IMG/VR virus record: IMGVR_UViG_3300048091_000260
Location: 1-35,696 of that record
Source: a virus
Length of the DNA stretch: 35,696 bases
Strand: one strand, 5' to 3'
Part shown: in pieces, positions 1 to 35,696 of the stretch
How positions within the stretch are numbered: the first letter of the stretch is position 1
How the letters are laid out: every line of letters begins with the position of its first letter
Position numbers and translations under genes: made by a program
Notes under the pieces: generated by a model
Told to the model about the DNA's origin: nothing
What the model saw: only the letters and a program-made list of their open reading frames with translations
Databases searched by the model: none

Positions 1-44
1 CGGTGCACCCACAGGTGTACCATTGAGCCCGGCGGCCGGAAATG

Positions 45-71
45 AAAAAGGGCTAGCTTTCGCTAACCCTT
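45..71 (-). terminator. Host terminator of the tRNA-Pro transcript, left outside the prophage
   Basis: On the minus strand a 10-bp stem (62-71 with 48-57, one G-U pair) closes a GAAA loop and is followed by a run of T (complement of 45-49). It lies just left of attL. It is where the uninterrupted tRNA-Pro gene, transcribed leftward, would have ended. Integration has moved it about 35 kb away from the tRNA promoter. Confidence 0.75.
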
Positions 72-77
72 TGAATT

Positions 78-127
<50 letters not shown>

Positions 128-234
128 GGGACCGCAAACGGCTGGGAGCCGCATAAACACTGGCTTTGCGCCAGAGTCATCTAATATACAGTGGTCCGCA
201 AACGGGCTGCTTTGCCCCGGAAAAGCCGGGCTCA
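128..234. other. Left attP arm with candidate integrase/excisionase arm sites
   Basis: This is the non-coding stretch between attL and the integrase stop. It holds a direct repeat of CCGCAAACGG (132-141 and 196-205) and the 15-mer TCATCTAATATACAG (177-191). The 15-mer recurs in the right arm at 35539-35553. An inverted partial copy (ATATTAGATG, 242-251) lies in the last codons of int. Repeats shared by both arms of an attachment region are typical arm-type recombinase or excisionase binding sites. The assignment is inferred from position and repetition. Confidence 0.55.
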
Positions 235-1365
235 TCAGGCGATATTAGATGCATTCCAGGGCAGTTTCATGTCGATCGCCGACACGTCCGGAATTGCTTC
301 CTTGATGTAGATTTCGCTCGTCTTGCTGCTGGTGTGCACCAGACGCTTTTGTATTTCGGCCATGTGCTTGCCCGCCCTCGCCGCGTCCGTGGCACCCAGC
401 GAGCGCAGGTCCTTGAACGTCACGTCGTCGGTGATGCCGGCGCGCTCCCTCGCCCGATCCCACATCGATATCAATCCGGTCTTCGCGTACGGAGTCCCCT
501 TTTGGCTCGGGAACACGTAGGGCGAGATGATCTCGTAGCCCTTCTTGATGGCGCGCGCTCGGTCGATCACATCCTGGATGGCCGGAGTGATCGCGATGTC
601 GACCACCTTGCCGCTGCTCTTCTTCGTCTTGCTGGGCTGGATCCGGATGTAGCCGCCCTCGATCTGGCTTTCCTTCATGGTCCGGATGTCGACCGCACGC
701 GCCCACAGCAGGTAGGCCATGTCGACCAAGCAGGCGAACATCGGACCGCTCGCGTTCGGCATGACCCGACCGTTGTCGGCGCGCGGCTTGCTGTACATGC
801 CAGCGGCGCGGATGCGCTGCACCTGGTCATGCGTTATCAGCACCGTCCGACGCTCAGTCTCGAAGTCGCCCAAGTCTAGCTGATCGATCGGGTTGTCCTG
901 CCGCAGGCCCAGGCCCGACACGGCGTACCTGAACAGCTTGCTGGCCAGCGCACCGTACTTGCGCGCGGTGTTCGGCTTGTCCGCGAACTTCTCGCGGAGA
1001 AAATCAGCGAATTCTTTGGTCGTGACCTCCCCCACCTGGAAGGCTTCGAACTCGTCGGCGATCACATCCAGGTACTGGCTGTACTGGTCCTGCGTCTGCT
1101 TCGTGTACTTGCCCAGCTTGTGCGCCTTGAACTCGGCGCACAGGTGCGGCACAGTGCCCTGGACGTGTGTCTTGCTGCCCAGGAGCTCGGCCAGCCTGTT
1201 CAGCATGACCACCTCGCCCTCTTCCTTCCCGCACAAGCGGATCCAGGTCTTCAACTCCTTGGTCTTAGGGTCGCGGATCTTCTCCGGCGCCACGTAGTAG
1301 TAGGCGTTGAATTTGATGTACACCCGGCGCGGGAGCCCGCGGTTCGTTTTGCGCTGCCTGTTCAT
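235..1365 (-). CDS. int: Phage integrase (tyrosine recombinase)
   Basis: This 376-residue site-specific recombinase catalyses integration at, and excision from, the tRNA-Pro site. An N-terminal region (about 1-70) is followed by a SAM-like core-binding domain (about 70-165) and a C-terminal catalytic domain. Visible catalytic residues are R223 (in WARAVD), K247/248, R321 (in KDLR), H344 (in LVHTS) and the nucleophile Y353 (in EIYIK). The usual first His of the HxxR box is Lys (K318), which I believe occurs in some phage integrases. The gene ends 107 bp from attL and is the last gene of the leftward operon. Its ATG overlaps the stop of the DUF4224 gene by 4 bp (ATGA), so the two are translationally coupled. 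Function is near certain; the strand-exchange specificity is inferred from the flanking att repeats. Confidence 0.95.
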   Translation of the reverse strand: MNRQRKTNRGLPRRVYIKFNAYYYVAPEKIRDPKTKELKTWIRLCGKEEGEVVMLNRLAELLGSKTHVQGTVPHLCAEFKAHKLGKYTKQTQDQYSQYLDVIADEFEAFQVGEVTTKEFADFLREKFADKPNTARKYGALASKLFRYAVSGLGLRQDNPIDQLDLGDFETERRTVLITHDQVQRIRAAGMYSKPRADNGRVMPNASGPMFACLVDMAYLLWARAVDIRTMKESQIEGGYIRIQPSKTKKSSGKVVDIAITPAIQDVIDRARAIKKGYEIISPYVFPSQKGTPYAKTGLISMWDRARERAGITDDVTFKDLRSLGATDAARAGKHMAEIQKRLVHTSSKTSEIYIKEAIPDVSAIDMKLPWNASNIA

Positions 1366-1580
1366 TGCCTTGCTGATTTCCTTTTCGGTCCCGGGGCGGC
1401 CGCTGGCGGCGGCATACCGCTGGGGTTCTTCACGTGGGCCCGGAGCACGCAGACCGTGTTGTCGATCCTGCGCAGCTGCGCTGGAATGCCCAGATCCCGC
1501 AGCGCGGCCAGCTGCTTCTTCGGGAGCTTGTAATGGGTGATCGCGTAGATCTCCTGGCTGGACAGTATCAAGTCGTCCAT
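1362..1580 (-). CDS. DUF4224 family protein, probable excision accessory factor
   Basis: This 72-residue protein has the DUF4224 pattern: a short acidic start (MDDLILSSQEI), then an 'eItgyk..kkQ..aLr.lGi' block (about 9-32), then a region ending in VCVLRAHV. The C-terminal tail is Pro/Ala/Lys rich. DUF4224 genes lie next to phage integrase genes in many proteobacterial prophages, and an excisionase-like or integrase-regulating role is often assumed. I know of no direct proof. It has a good ribosome binding site (AGGAG, about 8 bases before the ATG), unlike most genes in this operon, so it may be translated independently. It is coupled to int by a 4-bp overlap. Confidence 0.75.
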   Translation of the reverse strand: MDDLILSSQEIYAITHYKLPKKQLAALRDLGIPAQLRRIDNTVCVLRAHVKNPSGMPPPAAAPGPKRKSARQ

Positions 1581-1589
1581 CTTCTTCTC

Positions 1590-1784
1590 CTATTCCATTC
1601 CCGATTCCGGATACCGGCGGCGCTCCACGAATGGCCGCGCCTCACCGAACCCTGGCCGAACCGATCCCGGTCCAGCGGGGACGGCGCCGACCAGCTGCGC
1701 GCGGCGATCGAAGCCGTCGCGGCGTTCCGGCAGCAGGCGCGCGGGCTGCTTGTGCCAGCGGCGGTCTGGTCCGCGCGTGATCAC
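1590..1784 (-). CDS. Small Arg/Pro-rich phage protein, unknown
   Basis: A 64-residue reading frame begins at a GTG whose GTGA overlaps the stop of the upstream gene, exactly as at the other junctions of this operon. It ends 9 bp before the DUF4224 start. The composition is very rich in Arg, Pro and Gly, and I recognise no domain, so out-of-frame noise cannot be excluded. The arguments for it are the overlap signature and the fact that without it a 200-bp gap would break an otherwise gap-free operon. Confidence 0.45.
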   Translation of the reverse strand: MITRGPDRRWHKQPARLLPERRDGFDRRAQLVGAVPAGPGSVRPGFGEARPFVERRRYPESGME

Positions 1785-2482
1785 GACGCCTCCTTATCGG
1801 TGCTGGTGGTGCGCACGGCCGCGCGGTCGATGCGCTCGATCTCGGCCAGAATCAGGGCGCCCGCTTTCACTAGCTCGCGGCGGCGGTCGCCCTCCTTGGG
1901 CGGTGTCCAGTCGACCGGCACGATCGCCTCGCCCCAAGTATCACCGTAGCCGCTTTCCGTCGCCGGCCAGTCGCGCGCGGCCTGCGGCATGGCGTAGAAG
2001 GCAGCGTAGGCGGCTATTTCGCCGCTGACGTGTTCGTCGTCGTGCTCCGGGTCGTAGCCTTCCCGGTCGACCTGGCGCCGGCGCTCGGCCAGCACGTCGC
2101 GCGCGGCTGCTGGGCCTGTCTGCTGGGCCGCGCTCCAGACCACATTGCCCTTCGCGCCGATGGTGAACCCGCGCAGCTCGGGGTGCTGGGCCAGCCAGGT
2201 GGCGAAATCGGTGTATGGTGCTGCACCGGCCAGCTGGGCAAGGGCAGCCTCCAACTCCTGGATTTGAGCCACCATTGCCCGCTCCACATCCGTCGGCGCG
2301 TGCAGCGGGAAAGTCTCGTCCGCGCCGATCCGCTCGCGCCAGGTCTTAATGGCTGCGGGTACGCTGCCGACTACCTCGGGAGGATGCTGCGGGCAGGGCC
2401 AGCGCAGCGATCCATCGCCGCTCGGGCAGGTGCACGGCTTATCGGTGCTTGCTAATGGCGTTGCTTTGATAACGACTCTCAT
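1781..2482 (-). CDS. Conserved phage protein with AERRRQV...LVKAGALILAEIERIDR domain
   Basis: This is a 233-residue cytoplasmic protein. The N-terminus has a short Cys/Pro-rich segment (CTCPSGDG...WPCPQH, about 18-34) that may bind a metal. A helical region follows (about 66-85). The C-terminal half carries a pattern I know from many phage hypothetical proteins: VLAERRRQVDREGYDPEHDDEH (about 129-150), an AAYAAFYA helix, a WTPP motif, then RRELVKAGALILAEIERIDR (about 201-220). Its biochemical role is not established, as far as I know. The start ATG overlaps the upstream stop by 4 bp and the stop overlaps the next GTG by 4 bp. Confidence 0.8.
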   Translation of the reverse strand: MRVVIKATPLASTDKPCTCPSGDGSLRWPCPQHPPEVVGSVPAAIKTWRERIGADETFPLHAPTDVERAMVAQIQELEAALAQLAGAAPYTDFATWLAQHPELRGFTIGAKGNVVWSAAQQTGPAAARDVLAERRRQVDREGYDPEHDDEHVSGEIAAYAAFYAMPQAARDWPATESGYGDTWGEAIVPVDWTPPKEGDRRRELVKAGALILAEIERIDRAAVRTTSTDKEAS

Positions 2483-2670
2483 GCGTTCTTTTCCTCAGTC
2501 GGCTTTCTCATTAATCGGTATTGGTCGTGCAGCTGTGCTTCCGCACGCCGGCGCAGGGATTGCTCGAGCACGACCAGGTCACTGGCAATCCGCAGCTGGG
2601 TGAACAGATCGCGCGCCATCTGCTCGTCGCTGGCGTACATAGCGCGGGCCTGCTCGAAGGTCGGGATCAT
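2479..2670 (-). CDS. Small helical phage protein, unknown
   Basis: This 63-residue, strongly helical and charged protein has no Cys and no membrane segment. Its pattern (MIPTFEQARAMYASDEQMARDLFTQL, then RRRAEAQLHDQYRLM) looks like a coiled coil, but I recognise no family. The ATG overlaps the stop of the upstream amber-interrupted frame, and its stop overlaps the next gene, each by ATGA. Its reading is well supported by these two overlaps. Function unknown. Confidence 0.65.
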   Translation of the reverse strand: MIPTFEQARAMYASDEQMARDLFTQLRIASDLVVLEQSLRRRAEAQLHDQYRLMRKPTEEKNA

Positions 2671-2837
2671 TTGGGCGCCCCCGGGAAGCCCTCGTGCTGC
2701 ACGCCGTCGATCACGCGGTCAGCGCCCGGGATCGGCGCAACGCTCGTCTACGCGCTGGTGAAGTGCTGCAGCTCGAACGCGGCAGCGATCAGCCAGTTCT
2801 TGATGCGCTCGCGCAGGGTGTCGGTGTTCTTGTTCAT
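2667..2837 (-). pseudogene. Small ORF interrupted by an in-frame amber codon
   Basis: From a good start (AAGGG about 7 bases before ATG at 2835-2837) the frame encodes 29 residues beginning MNKNTDTLRERIKNW. It then meets TAG (complement of 2748-2750), and runs on for 26 more sense codons to a TGA that overlaps the next gene's ATG in the operon's usual ATGA manner. Conservation of the operon overlap downstream of the TAG suggests that a 56-codon gene has acquired a nonsense mutation. The alternatives are a genuine 29-residue peptide, or amber suppression in a host. The break lies beside the inserted plus-strand gene at 2910-3578, so leftward translation is already disturbed here. Confidence 0.5.
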
Positions 2838-2909
2838 GAGATCCCTTCTGATGTTTTAGCAACAACCGCATGTTACGATTTTGAAATTGCTAAATTAGTT
2901 ATTTTTCTC

Positions 2910-3578
2910 ATGTCTCTCAAATCAGCTTTGCACGGCCGATGGGCTTTCATTTGCGGCGGTGCCGTCGGCGTCCTTATTGCATTTCCTCTTGCGGCGCCGG
3001 TTTTTGACGGCAAGATCTTGGAGCCCGTCGCGACAATGTGGGGCAGCGCGTTGGGTGCCATAGCAGCCGTCGCTGGAGCGATCTGGATAGCCGAGCGACA
3101 AGTCGCGCAGCAGCGAAGAAGTGCTGCAGCTCTCGTCCGCGAAATGTTCCACTCGACAACATTCGCGCTGGATGAGCTTGCATTCGTGTTCGGGCCACCA
3201 TCTCGACCTCATAAGGGAGATAGCGATGATGAGCCAGACGTCTTCAATGCAGAAAAATGGAAAGAAGTAGCTGACCATGCCGGGCTCGTGCTCGACCACT
3301 ATAAAAAATTCAACAGCAGAATCCATCGGTACGAGGCTGGATTGAATTTGCTGTCGGCGAATAGTCTGAGCACGGCCCTGGCCTTGGAGACCGAACTGGA
3401 AGACATAATTCGTGATGCAGTAACGCGTTTGAAAATGCATCCACAGAGCTACGACCCCGCGAGCGGTAAGGTGAGCTATCCTGAGCAGGCTCCAACTTGG
3501 AGCAGGCGATTTGCTTTGACGGTAAGCAATAGGCACGTGCAAGACTACATGGCCAAGCTCGAGCGCGAAGCGTCCTAA
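2910..3578 (+). CDS. Two-TM membrane protein, accessory (moron) gene
   Basis: This 222-residue protein is encoded against the direction of the surrounding operon. It has two hydrophobic segments near the N-terminus (about 10-30 and 42-62), separated by a short loop. A cytosolic-looking, helical, charged C-terminal region of about 150 residues follows. I recognise no family. The sequence around it is AT-richer than its neighbours, with a distinctly AT-rich leader (2850-2909) that could carry a promoter, though I see no convincing -35/-10 pair and no Shine-Dalgarno. The start is the only ATG before the membrane segments. Being convergent with PL transcription, it must be expressed independently, perhaps in the lysogen. 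A superinfection-exclusion or other envelope role is possible but unproven. Confidence 0.65.
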   Translation: MSLKSALHGRWAFICGGAVGVLIAFPLAAPVFDGKILEPVATMWGSALGAIAAVAGAIWIAERQVAQQRRSAAALVREMFHSTTFALDELAFVFGPPSRPHKGDSDDEPDVFNAEKWKEVADHAGLVLDHYKKFNSRIHRYEAGLNLLSANSLSTALALETELEDIIRDAVTRLKMHPQSYDPASGKVSYPEQAPTWSRRFALTVSNRHVQDYMAKLEREAS

Positions 3579-3626
3579 CTTTGCTCTGCGGCGCGCGCCG
3601 GCGCCGAAGATGTCGATCTGGTTCAT
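3579..3626 (-). pseudogene. Truncated start of an operon gene
   Basis: An ATG overlapping the methyltransferase stop by ATGA opens a frame reading MNQIDIFGAGARRRAK. The frame stays open further only as the antisense of the 2910-3578 gene, which is unlikely to be its own coding sequence. I read this as the first 16 codons of the next operon gene, whose remainder was replaced when the plus-strand cassette arrived. It may still be translated as a junk fusion. Confidence 0.4.
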
Positions 3627-4489
3627 GCGAACATCCTTTGTTGTGTGGCCTGCTGCTCGAGCGCGGCGGCGCAGGCCGGGTTGGTCCAGACGACTTCCTT
3701 ACGCACCCGTCCCCCGTCCGCGATGTGCTTACGCTCGTGGCGGATCCAGTCCGGATACAGCTCGCGGTCGTACAGCGCACTGGGGTAGCCTGACAGGACC
3801 ACCATTCCTTTGGCGGCATGCAGCACGCCGGCAAGCTGACGGTGATCGTCGTCGGTCATCTCGTGGCGGTAGCCATGGCTCTTGTTCGATCGGAACGCTG
3901 TCCGCGTGCTGTGGCAGTAAGGCGGGTCCGCATAGATCAGGGTCGACGGCGAATCCATCCGCTCGATGACCTCGATCGCATTCCTGTTTTCGATTACCAC
4001 GCCCTTGAGACGATGGGTGAAGCTCGGGATGGCGTTTGACCAGGTGGAGTACTCGACGCTGGGCAATACGCGACCGTCGGAAAGCTTGGACCGGAACCCG
4101 GTGCGGCAGCCCCTGGTGGCCGAGTCGCTGCCGTGGCCCATGAACGACTTGATGATCAGCTTATGCGCGCCGTCCATCTCGTCGACTACAGGCTCATAGG
4201 CCCAGTCGAATTCCTCCCTGGCGAACGGCGTCAATTCGACGCGGCGCTGCAGCTCGAGCGCGCGCTCCGGGTCGCGCAGGATGCGGAACAGGTTCACAAC
4301 GTTACCGTCCAGGTCGTTGTAGCACTCGGCGCCGACCCGCTGCTTCTGCAGCAAGACGGACGCCGCGCCACCGAAGGGCTCGACATACACGACGTGGTCG
4401 GGGAAGAACGACAGGATCCACGGCGCCAGGCGGAACTTCCCGCCGTGGTACCGCAGCACCGGGCGAGTCGGCGCGGTCTCGACCATCAC
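3623..4489 (-). CDS. D12-class N6-adenine DNA methyltransferase (Dam-like)
   Basis: This 288-residue enzyme would transfer a methyl group from S-adenosylmethionine to adenine in DNA. Its motifs are in alpha (D12/Dam) order: YHGGK at 14-18 (motif X), VEPFGGAASVLL at 36-47 (motif I, AdoMet binding), NDLDGNVVNLFR around 58-69, and the catalytic DPPY at 187-190 (motif IV). The length fits the family. There is no restriction endonuclease gene nearby, so it is a solitary methyltransferase, plausibly protecting phage DNA from host restriction or changing regulation. The recognition sequence cannot be told from the sequence. It overlaps the upstream winged-helix gene by ATGA. Confidence 0.93.
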   Translation of the reverse strand: MMVETAPTRPVLRYHGGKFRLAPWILSFFPDHVVYVEPFGGAASVLLQKQRVGAECYNDLDGNVVNLFRILRDPERALELQRRVELTPFAREEFDWAYEPVVDEMDGAHKLIIKSFMGHGSDSATRGCRTGFRSKLSDGRVLPSVEYSTWSNAIPSFTHRLKGVVIENRNAIEVIERMDSPSTLIYADPPYCHSTRTAFRSNKSHGYRHEMTDDDHRQLAGVLHAAKGMVVLSGYPSALYDRELYPDWIRHERKHIADGGRVRKEVVWTNPACAAALEQQATQQRMFA

Positions 4490-4875
4490 GCTGCAGCTCC
4501 CCGCGCCGGCCCGAACAGGGCCACGTCCAGCGGATCACGCCACATGCCGACCTGGCACGCCGGCACAATGGTGGCGCCGTTCGACCGCGCCTCGCGTACC
4601 TCGAGCCTGGCCGGATCCTCGGCGCCCAGCTCCCACAACTCCCGGCGGCTGGCGTCGAACTTACCAGTGCGGCGCACTTCTCCCATCTCGGCCATGTAGC
4701 GCAGGTAGCCGTAAGCGGTGTTGCTGTTGATGCGCAGGACCTTTGCGAGGTCGACCGCGGACAGCGGGCACTTGTCCAGCAACTCGCCAATGCGTTTGAC
4801 GGCCGCCGAGCGCAGGGCGATCTTCTGGGCGTTCGAAAGTCCACCCTTGGTGGCCTGGATCTTCTGAAATGTCAT
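4486..4875 (-). CDS. Winged-helix/HTH DNA-binding protein
   Basis: This is a 129-residue basic protein. Residues about 25-75 form a helix-turn-helix of the winged type: RIGELLDKCPLSAVDLAKVL, then NSNTAYGYLRYMAEMGEVRR. This resembles MarR/ArsR-like folds in which a wing follows the recognition helix. The C-terminal 50 residues match nothing I know. Genes of this kind often precede small phage methyltransferases. The stop overlaps the methyltransferase start by 4 bp, so they are made together. It could be a regulator of the early operon, but its operator is unknown. Confidence 0.75.
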   Translation of the reverse strand: MTFQKIQATKGGLSNAQKIALRSAAVKRIGELLDKCPLSAVDLAKVLRINSNTAYGYLRYMAEMGEVRRTGKFDASRRELWELGAEDPARLEVREARSNGATIVPACQVGMWRDPLDVALFGPARGAAA

Positions 4876-5132
4876 GGCTGACTCTCTTCCTTGCCAGTCG
4901 CTGGCTTGATGTCAATCTGAGCGCTGTCGATCGCTTCGGCGCTGCCGGCGAGGTAGACGGTCATCGCAACCCGGCCACCGTCCTGGTACAGCGTCAGGCC
5001 GTTGATGAACTGGTGCAGGCCGCGGTGGATGACCGGCCTGCAGCAGTGCGCGGACTTCAGCAGGCGCACCTGGTGTTGGTAGGCGTCCGGATCGAGCGGC
5101 TCGTCCTGGTTGTTGGGTACTGGACCAATCAT
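4872..5132 (-). CDS. Phage protein of unknown function
   Basis: This is an 86-residue protein. The chosen ATG (5130-5132) overlaps the upstream stop by ATGA; a longer in-frame extension upstream is not supported by the operon pattern. The sequence contains KSAHCCRPVIHRGLHQFINGLTL in its middle. Its two cysteines and several histidines could bind a metal, but no recognised motif is present. The gene sits within the tightly overlapped early operon and is probably a small host-takeover or DNA-metabolism accessory. The function is unknown. Confidence 0.65.
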   Translation of the reverse strand: MIGPVPNNQDEPLDPDAYQHQVRLLKSAHCCRPVIHRGLHQFINGLTLYQDGGRVAMTVYLAGSAEAIDSAQIDIKPATGKEESQP

Positions 5133-5326
5133 GCTGCCGCCTTCGTGCTGTTCGCGGCAGCAGCCGCACGCACGCATGCGTCGCACGCGCCGTACTGCTG
5201 CAGCTGCTTGGCCGTCACGACCTTGGTGCACGCGCAGCGCTTCCGGCGCAGGGTTACCGGCACGAGCGCCGCCGTTTGCGCACGATAGAGCGCTGTCATG
5301 CCTGGATTAGCAGTCCCCCAGCTCAT
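5129..5326 (-). CDS. Small Cys-rich (zinc-ribbon-like) protein
   Basis: This 65-residue protein has a CxC pair (KRCACTK, about 30-36) and a second CxxC knuckle (GACDAC, about 46-51). These four cysteines are spaced as in a short zinc ribbon. An Ala-rich tail follows. Start and stop both overlap neighbours by ATGA. Such mini zinc proteins are common in early phage operons. A role in protein or nucleic-acid binding is likely, and the target is unknown. Confidence 0.65.
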   Translation of the reverse strand: MSWGTANPGMTALYRAQTAALVPVTLRRKRCACTKVVTAKQLQQYGACDACVRAAAAANSTKAAA

Positions 5327-5649
5327 GCGTTGCCTCGCCGCTGTGGTTTCGTGTAGTCGCGGATGCGCCACTGCCTGGCCAGGTCTTCCCAGATCTGGCT
5401 GCCGTTGTTGAAGTACTGGTGCACCTCCATGGCCGGGCAGAAATCGAGCTTCAACACCTCGAGGCAGTCTTCGAAGATGGCGCGGTCGACGCAGCGAAAA
5501 TCGGTCAGGTCGAACTTGAAACGGTTGCCGTTGTACAGGCCCAGCAGGAAGGCCGCGACGTGGCGGCACTGGCCGGAGTGGCCGCGCGCGATCTTCAGCA
5601 GTCGGATCAGCGCCTCGACACCAGGCGAAAGTTTGGTCTCGTCCATCAT
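5323..5649 (-). CDS. DUF7673-type conserved phage protein
   Basis: This is a 108-residue soluble protein. Its pattern (GVEALIRLLKIARGHSGQ, then HVAAFLLGLYNG, then FKFDLTDFRCVD, then HQYFNNGSQIW) matches what I recall of the DUF7673 family, found on mobile elements and prophages of Burkholderiales and relatives. The function is unknown. Two ATGs stand side by side (5647-5649 and 5644-5646). The first gives the operon's 4-bp overlap, while AGGAG is better spaced for the second. It is a good marker of a proteobacterial prophage early region. Confidence 0.75.
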   Translation of the reverse strand: MMDETKLSPGVEALIRLLKIARGHSGQCRHVAAFLLGLYNGNRFKFDLTDFRCVDRAIFEDCLEVLKLDFCPAMEVHQYFNNGSQIWEDLARQWRIRDYTKPQRRGNA

Positions 5650-5867
5650 CGTGCTCCTGGAACATTGGGGGATACGCGAGTTGCTTGGTCCGGCGCGAGC
5701 AGTTTGCGAAGTGCAGCCACCATCTGGTCCTCTTCGCAAGCGGCCAACGAGCCGGTGAGGAATGCGGTGAAGCAGCGCGCTCTGAAGTTGGCGCCCTCCG
5801 GCACCTCCTTGAGGGCATCTTCGGCACAGCAAATCACCAGGTCGCGAATCTGTTTAGCGGTCGTCAC
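5646..5867 (-). CDS. Small phage protein, unknown
   Basis: This 73-residue protein starts at GTG and overlaps the upstream stop (GTGA) and the downstream start (ATGA). Most of it is predicted helical (KQIRDLVICCAEDALKEV, FTAFLTGSLAACEEDQMVAALRKLL). It has four scattered cysteines and no membrane segment. I recognise no family. The evidence that it is a gene is the pair of overlaps and the codon pattern. Its role is unknown. Confidence 0.65.
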   Translation of the reverse strand: MTTAKQIRDLVICCAEDALKEVPEGANFRARCFTAFLTGSLAACEEDQMVAALRKLLAPDQATRVSPNVPGAR

Positions 5868-5989
5868 GGCATCACCTGTTCAAGCACGCCTTCCAGGAGG
5901 ATCAGGAGGGCGACGCCGGCCAGCATCAGGCCAGAGTGGCGGTCGGTGACTTCGATGCGATGCAGGAGCAGGAAGCGCAGCATGATCAC
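5864..5989 (-). CDS. 41-residue single-TM peptide
   Basis: This short frame was found by following the overlap pattern. A GTG start (5987-5989) overlaps the upstream stop as GTGA, and its TGA overlaps the next GTG. The peptide has one hydrophobic segment (about 22-34, LMLAGVALLILLE) that could span the inner membrane. An ATG two codons later is an alternative start. No family is recognised. Confidence 0.5.
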   Translation of the reverse strand: MIMLRFLLLHRIEVTDRHSGLMLAGVALLILLEGVLEQVMP

Positions 5990-6207
5990 CACTCCCGGAT
6001 CTGGTTGCGGCGGCCGATCATCTCGACTTGGCGCTTGCGCTCGTAGCGCGCCATCGGCATGGTGACGTCGCGCGCGGTGATGACGCGCTGGGCTCGGGCT
6101 TCACTGCCGCGCAACTGGCGCTCGATCAGCCAGAGGGCGCCCCGCTTGGCCAGCTTGCGAGCCAAGCGACGGGCGATGCGCGTGGCTACGGTGAGGAAGG
6201 GCTTCAT
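5986..6207 (-). CDS. Small Arg-rich basic phage protein
   Basis: This 73-residue protein is very basic (RIARRLARKLAKRG in the first third, then repeated Arg through to the C-terminus). It has no cysteine and no clear transmembrane segment. Such composition suggests nucleic-acid or membrane-surface binding. A small N-type antiterminator is conceivable from its position as second gene after PL, but I see no box A or box B sequence to support that. The start overlaps the zinc-protein stop by ATGA. Confidence 0.6.
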   Translation of the reverse strand: MKPFLTVATRIARRLARKLAKRGALWLIERQLRGSEARAQRVITARDVTMPMARYERKRQVEMIGRRNQIREW

Positions 6208-6506
6208 GCTGCACCTGCTGCGGCCACGGTTGCAGTCTGTGCAGCCGGCTTGGCTTTGGCCGACTCGCCGCAGAACGGGCAGAAGCTGGCCACGACAGGC
6301 AGTTCTTTGCCCTTCTCGCTGGTGAAGCCCTTGCCGGTACCGCAAACGCGGAACGGGATGTTGATGACCAGCTTGAGGTCCATGTCATCGGTCATCTGGA
6401 ACGCCGTGGCGGCGCATGTGACCTTGACGTTGTCACCCGCCTTCGCTTTTACGAAGGGGGCTTGTGCGATTTCGCCTTCCAGGCGTTTGATGCAGCCACA
6501 GTTCAT
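6204..6506 (-). CDS. Zinc-ribbon protein, first gene of the PL operon
   Basis: This is a 100-residue protein with an N-terminal CGC (residues 3-5) and a C-terminal CPFCG knuckle (about 80-84), giving four cysteines for a split zinc site. An Ala-rich tail follows. A preferred ATG at 6504-6506 has a good Shine-Dalgarno (GGAGAG). An in-frame ATG at 6549-6551 lies almost at the predicted transcription start and would need leaderless initiation. As the first gene under repressor control it should be made immediately after infection or induction. Its molecular target is unknown. Confidence 0.7.
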   Translation of the reverse strand: MNCGCIKRLEGEIAQAPFVKAKAGDNVKVTCAATAFQMTDDMDLKLVINIPFRVCGTGKGFTSEKGKELPVVASFCPFCGESAKAKPAAQTATVAAAGAA

Positions 6507-6559
6507 CGTGCTCTCCAGTTCGCGGCTCGGCGGGTGCTGAGCTCGCTGCATTGGAGAGG

Positions 6560-6588
6560 ACTATACGATTACGTATTACGGAAGTCAA
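6560..6588 (-). promoter_or_regulatory. PL: leftward early promoter
   Basis: On the minus strand, -35 TTGACT (complement of 6583-6588) and -10 TATAGT (complement of 6560-6565) are separated by exactly 17 bp. This near-consensus sigma-70 promoter should start transcription at about 6553 and read the whole leftward operon to int. One operator overlaps the -10 (6563-6576), and a second abuts the -35 (6588-6601), as expected for repression by CI. Confidence 0.88.
6563..6576. promoter_or_regulatory. Operator OL-a
   Basis: ATACG-ATTA-CGTAT is a perfect 14-bp palindrome with the consensus ATRCG-N4-CGYAT shared by five other sites in the immunity region. It overlaps the PL -10 box. Confidence 0.85.
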
Positions 6589-6601
6589 TGCGAAAACGCA
6601 T
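6588..6601. promoter_or_regulatory. Operator OL-b
   Basis: ATGCG-AAAA-CGCAT is a perfect copy of the operator consensus. It touches the outer edge of the PL -35. Its centre lies 25 bp from OL-a. Confidence 0.85.
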
Positions 6602-6618
6602 AATTTTCTTCGAGTACG

Positions 6619-6632
6619 ATACGTTTGGGTAT
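6619..6632. promoter_or_regulatory. Operator OL-c (imperfect)
   Basis: ATACG-TTTG-GGTAT matches the operator consensus with one mismatch. It lies upstream of PL, 31 bp (about three helical turns) from OL-b, and is probably a weaker site. Confidence 0.65.
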
Positions 6633-6660
6633 TAAGCGGGGGGCGAGGTAGCGAAAGGCG

Positions 6661-6683
6661 AAAAAAAACCCGCTGATGCGGGC
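6661..6683 (-). terminator. Terminator of the cI operon
   Basis: On the minus strand, CCCGC-ATCA-GCGGG is followed by eight T. It lies just after the last gene of the repressor operon (stop at 6698) and before PL, so it insulates PL from repressor-operon readthrough. Confidence 0.9.
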
Positions 6684-6697
6684 CGATGGCAGATCGA

Positions 6698-6955
6698 TTA
6701 GAAAGGTATCTCGGGCTCGGGTAGAAGTTCGAACTCCCGCCAGCTCAAATCCTCATCGGTCAGCATGTGCTCCGGGCACGGGTGGCCGTAGCTTCTAAAT
6801 TGACCACCCTCGTCCCAGTTCACAAGGATCACCGGGATCATGAAGAAATTCAATAGCTTGGTCAGCAGCTCGGCCCTGCCCTGCTCGTCCTCCGGCCAGG
6901 CCGGTACCTGCACAGCAACAGTCGGTGGCGTTGTTGGGATGATCGCGTTAAACAT
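6698..6955 (-). CDS. CI-operon protein B, paralog of the preceding gene
   Basis: This is an 85-residue acidic, soluble protein. It resembles its upstream neighbour: RAxxL...L then IPVILV at 40-45, an Asp/Glu turn, and a C-terminal segment with DLSW and LLP. The PVILV strand falls at almost the same position in both (41-45 here, 42-46 there), so they are probably diverged tandem duplicates. A strong GGAGG lies 8 bases before the ATG, inside the end of the upstream gene. It is third and last in the repressor operon, before the terminator at 6661-6683, so it should be expressed in the lysogen. Position suggests immunity, superinfection exclusion or defence; no family is recognised. Confidence 0.75.
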   Translation of the reverse strand: MFNAIIPTTPPTVAVQVPAWPEDEQGRAELLTKLLNFFMIPVILVNWDEGGQFRSYGHPCPEHMLTDEDLSWREFELLPEPEIPF

Positions 6956-6957
6956 CG

Positions 6958-7236
6958 TCAGGCCTCCTCTACCTGATAGCAGCGGTGCGGCAGCGCCGCC
7001 CAGTCGATGTCGCGCATACCCAGCAACGCGTACAGGTGGAGTTCCGGATCAAACTGGGCCCGCGCACGTGCGCCGGTCCAGGCCTCGTTATCGCGCGCCA
7101 CCAGAATCACCGGCAGCGCAAGCGCGTCCTGCAGCTGATGGATGAGGGAACTGGCGCGCGGCTCGGCCAGCTCGCGTCGGTCCACCAATACGACCGCCAT
7201 GCGCTCGTCGCACAGGCGTTGAATCGAATACAACAT
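6958..7236 (-). CDS. CI-operon protein A, paralog of the next gene
   Basis: This is a 92-residue soluble protein starting at an ATG that overlaps the cI stop (TGATG). It has an alternating strand/helix look: MAVVLVDRREL (about 13-23), a helix LIHQLQDAL, the strand LPVILVARD (41-49), then LYALLGMRDIDWAALP near the C-terminus. It shares the RAxxL, PVILV and D(I/L)xW features with the gene downstream. It is translated from the repressor message, so it is a lysogeny-expressed gene. I recognise no family; a small Rossmann-like or receiver-like fold is a guess from the strand pattern. Confidence 0.75.
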   Translation of the reverse strand: MLYSIQRLCDERMAVVLVDRRELAEPRASSLIHQLQDALALPVILVARDNEAWTGARARAQFDPELHLYALLGMRDIDWAALPHRCYQVEEA

Positions 7237-7946
7237 CAAAACCGCTCGCTTTCCTTCCGCACGACGCGGCCAATGACCTTAGTCGTTTCATCGCACGTTC
7301 GTCTGTAGTACCGGCGCTGGTCCGGATTGTCGGATGTCAGCCACCACTGGCCGGCGTCGCGCGTCAGGCGCTTCACCACCGGTTCTCCCTCATAGTTGAT
7401 AGCGTACACGGCGCCGTCGACCAGCTTCTGGTCAGCCGTGTTCACCACGACCAGGTCGCCCTCGTAGAAGGTGGTCTCCATGCTCTCGCCGCGTACAACA
7501 ATCGCCAGGAGTTTGCTGCGGTCGTACCCGTTGCGCTCAACCCAGCTGGTCGGGACCGCGGCAGTAGTCCCGTCAAACGGTTCCGGCTCAACCTCGAATC
7601 CGCTGATGCCGGCCGTGAGGCGCAGACGAACCTTCGGGATAAGGGTTAGCCGTGGGTCGCCTGGGCTGGCCACCTCGACACGCCCAAAGCTGCCAGGCTT
7701 CAGCCCATGCACTGGATCGTCCGGCGCGGCCAAATCGCGCTCACGCAGATCAGCAAGCGACACGCCGAAGAAGTCGGCCAGCGGCTGCAAGGTCTTCGTG
7801 CGCGGATCGTTGCTCTCGCCGGTCAGGATCCGGTGGATGGTCGGCTGCGGCACGCCCGTCGCGCGCTGCATTTCGTATGCATTCGTCTTCCTCTGGGCCA
7901 TCAGCCATTCGAGGTTCTTTTTGACAAGGGAGTCTGTGTTGCTCAT
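7236..7946 (-). CDS. cI: CI-type repressor (HTH plus S24/LexA-like peptidase)
   Basis: This 236-residue repressor maintains lysogeny. Residues about 7-70 are an XRE-type helix-turn-helix (NAYEMQRATGVPQPTIHRIL, 22-41). A linker follows, then the C-terminal S24 domain. Ser155 (in RGESME) and Lys192 (in VVKRL) form the expected Ser-Lys dyad, and A112-G113 (in LTAGISG) is a credible self-cleavage site. These show a RecA-stimulated, SOS-inducible repressor. The start is ATG at 7944-7946; an in-frame ATG further upstream would run through operator 7956-7969. The likely PRM places its transcription start at this ATG, giving a leaderless message as for lambda cI. Two further genes are co-transcribed. 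Confidence 0.93.
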   Translation of the reverse strand: MSNTDSLVKKNLEWLMAQRKTNAYEMQRATGVPQPTIHRILTGESNDPRTKTLQPLADFFGVSLADLRERDLAAPDDPVHGLKPGSFGRVEVASPGDPRLTLIPKVRLRLTAGISGFEVEPEPFDGTTAAVPTSWVERNGYDRSKLLAIVVRGESMETTFYEGDLVVVNTADQKLVDGAVYAINYEGEPVVKRLTRDAGQWWLTSDNPDQRRYYRRTCDETTKVIGRVVRKESERF

Positions 7947-7952
7947 CCCACA

Positions 7953-7981
7953 AATATGCGTTAACGCATACATTCACGCAA
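7953..7981 (-). promoter_or_regulatory. PRM: candidate repressor-maintenance promoter
   Basis: On the minus strand, -35 TTGCGT (complement of 7976-7981) and -10 CATATT (complement of 7953-7958) have 17-bp spacing. Both boxes are weak. The predicted start falls at the cI ATG. The operator at 7956-7969 covers the -10, so high CI levels should shut it off. The weakness of the boxes would fit a promoter needing activation by CI bound at 7988-8001. Confidence 0.5.
7956..7969. promoter_or_regulatory. Operator OR-a (cI-proximal)
   Basis: ATGCG-TTAA-CGCAT is a perfect palindrome (16 bp when the flanking T and A are counted). It overlaps the candidate PRM -10. Its centre lies 32 bp from OR-b. Confidence 0.85.
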
Positions 7982-7987
7982 TCCTTT

Positions 7988-8001
7988 ATGCGATTCCGCA
8001 T
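7988..8001. promoter_or_regulatory. Operator OR-b
   Basis: ATGCG-ATTC-CGCAT has perfect arms of the operator consensus. It ends at the first base of the PR -35. Its centre lies 22 bp, about two helical turns, from OR-c, a spacing that permits cooperative binding. Confidence 0.85.
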
Positions 8002-8028
8002 TGACAGTAATACGTTTTCGTATAGAAT
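8001..8028 (+). promoter_or_regulatory. PR: rightward early promoter
   Basis: TTGACA (8001-8006, consensus -35), 16 bp, TAGAAT (8023-8028, -10). Transcription should start near 8035 and run through the cro-like gene. OR-b touches the -35 and OR-c fills the spacer, so repressor binding must block the promoter. Confidence 0.85.
8010..8023. promoter_or_regulatory. Operator OR-c (cro-proximal)
   Basis: ATACG-TTTT-CGTAT is a perfect palindrome between the -35 and -10 boxes of PR. Confidence 0.85.
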
Positions 8029-8056
8029 GACCAGAAACAACTACCTGTTTCCGACC

Positions 8057-8299
8057 ATGACCCTTCGTACCGCACAAGAGGCCTGCCAGTTTCTGGTGAC
8101 GCACAAACGATCCCAAGCAGCCATCGCTGCGCGGGCCGGCGTCACGCAACCAACCATCAGCCGCATCCTTACGGGTGAACACGATCCGAAGGGCTCGACC
8201 CTTATCAAGCTGAACAAATTTGCCGACGAGGTCGAAGCGGAAGCTGCGGCCGAGGCCCAGGTCGAGACAGAACCGAAACCCGAATCCCAGCCGCAGTAA
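8057..8299 (+). CDS. cro: Cro-like repressor (XRE-family HTH)
   Basis: This 80-residue protein is transcribed divergently from cI and is first in the rightward early operon. Residues 8-45 hold a compact helix-turn-helix (CQFLVTHKRSQAAIAARAGV, TQPTISRILTG). The recognition-helix segment QPTI(H/S)RILTGE is shared with CI, so both should bind the same operators. A Glu/Ala/Pro-rich acidic tail follows. The start is ATG 8057; an in-frame ATG at 8027 lies in the -10 box and cannot be used from PR. No Shine-Dalgarno is evident, which suggests modest expression. The stop codon lies in the loop of the terminator that follows. Confidence 0.85.
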   Translation: MTLRTAQEACQFLVTHKRSQAAIAARAGVTQPTISRILTGEHDPKGSTLIKLNKFADEVEAEAAAEAQVETEPKPESQPQ

Positions 8300-8315
8300 C
8301 CCCTGCGGTTTTTTT
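8291..8315 (+). terminator. Terminator after cro (tR1-like)
   Basis: CCGCAG-TAACCC-CTGCGG followed by seven T forms a strong intrinsic terminator that begins inside the last codons of cro. Since replication genes lie downstream, it must be leaky, or be overcome by an antitermination factor, or the downstream genes must have another promoter. None is clearly identified. Confidence 0.9.
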
Positions 8316-8407
8316 GCGCCCGAAAAGTTGCGTACAGGCAGAAGCTTTTAAGCAACCGTAGCTACACCCCGTAATCCTGAATCACCGCCCTCCTAGGAGA
8401 AACCAGC

Positions 8408-8671
8408 ATGGCCACTACCCCGAACCTGAAACGCGAGAAGCAGCTGAAGGTACCGCTGAACGACGTCGAAGACGACCTGATCCGCAAGTTCTGCGCGCGC
8501 ATCGGCATGCACTGCGCGCCGTTCGTGCGCAAAACCATCCTCGACCATATGCAGATCGAAGCGAATCGTACGCCTGGAAAACGCAAAAGCGAACGGCCAC
8601 GTCATGGCCATGTGCAACGGTTCCCGGGCCGGGCCGCGGTGGCAGCGGGCTTCAGGCGTCTGCATCTTTAA
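8408..8671 (+). CDS. Ribbon-helix-helix-like small DNA-binding protein
   Basis: This 87-residue protein has an excellent ribosome binding site (AGGAGA). Residues about 9-48 (KREKQLKVPLNDVEDDLIRK...APFVRKTIL) have the strand-helix-helix layout of MobC/Arc-type proteins, and a DNA-binding or mobilisation-protein-like role is plausible. The last 35 residues are unusually rich in Arg, Pro, Gly and His, as if read out of frame. A one-base shift after about residue 53 opens a frame with a much more protein-like sequence that ends at 8717. So the C-terminus may be affected by a frameshift, or two genes overlap. Confidence 0.65.
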   Translation: MATTPNLKREKQLKVPLNDVEDDLIRKFCARIGMHCAPFVRKTILDHMQIEANRTPGKRKSERPRHGHVQRFPGRAAVAAGFRRLHL

Positions 8672-8717
8672 AGGGGATTTCAAGCCGCGCGCCCTGGAAT
8701 GGGCAAGCATCGAATAA
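8604..8717 (+). CDS. Small overlapping ORF (or displaced C-terminus of the previous gene)
   Basis: ATG 8604 opens 37 codons (MAMCNGSRAGPRWQRASGVC..., ending ALEWASIE) in the +1 frame relative to the preceding gene. The open frame extends upstream without a stop through LENAKANGHV to about 8560. The composition (aromatic and aliphatic residues well mixed) looks genuine, unlike the competing frame. No Shine-Dalgarno precedes the ATG. It is either an independent small protein coupled to the previous gene, or the C-terminal half of that gene after a +1 shift. Confidence 0.4.
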   Translation: MAMCNGSRAGPRWQRASGVCIFKGDFKPRALEWASIE

Positions 8718-8730
8718 CGGAAGGAACCGG

Positions 8731-8925
8731 ATGACACAACAGGAGAACGTGAGGGCGACACCAGACGAAAAAGTCGTTCACCGCGCGAAGGCTTGGCGTG
8801 ATCGCGACAAGGAGGCAACCGCCAACCGATGCGACGACACCAAGCGAGCCGAGTACTTCGCGCGGCAGCAGCTGCGCGAAGCGGTCGACATGCTCGAGAA
8901 AAAAGGCAGCGCCGACCAGCAGTAA
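8731..8925 (+). CDS. Small charged helical phage protein
   Basis: This 64-residue protein is preceded by GGAAGGA about 6 bases from the ATG. It is almost entirely charged and helical (KVVHRAKAWRDRDKEATANRC, then ARQQLREAVDMLEKKG), with no recognised domain. A hairpin terminator follows immediately. The function is unknown. It is in the region between cro and the replication genes, which in lambdoid phages carries non-essential host-interaction genes. Confidence 0.65.
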   Translation: MTQQENVRATPDEKVVHRAKAWRDRDKEATANRCDDTKRAEYFARQQLREAVDMLEKKGSADQQ

Positions 8926-8957
8926 GAAAAAAGCCCGCGTGCGAGGCGGGCCTTAGT
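8926..8957. terminator. Hairpin terminator after the 8731 gene
   Basis: Stem GCCCGC (8933-8938) pairs with GCGGGC (8946-8951). A run of six A precedes it, so the T tract is on the minus strand, and a shorter T-rich stretch follows on the plus strand. It could work in both directions, better leftward. Confidence 0.6.
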
Positions 8958-8981
8958 TAAACCAATTTCGAAAGCAAAAGC

Positions 8982-9176
8982 ATGAGCATTGTACATCAGG
9001 GTAATGCCCTTCAGACGGAACCCGTTGCGGCCGCGCAGCACCGCGAATGCGGTACCGCAAACGCCCCCTCCTCCCTCGACATCGAGCGCATGCTGCGCGC
9101 CGACCGCACCCGCTTCAACCACTTCAGCTCCGTTGCTTCGGGCCTGGCCACTTCCTGGCGGGAGACTGCGAAATGA
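8982..9176 (+). CDS. Small phage protein coupled to the DUF551 gene
   Basis: This 64-residue frame has its stop overlapping the DUF551 start (ATGA). It carries a helix-rich second half (SSLDIERMLRADRTRFNHFSSVASGL) and no recognised domain. Only a weak Shine-Dalgarno is seen. The overlap argues that it is translated and feeds ribosomes to the next gene. The function is unknown. Confidence 0.5.
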   Translation: MSIVHQGNALQTEPVAAAQHRECGTANAPSSLDIERMLRADRTRFNHFSSVASGLATSWRETAK

Positions 9177-9370
9177 CTCGCCTCGAGTGGAAGTCCGTGG
9201 ACGAGCGCCTGCCTGACGACAGCACCTTGGTGTTGATCGCCCTGAACGATGACGACGTGTGGACCGGGTACCGCGATGGCGACATCTGGCGATACGTCGA
9301 CGCGATGCCCATCACGAAGGAGCGGGTGACGCACTGGACGCACATGCCGGCGCACCCGGGCTCGGCCTGA
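9173..9370 (+). CDS. DUF551 family protein
   Basis: This is a 65-residue protein. It shows the DUF551 pattern: EWKSVDERLPDDSTLVLIAL at the start, a central W(T)GYRDGD(I)W, and the closing VTHWTHMPAHPG (a short-chain 'V.HW..lP.pP' signature). DUF551 occurs mostly in phages and prophages of Gram-negative bacteria. No function is known to me. It is translationally coupled to the upstream gene. Confidence 0.85.
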   Translation: MTRLEWKSVDERLPDDSTLVLIALNDDDVWTGYRDGDIWRYVDAMPITKERVTHWTHMPAHPGSA

Positions 9371-9427
9371 TCCCAGATCCATTTCGCGCGCGAGCGCACC
9401 ACAGCAGTCCAAACTTGAAAGGGCAAC

Positions 9428-9997
9428 ATGAGCACGACCCACATCACCCCTACCCCTGGCCGCATCGTCTGGTACCGCGGCGCCGACAGCAACATCCGCG
9501 CTGCCATCGTGGCCGCGGCGCACGGCCCCTTCTGCGTCAACCTCCAGGTGTTTGGCCTGAACGCGGACGACCCTGAGCAGGGCTACAAGCACGAAGTCAC
9601 GCACGCGGATCCCGAGCACGAGCCCGGATGCATCCCGTCATGGCACTGGATGCCGTACCAGAAGCAGCAGGCCGAGAAGCACGCGGGCGAGCAGCTGGCC
9701 GCCGGCGCCGCCGGGCAGTCGCCTGCCAGCGGCCTGACCTTCGGTACCGCGCTGACAGCGCTGAAGACTGGCCAGCGCGTGGCGCGCGCCGGCTGGAACG
9801 GCAAGGGCATGTTCGTGTACCTGGTACCGGCCAACAGCTACCCCGCGCAGACCGGCGCTGCGAAGGCCTTCTTCGGCGAAGGCGGCATGGTCCCGTACAA
9901 CGCGTACCTCGCACTCAAGGGTGCCGACGACACCGTGAGCACCTGGGCGCCCAGCGGCAGCGATGCGCTGGCTGAGGACTGGCTGATAGTCGAGTAA
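9428..9997 (+). CDS. Two-domain phage protein with C-terminal Tad2-like (DUF2829) domain
   Basis: This is a 189-residue protein. Residues about 10-78 (GRIVWYRGADSNIRAAIVAA ... PSWHWMPYQ) form a small domain common in phage proteins. An Ala/Gly/Gln linker follows (79-101). Residues 102-189 match DUF2829: LTFGTALTALKTGQRVARAG at 103-122, WNGKGMFVYL at 123-132, MVPYNAYLALKGAD at 154-167, then STWAPSGSD and the closing AEDWLIV. DUF2829 is the family of Tad2, which disables the Thoeris defence system by sequestering its cyclic nucleotide signal. An anti-Thoeris role is thus likely by homology but untested here. The N-terminal partner domain makes it longer than stand-alone Tad2 proteins. It is an early gene, as suits anti-defence. 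Confidence 0.85.
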   Translation: MSTTHITPTPGRIVWYRGADSNIRAAIVAAAHGPFCVNLQVFGLNADDPEQGYKHEVTHADPEHEPGCIPSWHWMPYQKQQAEKHAGEQLAAGAAGQSPASGLTFGTALTALKTGQRVARAGWNGKGMFVYLVPANSYPAQTGAAKAFFGEGGMVPYNAYLALKGADDTVSTWAPSGSDALAEDWLIVE

Positions 9998-10006
9998 CCG
10001 CACCAC

Positions 10007-10027
10007 CCGCCCGGCCAGCTCGGGCGG
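10007..10027. other. Perfect 7-bp hairpin between the Tad2-like and replication genes
   Basis: CCGCCCG, a 7-base loop, CGGGCGG. No T run follows, so it is not a standard intrinsic terminator. It could be a pause, processing or regulatory structure. The rest of the 104-bp spacer shows no gene. Confidence 0.45.
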
Positions 10028-10101
10028 CTGTCGCAACAACATGGAAGGCACGCTGAAACTGTGAAGCGCCCATCATTTCAAATCTATCCCCAGGTGGCGC
10101 C

Positions 10102-11085
10102 ATGAAGCCGGCCGACATGATCGCGCTGCCGGTGCCGCTTACCCCCGCCGACTGCAACCTGCAGGACTTCGTCTTCATGCCGCTGGACGTCGCGCGCCTG
10201 CGCGATAGTGATCTGGCGGCATACCAAGCGCCCGAAGCGTGCTGGGCCGCGGTGCTCTTATGGGCTGCTGCCTGGCACCAGGTCCCCGCAGCATCCCTTC
10301 CTGACGACGACCGCTTCCTGGCTAAGGCGGCCGGCTATGGCCGCGTGGTCAAGGAATGGATGAACGTGCGCGAAGGCGCGTTGCACGGCTGGATCAAGTG
10401 CGCTGACGGGCGCCTGTATCACCCGGTCGTCGCGCAGAAAGCCATTGAATCGTGGCGCGCCAAGCTGCACCACGCATGGAAGAAAGAGTGCGATCGAATC
10501 CGGAAAGCCAATAAGCAACGCGAGACAGAGGGAAAGTCACCGCTCCCGTTTCCACCGGAACCAAAAGCCGATACGTCGCCTATTCCGCATGAAGCTGATG
10601 GAATTCCGGCGGAAATACCAAGTGAATCCACCGGAAGCGATGGCAGCGCAGATGGAAGTCCGAAGGAAAACGCTCTTAAGGGACAGGGAGAGGGACAGGG
10701 AGAGTTAACTTCAAAAGCTACTACCCCTGGCGGGGTAGTCGTCGCCAGCCAGGCTGGCAACCTGTCGACTAGCCGCCCGCAGCCAGCAGCAAGGCCAGAG
10801 TGCCCGCACCAGCAGATCATCGCTCTGTACCACGAGCTCCTGCCCGAATGCCCGCAGGTTCGCGACTGGACGCCAGCCCGCCAGCAGCAGCTGCGCGCAC
10901 GATGGAACGAGGACCCGCGCCGGCAGAACATCGACTACTGGCGGCAGTTCTTCGAATACGTGAAGAAATGCGGATTCCTCGTCGGGCGCGGTGTGGGCAA
11001 TCGCGACCGACCATTCTTCGCCGACCTGGAATGGCTGACCAAATCGCAAAATTTCACGAAGATCCGAGAAGGAAAATATGAGTAA
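10102..11085 (+). CDS. Replication protein (DUF1376/YdaU-like N-term, DnaT-like C-term)
   Basis: This is a 327-residue protein at the place of lambda O/P22 18. Residues about 1-125 resemble DUF1376 (PLTPADCNLQDFVFMPLDVARL, WAAVLLWAAAWHQVPAASLPD, then RLYHPVV). The middle (about 130-245) is a low-complexity Ser/Pro/Gly linker. The C-terminus (about 248-325) looks like the DnaT/primosome-type DNA-binding domain (LYHELLPECPQVRDWTPARQ, RQNIDYWRQFFEYVKKCGFL, then FFADLEWLTKSQNFTKI). It would bind the origin and load the DnaB-type helicase encoded next, with which it overlaps by 8 bp. The linker DNA contains repeats and a strong hairpin that may be the origin. Confidence 0.82.
   Translation: MKPADMIALPVPLTPADCNLQDFVFMPLDVARLRDSDLAAYQAPEACWAAVLLWAAAWHQVPAASLPDDDRFLAKAAGYGRVVKEWMNVREGALHGWIKCADGRLYHPVVAQKAIESWRAKLHHAWKKECDRIRKANKQRETEGKSPLPFPPEPKADTSPIPHEADGIPAEIPSESTGSDGSADGSPKENALKGQGEGQGELTSKATTPGGVVVASQAGNLSTSRPQPAARPECPHQQIIALYHELLPECPQVRDWTPARQQQLRARWNEDPRRQNIDYWRQFFEYVKKCGFLVGRGVGNRDRPFFADLEWLTKSQNFTKIREGKYE
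10552..10739. other. Candidate replication origin inside the replication gene
   Basis: The linker-coding DNA holds two CCACCGGAA copies (about 10552 and 10628), a tandem 12-bp repeat of GGGACAGGGAGA (about 10680-10703), an AT-rich step, then a perfect 8-bp hairpin ACTACCCC-TGGC-GGGGTAGT (10720-10739). Lambdoid origins lie in the same place within the initiator gene. Assignment is by analogy only. Confidence 0.35.
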
Positions 11086-12433
11086 CGAAGTCAAAGCGCC
11101 GCCCCACAGTCTCGCCGCCGAGCAGGCCGTAATCGGCGCCCTACTACGTGACAACGACGCGGTCGACCGCATCGGCGACCTGCGCGCCGAGCACTTCTTC
11201 CTGGGTGACCACGCTACGATCTTCGGCGAGTTGATGCGCAACCTGGCCGCCGGCCGCAGCTGCGACGTGGTCTCACTGGCGGTTGCCCTGGGCAGCAAGG
11301 TGGCCGACAGCATGCAGTACCTGAACTCGATGGCGCAGAGCACGCCGTCGGCGTCCAACATCGGGCGTTACGCGGCGATCGTGCGCGACAAGGCCGTCAA
11401 GCGCGGGCTGATCAGGTTCGGCCGCGATGTCGCGGAGGCCGCCGCCAATTCGCCGGAGGAGTCGGCCGCCATGGTCGACCACGCATCATCCGAGCTGGAG
11501 AAGCTGGCCCTGGCGCGCACCAGGATCGAACCGGTGCGCGCGGCCGACGAGCTGACCGCGCACGTCGAGGAGATCGAGCGCCGCATCGAGGGCAAAAGCA
11601 AGGCGATCTCGACCGGCTTTCCCGCCGTCGACGAGAAGCTCAGCGGCGGCCTGCGTGGCGGCGACCTGATCGTGCTGGCGGCGCGGCCGAAGATGGGCAA
11701 GACCGCGCTGGCCGTGAACATCGGATGCAACGTGGCGCTCGATCACCCCGTGCTCATCCAGTCGATGGAAATGCCAAAATCGCAGCTGCACGACCGCAAC
11801 CTGGCCAGCCTGGGCCGGATCCCACTGCCGCACCTGCTGCAGCCGTCGAAGATGACGGACGAGGACTGGGCCGGACTCACGCATGCGTCGATCAAGATCA
11901 GCGAGATGAAGCTCTACCTGGACGACCAGGGCGGGCAGCGCCTGATCGACGTGCGCATGAAGGCGAAGGGCGTCAAGCGCAAGCACGGCCTGAAGTTGCT
12001 GATCGTCGACTACCTGCAGCTGATGGAAGGCGACGGCGACAACCGCAACGCGCAGATCGAAGGCATCACGCGCGGCCTCAAGGCGCTGGCCAAGGAGCTG
12101 GACATCGCGATCATCCTGCTGTCCCAGCTTAACCGCAAGCTCGAGGAGCGCCCGAACAAACGGCCGATCCCGTCCGACCTGCGCGACTCAGGCTCGATCG
12201 AGCAGGATGCCGACGCCGTGATCTTCCTGTACCGCGACGAGGTCTACAACCCGGACAGCCCGGACATCGGCATGTGCGAGGTCGACGTGGCCCTGTGCCG
12301 CCAGGGCGCGCCGGGCCGCGTGGCCCTGACCTACATCGGCGAGCAGGTCAGGTTCGAGTCGCTCAACCGCAGCTGGATGCCGGCGAAACCTGCCGAGCGC
12401 TCGCGCCCTCGCGGACTGGCGGCGCACTTATGA
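11078..12433 (+). CDS. Replicative DNA helicase, DnaB-type
   Basis: This 451-residue hexameric helicase would unwind the phage replication fork. The N-terminal DnaB domain (about 9-105: PPHSLAAEQAVIGALLRDN) is followed by a linker and the RecA-like motor. Motor motifs are Walker A ARPKMGKT at 202-209, Walker B LLIVDYLQLM at 307-316, the LSQLNR motif near 353, and the C-terminal IEQDADAVIFLYRDE. The length matches host DnaB (about 450-470). Its start overlaps the end of the loader gene (ATGAGTAA) and its stop overlaps the recombinase start (ATGA), so the three are one translation unit. Having its own DnaB makes the phage less dependent on host helicase. Confidence 0.95.
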   Translation: MSNEVKAPPHSLAAEQAVIGALLRDNDAVDRIGDLRAEHFFLGDHATIFGELMRNLAAGRSCDVVSLAVALGSKVADSMQYLNSMAQSTPSASNIGRYAAIVRDKAVKRGLIRFGRDVAEAAANSPEESAAMVDHASSELEKLALARTRIEPVRAADELTAHVEEIERRIEGKSKAISTGFPAVDEKLSGGLRGGDLIVLAARPKMGKTALAVNIGCNVALDHPVLIQSMEMPKSQLHDRNLASLGRIPLPHLLQPSKMTDEDWAGLTHASIKISEMKLYLDDQGGQRLIDVRMKAKGVKRKHGLKLLIVDYLQLMEGDGDNRNAQIEGITRGLKALAKELDIAIILLSQLNRKLEERPNKRPIPSDLRDSGSIEQDADAVIFLYRDEVYNPDSPDIGMCEVDVALCRQGAPGRVALTYIGEQVRFESLNRSWMPAKPAERSRPRGLAAHL

Positions 12434-13482
12434 CGGCGCGCCTGTTCCGAGTCGGCGCCGGCCGCACCTGGCACTACCGCTTCCAGGTGGCCGGTGTGCG
12501 GATCCAGCGCAGCACGCGCGAGAAGAGCAAGGGCCGGGCCAAGAAGGTCGCGGAAAAAGCTTACGATGATGCGGTCGTGCGCGCCAACGGCGGCCAGCCG
12601 GTACCGACCGTGCGCGAGACAGCAGCAGCCTGGCTGGAAGTCCATCGCCCGATCGTGAGCGCTGCCCACGCGCGCAGCGTCGAGAGCTTCGTCAAGCTGC
12701 ACATGTTCGACCTGGGCGACCGGCCCATCGGCTCCATCGGCACCGCCGATGTCGAGCGCGCGCGCAACCAGTACCTCGAGACGCACAAGCCGTCGAGCGC
12801 AAACCACTGGCTGCGTGTCCTGAAGCTCCTGGCCATGTGGGCGGTCAAGCGCGGCGCCATCCCTGCCCTGCCGTGGAAGGTGCGCATGCTGAAGGTGCAG
12901 AAGCGTCCGCGCGCGACCCTGCCGCTGGGAACCGCGCGCACCTGGTTCTCGGCGCTCGACCAGGCGTCGGCGCGTGCGCCCGCTGTGGGCACCGCGGTGC
13001 GCATGATGTTCGGCCTGGGCCTGCGTGAATCGGAGGCAGCCAGCGCGCGCTGGGAGTGGATCGATTGGCAGCGCGAGACCTATACCCCGGGCGTGACGAA
13101 GGGCCGCGAGGCCGAGCCGGTGCCGATCCCGGCATGGCTGCTCGAGCACCTGGAGCCAATGCGCAAGGACCAGGGCCTGATCGCGTCGCGCACCAACGGG
13201 ACGCAGCTGCCGGCTGGCTTCGCACGAAATGCAATGCGGGCCGCCAACGACGCCTGCATGGTCAAGGGCATCACCCCGCACCGCCTCCGCGGCACGTTCG
13301 CGACCCTGCTGTCCGAGTCGGGCGTGCCGATCCAAACCATCCAGAAGGTGCTGCGCCACAAGCACCCGATGACCACGATGGCCTACCTGGAGAAGAACCT
13401 CGACACAGCCGCCCAGGCACAAAACCGCATCGGCGAACGAATTGGATTCGAGCGGCGCAAAAGTGGCGAGACAAGCGGGTGA
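12430..13482 (+). CDS. Second tyrosine recombinase, within the replication module
   Basis: This 350-residue protein has an N-terminal arm-like region (about 1-58, RTWHYRFQVAGVRIQRSTRE) and a core-binding domain (about 60-145). Its catalytic domain has all expected residues: R199 (GLRESEAA), K224 (GVTKGRE), H284 and R287 (HRLRGTF), H310 (LRHKHPM) and Y319 (MAYLE). It is coupled to the helicase gene by ATGA. The phage already has an att-adjacent integrase at 235-1365, so this one probably does not integrate the phage. In lambdoid phages this place carries Nin genes such as the RusA resolvase. It may resolve genome multimers or replication intermediates, Xer-like. It is unrelated in detail to the first integrase and was probably acquired separately. 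Confidence 0.85.
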   Translation: MTARLFRVGAGRTWHYRFQVAGVRIQRSTREKSKGRAKKVAEKAYDDAVVRANGGQPVPTVRETAAAWLEVHRPIVSAAHARSVESFVKLHMFDLGDRPIGSIGTADVERARNQYLETHKPSSANHWLRVLKLLAMWAVKRGAIPALPWKVRMLKVQKRPRATLPLGTARTWFSALDQASARAPAVGTAVRMMFGLGLRESEAASARWEWIDWQRETYTPGVTKGREAEPVPIPAWLLEHLEPMRKDQGLIASRTNGTQLPAGFARNAMRAANDACMVKGITPHRLRGTFATLLSESGVPIQTIQKVLRHKHPMTTMAYLEKNLDTAAQAQNRIGERIGFERRKSGETSG

Positions 13483-13754
13483 TTTCCTAGAGGAAAAATA
13501 ATTATCTTCAGTCATCCGGTTCTTGGCCACGCTTTTCGGGAATTTCCGGGTGTTGAAGAGGCAGTTGGGCGGTGTTTCGGCGGTTTCAGGAGCGGCGGTT
13601 CGGCGGGAATAAAGCGCGCGATAAAGCCGAATAAAGCCGAGGAAAAAGGCCGTGCCAAAACGCGCGATGCAGAGGGAAGCCGGCCCGGCGTGCTGGAAGC
13701 AAGGAAAACGGTTTTGCCGAGTGATCGGCACAACGATGAGACGAGGAAGGAAGC
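13483..13754. other. Repeat-rich non-coding spacer before the Q-like gene
   Basis: I see no convincing gene here. It begins with an inverted repeat TTTCCT-AG-AGGAAA (13483-13496). It then holds several GGCGGTTTC/GGCGGTTC-like copies (13569-13603) and a tandem 10-bp repeat ATAAAGCCGA (13621-13640), with a further half copy at 13609. These may be regulatory-protein sites or a secondary recombinase site next to the second tyrosine recombinase. Confidence 0.45.
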
Positions 13755-13787
13755 ATGATCAACGCACTTTGTGGGGCACCGACGTGA
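13755..13787 (+). CDS. Ten-codon leader ORF coupled to the Q-like gene
   Basis: ATG 13755 has the best Shine-Dalgarno of the region (AGGAAGGAAG just upstream). It encodes only MINALCGAPT before a TGA that overlaps the GTG of the next gene as GTGA. The next gene has no good ribosome binding site of its own, so this mini-ORF probably delivers ribosomes to it. Confidence 0.5.
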   Translation: MINALCGAPT

Positions 13788-14221
13788 AACAGAAAACCAA
13801 CATGGAAGACCTGAACATCGACAAGCGGCTGGAGAACTGGGGGCATTGCCAGCGCGGCAAGGGCGGCGGCTCGATGATGACGCGGGAGACGCGGCGCATG
13901 TCGCCCTACGGCGGCCAGGGTTACCGATGCATGACCAATGTCGTCTGCACCCTCATGAGGGAAGCGGCAAGCGGGCCGGTCGGCGGTGCGGCCACGCAGT
14001 CCAAGCTCGACTTCGCGGACGCCGCGACGATCAACGCCGCATGGCTGATCCTGCCCACCAAGCAGAAGCTGCTGCTGCGCGACTTCTACGTCCTGGGCCG
14101 GCCGGTGAACGTGATTTGCCGCGAGATGAGCATCAAGCACTGGCCGGCATCGCACTGGCAGCGCGAGCTGCGCGCAGCACAGGCCGCGATCGAGGCGAAT
14201 ATCAAGCTCGGCACAACGTGA
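13784..14221 (+). CDS. Q-like late antitermination protein
   Basis: This is a 145-residue protein. Its pattern (NIDKRLENWGHCQRGKGGGS, RRMSPYGGQGYRCMTNVVC, then AATINAAWLILPTKQKLLLR, VICREMSIKHWPASHW) resembles the short antiterminator-Q type found in proteobacterial prophages. Position supports it: it is the last gene of the early rightward operon, followed by a strong promoter and two tandem terminators just before the terminase. Expected action is to modify RNA polymerase at the late promoter so it reads through the terminators into the virion genes. The start chosen is GTG 13784, by coupling to the leader ORF; ATG 13802 is the alternative. Confidence 0.7.
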   Translation: MKQKTNMEDLNIDKRLENWGHCQRGKGGGSMMTRETRRMSPYGGQGYRCMTNVVCTLMREAASGPVGGAATQSKLDFADAATINAAWLILPTKQKLLLRDFYVLGRPVNVICREMSIKHWPASHWQRELRAAQAAIEANIKLGTT

Positions 14222-14307
14222 GCGACTATTGCTCTGACTCAACTGACGCTGTGTTAGCATGGAGTTAACGTGACGACCGTCGCGCATGACCAACATGGGA
14301 GAACAGA

Positions 14308-14640
14308 ATGATCAGGATCAACGATAGAGAAGTTGTATTTCAAACCTCGGTTATATTGCGCCCTGAAGAAACGGCTGTGATCACTACTCCGGAAACCTGC
14401 GGGTTTAACCTGAAGCTTAAGGCTGGTGCAAAAGGGGTAATGCCCCAAAGCGTTGATGAAATGGAAAAATCCGTGGTAGGCAACGAATTTACATTTGACA
14501 TTCCGTTTCTAGACAACAACTTCACAATTAACTATCACAACGACCTGGAGTACGCAGGAAGAACCGTTACATCGCTGTTTGCCGGCCATGGAGTAGGCGA
14601 CTGGATGGTTATTCACGTTCAGTTTATTGCCGCAAGCTGA
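14308..14640 (+). CDS. Accessory protein between Q and the terminase, unknown
   Basis: This is a 110-residue soluble protein with a good Shine-Dalgarno (GGGAGA). The sequence is predicted mostly beta (REVVFQTSVILRPEETAVIT, NEFTFDIPFLDNNFTINYHN, then GDWMVIHVQFI), with no signal peptide and no cysteine pairs. The gene is clearly AT-richer than its neighbours, which points to recent transfer. An AT-richer segment with a possible extended -10 (TGTTAGCAT, about 14252-14260) lies upstream, so it may have its own promoter as morons do. No family is recognised. Confidence 0.6.
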   Translation: MIRINDREVVFQTSVILRPEETAVITTPETCGFNLKLKAGAKGVMPQSVDEMEKSVVGNEFTFDIPFLDNNFTINYHNDLEYAGRTVTSLFAGHGVGDWMVIHVQFIAAS

Positions 14641-14672
14641 CTCATTAAGGCGTATTGAGCAATAGAAAGTTC

Positions 14673-14701
14673 TTGACATCCGGAAATCTGAACAGTAAAT
14701 T
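14673..14701 (+). promoter_or_regulatory. PR': candidate late promoter
   Basis: TTGACA (14673-14678), 17 bp, TAAATT (14696-14701). The -35 is perfect and the spacing ideal. It lies downstream of the Q-like gene and about 85 bp before the first of two terminators, the arrangement of lambda PR'-tR'. Transcription should start near 14708. Confidence 0.75.
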
Positions 14702-14785
14702 CCTGCCAACAACTTATTTCCGTCAAGAACACGACGCGGCCGGTTCCCGATTGGGAGCCTGCGGCGTCTCCGGAAGGAAAAGACG

Positions 14786-14817
14786 AAGCCCTGCCCCAGC
14801 AATGCGGCGGGGCTTTT
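14786..14817 (+). terminator. Late-leader terminator t1
   Basis: GCCCTGCC (14788-14795) pairs with GGCGGGGC (14806-14813, one G-U), followed by TTTT. It is the first of two terminators between the late promoter and the terminase genes. Confidence 0.75.
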
Positions 14818-14860
14818 GCATTTCAGAGTCTCCTCCACCGCGACCACGCGCGTGGTTTCC

Positions 14861-14893
14861 GCCCGCCAGGTGCAAGCCTGTGCGGGCTTTTTT
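14861..14893 (+). terminator. Late-leader terminator t2
   Basis: GCCCGC (14861-14866) pairs with GCGGGC (14882-14887) around an inner AGG/CCT stem, followed by six T. A perfect 14-bp palindrome ACCACGCGCGTGGT (14843-14856) sits just before it. Late expression should need antitermination past this point. Confidence 0.85.
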
Positions 14894-14924
14894 ATTCGTG
14901 ACGTCACGCAAAAGGGAGGTAAGG

Positions 14925-15518
14925 ATGGGCCGTAAATCTTCGCTTACCCCTGAGCAGTGGGCCGAGGTCGAGCGCCGGCACCTGGTCGACGGCGTGTCGA
15001 TCAATGCGCTCGCGGCCGAGTTCGGCGTGAACGAGTCGTCGATCCGTCGCAGGATCAAGCCTGGCAAGGCAGGCGCACCGGATCGCAAGAACCCGCTGCA
15101 CTCGCTGGCGGAAAAGAAGGTGCGCGCCGAGGCAGAGGCGAAGCGCGTCACCGCGCAGATCGCCAGCCTGCCCCAGGCTCAGCAGCTGATCGTGTCCGAT
15201 CTGGCGCGCAAGCTGAGCAACATCAGCGAGCACATCGGCTCGGCGGCCGAGATAAGCGCGGCCTCAGCGCACCGCCTGTCGATGCTGGCCAACCAGGCGC
15301 TGGAGAAGGTGGACGAGGTGAACCCGCTGAGCACCGCCATGGAGCTGAAGACGTTCGAGGCGCTGCAGTCGATGGCGAATGGCGCGAGTCAGATCCCCAT
15401 GAACCTGCTGAAGGCCAACAAGGACGCCATCGACGACCAGAACAAGCGCATCAACGAACAGGCCAGCCCGGTCAACCCGGCACGCGGCACCGTCTTCAAG
15501 ATCGTGAGGCCGGCATGA
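14925..15518 (+). CDS. Terminase small subunit
   Basis: This 197-residue protein would recognise the packaging site and recruit the large subunit. The N-terminus has a helix-turn-helix (HLVDGVSINALAAEFGVNES then SIRRRIK, about 19-45). A long helical, oligomerising middle follows (about 60-150: KKVRAEAEAKRVTAQIASLP). Start ATG 14925 is fixed by a strong GGGAGG; the longer open frame upstream runs through the terminators and is not coding. Its stop overlaps the large-subunit start by ATGA. The gene order is P22-like. Confidence 0.85.
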   Translation: MGRKSSLTPEQWAEVERRHLVDGVSINALAAEFGVNESSIRRRIKPGKAGAPDRKNPLHSLAEKKVRAEAEAKRVTAQIASLPQAQQLIVSDLARKLSNISEHIGSAAEISAASAHRLSMLANQALEKVDEVNPLSTAMELKTFEALQSMANGASQIPMNLLKANKDAIDDQNKRINEQASPVNPARGTVFKIVRPA

Positions 15519-16960
15519 CCGCGGCGCTCGAGCAACCGCTGGAAATCGAACTGTTCGAGGCGTTCGAATTCCTGCTGTACCCGAAGCGGATCAAGGTGCC
15601 GTTCGGCGGCCGCGGCGGCGCCAAGACCGAGGAAATCGCCGAGATCCTGGTGTGGATGATGTGGCAGTACGGCACGAAGCTGTTGTGTGCTCGCGAGTTC
15701 CAGAAGTCGATCGAGGACTCTAGCAAGGCCGTGCTGGAGGCCAAAGTCGAAAAGCTGGGCCTGAGTGACTTCTTCGATGTGCAGAACGACGGCATCTACG
15801 GCCGCAACGGCTCATGCGCCCAGTTTGTAGGCCTGGCCCGCAACATCGCATCAATCAAGTCGAAGTTCGGCTACAACATTGTGTGGGTTGAAGAGGCTGA
15901 GAACGTCAGCGAGGACAGCTGGAAGGTGCTGATCCCGACCATCCGCGAGGCGAACTCGGAGATCTGGGTCAGCTTCAACCCGAACGAGGCCGACGCGCCG
16001 ACGTACAAGCGCTTCGTGCTGCCCTACATCGATCACATCAACGCCGAGATCGCGGCCGGCCGCCCGGGCTTGTACGAGGACGACTACACCTATGTCCGAA
16101 AGGTGTCGTTCCGCGACAACCCGCGCTTTCCTGAGGTGCTCCGGATCGAGATGGAGCGCGACAAGGCGTCGAACTTCAAGAAGTACCTGCACGTGTGGGA
16201 AGGTGAATGCAACGCCGACTACGACGACTCGGTGATCGAGCCCGAATGGATCGATGCCGCCATCGATGCGCACAAGCGGCTGAACTACACGCCCCGCGGC
16301 GACCGCGTGATCGGGTTCGACCCGGCGGACAGCGGGAGTGACGCCAAGTCCGTGGCCAAGCGTTACGGAATGTTCGTTGAGGATGTGAAGCGCTGGACCG
16401 AGGGCGACATTGACGACGCAATCACGCGCACCTTCGACGACGCTTTCGAGCACCGGGCCAACATCATCGTGTACGACAGCATCGGCGTCGGCGCCGGCGT
16501 GAAGGTCGGCCTGAAGGAGCGCATCGCCGGCCGCGACATCGATGTGCAGGGCTTCGGCGCTGGTGATTCCCCCTGGCCTGGGCTCTACGAGAAGGACCGC
16601 AAGAACGAAGACGTGTTCCGCAACCTGCGCGCCATGGGCTGGTGGCTGCTGCGCGACCGCTTCAAGCGTACCTACGAGGCACTGGTCAAGGGCGAGTACC
16701 ACGACCCGGCGACCATGATCAGCCTGTCGAGCGAGATCAAGGACCTGCAGCAGCTGAAGACCGAGTTGGTACGCCAGCAGCGCAAGCGCACGGCCGGCTC
16801 GAAGATGATCCAGCTGGTCAGTAAGGATGAGATGCGCGCGAAGAAGATCCCGTCGCCGAACATGGCCGACGCGCTGATGATGTGCTTCATGGTCAGGGAC
16901 AAGCAGGAACAACCGTATGACTTCACCAAATCCGCCGCTTCAGGCGCAAGGGCAATGTAA
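15515..16960 (+). CDS. Terminase large subunit
   Basis: This 481-residue packaging motor and nuclease pumps DNA through the portal and cuts it. Motifs: Walker A GGRGGAKT at 31-38, Walker B NIVWVEEAE at 121-129, WVSFNPNE at 151-158 (coupling motif), then the RNase-H-like nuclease with IGFDPADSG at 266-274 (D269 a likely metal ligand). The length matches headful-packaging terminases (about 480-500). Start ATG 15515 overlaps the small-subunit stop by ATGA. The stop TAA overlaps the portal ATG by one base. Headful (pac) packaging is expected by relation to P22. Confidence 0.95.
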   Translation: MTAALEQPLEIELFEAFEFLLYPKRIKVPFGGRGGAKTEEIAEILVWMMWQYGTKLLCAREFQKSIEDSSKAVLEAKVEKLGLSDFFDVQNDGIYGRNGSCAQFVGLARNIASIKSKFGYNIVWVEEAENVSEDSWKVLIPTIREANSEIWVSFNPNEADAPTYKRFVLPYIDHINAEIAAGRPGLYEDDYTYVRKVSFRDNPRFPEVLRIEMERDKASNFKKYLHVWEGECNADYDDSVIEPEWIDAAIDAHKRLNYTPRGDRVIGFDPADSGSDAKSVAKRYGMFVEDVKRWTEGDIDDAITRTFDDAFEHRANIIVYDSIGVGAGVKVGLKERIAGRDIDVQGFGAGDSPWPGLYEKDRKNEDVFRNLRAMGWWLLRDRFKRTYEALVKGEYHDPATMISLSSEIKDLQQLKTELVRQQRKRTAGSKMIQLVSKDEMRAKKIPSPNMADALMMCFMVRDKQEQPYDFTKSAASGARAM

Positions 16961-19221
16961 TGGCGAATGACCTCAAGCAGGCGCAGGAGATGTACCAGGA
17001 CGCGATCGAGGCAACGCGAGAACAGCGTCTGCAGATCGAGGAGGACTTGAAATTCTCCGATCCGTCGAACCCGCAGCAGTGGGACGAGGATGTCAAGCGT
17101 GCGCGCGAGAACGACCCGGGCGGCCGCCGGCCCTGCCTGGTGATGGACCACACTGGCCAATACGTGGCCAACGTCTCGGGCCAGGTCGTCAAGTCGCCCC
17201 CGTCGATCCATACCGTGCCGGTCGGCTCGGGTTCCGACGTCTTGGTCTCGGAGCAGCTCGACGGCATGCTGCGTCACTTCGAATACGCAAGCCGCGGGCA
17301 GACTCACTACGGGATCGCCCTGACTTCGGCGGCGCGCACCGGCGTGGGCTACCTGATCGTGCGACCCGAATACGTCGACCGCGCAATGGGCTACCAAGAA
17401 CCGCGCATCTGCGCCGAAGCCGACCCGCTGCGCGTGGTGTTCGACCCGTGGAGCGTCCAGCTTGACGGCAGCGACGCCACCTTCGGCTACCTGCTCACAT
17501 CGATGAGCGATCGCGAATTCGAGCGCAAGTACGGCGCCAAGGCCGAGAAGGTCAGCTTCGGCGCCGACCAGCGGGACATGGACGGGCACTCCGACCGTAA
17601 ATCGATCGTTGTGGCCGAGCAGTGGTACAAGGAAGACCAGACCCGCAACGTCATCATCTGGCTGGGCGTGGATGGCCAGGAGGCCAGCGGCTCCGAAGAG
17701 GAATACTGGGCCGCGTGCAAGGCGGCCGGGGTCCAGCTGCACTTCGTGCGCAGCTACCGCGACAAGGTCCAGTGCGTGAAGTGGCGCACGATGAGCGGCG
17801 CCGCGATCCTGGACACGGTGAAAAACGCCGACGGCACCGAAGCGCTGTACCCGGCCGACCACATCGGCATCGTGCCCGTGTATGGCTACTGGGGCATCAG
17901 CGACGGGCGCCTGAAGTACTGCGGCATCCCGCGCCGGGCCATGAACCCGCAGCGCGCCTACAACTACCACATGAGCGAGCAGCTGGCGTACATCGGCAGC
18001 GCCCCCAAAGCACCGTGGCTTACCTCGACGCGCGCAATCCGCGGGCTCGAAGCGCTATGGGATCGCGCCTCGCTGGATTCCCGGGCGTACCTCCCGTATA
18101 ACGACCTGGACGCGAACGGCCAGCCGATCGCCCCGCCGACGCGGCCCAACATCACGGTTAACCTGCAGAATCACATCGCCGGTGCGCAGCAAGCGCTGCA
18201 CGACCTCGAGGCGACGATCGGCATGTACCAGGCCAACCTGGGCGCGCCCAGCAACGAAAACTCGGGCGTGGCGATCGACGCGCGCAAGCAACAGGGCGAG
18301 GCCAGCACTGCGCACTTCCCGCAAAACCTCGCCGCCTCCCTGGCCCAGGTCGGGCGCATCGTCGTGCAGATGTCGGCCAAGCTGATCGACACGAAACGCC
18401 AGCAGCGCATCCTGGGCATCGACATGAAGCCGGGTAGCGTCACAATCGATCCCGAGCAACAGAAAGCCGTACAGCAGACCGACCAGGGCATCAGCATCAA
18501 CCCGAACGTCGGCACCTACGATGTGCGCGTGGTCGTCGGAGCCAGCTACAGCACCCAGCGCAGCCAGGCGCAGGCCGCGCTGGCCGAGGTGATGCGCAAC
18601 AACCCGAACATGACGCCGGCGATCGCGCCGCTGTGGGCGCAGAACCTGGACATCCCGCACGCCGACAAGCTCGCCCAGGTGCTGGCCGCGATGGCGCCGC
18701 CTGCGGTGCAGTCGATCCTGAACCCGGACGCGGCCAAACAGCCGAAGCCCGAGCAGTTGATTCAACAGGTCCAGCACGCCCAACAGGCGCTGAAGGAAGC
18801 GATCCAGCACGCGCACGACGCCCAGGCCGAGGCCGACGAGGCGGAGCAGCAGTTGCGCGACAAGCGTGCCGAGCTGGATACCAAGGCCCGTGAACTGGAC
18901 ATCAAGGCCTACGACGCCGCGACCAAGCGCCTGCAGCTCACCAGCGCGGCCATGACGCCAGAGCAGATCCGGCTGATGGTGGCGCAAACGGTCGACTCCA
19001 TGCTGAGCCATCCGGATCCGCTGCCGTCCGAGACGAGGCAGCCGACCGCCGCCGAACCCCAGCAGCAGCTTGCCCCGGCGAATTTCCCAGAACCAGCCGC
19101 GCCCGCGCCGCCGGACCCACCCGGCCCGGCGCCCGCGCCCGACGATCCCGCTGCCCTGCAGCAAACCCCGAACCCGCCGATGGCGGGTTTTTCTTTGCCT
19201 AACCCACAACAAGGAGCATGA
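16960..19221 (+). CDS. Portal protein, P22-like
   Basis: This is a 753-residue dodecameric portal of the P22 gp1 type (725 residues in P22). Features: a helical start, the DNDPGGRRPCLVMDHTGQYV-like region (about 40-65), the segment ADPLRVVFDPWSVQLDGSDA (about 150-169), and a long C-terminal region with coiled coil (about 600-665, rich in Gln, Ala, Glu). A Pro/Ala-rich tail closes it. The final codons contain an intrinsic terminator-like hairpin (19171-19192), which is odd within coding DNA. It forms the vertex through which DNA enters and leaves, and it binds the gp4-like protein encoded further on. Confidence 0.92.
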   Translation: MANDLKQAQEMYQDAIEATREQRLQIEEDLKFSDPSNPQQWDEDVKRARENDPGGRRPCLVMDHTGQYVANVSGQVVKSPPSIHTVPVGSGSDVLVSEQLDGMLRHFEYASRGQTHYGIALTSAARTGVGYLIVRPEYVDRAMGYQEPRICAEADPLRVVFDPWSVQLDGSDATFGYLLTSMSDREFERKYGAKAEKVSFGADQRDMDGHSDRKSIVVAEQWYKEDQTRNVIIWLGVDGQEASGSEEEYWAACKAAGVQLHFVRSYRDKVQCVKWRTMSGAAILDTVKNADGTEALYPADHIGIVPVYGYWGISDGRLKYCGIPRRAMNPQRAYNYHMSEQLAYIGSAPKAPWLTSTRAIRGLEALWDRASLDSRAYLPYNDLDANGQPIAPPTRPNITVNLQNHIAGAQQALHDLEATIGMYQANLGAPSNENSGVAIDARKQQGEASTAHFPQNLAASLAQVGRIVVQMSAKLIDTKRQQRILGIDMKPGSVTIDPEQQKAVQQTDQGISINPNVGTYDVRVVVGASYSTQRSQAQAALAEVMRNNPNMTPAIAPLWAQNLDIPHADKLAQVLAAMAPPAVQSILNPDAAKQPKPEQLIQQVQHAQQALKEAIQHAHDAQAEADEAEQQLRDKRAELDTKARELDIKAYDAATKRLQLTSAAMTPEQIRLMVAQTVDSMLSHPDPLPSETRQPTAAEPQQQLAPANFPEPAAPAPPDPPGPAPAPDDPAALQQTPNPPMAGFSLPNPQQGA
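19171..19192 (+). terminator. Terminator-like hairpin inside the 3' end of the portal gene
   Basis: ACCCGCC-GAT-GGCGGGT followed by a T run. It lies about 30 bp before the portal stop, so it is in translated DNA. It may lower transcription of the scaffold and coat genes unless Q-type antitermination suppresses it, or set message stability. Confidence 0.6.
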
Positions 19222-20042
19222 TTTTGAACGTTGAAGACACCGCATTGCCAACTAGCGGAGCACCCGCCGAGGCGGGCGCGACAGCAACCGATGCTGGTAC
19301 GGCCGGAACCGAACAGGTCAACCAGGTCGCCGGCGAGGGTGACGGCGAAGGCAAAGAGCCGGGAGCGGAGGCGAAGAAGGAAAAGACCCCGGAACAGCGC
19401 GAGATCGACCGCCTGCGCCGCCGCGTCGACAACCTGACCCGCCAGAAGTACGAGCTGCGCGCGGCCGCGCCGGCAGCAGCTCCGCAACAGCAGCAACCCA
19501 GCCAGGCGGACGACGACGAACCGGTGACGCTGACCCGCGCCGAACTGCAGCAGCGCATCGCAGAGCAAGCCAAGCAGCTTGCACCGACGATGCGGGAGCA
19601 GCAGGCCGAAGTCGAGCGCCGCCATGCGGTCGTCACCTCGCTCGCCAAGGAATGGGGGCCGGAGAAGTTCGACACGCTCTCGGCCGAGCTGGACGAGGCC
19701 TTTGGCGGCCTCGCCGATCGCAGCGGCATGCCCAAGCCTGCCACCGACGCGATCTTCCAGGCCGACAACCCGAAGGACGTCATCGAATACCTGACCGACC
19801 CCGACAACGCGGACGAGGCCGACCGCATTTCGAAGATGCCAGCGCTCCAGGCCGGCCGCGCAATCGCCCGGCTCGAGGACAAGCTGGCCGGCGCGAAAGC
19901 CAAGTCGGCCCCGAAGCCCAGCAACGCGCCGCAGCCGCTCGAGCCGGCGCGCGGCGGCGGCGTGCCCAACGGCATGCCGGACCCATCCAATACCAAGGCC
20001 TACATCGCCTGGGCCAACGCCCAGGATCGGGCACAACGCTAA
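19218..20042 (+). CDS. Scaffolding protein
   Basis: This is a 274-residue, highly charged, helical and Ala/Glu/Lys-rich protein between portal and coat, the place of P22 gp8 (303 residues). It would nucleate coat assembly and then leave the procapsid. It has a coiled-coil-like segment (about 55-75, KTPEQREIDRLRRRVDNLTR) and a basic C-terminal region (about 225-274), where P22 scaffold binds coat. ATG 19218 gives the portal-scaffold ATGA overlap, but the AAGGAG is too close to it. A TTG at 19224 is spaced better and may be the true start (272 residues). Confidence 0.85.
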   Translation: MILNVEDTALPTSGAPAEAGATATDAGTAGTEQVNQVAGEGDGEGKEPGAEAKKEKTPEQREIDRLRRRVDNLTRQKYELRAAAPAAAPQQQQPSQADDDEPVTLTRAELQQRIAEQAKQLAPTMREQQAEVERRHAVVTSLAKEWGPEKFDTLSAELDEAFGGLADRSGMPKPATDAIFQADNPKDVIEYLTDPDNADEADRISKMPALQAGRAIARLEDKLAGAKAKSAPKPSNAPQPLEPARGGGVPNGMPDPSNTKAYIAWANAQDRAQR

Positions 20043-20055
20043 ATAGGAGCCATAC

Positions 20056-21330
20056 ATGGCAAACGCACTCGTCACCTCGCAGGTCATCACCAACGAAGTC
20101 CTGCGCATCGCGCACAACAGCAGCGCCTTCCTGGGCAACACCAACTCGGACTACAAGGATTCGTGGGACAAGGACCTGAAGCCGGGCCAGACCGTCAACG
20201 CCCGCGCGCCGGTCCAGTTCACCCACCGCACCGGCGAGACCGCCAACGTGCAGGACATCACCGAGCGCAGCGTGCCGGTCACCCTGCAGCCGCTGCTGGG
20301 CCTGGACTTCGCCGTCGGCTCGACCGAACTGACCACCTCGGTGGGCAGCGACGGCAAGGTGAGCAAGGCTTTCAAGGACCGCTACCTGAAACCGGCCGGC
20401 CTGAAGCTGGGCGCGATCCTGGACTACAACATCGGCCTGATCCTGAAGAACGGCACGCACCAGATCGTCGGCACGCCCGGCACCCCGCCCGCCACCTTCG
20501 CCGACCTGCTGCAGGCCGGCGTACCGCTCGACCGCATGAGCGTACCGCGCGACGGCCAGCGCATGGCCGCGATCGAGCCGGGCGCCAATGCCAACATCGT
20601 GGCCGGGCTGTCGGGCCTGTTCAACAACCAGGGCGTGCTGGCCGAGCAGTACAAGACCGGCGTCATCAAGACCGGCGCCGGCCTGGACATCGCGATGTCG
20701 CAGAACGTGCCGTCGCACACGGTCGGCCCGCTGGGCGGCGCTCCGCTGGTCAATGGCGCCAACCAGGGCCTGACCAACGCCGGCGCGACCGACAACCCGT
20801 ATGCCGCGACCACCACCCTGGTCACCGACGGCTGGACCGCCGCCGCCGCGCTGCGCTTGAACGCCGGCGATACCTTCACCATCGCCAACGTGTTCTCGGT
20901 CAACCCGGAAACCAAGCAGTCGACCGGCGTGCCGCAGTCGTTCCTGGTGACGGCAGCGGTTTCCTCGGACGCCGCCGGTAACGCCAGCGTGATCATCAGC
21001 CCGGCCATCATCGCCGGCGGCGCCTACCAGAACGTGACCGCGCGCCCGGCCGACAACGCGGCGATCACGATCACCTCCGGCGCCGCGAACACCACCTACA
21101 CCCAGAACATGGTGTGGCACCGCGACGCGATCACCTTCGTCTCGCCCAAGCAGGAACTGCCGGGCGGCATGGACATGGCCTACCAGGCCTCGTTGGCTGA
21201 CGAAGGCGGCGTCACGCTGCGCTTCGTGCGCGGCTTCGACATCACCAACAACAAGTTCGTCAGCCGCTTCGACATCCTGTGGGGCGCCGCGGTGACCCTG
21301 CCGAACTTCGCCGTTCGCCGTACCAACTAA
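20056..21330 (+). CDS. Major capsid protein, P22 gp5-like
   Basis: This is a 424-residue coat protein, close to P22 gp5 (430 residues), with the same N-terminal layout (ANALVTSQVITNEVLRIAHN, then DKDLKPGQTVNARAPVQF) and the HK97 fold expected for it. A middle insertion-like domain (about 225-345) would correspond to the P22 I-domain. The C-terminus carries FVRGFDITNNKFVSRFDILW. There is a good AGGAG, 8 bases before the ATG. It is followed by a hairpin, suggesting the message is attenuated after this highly expressed gene. Confidence 0.95.
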   Translation: MANALVTSQVITNEVLRIAHNSSAFLGNTNSDYKDSWDKDLKPGQTVNARAPVQFTHRTGETANVQDITERSVPVTLQPLLGLDFAVGSTELTTSVGSDGKVSKAFKDRYLKPAGLKLGAILDYNIGLILKNGTHQIVGTPGTPPATFADLLQAGVPLDRMSVPRDGQRMAAIEPGANANIVAGLSGLFNNQGVLAEQYKTGVIKTGAGLDIAMSQNVPSHTVGPLGGAPLVNGANQGLTNAGATDNPYAATTTLVTDGWTAAAALRLNAGDTFTIANVFSVNPETKQSTGVPQSFLVTAAVSSDAAGNASVIISPAIIAGGAYQNVTARPADNAAITITSGAANTTYTQNMVWHRDAITFVSPKQELPGGMDMAYQASLADEGGVTLRFVRGFDITNNKFVSRFDILWGAAVTLPNFAVRRTN

Positions 21331-21337
21331 GGCGACC

Positions 21338-21363
21338 CGGGTCCGGCCGAGTTGGCCGGCCCT
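21338..21363 (+). terminator. Hairpin after the coat gene, possible attenuator
   Basis: GGG(T)CCGGCC pairs with GGCCGGCCC around a short loop with one bulged T. A pyrimidine-rich CTCCCCTTT follows. It is a weak terminator at best, but well placed to give coat more transcript than the downstream minor genes. Confidence 0.5.
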
Positions 21364-21392
21364 CCCCTTTCACAACTCCAGGAGAAAACAGT

Positions 21393-21560
21393 ATGTACCC
21401 ATTGAATATGAAGCTCACCGACGGCATCGGCTTTGCCGTGGCCAACGACAAGGCCGAACACCAGGCGCTGACCGCACAGGGCTACGGCCCGGCATACGTT
21501 GCGCCGACCAAGGCCACCAAAGGCTCGACCGCTGACGCCCCGGCAACGACCGACGAGTAA
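21393..21560 (+). CDS. Small conserved protein after the coat gene
   Basis: This is a 55-residue protein with a strong Shine-Dalgarno (AGGAG, then AAAACAGT, ATG). Its sequence (MYPLNMKLTDGIGFAVANDKAEHQAL ... GYGPAYV) is the pattern of small proteins often found between coat and head-completion genes in podoviruses. No function is known. It ends 3 bp before the gp4-like gene. Confidence 0.7.
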   Translation: MYPLNMKLTDGIGFAVANDKAEHQALTAQGYGPAYVAPTKATKGSTADAPATTDE

Positions 21561-21563
21561 GCC

Positions 21564-22229
21564 ATGGCAACGGCCCGCACCATCATCACCCTCGCGCTCG
21601 AGAGCATGAACCGGCTGTCGCCCGGCGAAACGCTCGACGCCGACTTGGCGGCGGCCTGCCTGCGCCGCCTGAACGCGATCGCCGACGACTGGAGCGCGGG
21701 CCGCGACATGACGCCGCAGGACGTGATCGCATCGGGCGCCGTCACCGGTGCGAGCCTGACGCTGGGCGCTGGAGCCTTCGCGGCGATCGGCGCCGGCGAG
21801 GAGATCATCTCGGCCCAGGCCGACGGCTTCCCGATGGCGCCGATCACCATGCAGCAATACAACGACGTCCGCCTGAAGAACCAGGCCGGCCGGCCGGAAG
21901 TCTGGGCCTGGGATGGCCTGGCCACGGTGTATCTGTACCCGGCAGCGAGCGGCAACACGATCAGCCTCATGACACGCGCGCCGTTCGCCAGCTTCGTCGA
22001 CCTCGACACCGCCTATACGCTGCCGTCCGGCTACCAGGGCGCGTTCGCCGCCTCGCTGGCGGTGGCCATGGCCCCGGCGCTGCTCGGCGGCGTGTCGTCG
22101 GGCCTGCTGCTGGCGGAGAAGAAGGCGTTGTTCAACGTGGCCAACGCCAACGTACGGCCCGCGATCCTGACGGCCAATCCGCTGACGCCGCGCCGCGCCG
22201 GCGGCAACATCCTGAAGGGGTGGAACTGA
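21564..22229 (+). CDS. Head-completion/tail accessory factor, P22 gp4-like
   Basis: This is a 221-residue protein in P22 gp4 position. It would close the portal vertex after packaging and form the first tail ring. The N-terminus (TARTIITLALESMNRLSPGE, LAAACLRRLNAIADDWSA) is the helical signature of the gp4/adaptor family. The rest contains VWAWDGLATVYLYPAASGN and a hydrophobic helix pair (about 150-185). It is longer than P22 gp4 (166). Stop and next ATG overlap (TGATG). Confidence 0.85.
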   Translation: MATARTIITLALESMNRLSPGETLDADLAAACLRRLNAIADDWSAGRDMTPQDVIASGAVTGASLTLGAGAFAAIGAGEEIISAQADGFPMAPITMQQYNDVRLKNQAGRPEVWAWDGLATVYLYPAASGNTISLMTRAPFASFVDLDTAYTLPSGYQGAFAASLAVAMAPALLGGVSSGLLLAEKKALFNVANANVRPAILTANPLTPRRAGGNILKGWN

Positions 22230-23614
22230 TGGCCGGCCGCAACTTCGTGGCCTGTATCGGCCCCAGCTATCATCTGGACGACCGCAAGGCAGCGGTACAG
22301 ACAGCGATCAACTGCTACCTCGAGCAGATCGAGGGCCTGGGCGAGACCCGCACGCTGACACAGGTATCGGCGCCCGGGCTTGCCCTGTATCGTTCGCTTG
22401 GCGCCGAGGTACGTGGTCAGCGCAACGTTGAGGGCCGCTGGTTCGTGGTTGCCGGCGACGAGCTGTTCGAGATCGTCTCGGGCGAACCGGTGAGCCGTGG
22501 ATCGCTGTCGAGCGTATCGGGCCCCGTCGGCATGTCGCACAACAACACCCAGCTGGTGATCGTCGGCGGCGCCGGTGGCGACGTCTTCAACCTGAACACC
22601 AACGCCCTCGCACCGATCACCTCCGAGGGCTGGCGCGGGTCGAAGTCGGTCAACTTCATCGATGGCTACACCATCTTCGTCGCGCCCGACACCGACCAGT
22701 TCTACATCACCGCGCTGGACGACTCGAGCACGATGGACGCCCTCGATTTCTCGTCGGCCGACGCGCAGCCCGATAACGTGGTGGCCGCCCTGGTGCTGCA
22801 CCGGGAACTGATCCTTCTCGGCTTGTACACCACCGAGATCTGGATCAACAGCGGCGGCGCGCTGTTCCCGTTCACGCGCTACAACTCAGCCCAGATCGAC
22901 GTCGGCTGCGTGGGCAAGGACGCCTGCATCGTGGCCGCCGACTCGCTGTTCTGGATCGGCCAGACCCGCACCGGCAGTGGCATCGTGTACCAGATGTCGG
23001 GGCATTCGCCAACGCGTGCGTCGACCCGGGCGATCGAGCAGATGCTAGCCAAGTCGACCGACATCAGTGCCGCGACCATGTGGACATACCAGGTCGACGG
23101 GCACGAATTCATCGGCATCAATGCGCCTGGGCTGTCGACCACGCTGGTGTTCGACGCCGCCATGCAGCAGTGGCACGAGCGCGCCGAGTGGAGATCGGGC
23201 TGGGCGCCGCTGCGCGTGACCTCGGTTTGCCTGGTGAACGGCGGGCAGTACGCCGCCGACGCGCTCGGCAACCTGTACCTGATAGACCCGTACACCTACG
23301 CCTACGGCGCTGATCCGCTGGTGCGCGAGCGCACCTGGCCGCACATGGTGAAGGCCAGCATGGAGCCGGTCACCTTCCACGGACTCGAGCTGGCCTGCAC
23401 GACCGGGTATGGCGGCAACGTGACGCTGGAAGTCTCAAACGACGGCGGGTTCAACTTCGGGCCCAAGCTGATGCGCTCGCTGGGCGCCATCGGGCGCTGG
23501 ATGCAGAAGGTGCGCTGGCTGATGCTCGGCACGGCCCAGGACCGGGTATTCCGCATCCGCTGTTCGGATCCGGTGCCGTTCAACATCCACGCCGTGGCGG
23601 TCGACGATGCTTAG
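22229..23614 (+). CDS. Packaged-DNA stabilisation/tail hub protein, P22 gp10-like
   Basis: This is a 461-residue protein, close to P22 gp10 (472). It would be a beta-propeller-like ring that plugs the portal and holds the tail needle and tailspikes. Supporting segments are CIGPSYHLDDRKAAVQTAIN, NCYLEQIEGLGETR, VNFIDGYTIFVAP, SSTMDALDFSSADAQPD and VVAALVLHRELILLG. ATG 22229 is preferred to the upstream in-frame GTG 22220, because it gives the TGATG junction. It overlaps the next gene by 8 bp. Confidence 0.9.
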   Translation: MAGRNFVACIGPSYHLDDRKAAVQTAINCYLEQIEGLGETRTLTQVSAPGLALYRSLGAEVRGQRNVEGRWFVVAGDELFEIVSGEPVSRGSLSSVSGPVGMSHNNTQLVIVGGAGGDVFNLNTNALAPITSEGWRGSKSVNFIDGYTIFVAPDTDQFYITALDDSSTMDALDFSSADAQPDNVVAALVLHRELILLGLYTTEIWINSGGALFPFTRYNSAQIDVGCVGKDACIVAADSLFWIGQTRTGSGIVYQMSGHSPTRASTRAIEQMLAKSTDISAATMWTYQVDGHEFIGINAPGLSTTLVFDAAMQQWHERAEWRSGWAPLRVTSVCLVNGGQYAADALGNLYLIDPYTYAYGADPLVRERTWPHMVKASMEPVTFHGLELACTTGYGGNVTLEVSNDGGFNFGPKLMRSLGAIGRWMQKVRWLMLGTAQDRVFRIRCSDPVPFNIHAVAVDDA

Positions 23615-24092
23615 CGTCCCTCCCTCGACCCGCGTCCCCTTGGGCACCGTGCAGATCGCCGGCAAGGCCTTCGAAGTGTTCGCCTCTCCCGAATGGGCGC
23701 GCTACTTCCTGGCGCTGAACACGCAGGCGCTGTCCAATTCCGCCGCCGGCGGGAGCGCGCTATACGCAATGCTCCTGAACGACGCCGCGGAGGTGTCAGA
23801 CCTAGTTCCCGGCCCGCCGGGCGCGCCTGGGAGCCAGGGCGCCCCCGGCCCGGCGCTGTTCCTGCTGCAGGAGTCCTCGGACGAGCAACCGATGCTGATG
23901 CCGCCCGCGGGCAGCGCCGCCGGCACGCCAGGCAGCTTTTCCACCGTGACGGCAGCGGCCGGCTTCGGTTGCAACGGCAAGGGCGCACAGGGCGCCGCCG
24001 CCCTGAACGCCGCCGCGACCGACCTTGCCACCGCTATCGCGCTGTGCAACCAGCTGCGCGCCACCCTCATCGCCAACGGCATCGCCACTTAA
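23607..24092 (+). CDS. Small virion protein with collagen-like Gly-X-Y repeat
   Basis: This is a 161-residue protein where P22 has the tail needle (gp26), but with no long coiled coil, so it is not a clear homologue. Residues about 70-81 are collagen-like (PPGAPGSQGAPG). Before it is a helical part (about 24-62), and after it is an Ala-rich helical region (about 120-161). Short collagen repeats are known in phage tail proteins, where they trimerise. The function is a probable tail or neck accessory. It lies close to the cupin and oxygenase genes (24474, 24787), and collagen-type repeats are known hydroxylase substrates in other organisms. Confidence 0.7.
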   Translation: MLSVPPSTRVPLGTVQIAGKAFEVFASPEWARYFLALNTQALSNSAAGGSALYAMLLNDAAEVSDLVPGPPGAPGSQGAPGPALFLLQESSDEQPMLMPPAGSAAGTPGSFSTVTAAAGFGCNGKGAQGAAALNAAATDLATAIALCNQLRATLIANGIAT

Positions 24093-24102
24093 AAGGAAAA
24101 TC

Positions 24103-24474
24103 ATGGCATCCAACAAGACATTCCGCTTCGGTCCGCTGCCGCTGACCGCGGTGCTCACCACCAACCTGCTCAATCCGCCGGCGGCGGCTGGGGGCGTGAA
24201 CGCCGGCGCGTCGCCGCAGTACATCATCCTGAAGCACCTGCGCATCACGAACAAGAGCGCGGCTGCGGCATCCTTCTCGACCTGGCTGGGTGCAAGCGCG
24301 GCGAACGCCGCTGGTACCGAGGTGATCGGCCAGGGCCAGGTCGTCTCCGCGAACAGCTCCTACGACTGGTACGGTCTGCTGCGCATCGACGCGGTCGACT
24401 TCCTCGTGGGCGGGGCAAGCGTCGCAGGCGCCCTGTCCATTTCGGGCGAAGGCGAGATTGGGGTGGCCGGCTGA
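24103..24474 (+). CDS. Virion structural protein, unknown
   Basis: This 123-residue protein has a good Shine-Dalgarno (AAAAGGA). The sequence is mostly beta (NKTFRFGPLPLTAVLTTNLL, QYIILKHLRITNKSA, SSYDWYGLLRIDAVDFLVGG), with a Gly/Ala/Ser-rich character, like tail or capsid-decoration proteins. Similar short proteins occur among P22-like tail genes, but I recall no assigned function. Its stop and the cupin start overlap (TGATG). Confidence 0.65.
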   Translation: MASNKTFRFGPLPLTAVLTTNLLNPPAAAGGVNAGASPQYIILKHLRITNKSAAAASFSTWLGASAANAAGTEVIGQGQVVSANSSYDWYGLLRIDAVDFLVGGASVAGALSISGEGEIGVAG

Positions 24475-24794
24475 TGAACATCGAATTCCACGGCGGCGAC
24501 ACGCAGTCGGGCAACGTGTTTGCGGTCGAGACCCGCGCGGAGGCCGGCTACATGCTGGAATCCCACGTGCACGCGCACTCGCACATGTCGGTGTTGGTGT
24601 CGGGCACCGCCGACGTGACGATCGACGGCCAAACCGAGCGCATGACCGGCTACAGGCTGCTGACCATCCCGGCCAACACCAGGCACAGCGTCCAGGCAGT
24701 GACGGATGTGGTCTGGCTGTGCCTCTGGGCTGACGCGATCGCGCCAAAGCTGCTGGCGGAGGAATCCCTGAAATTGGTGCCTGCTCATGACTGA
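24474..24794 (+). CDS. Small cupin-domain protein
   Basis: This is a 106-residue single-domain cupin. Motif 1 is HVHAHSHM at 31-38, with metal-ligand candidates H31/H33/H35/H37 followed by an acidic GTADVTIDG loop. Motif 2 is GYRLLTIPANTRH at 59-71, ending in the conserved H71. The usual Glu of motif 1 is not obvious. It is embedded between structural genes and overlaps the oxygenase gene by 8 bp, so the two are co-translated. It may bind a metal or small molecule, or act as an auxiliary factor of the oxygenase. A cupin gene in the tail module of a P22-like phage is unusual. Confidence 0.8.
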   Translation: MNIEFHGGDTQSGNVFAVETRAEAGYMLESHVHAHSHMSVLVSGTADVTIDGQTERMTGYRLLTIPANTRHSVQAVTDVVWLCLWADAIAPKLLAEESLKLVPAHD

Positions 24795-25326
24795 AAAAAT
24801 CAAACTGATCGCGAAGGATTGGGATGTCGGGCCGATCCTCTGGAAGCTGCACAGCCACCCTGATCTCTGGAACCAGCACACCGCCCGGACGGCAAGCAGC
24901 GACAGTCCCCACTATGGCCTGGATGACATCTGGGCCCGGTTCGGCGACGCGTCGCGCGCGCATGACGGCCAAGCGCACCAGGCTCGCTGGTACCCGGCCG
25001 CCGAACTGCTCGGTATCAAGCAGATGTGTCATGACCTGATGCACATGGTTCACGGCGTCGAGCTGGGCGGCGTGCTGATCACCCGGATCCCACCGGGCGC
25101 CAAGTGCCGGCCGCATACGGACCCGGGCTGGCATGCGGGGTATTACGACAAGTTCGCCGTGCAAATCACGAGCGCGCCCGGCCAGCGCTTTTGCTTCGAG
25201 GGCGAGAGCCTCGAAACCCGCCCGGGCGATGTGTACTGGTTCGACAACCAGCATCTGCACTGGGTCGACAACGACACGCCTTACGAGCGTATTTCCATGA
25301 TCGTTTGCATTAGAAGGGAGCACTGA
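24787..25326 (+). CDS. Aspartyl/asparaginyl beta-hydroxylase-like 2-oxoglutarate/Fe(II) oxygenase
   Basis: This is a 179-residue non-haem iron oxygenase fold. The metal triad is visible as H110 and D112 in RPHTDPGWH (109-116), and H158 in QHLHWVDN. R168 (YERISM) is the probable 2-oxoglutarate anchor. The order HxD...H...R fits the AspH family rather than the prolyl hydroxylases. It would hydroxylate Asp, Asn or a similar residue of a protein, using oxygen and 2-oxoglutarate in the host cytoplasm. Late expression and position suggest a virion protein substrate. It is co-translated with the cupin. The substrate is unknown. Confidence 0.82.
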   Translation: MTEKIKLIAKDWDVGPILWKLHSHPDLWNQHTARTASSDSPHYGLDDIWARFGDASRAHDGQAHQARWYPAAELLGIKQMCHDLMHMVHGVELGGVLITRIPPGAKCRPHTDPGWHAGYYDKFAVQITSAPGQRFCFEGESLETRPGDVYWFDNQHLHWVDNDTPYERISMIVCIRREH

Positions 25327-25327
25327 T

Positions 25328-26068
25328 ATGCCTTGGGGATTTGCAGCAGCCGCGGCCGGCGCGATCGGTGGCGCGCTCATCACAAGCGATGCGGCAAGCG
25401 ATGCCGCGGACCAGCAGGCGCAGGGCACGGCCAATGCATTGTCCGAGCAGCAGCGTGAGTTCGATATTGCCCAGGCCAACCAGGCACCCTATCTGGCAGC
25501 CGGCAAGACCGCACTCAGCACGCTGGCGGCAGAGAACGACGTGCCGCTCGATCAAAGCCAGGTGCAGCTGGACCCGGGCTACCAATTCGGGCTGCAGCAA
25601 GGCCAGCAGGCAATTAACCGGCAGACGGCGGCAGCAGGTGGCCGGATTTCCGGTGCTGCGCTGAAGGCAGCCGCGCAATACGGTACCGACTATGCGACCA
25701 CAGGCTACAGCGCCGCGTACTCACGGGCGAACCAGGCCCGTACGGACCGGCTCAACCGCTTGGCGGCGCTGGCCGGCATCGGGCAGACCGCCACACAGAA
25801 CGTCAACGCGGTCGGGGCGAGCACCGCCAGTACAAACAGTGCGCTGATGACGGCAGCCGGCAATAACGCCGGCGCTGCCAGCCTTGCCCAAGGCAACATC
25901 TGGGGCAATGCTACCAACCAGCTCGCGGCACTGGCCGCGCGCTACACGCCGGGAAGCACCTCGACCGAACTGCAGACCACCGGCAGTGCCGGAAGCTACA
26001 ACTACACGCCCGAGGCGCAGTCCATCGACACGGGCGCACTGAGCGACATGAGCTGGTTCAATGGATAA
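25328..26068 (+). CDS. Ejection protein, P22 gp7-position
   Basis: This is a 246-residue protein rich in Ala, Gln and Ser. The N-terminal hydrophobic stretch (FAAAAAGAIGGALITSDAAS, 5-24) and the segments QREFDIAQANQAPYLAAGKT and GYQFGLQQGQQAINRQTAAA, then GRISGAALKAAAQYGTDYAT, match the pattern of small DNA-ejection proteins (P22 gp7, 229 residues). Such proteins travel in the virion and help DNA cross the envelope. Shine-Dalgarno GGGAG precedes the ATG, and it starts one base after the oxygenase stop. Confidence 0.8.
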   Translation: MPWGFAAAAAGAIGGALITSDAASDAADQQAQGTANALSEQQREFDIAQANQAPYLAAGKTALSTLAAENDVPLDQSQVQLDPGYQFGLQQGQQAINRQTAAAGGRISGAALKAAAQYGTDYATTGYSAAYSRANQARTDRLNRLAALAGIGQTATQNVNAVGASTASTNSALMTAAGNNAGAASLAQGNIWGNATNQLAALAARYTPGSTSTELQTTGSAGSYNYTPEAQSIDTGALSDMSWFNG

Positions 26069-26081
26069 GGGAAACTGAACA

Positions 26082-27539
26082 ATGGCTGATTCGAACATCT
26101 TCCAGCAGTACTTGGTCCCGCCGAGGTCCATGATGGACTACACGGCCGAGATGGACCAGGCCGATGCGCGACGGCAGTCGCTGCAACAAAACGCGCTGAC
26201 ACTGGCCGCCGGCCGGCAAAAGTTCGACGAAGGCCTGCAGAGCAGCCAGCGCGCCGCACAGCTGCGCACGGCGCTCCTCGGCCTCCCCCAAGGTGCGACG
26301 GATGACCAGCGCATCCAGGCCATGCGTGGCACCGCTACGCCGGAGGGATTTGCCGCGGCGGATGCGCTCAGCAAGTCGCTGATCGAACAGCGAAAAGGCA
26401 GTGCCGCCGCGACGAAAGACGAAGCCGATGCCGCCAAGACCAACCTCGCGCGTGACGTCGCACTGCACGACTTCCACGCGCAGAATCTCGCGACAGTACA
26501 GACTCCGGAACAGGCGCTGGCCTGGGCGCAGGAAGGGAAAATGCTTGGCCTGTTCAAGCAGCCGGGCCAGTACGAGCGCGGCGTGGCCATGATCGAGCAG
26601 GCGGCACAAGACCCGCAGGCCTTTGCGAAGTGGAAAGCAGCCGCGATGCAGGGCGGCCAGTCGGTGACCGAGCAGCTGAAGCAGCAGCTCGAGCAGGCCA
26701 AGCAAGCGGAACAGGTTCGTCAGTTCGGCGTGACCGACCAGCGGATCAAGTCGGAAGGTGATGCCAACCGAGCGAACCAGATCAAAGTGCAGGATATGAT
26801 CTTTGCACGGCAGGACGCCAAGGGTGACGTCGAACCGACGCTGAGCCAGGAAACCCGGACACGCATCGCGGAGCAGTTCCTCCGCGGCGATAAGAGTGGC
26901 CTGCAGAACCTCGGTCGCGGTGCACAAGGGGCAGCGAACCTAGTGGCAATCCAGAATGAGATCACCGCTCAGGCGCAAGTGGCCGGCATGAGTGGCAACG
27001 ACATCGCTGGTCGTATGGCCGAGTTCGAGGGTCTCAAGGCTGGCATGCGGACTTCCGGAACCACCAGCGCTCGTATCGAAAACGCCGCAGCGGAGGCCGG
27101 CGAGCTGGCGCCGCTGGCACTGACCGCGTCGAAGGATGTCGTGCGCTCCGGCTTCCTGCCTTTCGGCAAGGCGCAGATCATGTTCGACACGCAGACCAAC
27201 GACCCAGCGCTGCGCAGGTTCGCAACCGCGAATGTGGGTTTGGCCACGGCCTACGCTGCCGCAATGGCGCGCGGCGGCAAGCCGACCGTCTCCGACATGG
27301 AGCACTCGCGTGAGCTGCTGTCGGCTGCGTCCAGTCAGCCGGCATATGAGGCTACCGTGCAGCAGATGCAGGCCGAGATCGCAGCCGCGCAGCGCGCACC
27401 GAAGCATGTACGCCAGGGGCTGAGCGATGCGATCACCGGCAGGGATAGCCACGACGCCGCGCCGCCGACCGACAGGCCGGCCGCATCGTCGAAGGTCCCT
27501 GGCGCAAAACCAACCCTCTCCGACATTTTCGGGCATTAA
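26082..27539 (+). CDS. Ejection protein, P22 gp20-position
   Basis: This is a 485-residue helical, Gln/Ala/Lys-rich protein in the place of P22 gp20 (471). The N-terminus starts SNIFQQYLVPPRSMMDYTAE. Long heptad-like helices span about 80-260 (TKDEADAAKTNLARDVALHD; GQSVTEQLKQQLEQAKQAEQ). It would be packaged with the DNA and form part of the ejection channel. It starts 13 bases after the previous stop and ends 3 bases before the next gene. Confidence 0.75.
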   Translation: MADSNIFQQYLVPPRSMMDYTAEMDQADARRQSLQQNALTLAAGRQKFDEGLQSSQRAAQLRTALLGLPQGATDDQRIQAMRGTATPEGFAAADALSKSLIEQRKGSAAATKDEADAAKTNLARDVALHDFHAQNLATVQTPEQALAWAQEGKMLGLFKQPGQYERGVAMIEQAAQDPQAFAKWKAAAMQGGQSVTEQLKQQLEQAKQAEQVRQFGVTDQRIKSEGDANRANQIKVQDMIFARQDAKGDVEPTLSQETRTRIAEQFLRGDKSGLQNLGRGAQGAANLVAIQNEITAQAQVAGMSGNDIAGRMAEFEGLKAGMRTSGTTSARIENAAAEAGELAPLALTASKDVVRSGFLPFGKAQIMFDTQTNDPALRRFATANVGLATAYAAAMARGGKPTVSDMEHSRELLSAASSQPAYEATVQQMQAEIAAAQRAPKHVRQGLSDAITGRDSHDAAPPTDRPAASSKVPGAKPTLSDIFGH

Positions 27540-27542
27540 TTC

Positions 27543-29717
27543 ATGAGCGCTATTCAGGATAAGATCGCACAGGCGAAAGCGGCCGGCTACAGCGACGCCC
27601 AGATCGCGAACCACCTGGCGGGCTCCCCCGAATACGGGGACAAGATCAGGAAGGCCACGGCCGCAGGCTACAAGGCAGAGGAGATTGTCAGCCACCTGAC
27701 CGGTGCGCCGGCGCAGCAGGCCGACAGTACTGGCGCCGGCAACGCCAGCAGCGGCAGCGCGCTGGTCGATGGCGTAAAAGGGCTCGCAGCGGGCGCCGGT
27801 ACCGGTTTCGGCAAGCTGGCACTGGGGGCGCAACGCTTCGCCGGCAAGGGCCTGGGTGCACTGGGTGACATGACGTCGGACGCCCCTCCGCTGTCGGACC
27901 TGGTAACCGGAAACAAGCCGACATCATTGCTTGGCCGGGCCGGCAAGTGGCTGGTCGACGACGCAGATGCCGGCAAGGCCCGGCTCGACGCGGAAAATGC
28001 CCCCTACAAGGCGGCGAGCCCGATCGCGAATGCCGTCGGCGACGTCGGAGGATCGATCGTCGTGACGCTGCCGGTGGGTGGCCTGGTGCCGAACGCCCTG
28101 CGCGCCGCAGCGGGCGCGAAAACGGTTGTCGGCATCGTTCCGCGCGCGGCCCAGGCGGCCGGGGTCGGCGCCATATACGGCGGTGTGACCGGCACCGCCA
28201 ACTCGAATGCCGATACGGCCGCCGGCATGCTCGCCGATGGCGCGCGCTCTGCCAGTACCGGCGCGGCGCTCGGCGGCGTGTCGACGCCGGCTGCAGCGGT
28301 AGTGGGCGCGGTCGGCGGCAACGTGATGCAGCGCCTGTCCAAGACCAGCGCGGCCGAATACGCGAAGCAAAAGGTCGCGGAGGCCCTGGCGCGCGACGCG
28401 CGCGGCACCCTCGCCACCGGCGGCTACACGAACCCCCTGGCCCAGGCCGCGGCGCGGATGTCGAAGCTGGGTGACGAGGCGACGCTGGCGGATGCCGGCG
28501 GGCGTAACACCAACCAGCTGCTCGACACGCTGGCGACCCTGCCGGGCCGCACGAAGGATGCGGCCTACAATCTGCTGCGGCAGCGCACGGCGGGCGTCGG
28601 GGACCGCATGCGCGCGGCGGCGGAGGATGCGCTCGATACCCAGGGCCAGCGCCTGCCGACCACGGTGGAGTCTCTGATCACGCGCCGCCAGAAAGATTCG
28701 GGGCCGCTGTACAAGCAGCTGCGCGGCACGGACATCGTCCCGAGCCAGGAGCTGGTCGACATCGTGAAGCATGCCGAGGATTTGGGCGTGACCAAGCTTG
28801 GGCGGGAGATCGCAACCGCCCGCCAGATGCCTTTCACGCTCGACGCCGCGGCACCGGCAAAGTGGAACATGGGCGACCTCGACCACGTGAAGCAAGGCGT
28901 CGACCAGGTGCTGTCCAGCCGCAAGGCGATGAACGCCGACGGCACGCTGACGCCGCTCGGCAACGCCTACCAGGACCTGAAAACGAAACTGGTGGCGGCG
29001 CTCGATGGCGCGACCACCAACCGCCAGACCGGAGAATCGCTGTACCGGAACGCCCGCGAGGCCTTCGCCGCGCCGTCGCAGCTGATCGACGCGGCCAACG
29101 CCGGCAAGCTGGCGATCAACCGCGACGAAGCCAGCATCATGAGCACGATGCGGGGAATGTCGGACAACGAGCTGCAGGCGTTCCGGATCGGTGCGTTCGA
29201 AGGACTGCGCGCCAAGCTCGGTACCCAGGGCGGCCAGACCAACATCATGAACATGTGGAAGGAACCGGCCACACAGGAGAAGCTCAAGGCGGTATTTGGC
29301 GATCAGCGCGCCTACCGCGAGTTCGCCTCAAGCGTCGCGAAGGAGGCTCAGATGAAGCGCCTGCAGAGCGTCGGCGCAGGTTCGCAGACGGCCGCGCGCC
29401 AGGCGGGCATGGGCGACCTCGATCTGTCAGCGCTGACCGAAGCCGGCGGCGCGCTCGGCGCGGCGAAGTCGGGCAACCTGCTGTCGGCGCTCGGCTCGGC
29501 CAAGAACGTGTGGAACCGGGTCGCCACGCCGCAATCCGTGCGTGACCAGATGGGCAGCATGCTGCTGGCCAAGGGCGCTGCCGGCGCGCGCAACCTGAAC
29601 AGCCTCGAGGCGCTGGTCGAGAGCATCAACAACCGGAACATGCTGCTGTCGAACAACATCGGCGTGCTGGGCGGGCAGCTCGGCAGCAAGGTGGCGACGC
29701 CGGCGCAGCTGAAGTAA
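27543..29717 (+). CDS. Large ejection protein, P22 gp16-position
   Basis: This is a 724-residue protein in P22 gp16 position (609 residues). Residues 1-50 are two similar copies of a 25-residue motif (KIAQAKAAGYSDAQIANHL, then KIRKATAAGYKAEEIVSHL). A long Gly/Ala-rich, moderately hydrophobic stretch follows (about 65-275), as expected for a membrane-penetrating ejection protein. The C-terminal half is helical. The full-length frame has no interruption. It would enter the host with the DNA and help it across the inner membrane. It is followed by two terminators that end the morphogenesis block. Confidence 0.8.
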   Translation: MSAIQDKIAQAKAAGYSDAQIANHLAGSPEYGDKIRKATAAGYKAEEIVSHLTGAPAQQADSTGAGNASSGSALVDGVKGLAAGAGTGFGKLALGAQRFAGKGLGALGDMTSDAPPLSDLVTGNKPTSLLGRAGKWLVDDADAGKARLDAENAPYKAASPIANAVGDVGGSIVVTLPVGGLVPNALRAAAGAKTVVGIVPRAAQAAGVGAIYGGVTGTANSNADTAAGMLADGARSASTGAALGGVSTPAAAVVGAVGGNVMQRLSKTSAAEYAKQKVAEALARDARGTLATGGYTNPLAQAAARMSKLGDEATLADAGGRNTNQLLDTLATLPGRTKDAAYNLLRQRTAGVGDRMRAAAEDALDTQGQRLPTTVESLITRRQKDSGPLYKQLRGTDIVPSQELVDIVKHAEDLGVTKLGREIATARQMPFTLDAAAPAKWNMGDLDHVKQGVDQVLSSRKAMNADGTLTPLGNAYQDLKTKLVAALDGATTNRQTGESLYRNAREAFAAPSQLIDAANAGKLAINRDEASIMSTMRGMSDNELQAFRIGAFEGLRAKLGTQGGQTNIMNMWKEPATQEKLKAVFGDQRAYREFASSVAKEAQMKRLQSVGAGSQTAARQAGMGDLDLSALTEAGGALGAAKSGNLLSALGSAKNVWNRVATPQSVRDQMGSMLLAKGAAGARNLNSLEALVESINNRNMLLSNNIGVLGGQLGSKVATPAQLK

Positions 29718-29737
29718 TCCGCACCACCCTCCCCATC

Positions 29738-29766
29738 AGCCCACCATAACCCGGTGGGCTTTTTTA
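29738..29766 (+). terminator. Terminator at the end of the ejection genes
   Basis: AGCCCACC pairs with GGTGGGCT around ATAACCC, followed by six T. A weaker stem (CCTCGC-TCAC-GCGGGG, then CTTTGTTTT, about 29773-29796) follows it. The tail-fibre gene begins 11 bases later, so the antiterminated polymerase must read through. Confidence 0.88.
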
Positions 29767-29807
29767 TTTCTCCCTCGCTCACGCGGGGCTTTGTTTTAGG
29801 ACGAGCG

Positions 29808-31505
29808 ATGGCAGCCAGCCAACCAGCAAATTTCAACCTGCAAGAGTTCACCGACGTCGGCCAGTTGCTGGTCGGCGGCAGGCTCTACACCTATGCGTAC
29901 GGAACGACGGCACAGAAAACCGCCTTCACGGATCCAGATGGCACGGTGCCGCACACCTACACTCCCGACGGCGCTGGCGGTCAATATATCGCGCTAAATG
30001 CCCGCGGCGAACTACCGGCGCCACTGTACCTTGGCGATGGGTCTTACGATCTCTCTCTCAAGCGTGCTGATGGGTCAACGGTGTGGACGCGCAAAGCTGA
30101 CGGGGTAGACAACTCTGCCACGTTGGAGATCACTAAACTGTTGACCTCATTGGCTACATCTGTTGGCTCTGCCCTGATCGGCTTTATCCAGACCGGATTC
30201 GGTGCGGTGGCGCGCACGCTGCAGGACAAGAATAGCGATATCGTGAGCGTCTTCGATTTCATGACCGATGCTCAAAAAGCCGACGTCCGCGCCAGAACCT
30301 TTGCCGCTGACGTAACAGCGTCGCTCCAAGCCTGCCTGAACCACTGCCACACTAAGGGTCGCACTATGTTCGTCCCGGGTGGTGGATATCGAATCACGGC
30401 GCAGCTCAATAAGCCATCGTCGTTCAAGTTCCCGAACATCGAGGGTGAGGGCCCAGGGTCGACCGAGATCCGTTCGTATGGGCTCGCGGCCGACACATCG
30501 ATCCTGCTGGGAAGCGGCGGCAGTGGGGGGCTGACCGGCGGCGTCATCTCAGGAATTCTGTTCTCGAGCGATGATGGCTTGGCCAACGGTATCGAATTCG
30601 ATGGCCAGTGCGGCGTCACCATCCGTGATTGCAAGTTCGGGAAGCTCGCGATCGGCCTGCTCGCACACAACAAATCCAGCGGCAGTTTTACCGAATTCGT
30701 AGTGGCAGAAAACTGCGACTTTGGCCCGGACTGCGCCGAAATGATCGTGTACCGACGCACCGGAGGCAACGACAGTTTCCACGGCACAGGCGTACGAAAC
30801 ATCACCTGCGCCGATAACGAAAGTTCCACGGTAACTGTTGTGCCTAAGATTCGTATTGGCGGAGCCGGCTCAACCAGTAATGACATCATTGTCTACAACG
30901 CGCCGCTGTCCGGGCAGTTTTGGAAACACGCAACTGTCCCCGTCATCCAGAACAACTCGACGCGGTTTGCGACCAACTTCCACGGCAATATCACCCTCGA
31001 GCTGTTTTCCCCTGCGCAGAGTTCGAGTTGGGATATCTGTGTCGGCACCAACCGGACTTACCTGCTTGGCTCGATCAGTTCACTACAGCCCTACACGCGC
31101 CGTGGCCAGATCGTCCTGTGCGATACGTTCGAGACGCGCGCCGATGGTTCAGTCAGCGCCCTGAGAAAGCCCTATCAGCTCGCGCCGCTGGCGATGGTCT
31201 CGGGCGCCAACAATATCGCCACCCTCAGCGTGGTCACGAACGAGACCTACCTGGTCCGCGTGGAGTTTGCAGATAGCGCGTCTGCAGCAAAGAAGACGTA
31301 CCTGCTGTGCGTGAACTTCGCGCAGAACGCCCCAGCATCGGTGTCCACGCTTGCAACGCTGCTCGACTATTTCGGCGGCAGCATGCCTTATCCCGCGTTT
31401 TCGATTACCGGCACGACGTTGGTGGCCACGGCCGCCTTTGCCGCGACAGTAAGTTGCAGCGTGACGGTAACGAAGATCGGCATCAGCAGTGCATTCGGCC
31501 TGTAG
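29808..31505 (+). CDS. Tail fibre/tailspike protein with pectate-lyase-like beta helix
   Basis: This is a 565-residue receptor-binding protein in the place of P22 tailspike gp9. Residues about 1-100 are a head-binding, beta-rich domain (FTDVGQLLVGGRLYTYAYGT, then GDGSYDLSLKRADGSTVWTR). Next is a linker with SVFDFMTDAQ (about 147-156). Residues about 165-400 form the right-handed parallel beta-helix entry typical of pectate-lyase-like spikes (GRTMFVPGGGYRIT, GVTIRDCKFG). The C-terminal end is unrelated to P22. Base composition is lower in GC than the ejection genes, as for fast-exchanging receptor genes. It may cut or bind host polysaccharide; the enzymatic residues are not recognised. Confidence 0.82.
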   Translation: MAASQPANFNLQEFTDVGQLLVGGRLYTYAYGTTAQKTAFTDPDGTVPHTYTPDGAGGQYIALNARGELPAPLYLGDGSYDLSLKRADGSTVWTRKADGVDNSATLEITKLLTSLATSVGSALIGFIQTGFGAVARTLQDKNSDIVSVFDFMTDAQKADVRARTFAADVTASLQACLNHCHTKGRTMFVPGGGYRITAQLNKPSSFKFPNIEGEGPGSTEIRSYGLAADTSILLGSGGSGGLTGGVISGILFSSDDGLANGIEFDGQCGVTIRDCKFGKLAIGLLAHNKSSGSFTEFVVAENCDFGPDCAEMIVYRRTGGNDSFHGTGVRNITCADNESSTVTVVPKIRIGGAGSTSNDIIVYNAPLSGQFWKHATVPVIQNNSTRFATNFHGNITLELFSPAQSSSWDICVGTNRTYLLGSISSLQPYTRRGQIVLCDTFETRADGSVSALRKPYQLAPLAMVSGANNIATLSVVTNETYLVRVEFADSASAAKKTYLLCVNFAQNAPASVSTLATLLDYFGGSMPYPAFSITGTTLVATAAFAATVSCSVTVTKIGISSAFGL

Positions 31506-31567
31506 AGGCCACTCCGTCAGGTCGTACTTTTTTCAAACTAGCACCTCACAAAATGAAAGCACAACAA

Positions 31568-31948
31568 ATGAGCGAACCCATTTCCGGCACAGCCGCCGGC
31601 GTATTTGGCTGGAAAGCCCTCGGCGGCCTGGCCGGCATGAGCGGCATCGGTGCCGGCCTGGCCGCCTACGTGGTCATGACCATGACGAAACCGAAGACGG
31701 ACCAGGAATGGCACGTTGCCCTGATCACTACGCTGATCGGCTCCTTCTGCGGCGGCCCGGCCCTGGTCATGTACCTGGGCATCCAGCACTGGGTCAACGA
31801 ACCGTTCGGCCTGATGGGCATCCTCGGCATCTGCTTCGCGTGCGGCCTGCCGGCCTGGCTCCTGGTGCGCAGCCTCTTCGCCTACATCGAGAAAAAGAAG
31901 GATGCCGACATCGCCGAGATCATCAGGGATGTGAAGGAGGTGATCTGA
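31568..31948 (+). CDS. Holin (three TM), possible dual start
   Basis: This is a 126-residue membrane protein with three hydrophobic segments (about 14-40, 52-80 and 85-110), a class I holin layout. A charged C-terminal tail follows (EKKKDADIAEIIRDVKEV). ATG 31568 is preceded in frame by ATG 31553, giving a 5-residue longer form starting MKAQQ. Lambda S makes a holin and an antiholin from two close starts, with a Lys in the extension, so a similar control is possible here. It overlaps the endolysin start (TGATG) and precedes it as in most lysis cassettes. Confidence 0.78.
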   Translation: MSEPISGTAAGVFGWKALGGLAGMSGIGAGLAAYVVMTMTKPKTDQEWHVALITTLIGSFCGGPALVMYLGIQHWVNEPFGLMGILGICFACGLPAWLLVRSLFAYIEKKKDADIAEIIRDVKEVI

Positions 31949-32415
31949 TGTCACCGACTGAATTCCTCGACCAGCTGCTGCCGGCCGCCCTCACCTGCCA
32001 GCGCACCAGCGGCATCCCGGCCTCGTTCACCCTGGCACAGGCCGCACTGGAGTCGTCCTGGGGTGCGCGTGCCCCGGGATACAACCTGTTCGGCGTGAAA
32101 CCGGGGCCAGCATGGAAAGGCGCCACGGTCCTGGTCGACACGCACGAATACATCAAGGGCGTGCGCACCGCAGTGAAGTGCCCGTTCCGCGCGTACGGCG
32201 GCTGGCTGCACTGCATGAAGGACCATGCCGACTTCTTTCTTGCGAACCCGCGCTACCGGAAGTGCTTCCTGGAGAAAACCGGCGAAGGCTGGGCTCGGGC
32301 CGCGGCCGCCGCCGGCTACGCCACCGACCCGTCCTACGCCGACAAGCTCATCGCCATCATGCGCGGCCGGAACCTGGCGCGCTTCGATACCCAGCCCGAG
32401 AAGGTGCCAGCTTGA
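31948..32415 (+). CDS. Endolysin, GH73 glucosaminidase-like
   Basis: This is a 155-residue muralytic enzyme of the FlgJ/LytD-type glycoside hydrolase family 73. The catalytic Glu is probably E35 in AALESSWGAR (32-41). NLFGVKP (46-52) is the family's second signature. It has no signal peptide, so it needs the holin to reach the peptidoglycan. It has an excellent ribosome binding site (AAGGAGGTG, 8 bases upstream), fitting strong late expression. It would cleave the beta-1,4 bond of the glycan chain. The stop overlaps the TTG start of Rz. Confidence 0.88.
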   Translation: MSPTEFLDQLLPAALTCQRTSGIPASFTLAQAALESSWGARAPGYNLFGVKPGPAWKGATVLVDTHEYIKGVRTAVKCPFRAYGGWLHCMKDHADFFLANPRYRKCFLEKTGEGWARAAAAAGYATDPSYADKLIAIMRGRNLARFDTQPEKVPA

Positions 32416-32921
32416 GCGCGCTCGAGCGATTCCTGTTGGGCGCCCTGATCGTGGTCGGCCTGCTGGTGGCCGGCTGGCTGGGCCTGCAGCGCTACGGCGC
32501 CTTGCAGTACCAGGCCGGCGAGGCGGCCGCGGTCGCCGCCGGCAAGGAAGCGCGCGATAGCGAAGCTGCCGCCGCCCTCGCAATCGAATCGGGCCTTCGC
32601 ACCCGCCTGCTTGAGCAAGACACCGCCGCCCTACGAAAGGAAGAGGAATATGCAGCAAACCTTGAAACTGCTCAGCGCCGCGTGCGTGCTGGCACTGACC
32701 GCTTGCTCTGCCCAGCAGCCAACCCCGTACCAGCCGCCCCCGCGCCCGGCGGTCGACCCATTGCCGCCGGACCTGCGGCTGACGGACAAGGACCGGACAT
32801 TGTGCCGGAGGCTGCTGCAGCGATTCTCGGCGACGGAGCAGATGTTGCAGGACTCGTGCGGCGATACGAGCGCGTCGTCGAGCGGTTCGAAGATTGCCGG
32901 GCCGTGAACGCGGTGCCGTGA
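32412..32921 (+). CDS. Rz: Rz: inner-membrane spanin subunit
   Basis: This is a 169-residue i-spanin. The TTG start overlaps the endolysin stop (TTGA), and the frame stays open to a TGA at 32919-32921. A single N-terminal membrane segment (about 7-24, LLGALIVVGLLVAGWLGL) is followed by a periplasmic Ala/Glu/Arg-rich coiled coil (about 30-85). The gene for the partner Rz1 is wholly inside this one, in the +1 frame. Together they would span the periplasm and fuse the two membranes in the last step of lysis. There is no upstream ATG alternative. Confidence 0.85.
   Translation: MSALERFLLGALIVVGLLVAGWLGLQRYGALQYQAGEAAAVAAGKEARDSEAAAALAIESGLRTRLLEQDTAALRKEEEYAANLETAQRRVRAGTDRLLCPAANPVPAAPAPGGRPIAAGPAADGQGPDIVPEAAAAILGDGADVAGLVRRYERVVERFEDCRAVNAVP
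32650..32907 (+). CDS. Rz1: Rz1: outer-membrane spanin lipoprotein, nested in Rz
   Basis: This 85-residue lipoprotein is encoded entirely inside Rz in the +1 frame. A signal peptide and lipobox are clear: MQQTLKLLSAACVLALTAC, with Cys19 as the lipidation site. After it comes a Pro-rich mature region (TPYQPPPRPAVDPLPPD), the hallmark of Rz1. The ATG at 32650 has AGGAAGAGG just upstream. A longer frame start (32611) is rejected because the signal peptide begins at 32650. Confidence 0.9.
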   Translation: MQQTLKLLSAACVLALTACSAQQPTPYQPPPRPAVDPLPPDLRLTDKDRTLCRRLLQRFSATEQMLQDSCGDTSASSSGSKIAGP

Positions 32922-33058
32922 TGGACTTCCACGCCCTTACCCCAGTCGGCGCCGTGCACATCCTCAGCATCGTCGACGGCAAGGTCGTAATCCCGCCGGC
33001 ACCCTCTGAACCTGAGCCCGTCGCCAGCGCGCAAGCCCTGGAAAAACCGCGCGCGTAA
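32921..33058 (+). CDS. 45-residue protein coupled to Rz
   Basis: This frame's ATG overlaps the Rz stop (TGATG), and it runs 45 codons, starting MDFHALTPVGAVHILSIVDG. It has no signal peptide and no membrane segment, and I recognise no family. It is placed in the lysis cassette by coupling, but its function is unknown. A hairpin follows. Confidence 0.5.
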   Translation: MDFHALTPVGAVHILSIVDGKVVIPPAPSEPEPVASAQALEKPRA

Positions 33059-33070
33059 ATCACACGATCC

Positions 33071-33101
33071 GAAGCGCAACTGTTCAAAATAGTTGCGCTT
33101 C
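33071..33101. other. Perfect 11-bp inverted repeat after the lysis genes
   Basis: GAAGCGCAACT, a 9-base loop, AGTTGCGCTTC. No T run follows, so it is not a classical terminator. It marks the end of the lysis cassette and may stabilise the late message or separate it from the accessory gene at 33154. Confidence 0.7.
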
Positions 33102-33153
33102 AGCAGCTGTTCCGCTACTGTCAGCCACTTGTCAATATCTGATTACTGGCTAT

Positions 33154-34206
33154 ATGAAAAACGTCAGGGCCGCGAGAATGCAAGGAATCGATGCTCTGCG
33201 GGGCATTTCTGCGCTGCTGGTCCTTGCCCAGCATATTGTCCCGTTACACTGGCTGGGCCAAGGGATGCTTTCCGACGGCAATGACTTTTATCTTGATTTG
33301 GGCCGAATAGGCGTCGCGACGTTTTTTCTTATCAGCGGTTTCATCATCCCGTTTAGCATCAGCCCGCGATCCACATTAAGGTCTTTCTGGATGTCCCGCT
33401 TCTTTCGCCTGTGGCCGGTCTACATCGTCACCATCCTCCTGGCCGTGATCATGGGCGCTGACGGCGCGCCGAAGCTGAGCTTTTCCGAGATTCTCGTCAA
33501 TTTCACAATGTTTCAGCAGTTCGTCGGCGTGCCCAACGTGCTCGGCGTCTTCTGGACGCTGCAGATCGAGCTGGTTTTCTATTTCCTTGTGTCGGGCATG
33601 CTGCTGCTGGGTGTGGTGCACGACCGGAAGGCCGTGCGCGCGGCGTTCGGCTTGAGCGTCGTGCTGGCTCTGGCGATGGCCGCGGGCCGCTTCGCCATCG
33701 GCGTAAAACTCCCGGTGGCCCTGCCCATCGGCCTGATGCTGATGTTCTTCGGTGCCGAGCTGCGCCTGGCCCGGCAGGCAGACGAAGCCTTACCGGCAGC
33801 GCGCATTGCCCACCTGCTGGCCAGCCTGGCCGTCGTCTGCCTGCTCGGCTACAGCCGGGGTGTCGGCGACAACCCCTATCGGTGGATTCTGGCCTACAGC
33901 CTCGGTGTCGTCCTGTTCCTGCACTTCGAACGCGTCAAGAACATGCCGGCGGCGCTGGTGTTCCTGGGCACGATCAGCTATTCGATTTACCTGCTGCACC
34001 CGCTGGTCATTTCGATCTTCGGGAATGACGAACCCATCACTGCGGTCTGGATCGTGAGCTGCACCCTGCTCGCCGCGACCGCCTCCTACTACTTCATCGA
34101 GAAGCCATTCCAGCGGATCGGCAAGCGCCTCGGCTCGGCGGCACCAGCCGGCGCCGCGCAGGCTCAGCCAGCACGCGAGCTGCTATCCCTTCCTGCACGC
34201 CGCTGA
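33154..34206 (+). CDS. Acyltransferase-3 family membrane protein (O-antigen/surface acylation)
   Basis: This is a 350-residue polytopic inner-membrane protein of the OafA/acyltransferase-3 family. It has the R-x10-H motif (ALRGISALLVLAQH, 14-27), then GVATFFLISGFII, FFRLWPVYIVTILL, an EL-pair segment (FGAELRLARQ) and about nine to ten hydrophobic helices. It would transfer an acetyl or other acyl group to a surface sugar, for example the O-antigen. Phage-borne members of this family change the receptor of their host and so exclude other phages (serotype conversion). A start at ATG 33154 fits, but no Shine-Dalgarno is seen; ATG 33178 is possible. The gene lies at the end of the prophage, as morons do, and probably has its own promoter. 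Confidence 0.88.
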   Translation: MKNVRAARMQGIDALRGISALLVLAQHIVPLHWLGQGMLSDGNDFYLDLGRIGVATFFLISGFIIPFSISPRSTLRSFWMSRFFRLWPVYIVTILLAVIMGADGAPKLSFSEILVNFTMFQQFVGVPNVLGVFWTLQIELVFYFLVSGMLLLGVVHDRKAVRAAFGLSVVLALAMAAGRFAIGVKLPVALPIGLMLMFFGAELRLARQADEALPAARIAHLLASLAVVCLLGYSRGVGDNPYRWILAYSLGVVLFLHFERVKNMPAALVFLGTISYSIYLLHPLVISIFGNDEPITAVWIVSCTLLAATASYYFIEKPFQRIGKRLGSAAPAGAAQAQPARELLSLPARR

Positions 34207-34306
34207 CCGCGAGCATGCAGGACGCCTCCAGCAAGGTGATGGCCGGTTGCAGGATCAGGGTCAGGTCGACCAGGCTGGCGGTAAGGATGTCGGTGCGCGG
34301 CTTCAT
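34094..34306 (-). CDS. Small possible ORF antisense to the acyltransferase 3' end
   Basis: A 70-residue frame starting at an ATG (34304-34306), MKPRTDILTASLVDLTLILQ, has a coherent helical first half (about 8-50, ITLLEASCMLAV) and a basic tail. It overlaps the last 113 bp of the acyltransferase gene on the other strand. No Shine-Dalgarno or clear promoter is found. It could be a real small membrane or helical protein or a chance frame. Function not assigned. Confidence 0.3.
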   Translation of the reverse strand: MKPRTDILTASLVDLTLILQPAITLLEASCMLAVSGVQEGIAARVLAEPARRRLVPPSRGACRSAGMASR

Positions 34307-34372
34307 GGCGCCACGGTATCGCCAGGCCGGCGACACCCGGGTGAGCCTGCTCAACAGTGCTACACTCCGCGC

Positions 34373-34645
34373 ATGTACGGAAAAGTCAAACGGCTGCGCG
34401 AGCGCGGCGCCCGCCTTTCAGATCGCGATATAGGCCAAGCACCGTTCGTCCAAGGCGAGATCACGCTGGCAGGCCTTGGCGCTCCCCTGGTGCTCGAGGT
34501 GAAGGAGCCGGCCTCCAAGGTTGGTGCCTCGCTCTTGCCAGCGCTTTACGAGGCCCGCCTCGTCACCATGCACGGCAACAAGATGCTGTTCAAGGGAGAG
34601 GAACGGCCGCAGGGCGATGCTGGACCGACTTATATACAGGAGTAG
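34373..34645 (+). CDS. Small accessory protein, probably leaderless
   Basis: This is a 90-residue soluble protein (MYGKVKRLRERGARLSDRD at the start, GLGAPLVLEVKEPASKVGAS, then LVTMHGNKMLFKGEERP). No family is recognised, but it looks like small proteins encoded near prophage ends. A TGCTACACT (TACACT, 34360-34365, extended -10) ends 7 bases before the ATG, so transcription would begin at or next to the start codon and the message would be leaderless. No Shine-Dalgarno is present. It may be expressed in the lysogen. Confidence 0.55.
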   Translation: MYGKVKRLRERGARLSDRDIGQAPFVQGEITLAGLGAPLVLEVKEPASKVGASLLPALYEARLVTMHGNKMLFKGEERPQGDAGPTYIQE

Positions 34646-34700
34646 CCTGTACTAATCGCGCTGCAATGCGTTTCTACGAAACCATACATATGCGAATCAC

Positions 34701-35468
34701 TTAAATGATTCTCTCGCAATACGTCGAAGTTGCGGGTATGCGGATAAGGCCAGGGGTCAGAGGCGCACTCGTATCTATCGTCCAAAGCATACGAGCTTCT
34801 TGTTGCTCCCGAAAACGCTCTGGTTTTACAAAACCAACACGCCCCGGCGGCGACTCGAAATTTGCGAATTTTCTTTCGCTGTAAATAACGCTGTCGAGCC
34901 CAAACGTGAGCAGGTCATAACGTGCTGCCAACTCCTCTGATACCAGCTTAAAGAACGCGAACGGCTCATTAATCCTCACGCAATATTCTCCGAAATCTTT
35001 CGACAAAATCTCCGGTGCGAACCGCATTGAAGTGCATAAAACAAGCGCGTCCGGAAGCGCCTGTAGGCCGATCACATTGCGCATTTGAATGTTCATGCCC
35101 GGCAAAGTCTGCAAACCAACTTGACGGACAATCTTTGTAAATTCTGGATCGGAAGTATTGCCGGAGATCGATCCATTGAACTGGTACGCCATGTGCCCTT
35201 CCCCAGGATCGCCTTGCATTTCATTTTCATACTTCCTGCATTCTCCGAGGGTACTGATCCATATCTCTCCCCGCGCCAAAGCGTCTGCGTGACTCTCATC
35301 CTTGAAGAACCGATAAACGGGACCGGGCCAGCGATTCCCCTCGCGAAACAACGAGCTAACAGTGCGAATCCGGGGTGCTGGAGACATAGGAACTGGCGCC
35401 GCAATCAAATGCTGACGGCTCTCTACATGCTGACGTTTAACCTTTTTTCGATTGCTGGCTTTGCCCAT
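34701..35468 (-). CDS. Unknown accessory (moron) protein
   Basis: This is a 255-residue protein from the ATG at 35466-35468. The longer start at 35495 has no ribosome binding site, whereas GGGGA lies about 9 bases before the chosen one. A basic N-terminal tail (MGKASNRKKVKRQHVESRQH) is followed by a globular region: VYRFFKDESHADALARGEIW (about 51-70), STLGECRKYENEMQGDPGEG (about 72-91) and PDALVLCTSM (about 137-146). The GDPxEGH-type and 'fkd..~A..l..GeIwisTl...R..E' pattern recalls DUF2971-like proteins, but the match is weak. The gene is clearly AT-richer than the rest. It lies beside attR, where phages carry lysogenic-conversion or defence genes. Confidence 0.65.
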   Translation of the reverse strand: MGKASNRKKVKRQHVESRQHLIAAPVPMSPAPRIRTVSSLFREGNRWPGPVYRFFKDESHADALARGEIWISTLGECRKYENEMQGDPGEGHMAYQFNGSISGNTSDPEFTKIVRQVGLQTLPGMNIQMRNVIGLQALPDALVLCTSMRFAPEILSKDFGEYCVRINEPFAFFKLVSEELAARYDLLTFGLDSVIYSERKFANFESPPGRVGFVKPERFREQQEARMLWTIDTSAPLTPGLIRIPATSTYCERII

Positions 35469-35493
35469 TCCATGTCCCCAAGAGATACATAGC

Positions 35494-35518
35494 AAAAAGC
35501 CGCCCGAAGGCGGCTTTG
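35494..35518 (-). terminator. Phage-borne terminator for the tRNA-Pro transcript
   Basis: On the minus strand an 8-9 bp GC-rich stem (AAGCCGCC / GGCGGCTT) closes a UUCG tetraloop and is followed by five T. It lies about 80 bp downstream of the tRNA 3' end and just inside the prophage. It can substitute for the host terminator (45-71) that integration displaced. The 34701-35468 gene begins just beyond it on the same strand. Confidence 0.85.
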
Positions 35519-35594
35519 CTGTGAGCTATATTAGATGTTCATCTAATATACAGCCCTGTTGATACGTACAGCATCTTCTGTAAGTCTTTGATTC
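35519..35594. other. Right attP arm with inverted and direct repeats
   Basis: This contains a perfect 11-bp inverted repeat TATATTAGATG-TT-CATCTAATATA (35527-35550) and the 15-mer TCATCTAATATACAG (35539-35553), identical to 177-191 in the left arm. These are the best candidates for arm-type binding sites of the integrase or its excision factor. No gene is seen in the arm. Confidence 0.6.
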
Positions 35595-35674
<80 letters not shown>

Positions 35675-35686
35675 ACTCAGCCTGCA

Positions 35687-35692
35687 ATTATA
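35687..35692 (-). promoter_or_regulatory. -10 box of the tRNA-Pro promoter
   Basis: TATAAT on the minus strand, 12 bp before the tRNA 5' end, with a GC-rich discriminator-like stretch (GCAGGCTGAGT). The -35 lies outside the window. It shows that the promoter side of the tRNA, and so the host DNA upstream of it, is to the right. Confidence 0.8.
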
Positions 35693-35696
35693 TCAG

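Follow-up and report, generated by a model that had tools for sequence, protein, structure and literature searches.

What does a prophage that already has an integrase at its end do with a second tyrosine recombinase, encoded directly after its replicative helicase? The locus touches on the long-standing question of phage mosaicism, for which the usual answer is relaxed homologous or illegitimate recombination. Our analysis favors, with a probability of roughly 60%, a phage system for module or cassette exchange, in which this recombinase (TYR) would be active at its own site at positions 13453–13519. That composite site at the 3′ end of the TYR gene is what is new here.

A Second Recombinase in the Replication Operon

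The window, meaning the entire 35,696-nt stretch analyzed (IMG/VR record IMGVR_UViG_3300048091_000260, linear), contains a prophage. It carries attL/attR-like repeats at 59–135 and 35576–35652, the right one overlapping a tRNA-Pro at 35598–35674. A first tyrosine integrase, identified by a profile match (235–1365, minus strand), lies beside the left repeat and outside the exchange site, together with an excisionase-like ORF (1362–1580, minus strand). The att-adjacent integrase noted in an earlier sequence-only reading of this DNA is therefore real, and TYR is the second recombinase because this first one is also present. In the early leftward region, an ORF at 3623–4489 (minus strand) resembles a DNA adenine methylase by eye.

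TYR (12430–13482, plus strand) comprises 350 amino acids and matches the Pfam families Phage_integrase (5.5e-18) and Phage_int_M (5.3e-7) as well as the PHROG integrase profile (4.4e-46). It possesses the Phage_integrase fold and the catalytic R-K-H-R-H-Y set of tyrosine recombinases; the six residues (R199, K224, H284, R287, H310 and Y319) are unchanged throughout an alignment of 20 relatives, and the C-terminal end of the gene is conserved among them as well. Its ATG lies on the TGA of the upstream gene for a DnaB-like replicative helicase (11078–12433, plus strand; profile match), the two sharing ATGA. These data confirm the initial description of a complete second recombinase starting on the helicase stop codon.

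A single AlphaFold2 model predicted a β-β-β-α N-terminal unit resembling an arm-binding domain (residues 1–50, pLDDT 80–89), followed by core-binding and catalytic domains; the domain arrangement is unsure because the mean pLDDT is 72.8 and the pTM 0.44. The top Foldseek matches of the model were Tn1549 Int, XerA and lambda Int. Since the arm-binding unit of phage and ICE integrases consists of three strands and a helix (PMC8138268), the predicted N-terminal unit has the make-up of an arm-binding-domain integrase of the lambda/Tn916 type. Assignments of TYR to the integron integrases (TIGR02249; 48.9 bits against a cut-off of 265) and to XerC or XerD (53.4 of 335 and 39.0 of 330 bits) were rejected.

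Relatives of TYR and Their Genomic Neighborhood

We collected 32 TYR loci from IMG/VR and bacterial genomes, most of them 59–89% identical to TYR, and a further search yielded 156 stretches encoding such a protein; we kept the top 80 of these. Among cultured phages, only distant integrases of ~31% identity or less were found. Carriers of TYR and its site are phages of soil and water bacteria; the named hosts are Janthinobacterium, Duganella and Massilia, and 10 of 198 genomes close to the Janthinobacterium host genome contain TYR.

When the same gene order was sought in other phages, as had been proposed, close relatives were found at the same genomic place in many Oxalobacteraceae phages, with both the position and the operon overlap kept. 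TYR is flanked by a replication gene on one side and by variable genes toward the terminase on the other, the slot before it being occupied by DnaB or, in some relatives, by other predicted genes. Nine of 16 TYR records possess a further over-threshold tyrosine recombinase gene elsewhere, and several of the remaining records are fragments. Judged by this conservation, TYR is a conserved phage gene and not debris.

One bacterial genome (G024) bears three different TYR-family genes on three contigs (L185, L193 and L196), so possible exchange partners occur in one cell. At locus L177, an antisense cassette separates a TYR of only 45% identity from a composite site ~0.4 kb further downstream, indicating that the system reaches past the close TYR family.

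A Composite Site at the 3′ End of TYR

The composite (13453–13519, plus strand) resembles an attachment site and is conserved in relatives, even where the spacer after TYR is otherwise unrelated. Its arm-like direct repeat, CGGCGCA-AAAG-TGGCGAG (13453–13470), lies on the TYR codons for RRKSGE and also occurs in the non-coding cassette ends of relatives; the consensus, within the last conserved TYR codons, is TGGCGNG-AAAG-TGGCGNG with an 11-bp period. The core-like inverted repeat, ATTAT-CTTCA-GTCATCCGG (13501–13519; consensus ATKAT-N5-RTCAT(CGG)), has the breakpoints of relatives at its right edge. Within the loci, the core matrix gave 94 matches above 18 bits, versus none for the reversed matrix.

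An arm-to-core distance of 54/55 bp was measured at 89 sites and one of 46/47 bp at 14, including 47 bp in the clade of the window. This distance is constant whatever the position of the stop codon and is the same in non-coding cassette ends. The offset tracks TYR phylogeny, the 46/47-bp spacing needing two changes on the TYR tree, from which only the spacing and displaced counts were taken, the variant core class being unlabelled there. One group of relatives has a variant composite with a GCCACAAAAGTGGC arm and a core ending in GATCAGCAG, at the same 54-bp offset. Both direct repeats changed in step in this group, as expected for repeats read by one domain, and locus L104 carries variant and canonical copies in tandem.

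A scan of all IMG/VR (2.9 million viral contigs) with the composite pattern returned 90 stretches, nearly all directly 3′ of TYR or forming a second copy at a cassette end. Two records, L132 and L172, contain the composite without TYR; neither has a Phage_integrase match, and both are possibly incomplete. In L172, two composites lie 518 bp apart with a small antisense gene between them, and in L132 a HEPN-like ORF is located downstream of the composite. No second composite was found elsewhere within the window, and no conserved second arm was seen to the right of the core. In three host genomes, the search revealed no attB with the same core, which occurred only in prophages save for one unrelated partial match. 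We also rejected TYR as the prophage integrase at attP/attB, as the composite is internal and the end repeats lie beside the other integrase.

The sequence-only reading had envisaged a switch acting on a nearby site such as the repeat-rich spacer at 13483–13754. The idea of a nearby site stood, in that a conserved composite extends from the last part of the gene into the spacer and marks recombination breakpoints. The repeats of the spacer (13540–13750) had to be given up as the target: they are short, imperfect and common to the nearest clade only, and the conserved site starts inside TYR. Direct repeats of the AATAAAGCCG type (GAATAAAGC...GATAAAGCCGAATAAAGCCG) at 13607–13648 are kept in the nearest relatives, L008–L011, L014, L030 and L032, ~90–150 bp past the core, and are possibly a promoter, antitermination or origin-like element.

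Breakpoints and Reassortment of Flanks

The segment past the core in the window (13520–14640, plus strand) contains two ORFs, at 13784–14221 (phrog_19609) and 14308–14640, and occupies a slot that is variable among relatives. In 59 phage pairs at least 92% identical on the left, identity is 1.00 across all 18 core positions, falls to ~0.6 from +21 and reaches ~0.3 by +90. As a control, 49 pairs with near-identical TYR ends were compared on both sides: homology was present over the 600 bp upstream of TYR in 42 of them, but over the 300 bp past the core in only 4, a large asymmetry, albeit among pairs that are not mutually independent. The upstream gene boundary is not accompanied by a comparable loss of homology. 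Seven loci (L045–L051) illustrate the pattern, each combining almost the same TYR with a different segment past the core.

Reassortment was seen around the second composite of the largest two-site clade, whose TYR ends are 91–100% alike. Cassette ends there are of two unrelated types, and several types of flank follow the second core. All four combinations of two end types and two flank types are present (L059; L064, L082 and L121; L078; L060 and L080), which is formal evidence that the flanks of the second composite have recombined. The locus thereby displays both the breakpoints at the site and the reassortment of flanks across it that cassette exchange would leave. Against such exchange, the right flank is common to L077 and L150 although their core spacers differ. 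Cassette interiors have recombined too, so homologous recombination is also at work.

Cassettes and Their Cargo

Most phages carry a single composite. About 14 distinct loci have two in direct orientation, 965–2058 bp apart, enclosing genes in the lytic orientation, e.g., dGTP_diPhyd_N, DUF7220 and DUF4406. Two sites per locus is the maximum observed, including one tandem pair, with no longer arrays seen. With few exceptions, the left and right core spacers of a two-site genome are unlike, a mismatch that would be expected to impede simple excision, and each is constant across the largest two-site clade despite different contents. Such differing spacers are as expected of a heterospecific pair for cassette exchange.

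Cassettes of another kind are located after TYR but before the arm repeats and usually comprise one or two antisense genes. The products include Abi_alpha (PF14337, 3.6e-25) in L004, SocA_Panacea in L079 and a histidine kinase in L096; the L095 cassette encodes an ApeA-like HEPN protein just under the cut-off. Single-gene antisense cassettes just left of the arm were noted in L004, L068, L079, L088, L091, L095, L096 and L177, the L095 contig ending before the composite site. No site copy was seen at the left junctions of these antisense cassettes. In L194, an extra short sense gene is followed by the composite and ~890 bp matching the uninterrupted loci L157, L190 and L196 of the same TYR clade.

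Matches to PADLOC candidate families were obtained for the L004 gene and for the antisense gene past the core in L047. The antisense genes past the core in L047, L050 and L090 have no Pfam match and a defence-like setting, one of them corresponding to PADLOC PDC-S31; we regard the three as candidates for new defence genes.

A Model of Exchange and Its Alternatives

In the proposed model, TYR would be produced alongside the helicase in lytic growth, and the composite would serve it as a one-armed attachment site of its own. The enzyme would recombine composites carried by separate phage genomes, or a pair within a single genome, and an accessory segment or the whole downstream arm would be swapped, gained or lost between the replication and late genes. 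We infer the binding and cutting of the composite by TYR, the position of the cut, the timing and any host factor, e.g., IHF. The support comes from the intact conserved enzyme, the TYR-specific site of fixed geometry, the breakpoints, the reassortment and the cassettes between direct copies. Together they suggest gene-swapping machinery dedicated to accessory-gene blocks that differ exactly at the composite. A poor fit is provided by the left-of-arm cassettes of L004, L068, L079, L088, L091, L096 and L194, which would not arise from one crossover at the core and so need more than one. A more specific version of the model is natural recombinase-mediated cassette exchange, where heterospecific site pairs flank a cassette and TYR swaps left with left and right with right between co-resident phages; we put this forward tentatively, as a possibility.

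The main rival to cassette exchange is multimer resolution, plausible though on balance unlikely, which the sequence-only reading had suggested beside a role at replication intermediates or a recombination switch. TYR would then be a Cre/Xer-like resolvase acting on a single composite to resolve dimers or concatemers, or to circularize the genome during replication, with module differences arising as a by-product. The one composite per genome of most phages and the place of TYR in the replication operon, where overlap with the helicase gene makes co-expression with dnaB possible, agree with this. A resolvase should, however, delete the cassettes lying between direct site pairs at the ~14 loci unless their spacers are incompatible; L132 and L172 keep composites without TYR, and the Xer models score far under their cut-offs. 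On sequence grounds, the exchanged-flank pattern fits cassette or module exchange better. It is less probable still that the composite is a regulatory element or homology linker with TYR a mere neighbor, its flanks being shuffled by homologous (Red-like) or illegitimate recombination and selection. The recombination of cassette interiors speaks for such a linker, as does the frequent shuffling of phage module boundaries by relaxed homologous recombination (PMC3945230). Against it stand the almost exclusive tie of the composite to TYR in 2.9 million contigs, a geometry typical of recombinase sites (directly repeated arm, inverted core, constant offset) and the lack of a similar loss of homology at the upstream gene boundary.

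We consider it very improbable that TYR is a second integrase with the composite as its attP for chromosomal insertion at another locus, even if the composite adjoins the gene, as attP often does, and tyrosine recombinases with an arm-binding domain are mostly integrases (PMC8138268). The prophage is bounded elsewhere, by the tRNA-Pro repeats, the three host genomes hold the core in prophages apart from the one partial match, and the right side of the core has no conserved arm. The idea that TYR was left behind by a satellite or island that entered after dnaB and then decayed deserves hardly any credence. Satellites that carry an integrase and lie among the late genes of a prophage have been described (PMC10111431), which counts in its favor, yet no satellite genes lie beside TYR, and the operon overlap, position and active site are conserved across the numerous relatives inspected. 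The view of TYR as a second phage recombinase thus withstands the objection originally named against it, that of an integrase left by a decayed satellite, given that many phages conserve the gene together with its position and operon.

The site lies where a stable replication block meets a hypervariable accessory region. If correct, cassette exchange there by TYR would provide a dedicated mechanism for part of the module mosaicism of temperate phages and would account for the loading of defence-like genes at a single place in prophages. Should the heterospecific-pair version hold, module shuffling at this locus would be enzymatic and site-specific. Given the geometry of the site and the pattern of four combinations, the exchange reading can be tested directly, and TYR with its short site could serve as a useful tool.

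Comparison with Known Systems

Our search of the open-licence literature retrieved neither a phage second integrase with module exchange nor a match for Oxalobacteraceae phages. It also returned no natural phage system with the cassette-exchange layout, whose absence is not thereby proven. The locus resembles an integron in that a recombinase gene lies beside its own site, variable cassettes end in recombinase-specific site copies, and orphan sites exist without the recombinase. Unlike in integrons, the composite consists of arm repeats and a core rather than a folded attC, the recombinase gene has the site at its 3′ end, and at most two sites per locus were seen. Folding of six composites gave z-scores of −2.5 to +0.5 with no common structure or hairpin, and attC was rejected. 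Phage-borne integrons described earlier use IntI and attC (PMC9892861).

Accessory and defence-like genes that vary at a single conserved place in a phage genome are reminiscent of the defence hotspots of P2/P4 prophages and satellites, although the place here is marked by a recombinase and a specific composite; the text of the P2/P4 hotspot paper does not contain the terms recombinase or att site (PMC9122126). Integrases of the lambda and Tn916/Tn1549 types share the protein architecture and catalytic residues of TYR, as well as a core inverted repeat with arm-like direct repeats ~50 bp off. In contrast to these systems, the composite has one arm only, and TYR has no role at the prophage ends, where the other integrase serves. 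A single internal site and possible multimer resolution recall Cre/lox and Xer/dif, from which the composite differs by its additional arm repeats. Finally, the heterospecific site pairs around a cassette resemble those of engineered recombinase-mediated cassette exchange.

Follow-up and report, generated by a model that had tools for sequence, protein, structure and literature searches.

The cupin and the 2-oxoglutarate (2OG)/Fe(II) oxygenase encoded immediately before the gp7-like gene of this phage recur in front of gp7 in many other viral contigs, and the first residues of gp7 vary with the presence of these enzymes. This pattern suggests that the phage makes a final chemical change to the protein with which it injects its DNA. 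gp7 presumably opens the outer membrane of the bacterium so that the DNA can enter. From the comparison of sequences we tentatively propose, at somewhat less than even confidence, that cupin and oxygenase make up a conserved two-enzyme module, which would finish the neighbouring gp7 before packaging. The window, that is the whole stretch of DNA analysed, is a virus contig of 35,696 bases with a P22-type virion block; the portal (Pfam P22_portal, 2e-122), coat (P22_CoatProtein, 2e-41), gp10-like and gp7-like genes are all located in it. A megablast search found no close DNA relatives of the window among isolated phages. The preliminary description had placed four overlapping or nearly contiguous genes between the gp10-like and gp7-like genes. 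All four reading frames are open at the positions and on the strand given in Table 1, and neighbouring genes overlap by 1–8 nt or lie 1–10 nt apart.

Table 1. Positions in the window of the genes and residues discussed in the text.
Feature	Coordinates	Strand	Evidence
gp10-like head closure protein, bounding the slot upstream	22220..23614	+	phrog_578 1.7e-91
Protein at the tail-needle position, 161 aa, five Gly-X-Y triplets	23607..24092	+	
Small protein, 123 aa	24103..24474	+	family in 26 loci
Cupin, 106 aa, four-His site His31/His33/His37/His71	24474..24794	+	Pfam Cupin_2, E 1.4e-8
2OG/Fe(II) oxygenase, AspH-like, 179 aa	24787..25326	+	PF05118 Asp_Arg_Hydrox, E 6.9e-7
His110-Thr-Asp112 of the oxygenase	25114..25122	+	conservation
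His158 of the oxygenase, distal ligand	25258-25260	+	
Arg168 of the oxygenase, 2OG-binding	25288-25290	+	
gp7-like DNA ejection protein, proposed substrate	25328..26068	+	phrog_598 5.7e-25
Met-Pro-Trp start of gp7, proposed modification site	25328..25336	+	tied to oxygenase or four-His cupin

The oxygenase was described at the outset as having an intact HxD...H...R set, and this description is correct: H110, D112, H158 and R168 are present and are invariant among the relatives of the protein. We take His110, Asp112 and His158 to be the iron ligands and Arg168 to bind 2OG, as is known for the family. The sequence matches the superfamily profile PF05118 with 29.7 bits against a cut-off of 22.6. 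Its AlphaFold model (pLDDT 93.7) has the double-stranded beta-helix oxygenase fold, with 2OG hydroxylases as the top PDB matches, and shows no membrane helix in its 179 residues. The nearest solved fold is that of L-proline cis-4-hydroxylase (PDB 4p7w, E 3.5e-9, TMq 0.71); PHD2, the PBCV-1 collagen prolyl hydroxylase (PDB 5c5t) and human AspH are also close. A sequence search of the PDB with the oxygenase as query returned only noise. By family and fold the protein is a 2OG oxygenase, and the fold comparison does not discriminate between proline, aspartate/asparagine and other substrates. Membership of the LpxO family was rejected, the score being 25.1 bits against a cut-off of 500 (NCBIfam NF033391). 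Relatives of the oxygenase are encoded on 63 viral contigs (45–85% identity) and on 14 bacterial contigs, mostly from Burkholderiales (such as Variovorax, Hydrogenophaga, Paraburkholderia and Cupriavidus), and phage structural genes are recognised near many of the latter. Wherever both gp10 and gp7 are recognisable, the oxygenase gene sits between them. Of the 63 viral loci, 47 have a cupin directly upstream of it, and one locus (L094) has the swapped order oxygenase, cupin, gp7. The iron and 2OG ligands are invariant down to about 30–40% identity, which argues against a purely structural role for the protein. Together with the intact active site, its tie to late virion genes across many contigs is more in keeping with a phage protein as target than with a metabolic role.

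The identity of the cupin is likewise confirmed by Pfam (Cupin_2, 34.7 bits against a cut-off of 27.2). The four predicted metal-binding histidines of Cupin_2 are present and are kept in all oxygenase-linked cupins. Considering all loci, four histidines occur in 59/59 cupins near an oxygenase versus 8/36 elsewhere, and three of these eight are outside any recognised tail block; a second, independent sample, consisting of the new contigs from the blind search described below, contains 42 cupins, every one with four histidines. Cupin relatives also precede gp7 without an oxygenase (Rhodoferax P26218, DSL-LC05, VvAW1, Vibrio 36E38.1 and others), and most of these have lost the metal ligands. The cupin had been suggested to be a helper of the oxygenase or a second enzyme, and a partnership is supported in that the cupins near the oxygenase have the four-His site and most of those that occur without it no longer do. 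When the presence of the oxygenase was tested against the cupin metal site on a tree, the two were almost always concordant and never opposed; the test could draw on only three supported pairs that are independent (p 0.25, non-significant alone), so this tie rests mainly on the counts. The cupin relatives of the Xanthomonas phages Elanor and Mallos adjoin replication genes, and no slot gene was recognised around that of Variovorax phage V45iii; these settings are uninformative on the slot before gp7.

The oxygenase is also associated with the N-terminus of gp7. A Met-Pro-Trp/Phe/Leu start was counted by script in 55 of the 57 genomes with the oxygenase directly upstream; Trp is the usual third residue, Phe or Leu is rare, and one of the two scripted misses (L068) in fact starts MPW. 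The same start occurs in 0/60 genomes without the oxygenase or a four-His cupin (0/22 with a degenerate cupin and 0/38 with neither). The Pro codons differ (CCA, CCG, CCT and CCC), and thus the kept feature is the protein sequence of gp7. On a gp7 tree built with the N-terminus of gp7 removed, the two traits change jointly in an average of 8.7 of 9 independent pairs, with none opposed (p about 0.004), and the gp10 tree gives joint change in 8.1 of 10 pairs, again with none opposed (p about 0.008). When every column of gp7 and gp10 was scanned for association, W3 and P2 ranked top by about eight orders of magnitude, by p-values that ignore relatedness and are usable as a ranking only. We also searched viral contigs blindly for DNA encoding Met-Pro-Trp-(Gly/Ala)-Ala-Ala-Ala-Ala, a pattern that carries no oxygenase information. 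An oxygenase was located directly upstream of 50 of the 54 MPWxAAAA reading frames with at least 700 bases upstream, some of which are on contigs of the earlier set. The new contigs contributed 39 oxygenases with a median identity of 40% to that of the window; 38 have the full motif, and one has no letters at the first two positions.

Two groups of phages run counter to gp7 as the target. The Met-Pro-Trp/Phe/Leu start is kept in 4/4 phages with a four-His cupin and no oxygenase, and it is found in 0/5 members of a PfAn1-like group (L003, L212, L237, L244 and L271), in which the oxygenase is followed by an acetyltransferase-like gene and gp7 starts with Met-Val-Ala. T7 gp14 starts with Met-Cys-Trp-Ala-Ala-Ala and has no such enzyme adjoining, so part of the N-terminal motif predates the module. 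As gp7 has the oxygenase for its neighbour, the correlation could stem in part from exchange of the junction as one block. According to the P22 record, the N-terminus of gp7 is cleaved by the host protease OpdA; thus, this end of the protein is known to undergo processing.

The preliminary description had proposed hydroxylation of a virion protein, perhaps the collagen-like one. The active site and the gene order fit a phage-protein target, but the evidence on the target points to gp7 and not to the collagen-like protein. On the most economical account, the slot enzyme would modify the ejection protein encoded beside it. We infer from the sequences that the module may act on gp7, with Pro2 as the residue, hydroxylation as the reaction and a role in infection, and the following steps can be envisaged. 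Both enzymes and gp7 would be produced together, late in infection, and the host methionine aminopeptidase would expose Pro-Trp at the N-terminus of gp7. The 2OG/Fe(II) oxygenase would then hydroxylate this end, most likely at Pro2, and the four-His cupin would either assist or carry out a second step that depends on a metal. In its modified form gp7 would be packaged, to act later in the outer membrane as the DNA is ejected. The modelled fold gives a hint in this direction, as a free-proline enzyme as nearest neighbour is compatible with an N-terminal proline substrate.

Other targets have to be weighed against gp7, beginning with the protein at the tail-needle position, which had been called collagen-like. 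Its Gly-X-Y stretch is real; however, it is a single run of five triplets (GPPGAPGSQGAPGPA, 23811-23855), and the protein has no Pfam match at E 1. Assignment to the collagen-like class was rejected, as there is neither a Pfam collagen match nor a long Gly-X-Y repeat. Hydroxylation of Pro or another residue of this run would have a precedent in the viral collagen hydroxylation of giant viruses (PMC9546862), and close relatives of the window keep five or six triplets at one position, with none in the 63 loci without an oxygenase. Against it, Gly-X-Y is present in 8/62 oxygenase loci, the window included, nearly all of them close relatives, and is absent from the other 54. Members of the protein's family occur in nine loci, and in six loci (L015, L048, L049, L065, L066 and L068) the cupin follows gp10 with no separate gene in between. 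Because of this occurrence and these loci, the protein is best regarded as a local, variable passenger, and we consider it very unlikely to be the substrate. The set kept across phages consists of the cupin, the oxygenase and gp7, and the collagen-like protein is not constant. The small 123-residue protein that follows it, provisionally labelled beta-rich and structural at the outset, has no match in Pfam or PHROG.

A more serious alternative, which we nevertheless regard as unlikely, is that the oxygenase modifies some other virion protein (gp10, gp20, gp16, the tailspike or one of the small slot proteins) and that Met-Pro-Trp in gp7 marks a linked cassette. All of these candidates are made from one block, the oxygenase always adjoins virion genes, and the PfAn1-like phages have the enzyme without the motif; yet no gp10 column matches the strength of association of P2 and W3 in gp7, the joint changes persist on the gp7 tree lacking the N-terminus, and the slot proteins encoded before the cupin vary or are missing. 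It is improbable, to a greater degree, that the two enzymes target a host metabolite or the cell surface, such as free proline or an LpxO-like lipid A, and that their position in the late block is accidental. Such a target would agree with the nearest solved fold, that of an enzyme working on free proline, and with the weak, sub-threshold LpxO match, but it leaves the tie to the gp7 N-terminus unexplained, divergent phages keep the genes between gp10 and gp7, and the model offers no membrane helix. Slightly less probable again is a structural or assembly role for two proteins merely using these folds. PHROG labels cupin relatives as 'short tail fiber' and 'tail fiber adhesin', labels without experimental backing, and cupin relatives without metal ligands hold the same position, so that branch needs no catalysis; the persistence of the oxygenase ligands in distant relatives is, by contrast, what a working enzyme would display.

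To place the module among other phages, we turn to the slot before gp7, which was surveyed with gp10 as anchor on at least 80 contigs, a non-random sample obtained with one search pattern. Among the matches listed, the slot contains cupins, GNAT acetyltransferases, sulfotransferases and relatives of P22 gp14, and the best Pfam values among them are 5.7e-12 for GNAT and 2.8e-4 for sulfotransferase. In Bordetella phage BPP-1, a GNAT gene adjoins the cupin relative bbp23, and in three phages the cupin and a SET-like domain form one fused protein, the SET match being 6.4e-6 in ct1fd225 and weaker in the remaining two. The gp14 gene precedes gp7 in P22. A profile comparison of P22 gp14, T7 gp13 and GNAT sets established no relation of T7 gp13 to GNAT. 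P22 gp14 was modelled (pLDDT 69, moderate), and the top of the PDB match list for this model consists of acetyltransferases only. The function of P22 gene 14 was explained in none of the open-licence papers searched. In T7, gene 13 precedes gene 14, the product of which is the counterpart of P22 gp7 (PMC8954989). P22 gp14 and T7 gp13 share with the present module the position before the first ejection protein, and P22 gp14, by its model, belongs to a different enzyme family. Group-transfer enzymes in the slot of other phages are an observation in favour of gp7 as the target. A wider and doubtful generalization is that in short-tailed phages the slot enzyme may modify the N-terminus of the first ejection protein for its work in the outer membrane, in this large environmental group through a 2OG hydroxylase and four-His cupin on Pro2 and elsewhere through a sulfotransferase, a fusion of SET and cupin domains or an acetyltransferase, to which P22 gp14 may also belong.

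Several known systems resemble parts of the module. The oxygenase shares the Pfam match and the 2OG-hydroxylase fold with the AspH superfamily (PF05118), which includes human AspH. It differs from human AspH in being a single domain of 179 residues without TPR, encoded in a virion block, and in its HxD site; human AspH has a two-His site. L-proline cis-4-hydroxylase is 13% identical to the phage enzyme, larger, and acts on free proline, and LpxO is of the same superfamily with a weak local match. The manganese cupin TM1459, a Cupin_2 protein, has a four-His site; the phage cupin shares its Pfam family and is distinguished by being kept beside a 2OG oxygenase and gp7. Collagens, together with enzymes that modify them, are present in mimivirus (PMC5802723, PMC9546862). 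The collagen hydroxylases of mimivirus and PBCV-1 are virus-encoded 2OG enzymes too, but they belong to eukaryotic giant viruses and have collagen substrates, whereas a collagen-like protein is not a constant part of the phage module. AspH-like genes have been annotated in phages before, in DC33, cyanophages and pelagimyophages (PMC12195039, PMC3037559 and PMC7029224); these share the broad family name, and the passages found connect them neither with a cupin nor with the N-terminus of gp7. Among open-licence papers, we found no reports of hydroxylation in virions, and the passages found mention neither a cupin–oxygenase–gp7 module nor a connection between such a module and the N-terminus of gp7. 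Thus, modification of a virus protein by a virus-encoded enzyme is already known, and the enzyme pair, its place and its probable target are probably new. The reading names a concrete peptide, the N-terminus of gp7. If true, it would, as far as we know, be the first case of a phage encoding the hydroxylation of a virion protein, would reveal an unsuspected maturation step for the ejection apparatus and would provide a testable rationale for gene 14 in the corresponding slot of P22.

The slot upstream of the gp7-like ejection gene is filled in several ways among the compared loci (table). In oxygenase loci without a cupin, a conserved ORF of 60-65 aa with the motif AWDxYFASVxSMxLHPGTTRD often takes the place of the cupin directly upstream of the oxygenase. 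In three phages, all without the oxygenase, the cupin has lost metal ligands and is joined to a SET-like domain in a single protein, and these fusions adjoin gp7 wherever gp7 is recognizable. Some members of the gp10-anchored sample have sulfotransferase-like genes directly upstream of gp7. P22 itself has its classical head-assembly gene, gp14, before gp7; the structure model of gp14 shows a GNAT acetyltransferase fold, with SpeG and other acetyltransferases as the top PDB matches.

Features in the compared loci (L-numbers) and in the window
Feature	Location	Remark
60-65 aa ORF	L019:7828-8010	oxygenase locus, no cupin
60-65 aa ORF	L020:7810-8007	oxygenase locus, no cupin
60-65 aa ORF	L042:7813-8001	oxygenase locus, no cupin
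60-65 aa ORF	L069:7819-8001	oxygenase locus, no cupin
Cupin-SET fusion	L072:4503-5378	
Cupin-SET fusion	L073:4356-5240	
Cupin-SET fusion	L097:4977-5738	
Sulfotransferase-like gene before gp7	L224:6237-7304	
Sulfotransferase-like gene before gp7	L238:3808-4875	
P22 gp14 copy	L100:4001-4453	100% identical to P22 gp14
P22 gp14 relative (example)	L256:6980-7411	
CI-type repressor, S24 peptidase domain	window 7236-7973, minus strand	7.7e-20
Protein with C-terminal Tad2-like domain	window 9428-9997	5.1e-23
Membrane acyltransferase	window 33154-34206, downstream of lysis region	Acyl_transf_3, 1.7e-25

Among the compared records, that of Limnohabitans phage DC33 (PQ492659.1, L002) has Inoviridae in its taxonomy line, which is at odds with the tailed phage with an icosahedral head and 39-kb double-stranded DNA described in its paper.

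Elsewhere in the window, one protein carries a domain resembling Tad2, a Thoeris anti-defence family. The CI-type repressor with its S24 peptidase domain suggests that the phage is temperate, and the membrane acyltransferase is possibly a lysogenic conversion gene that alters the surface.
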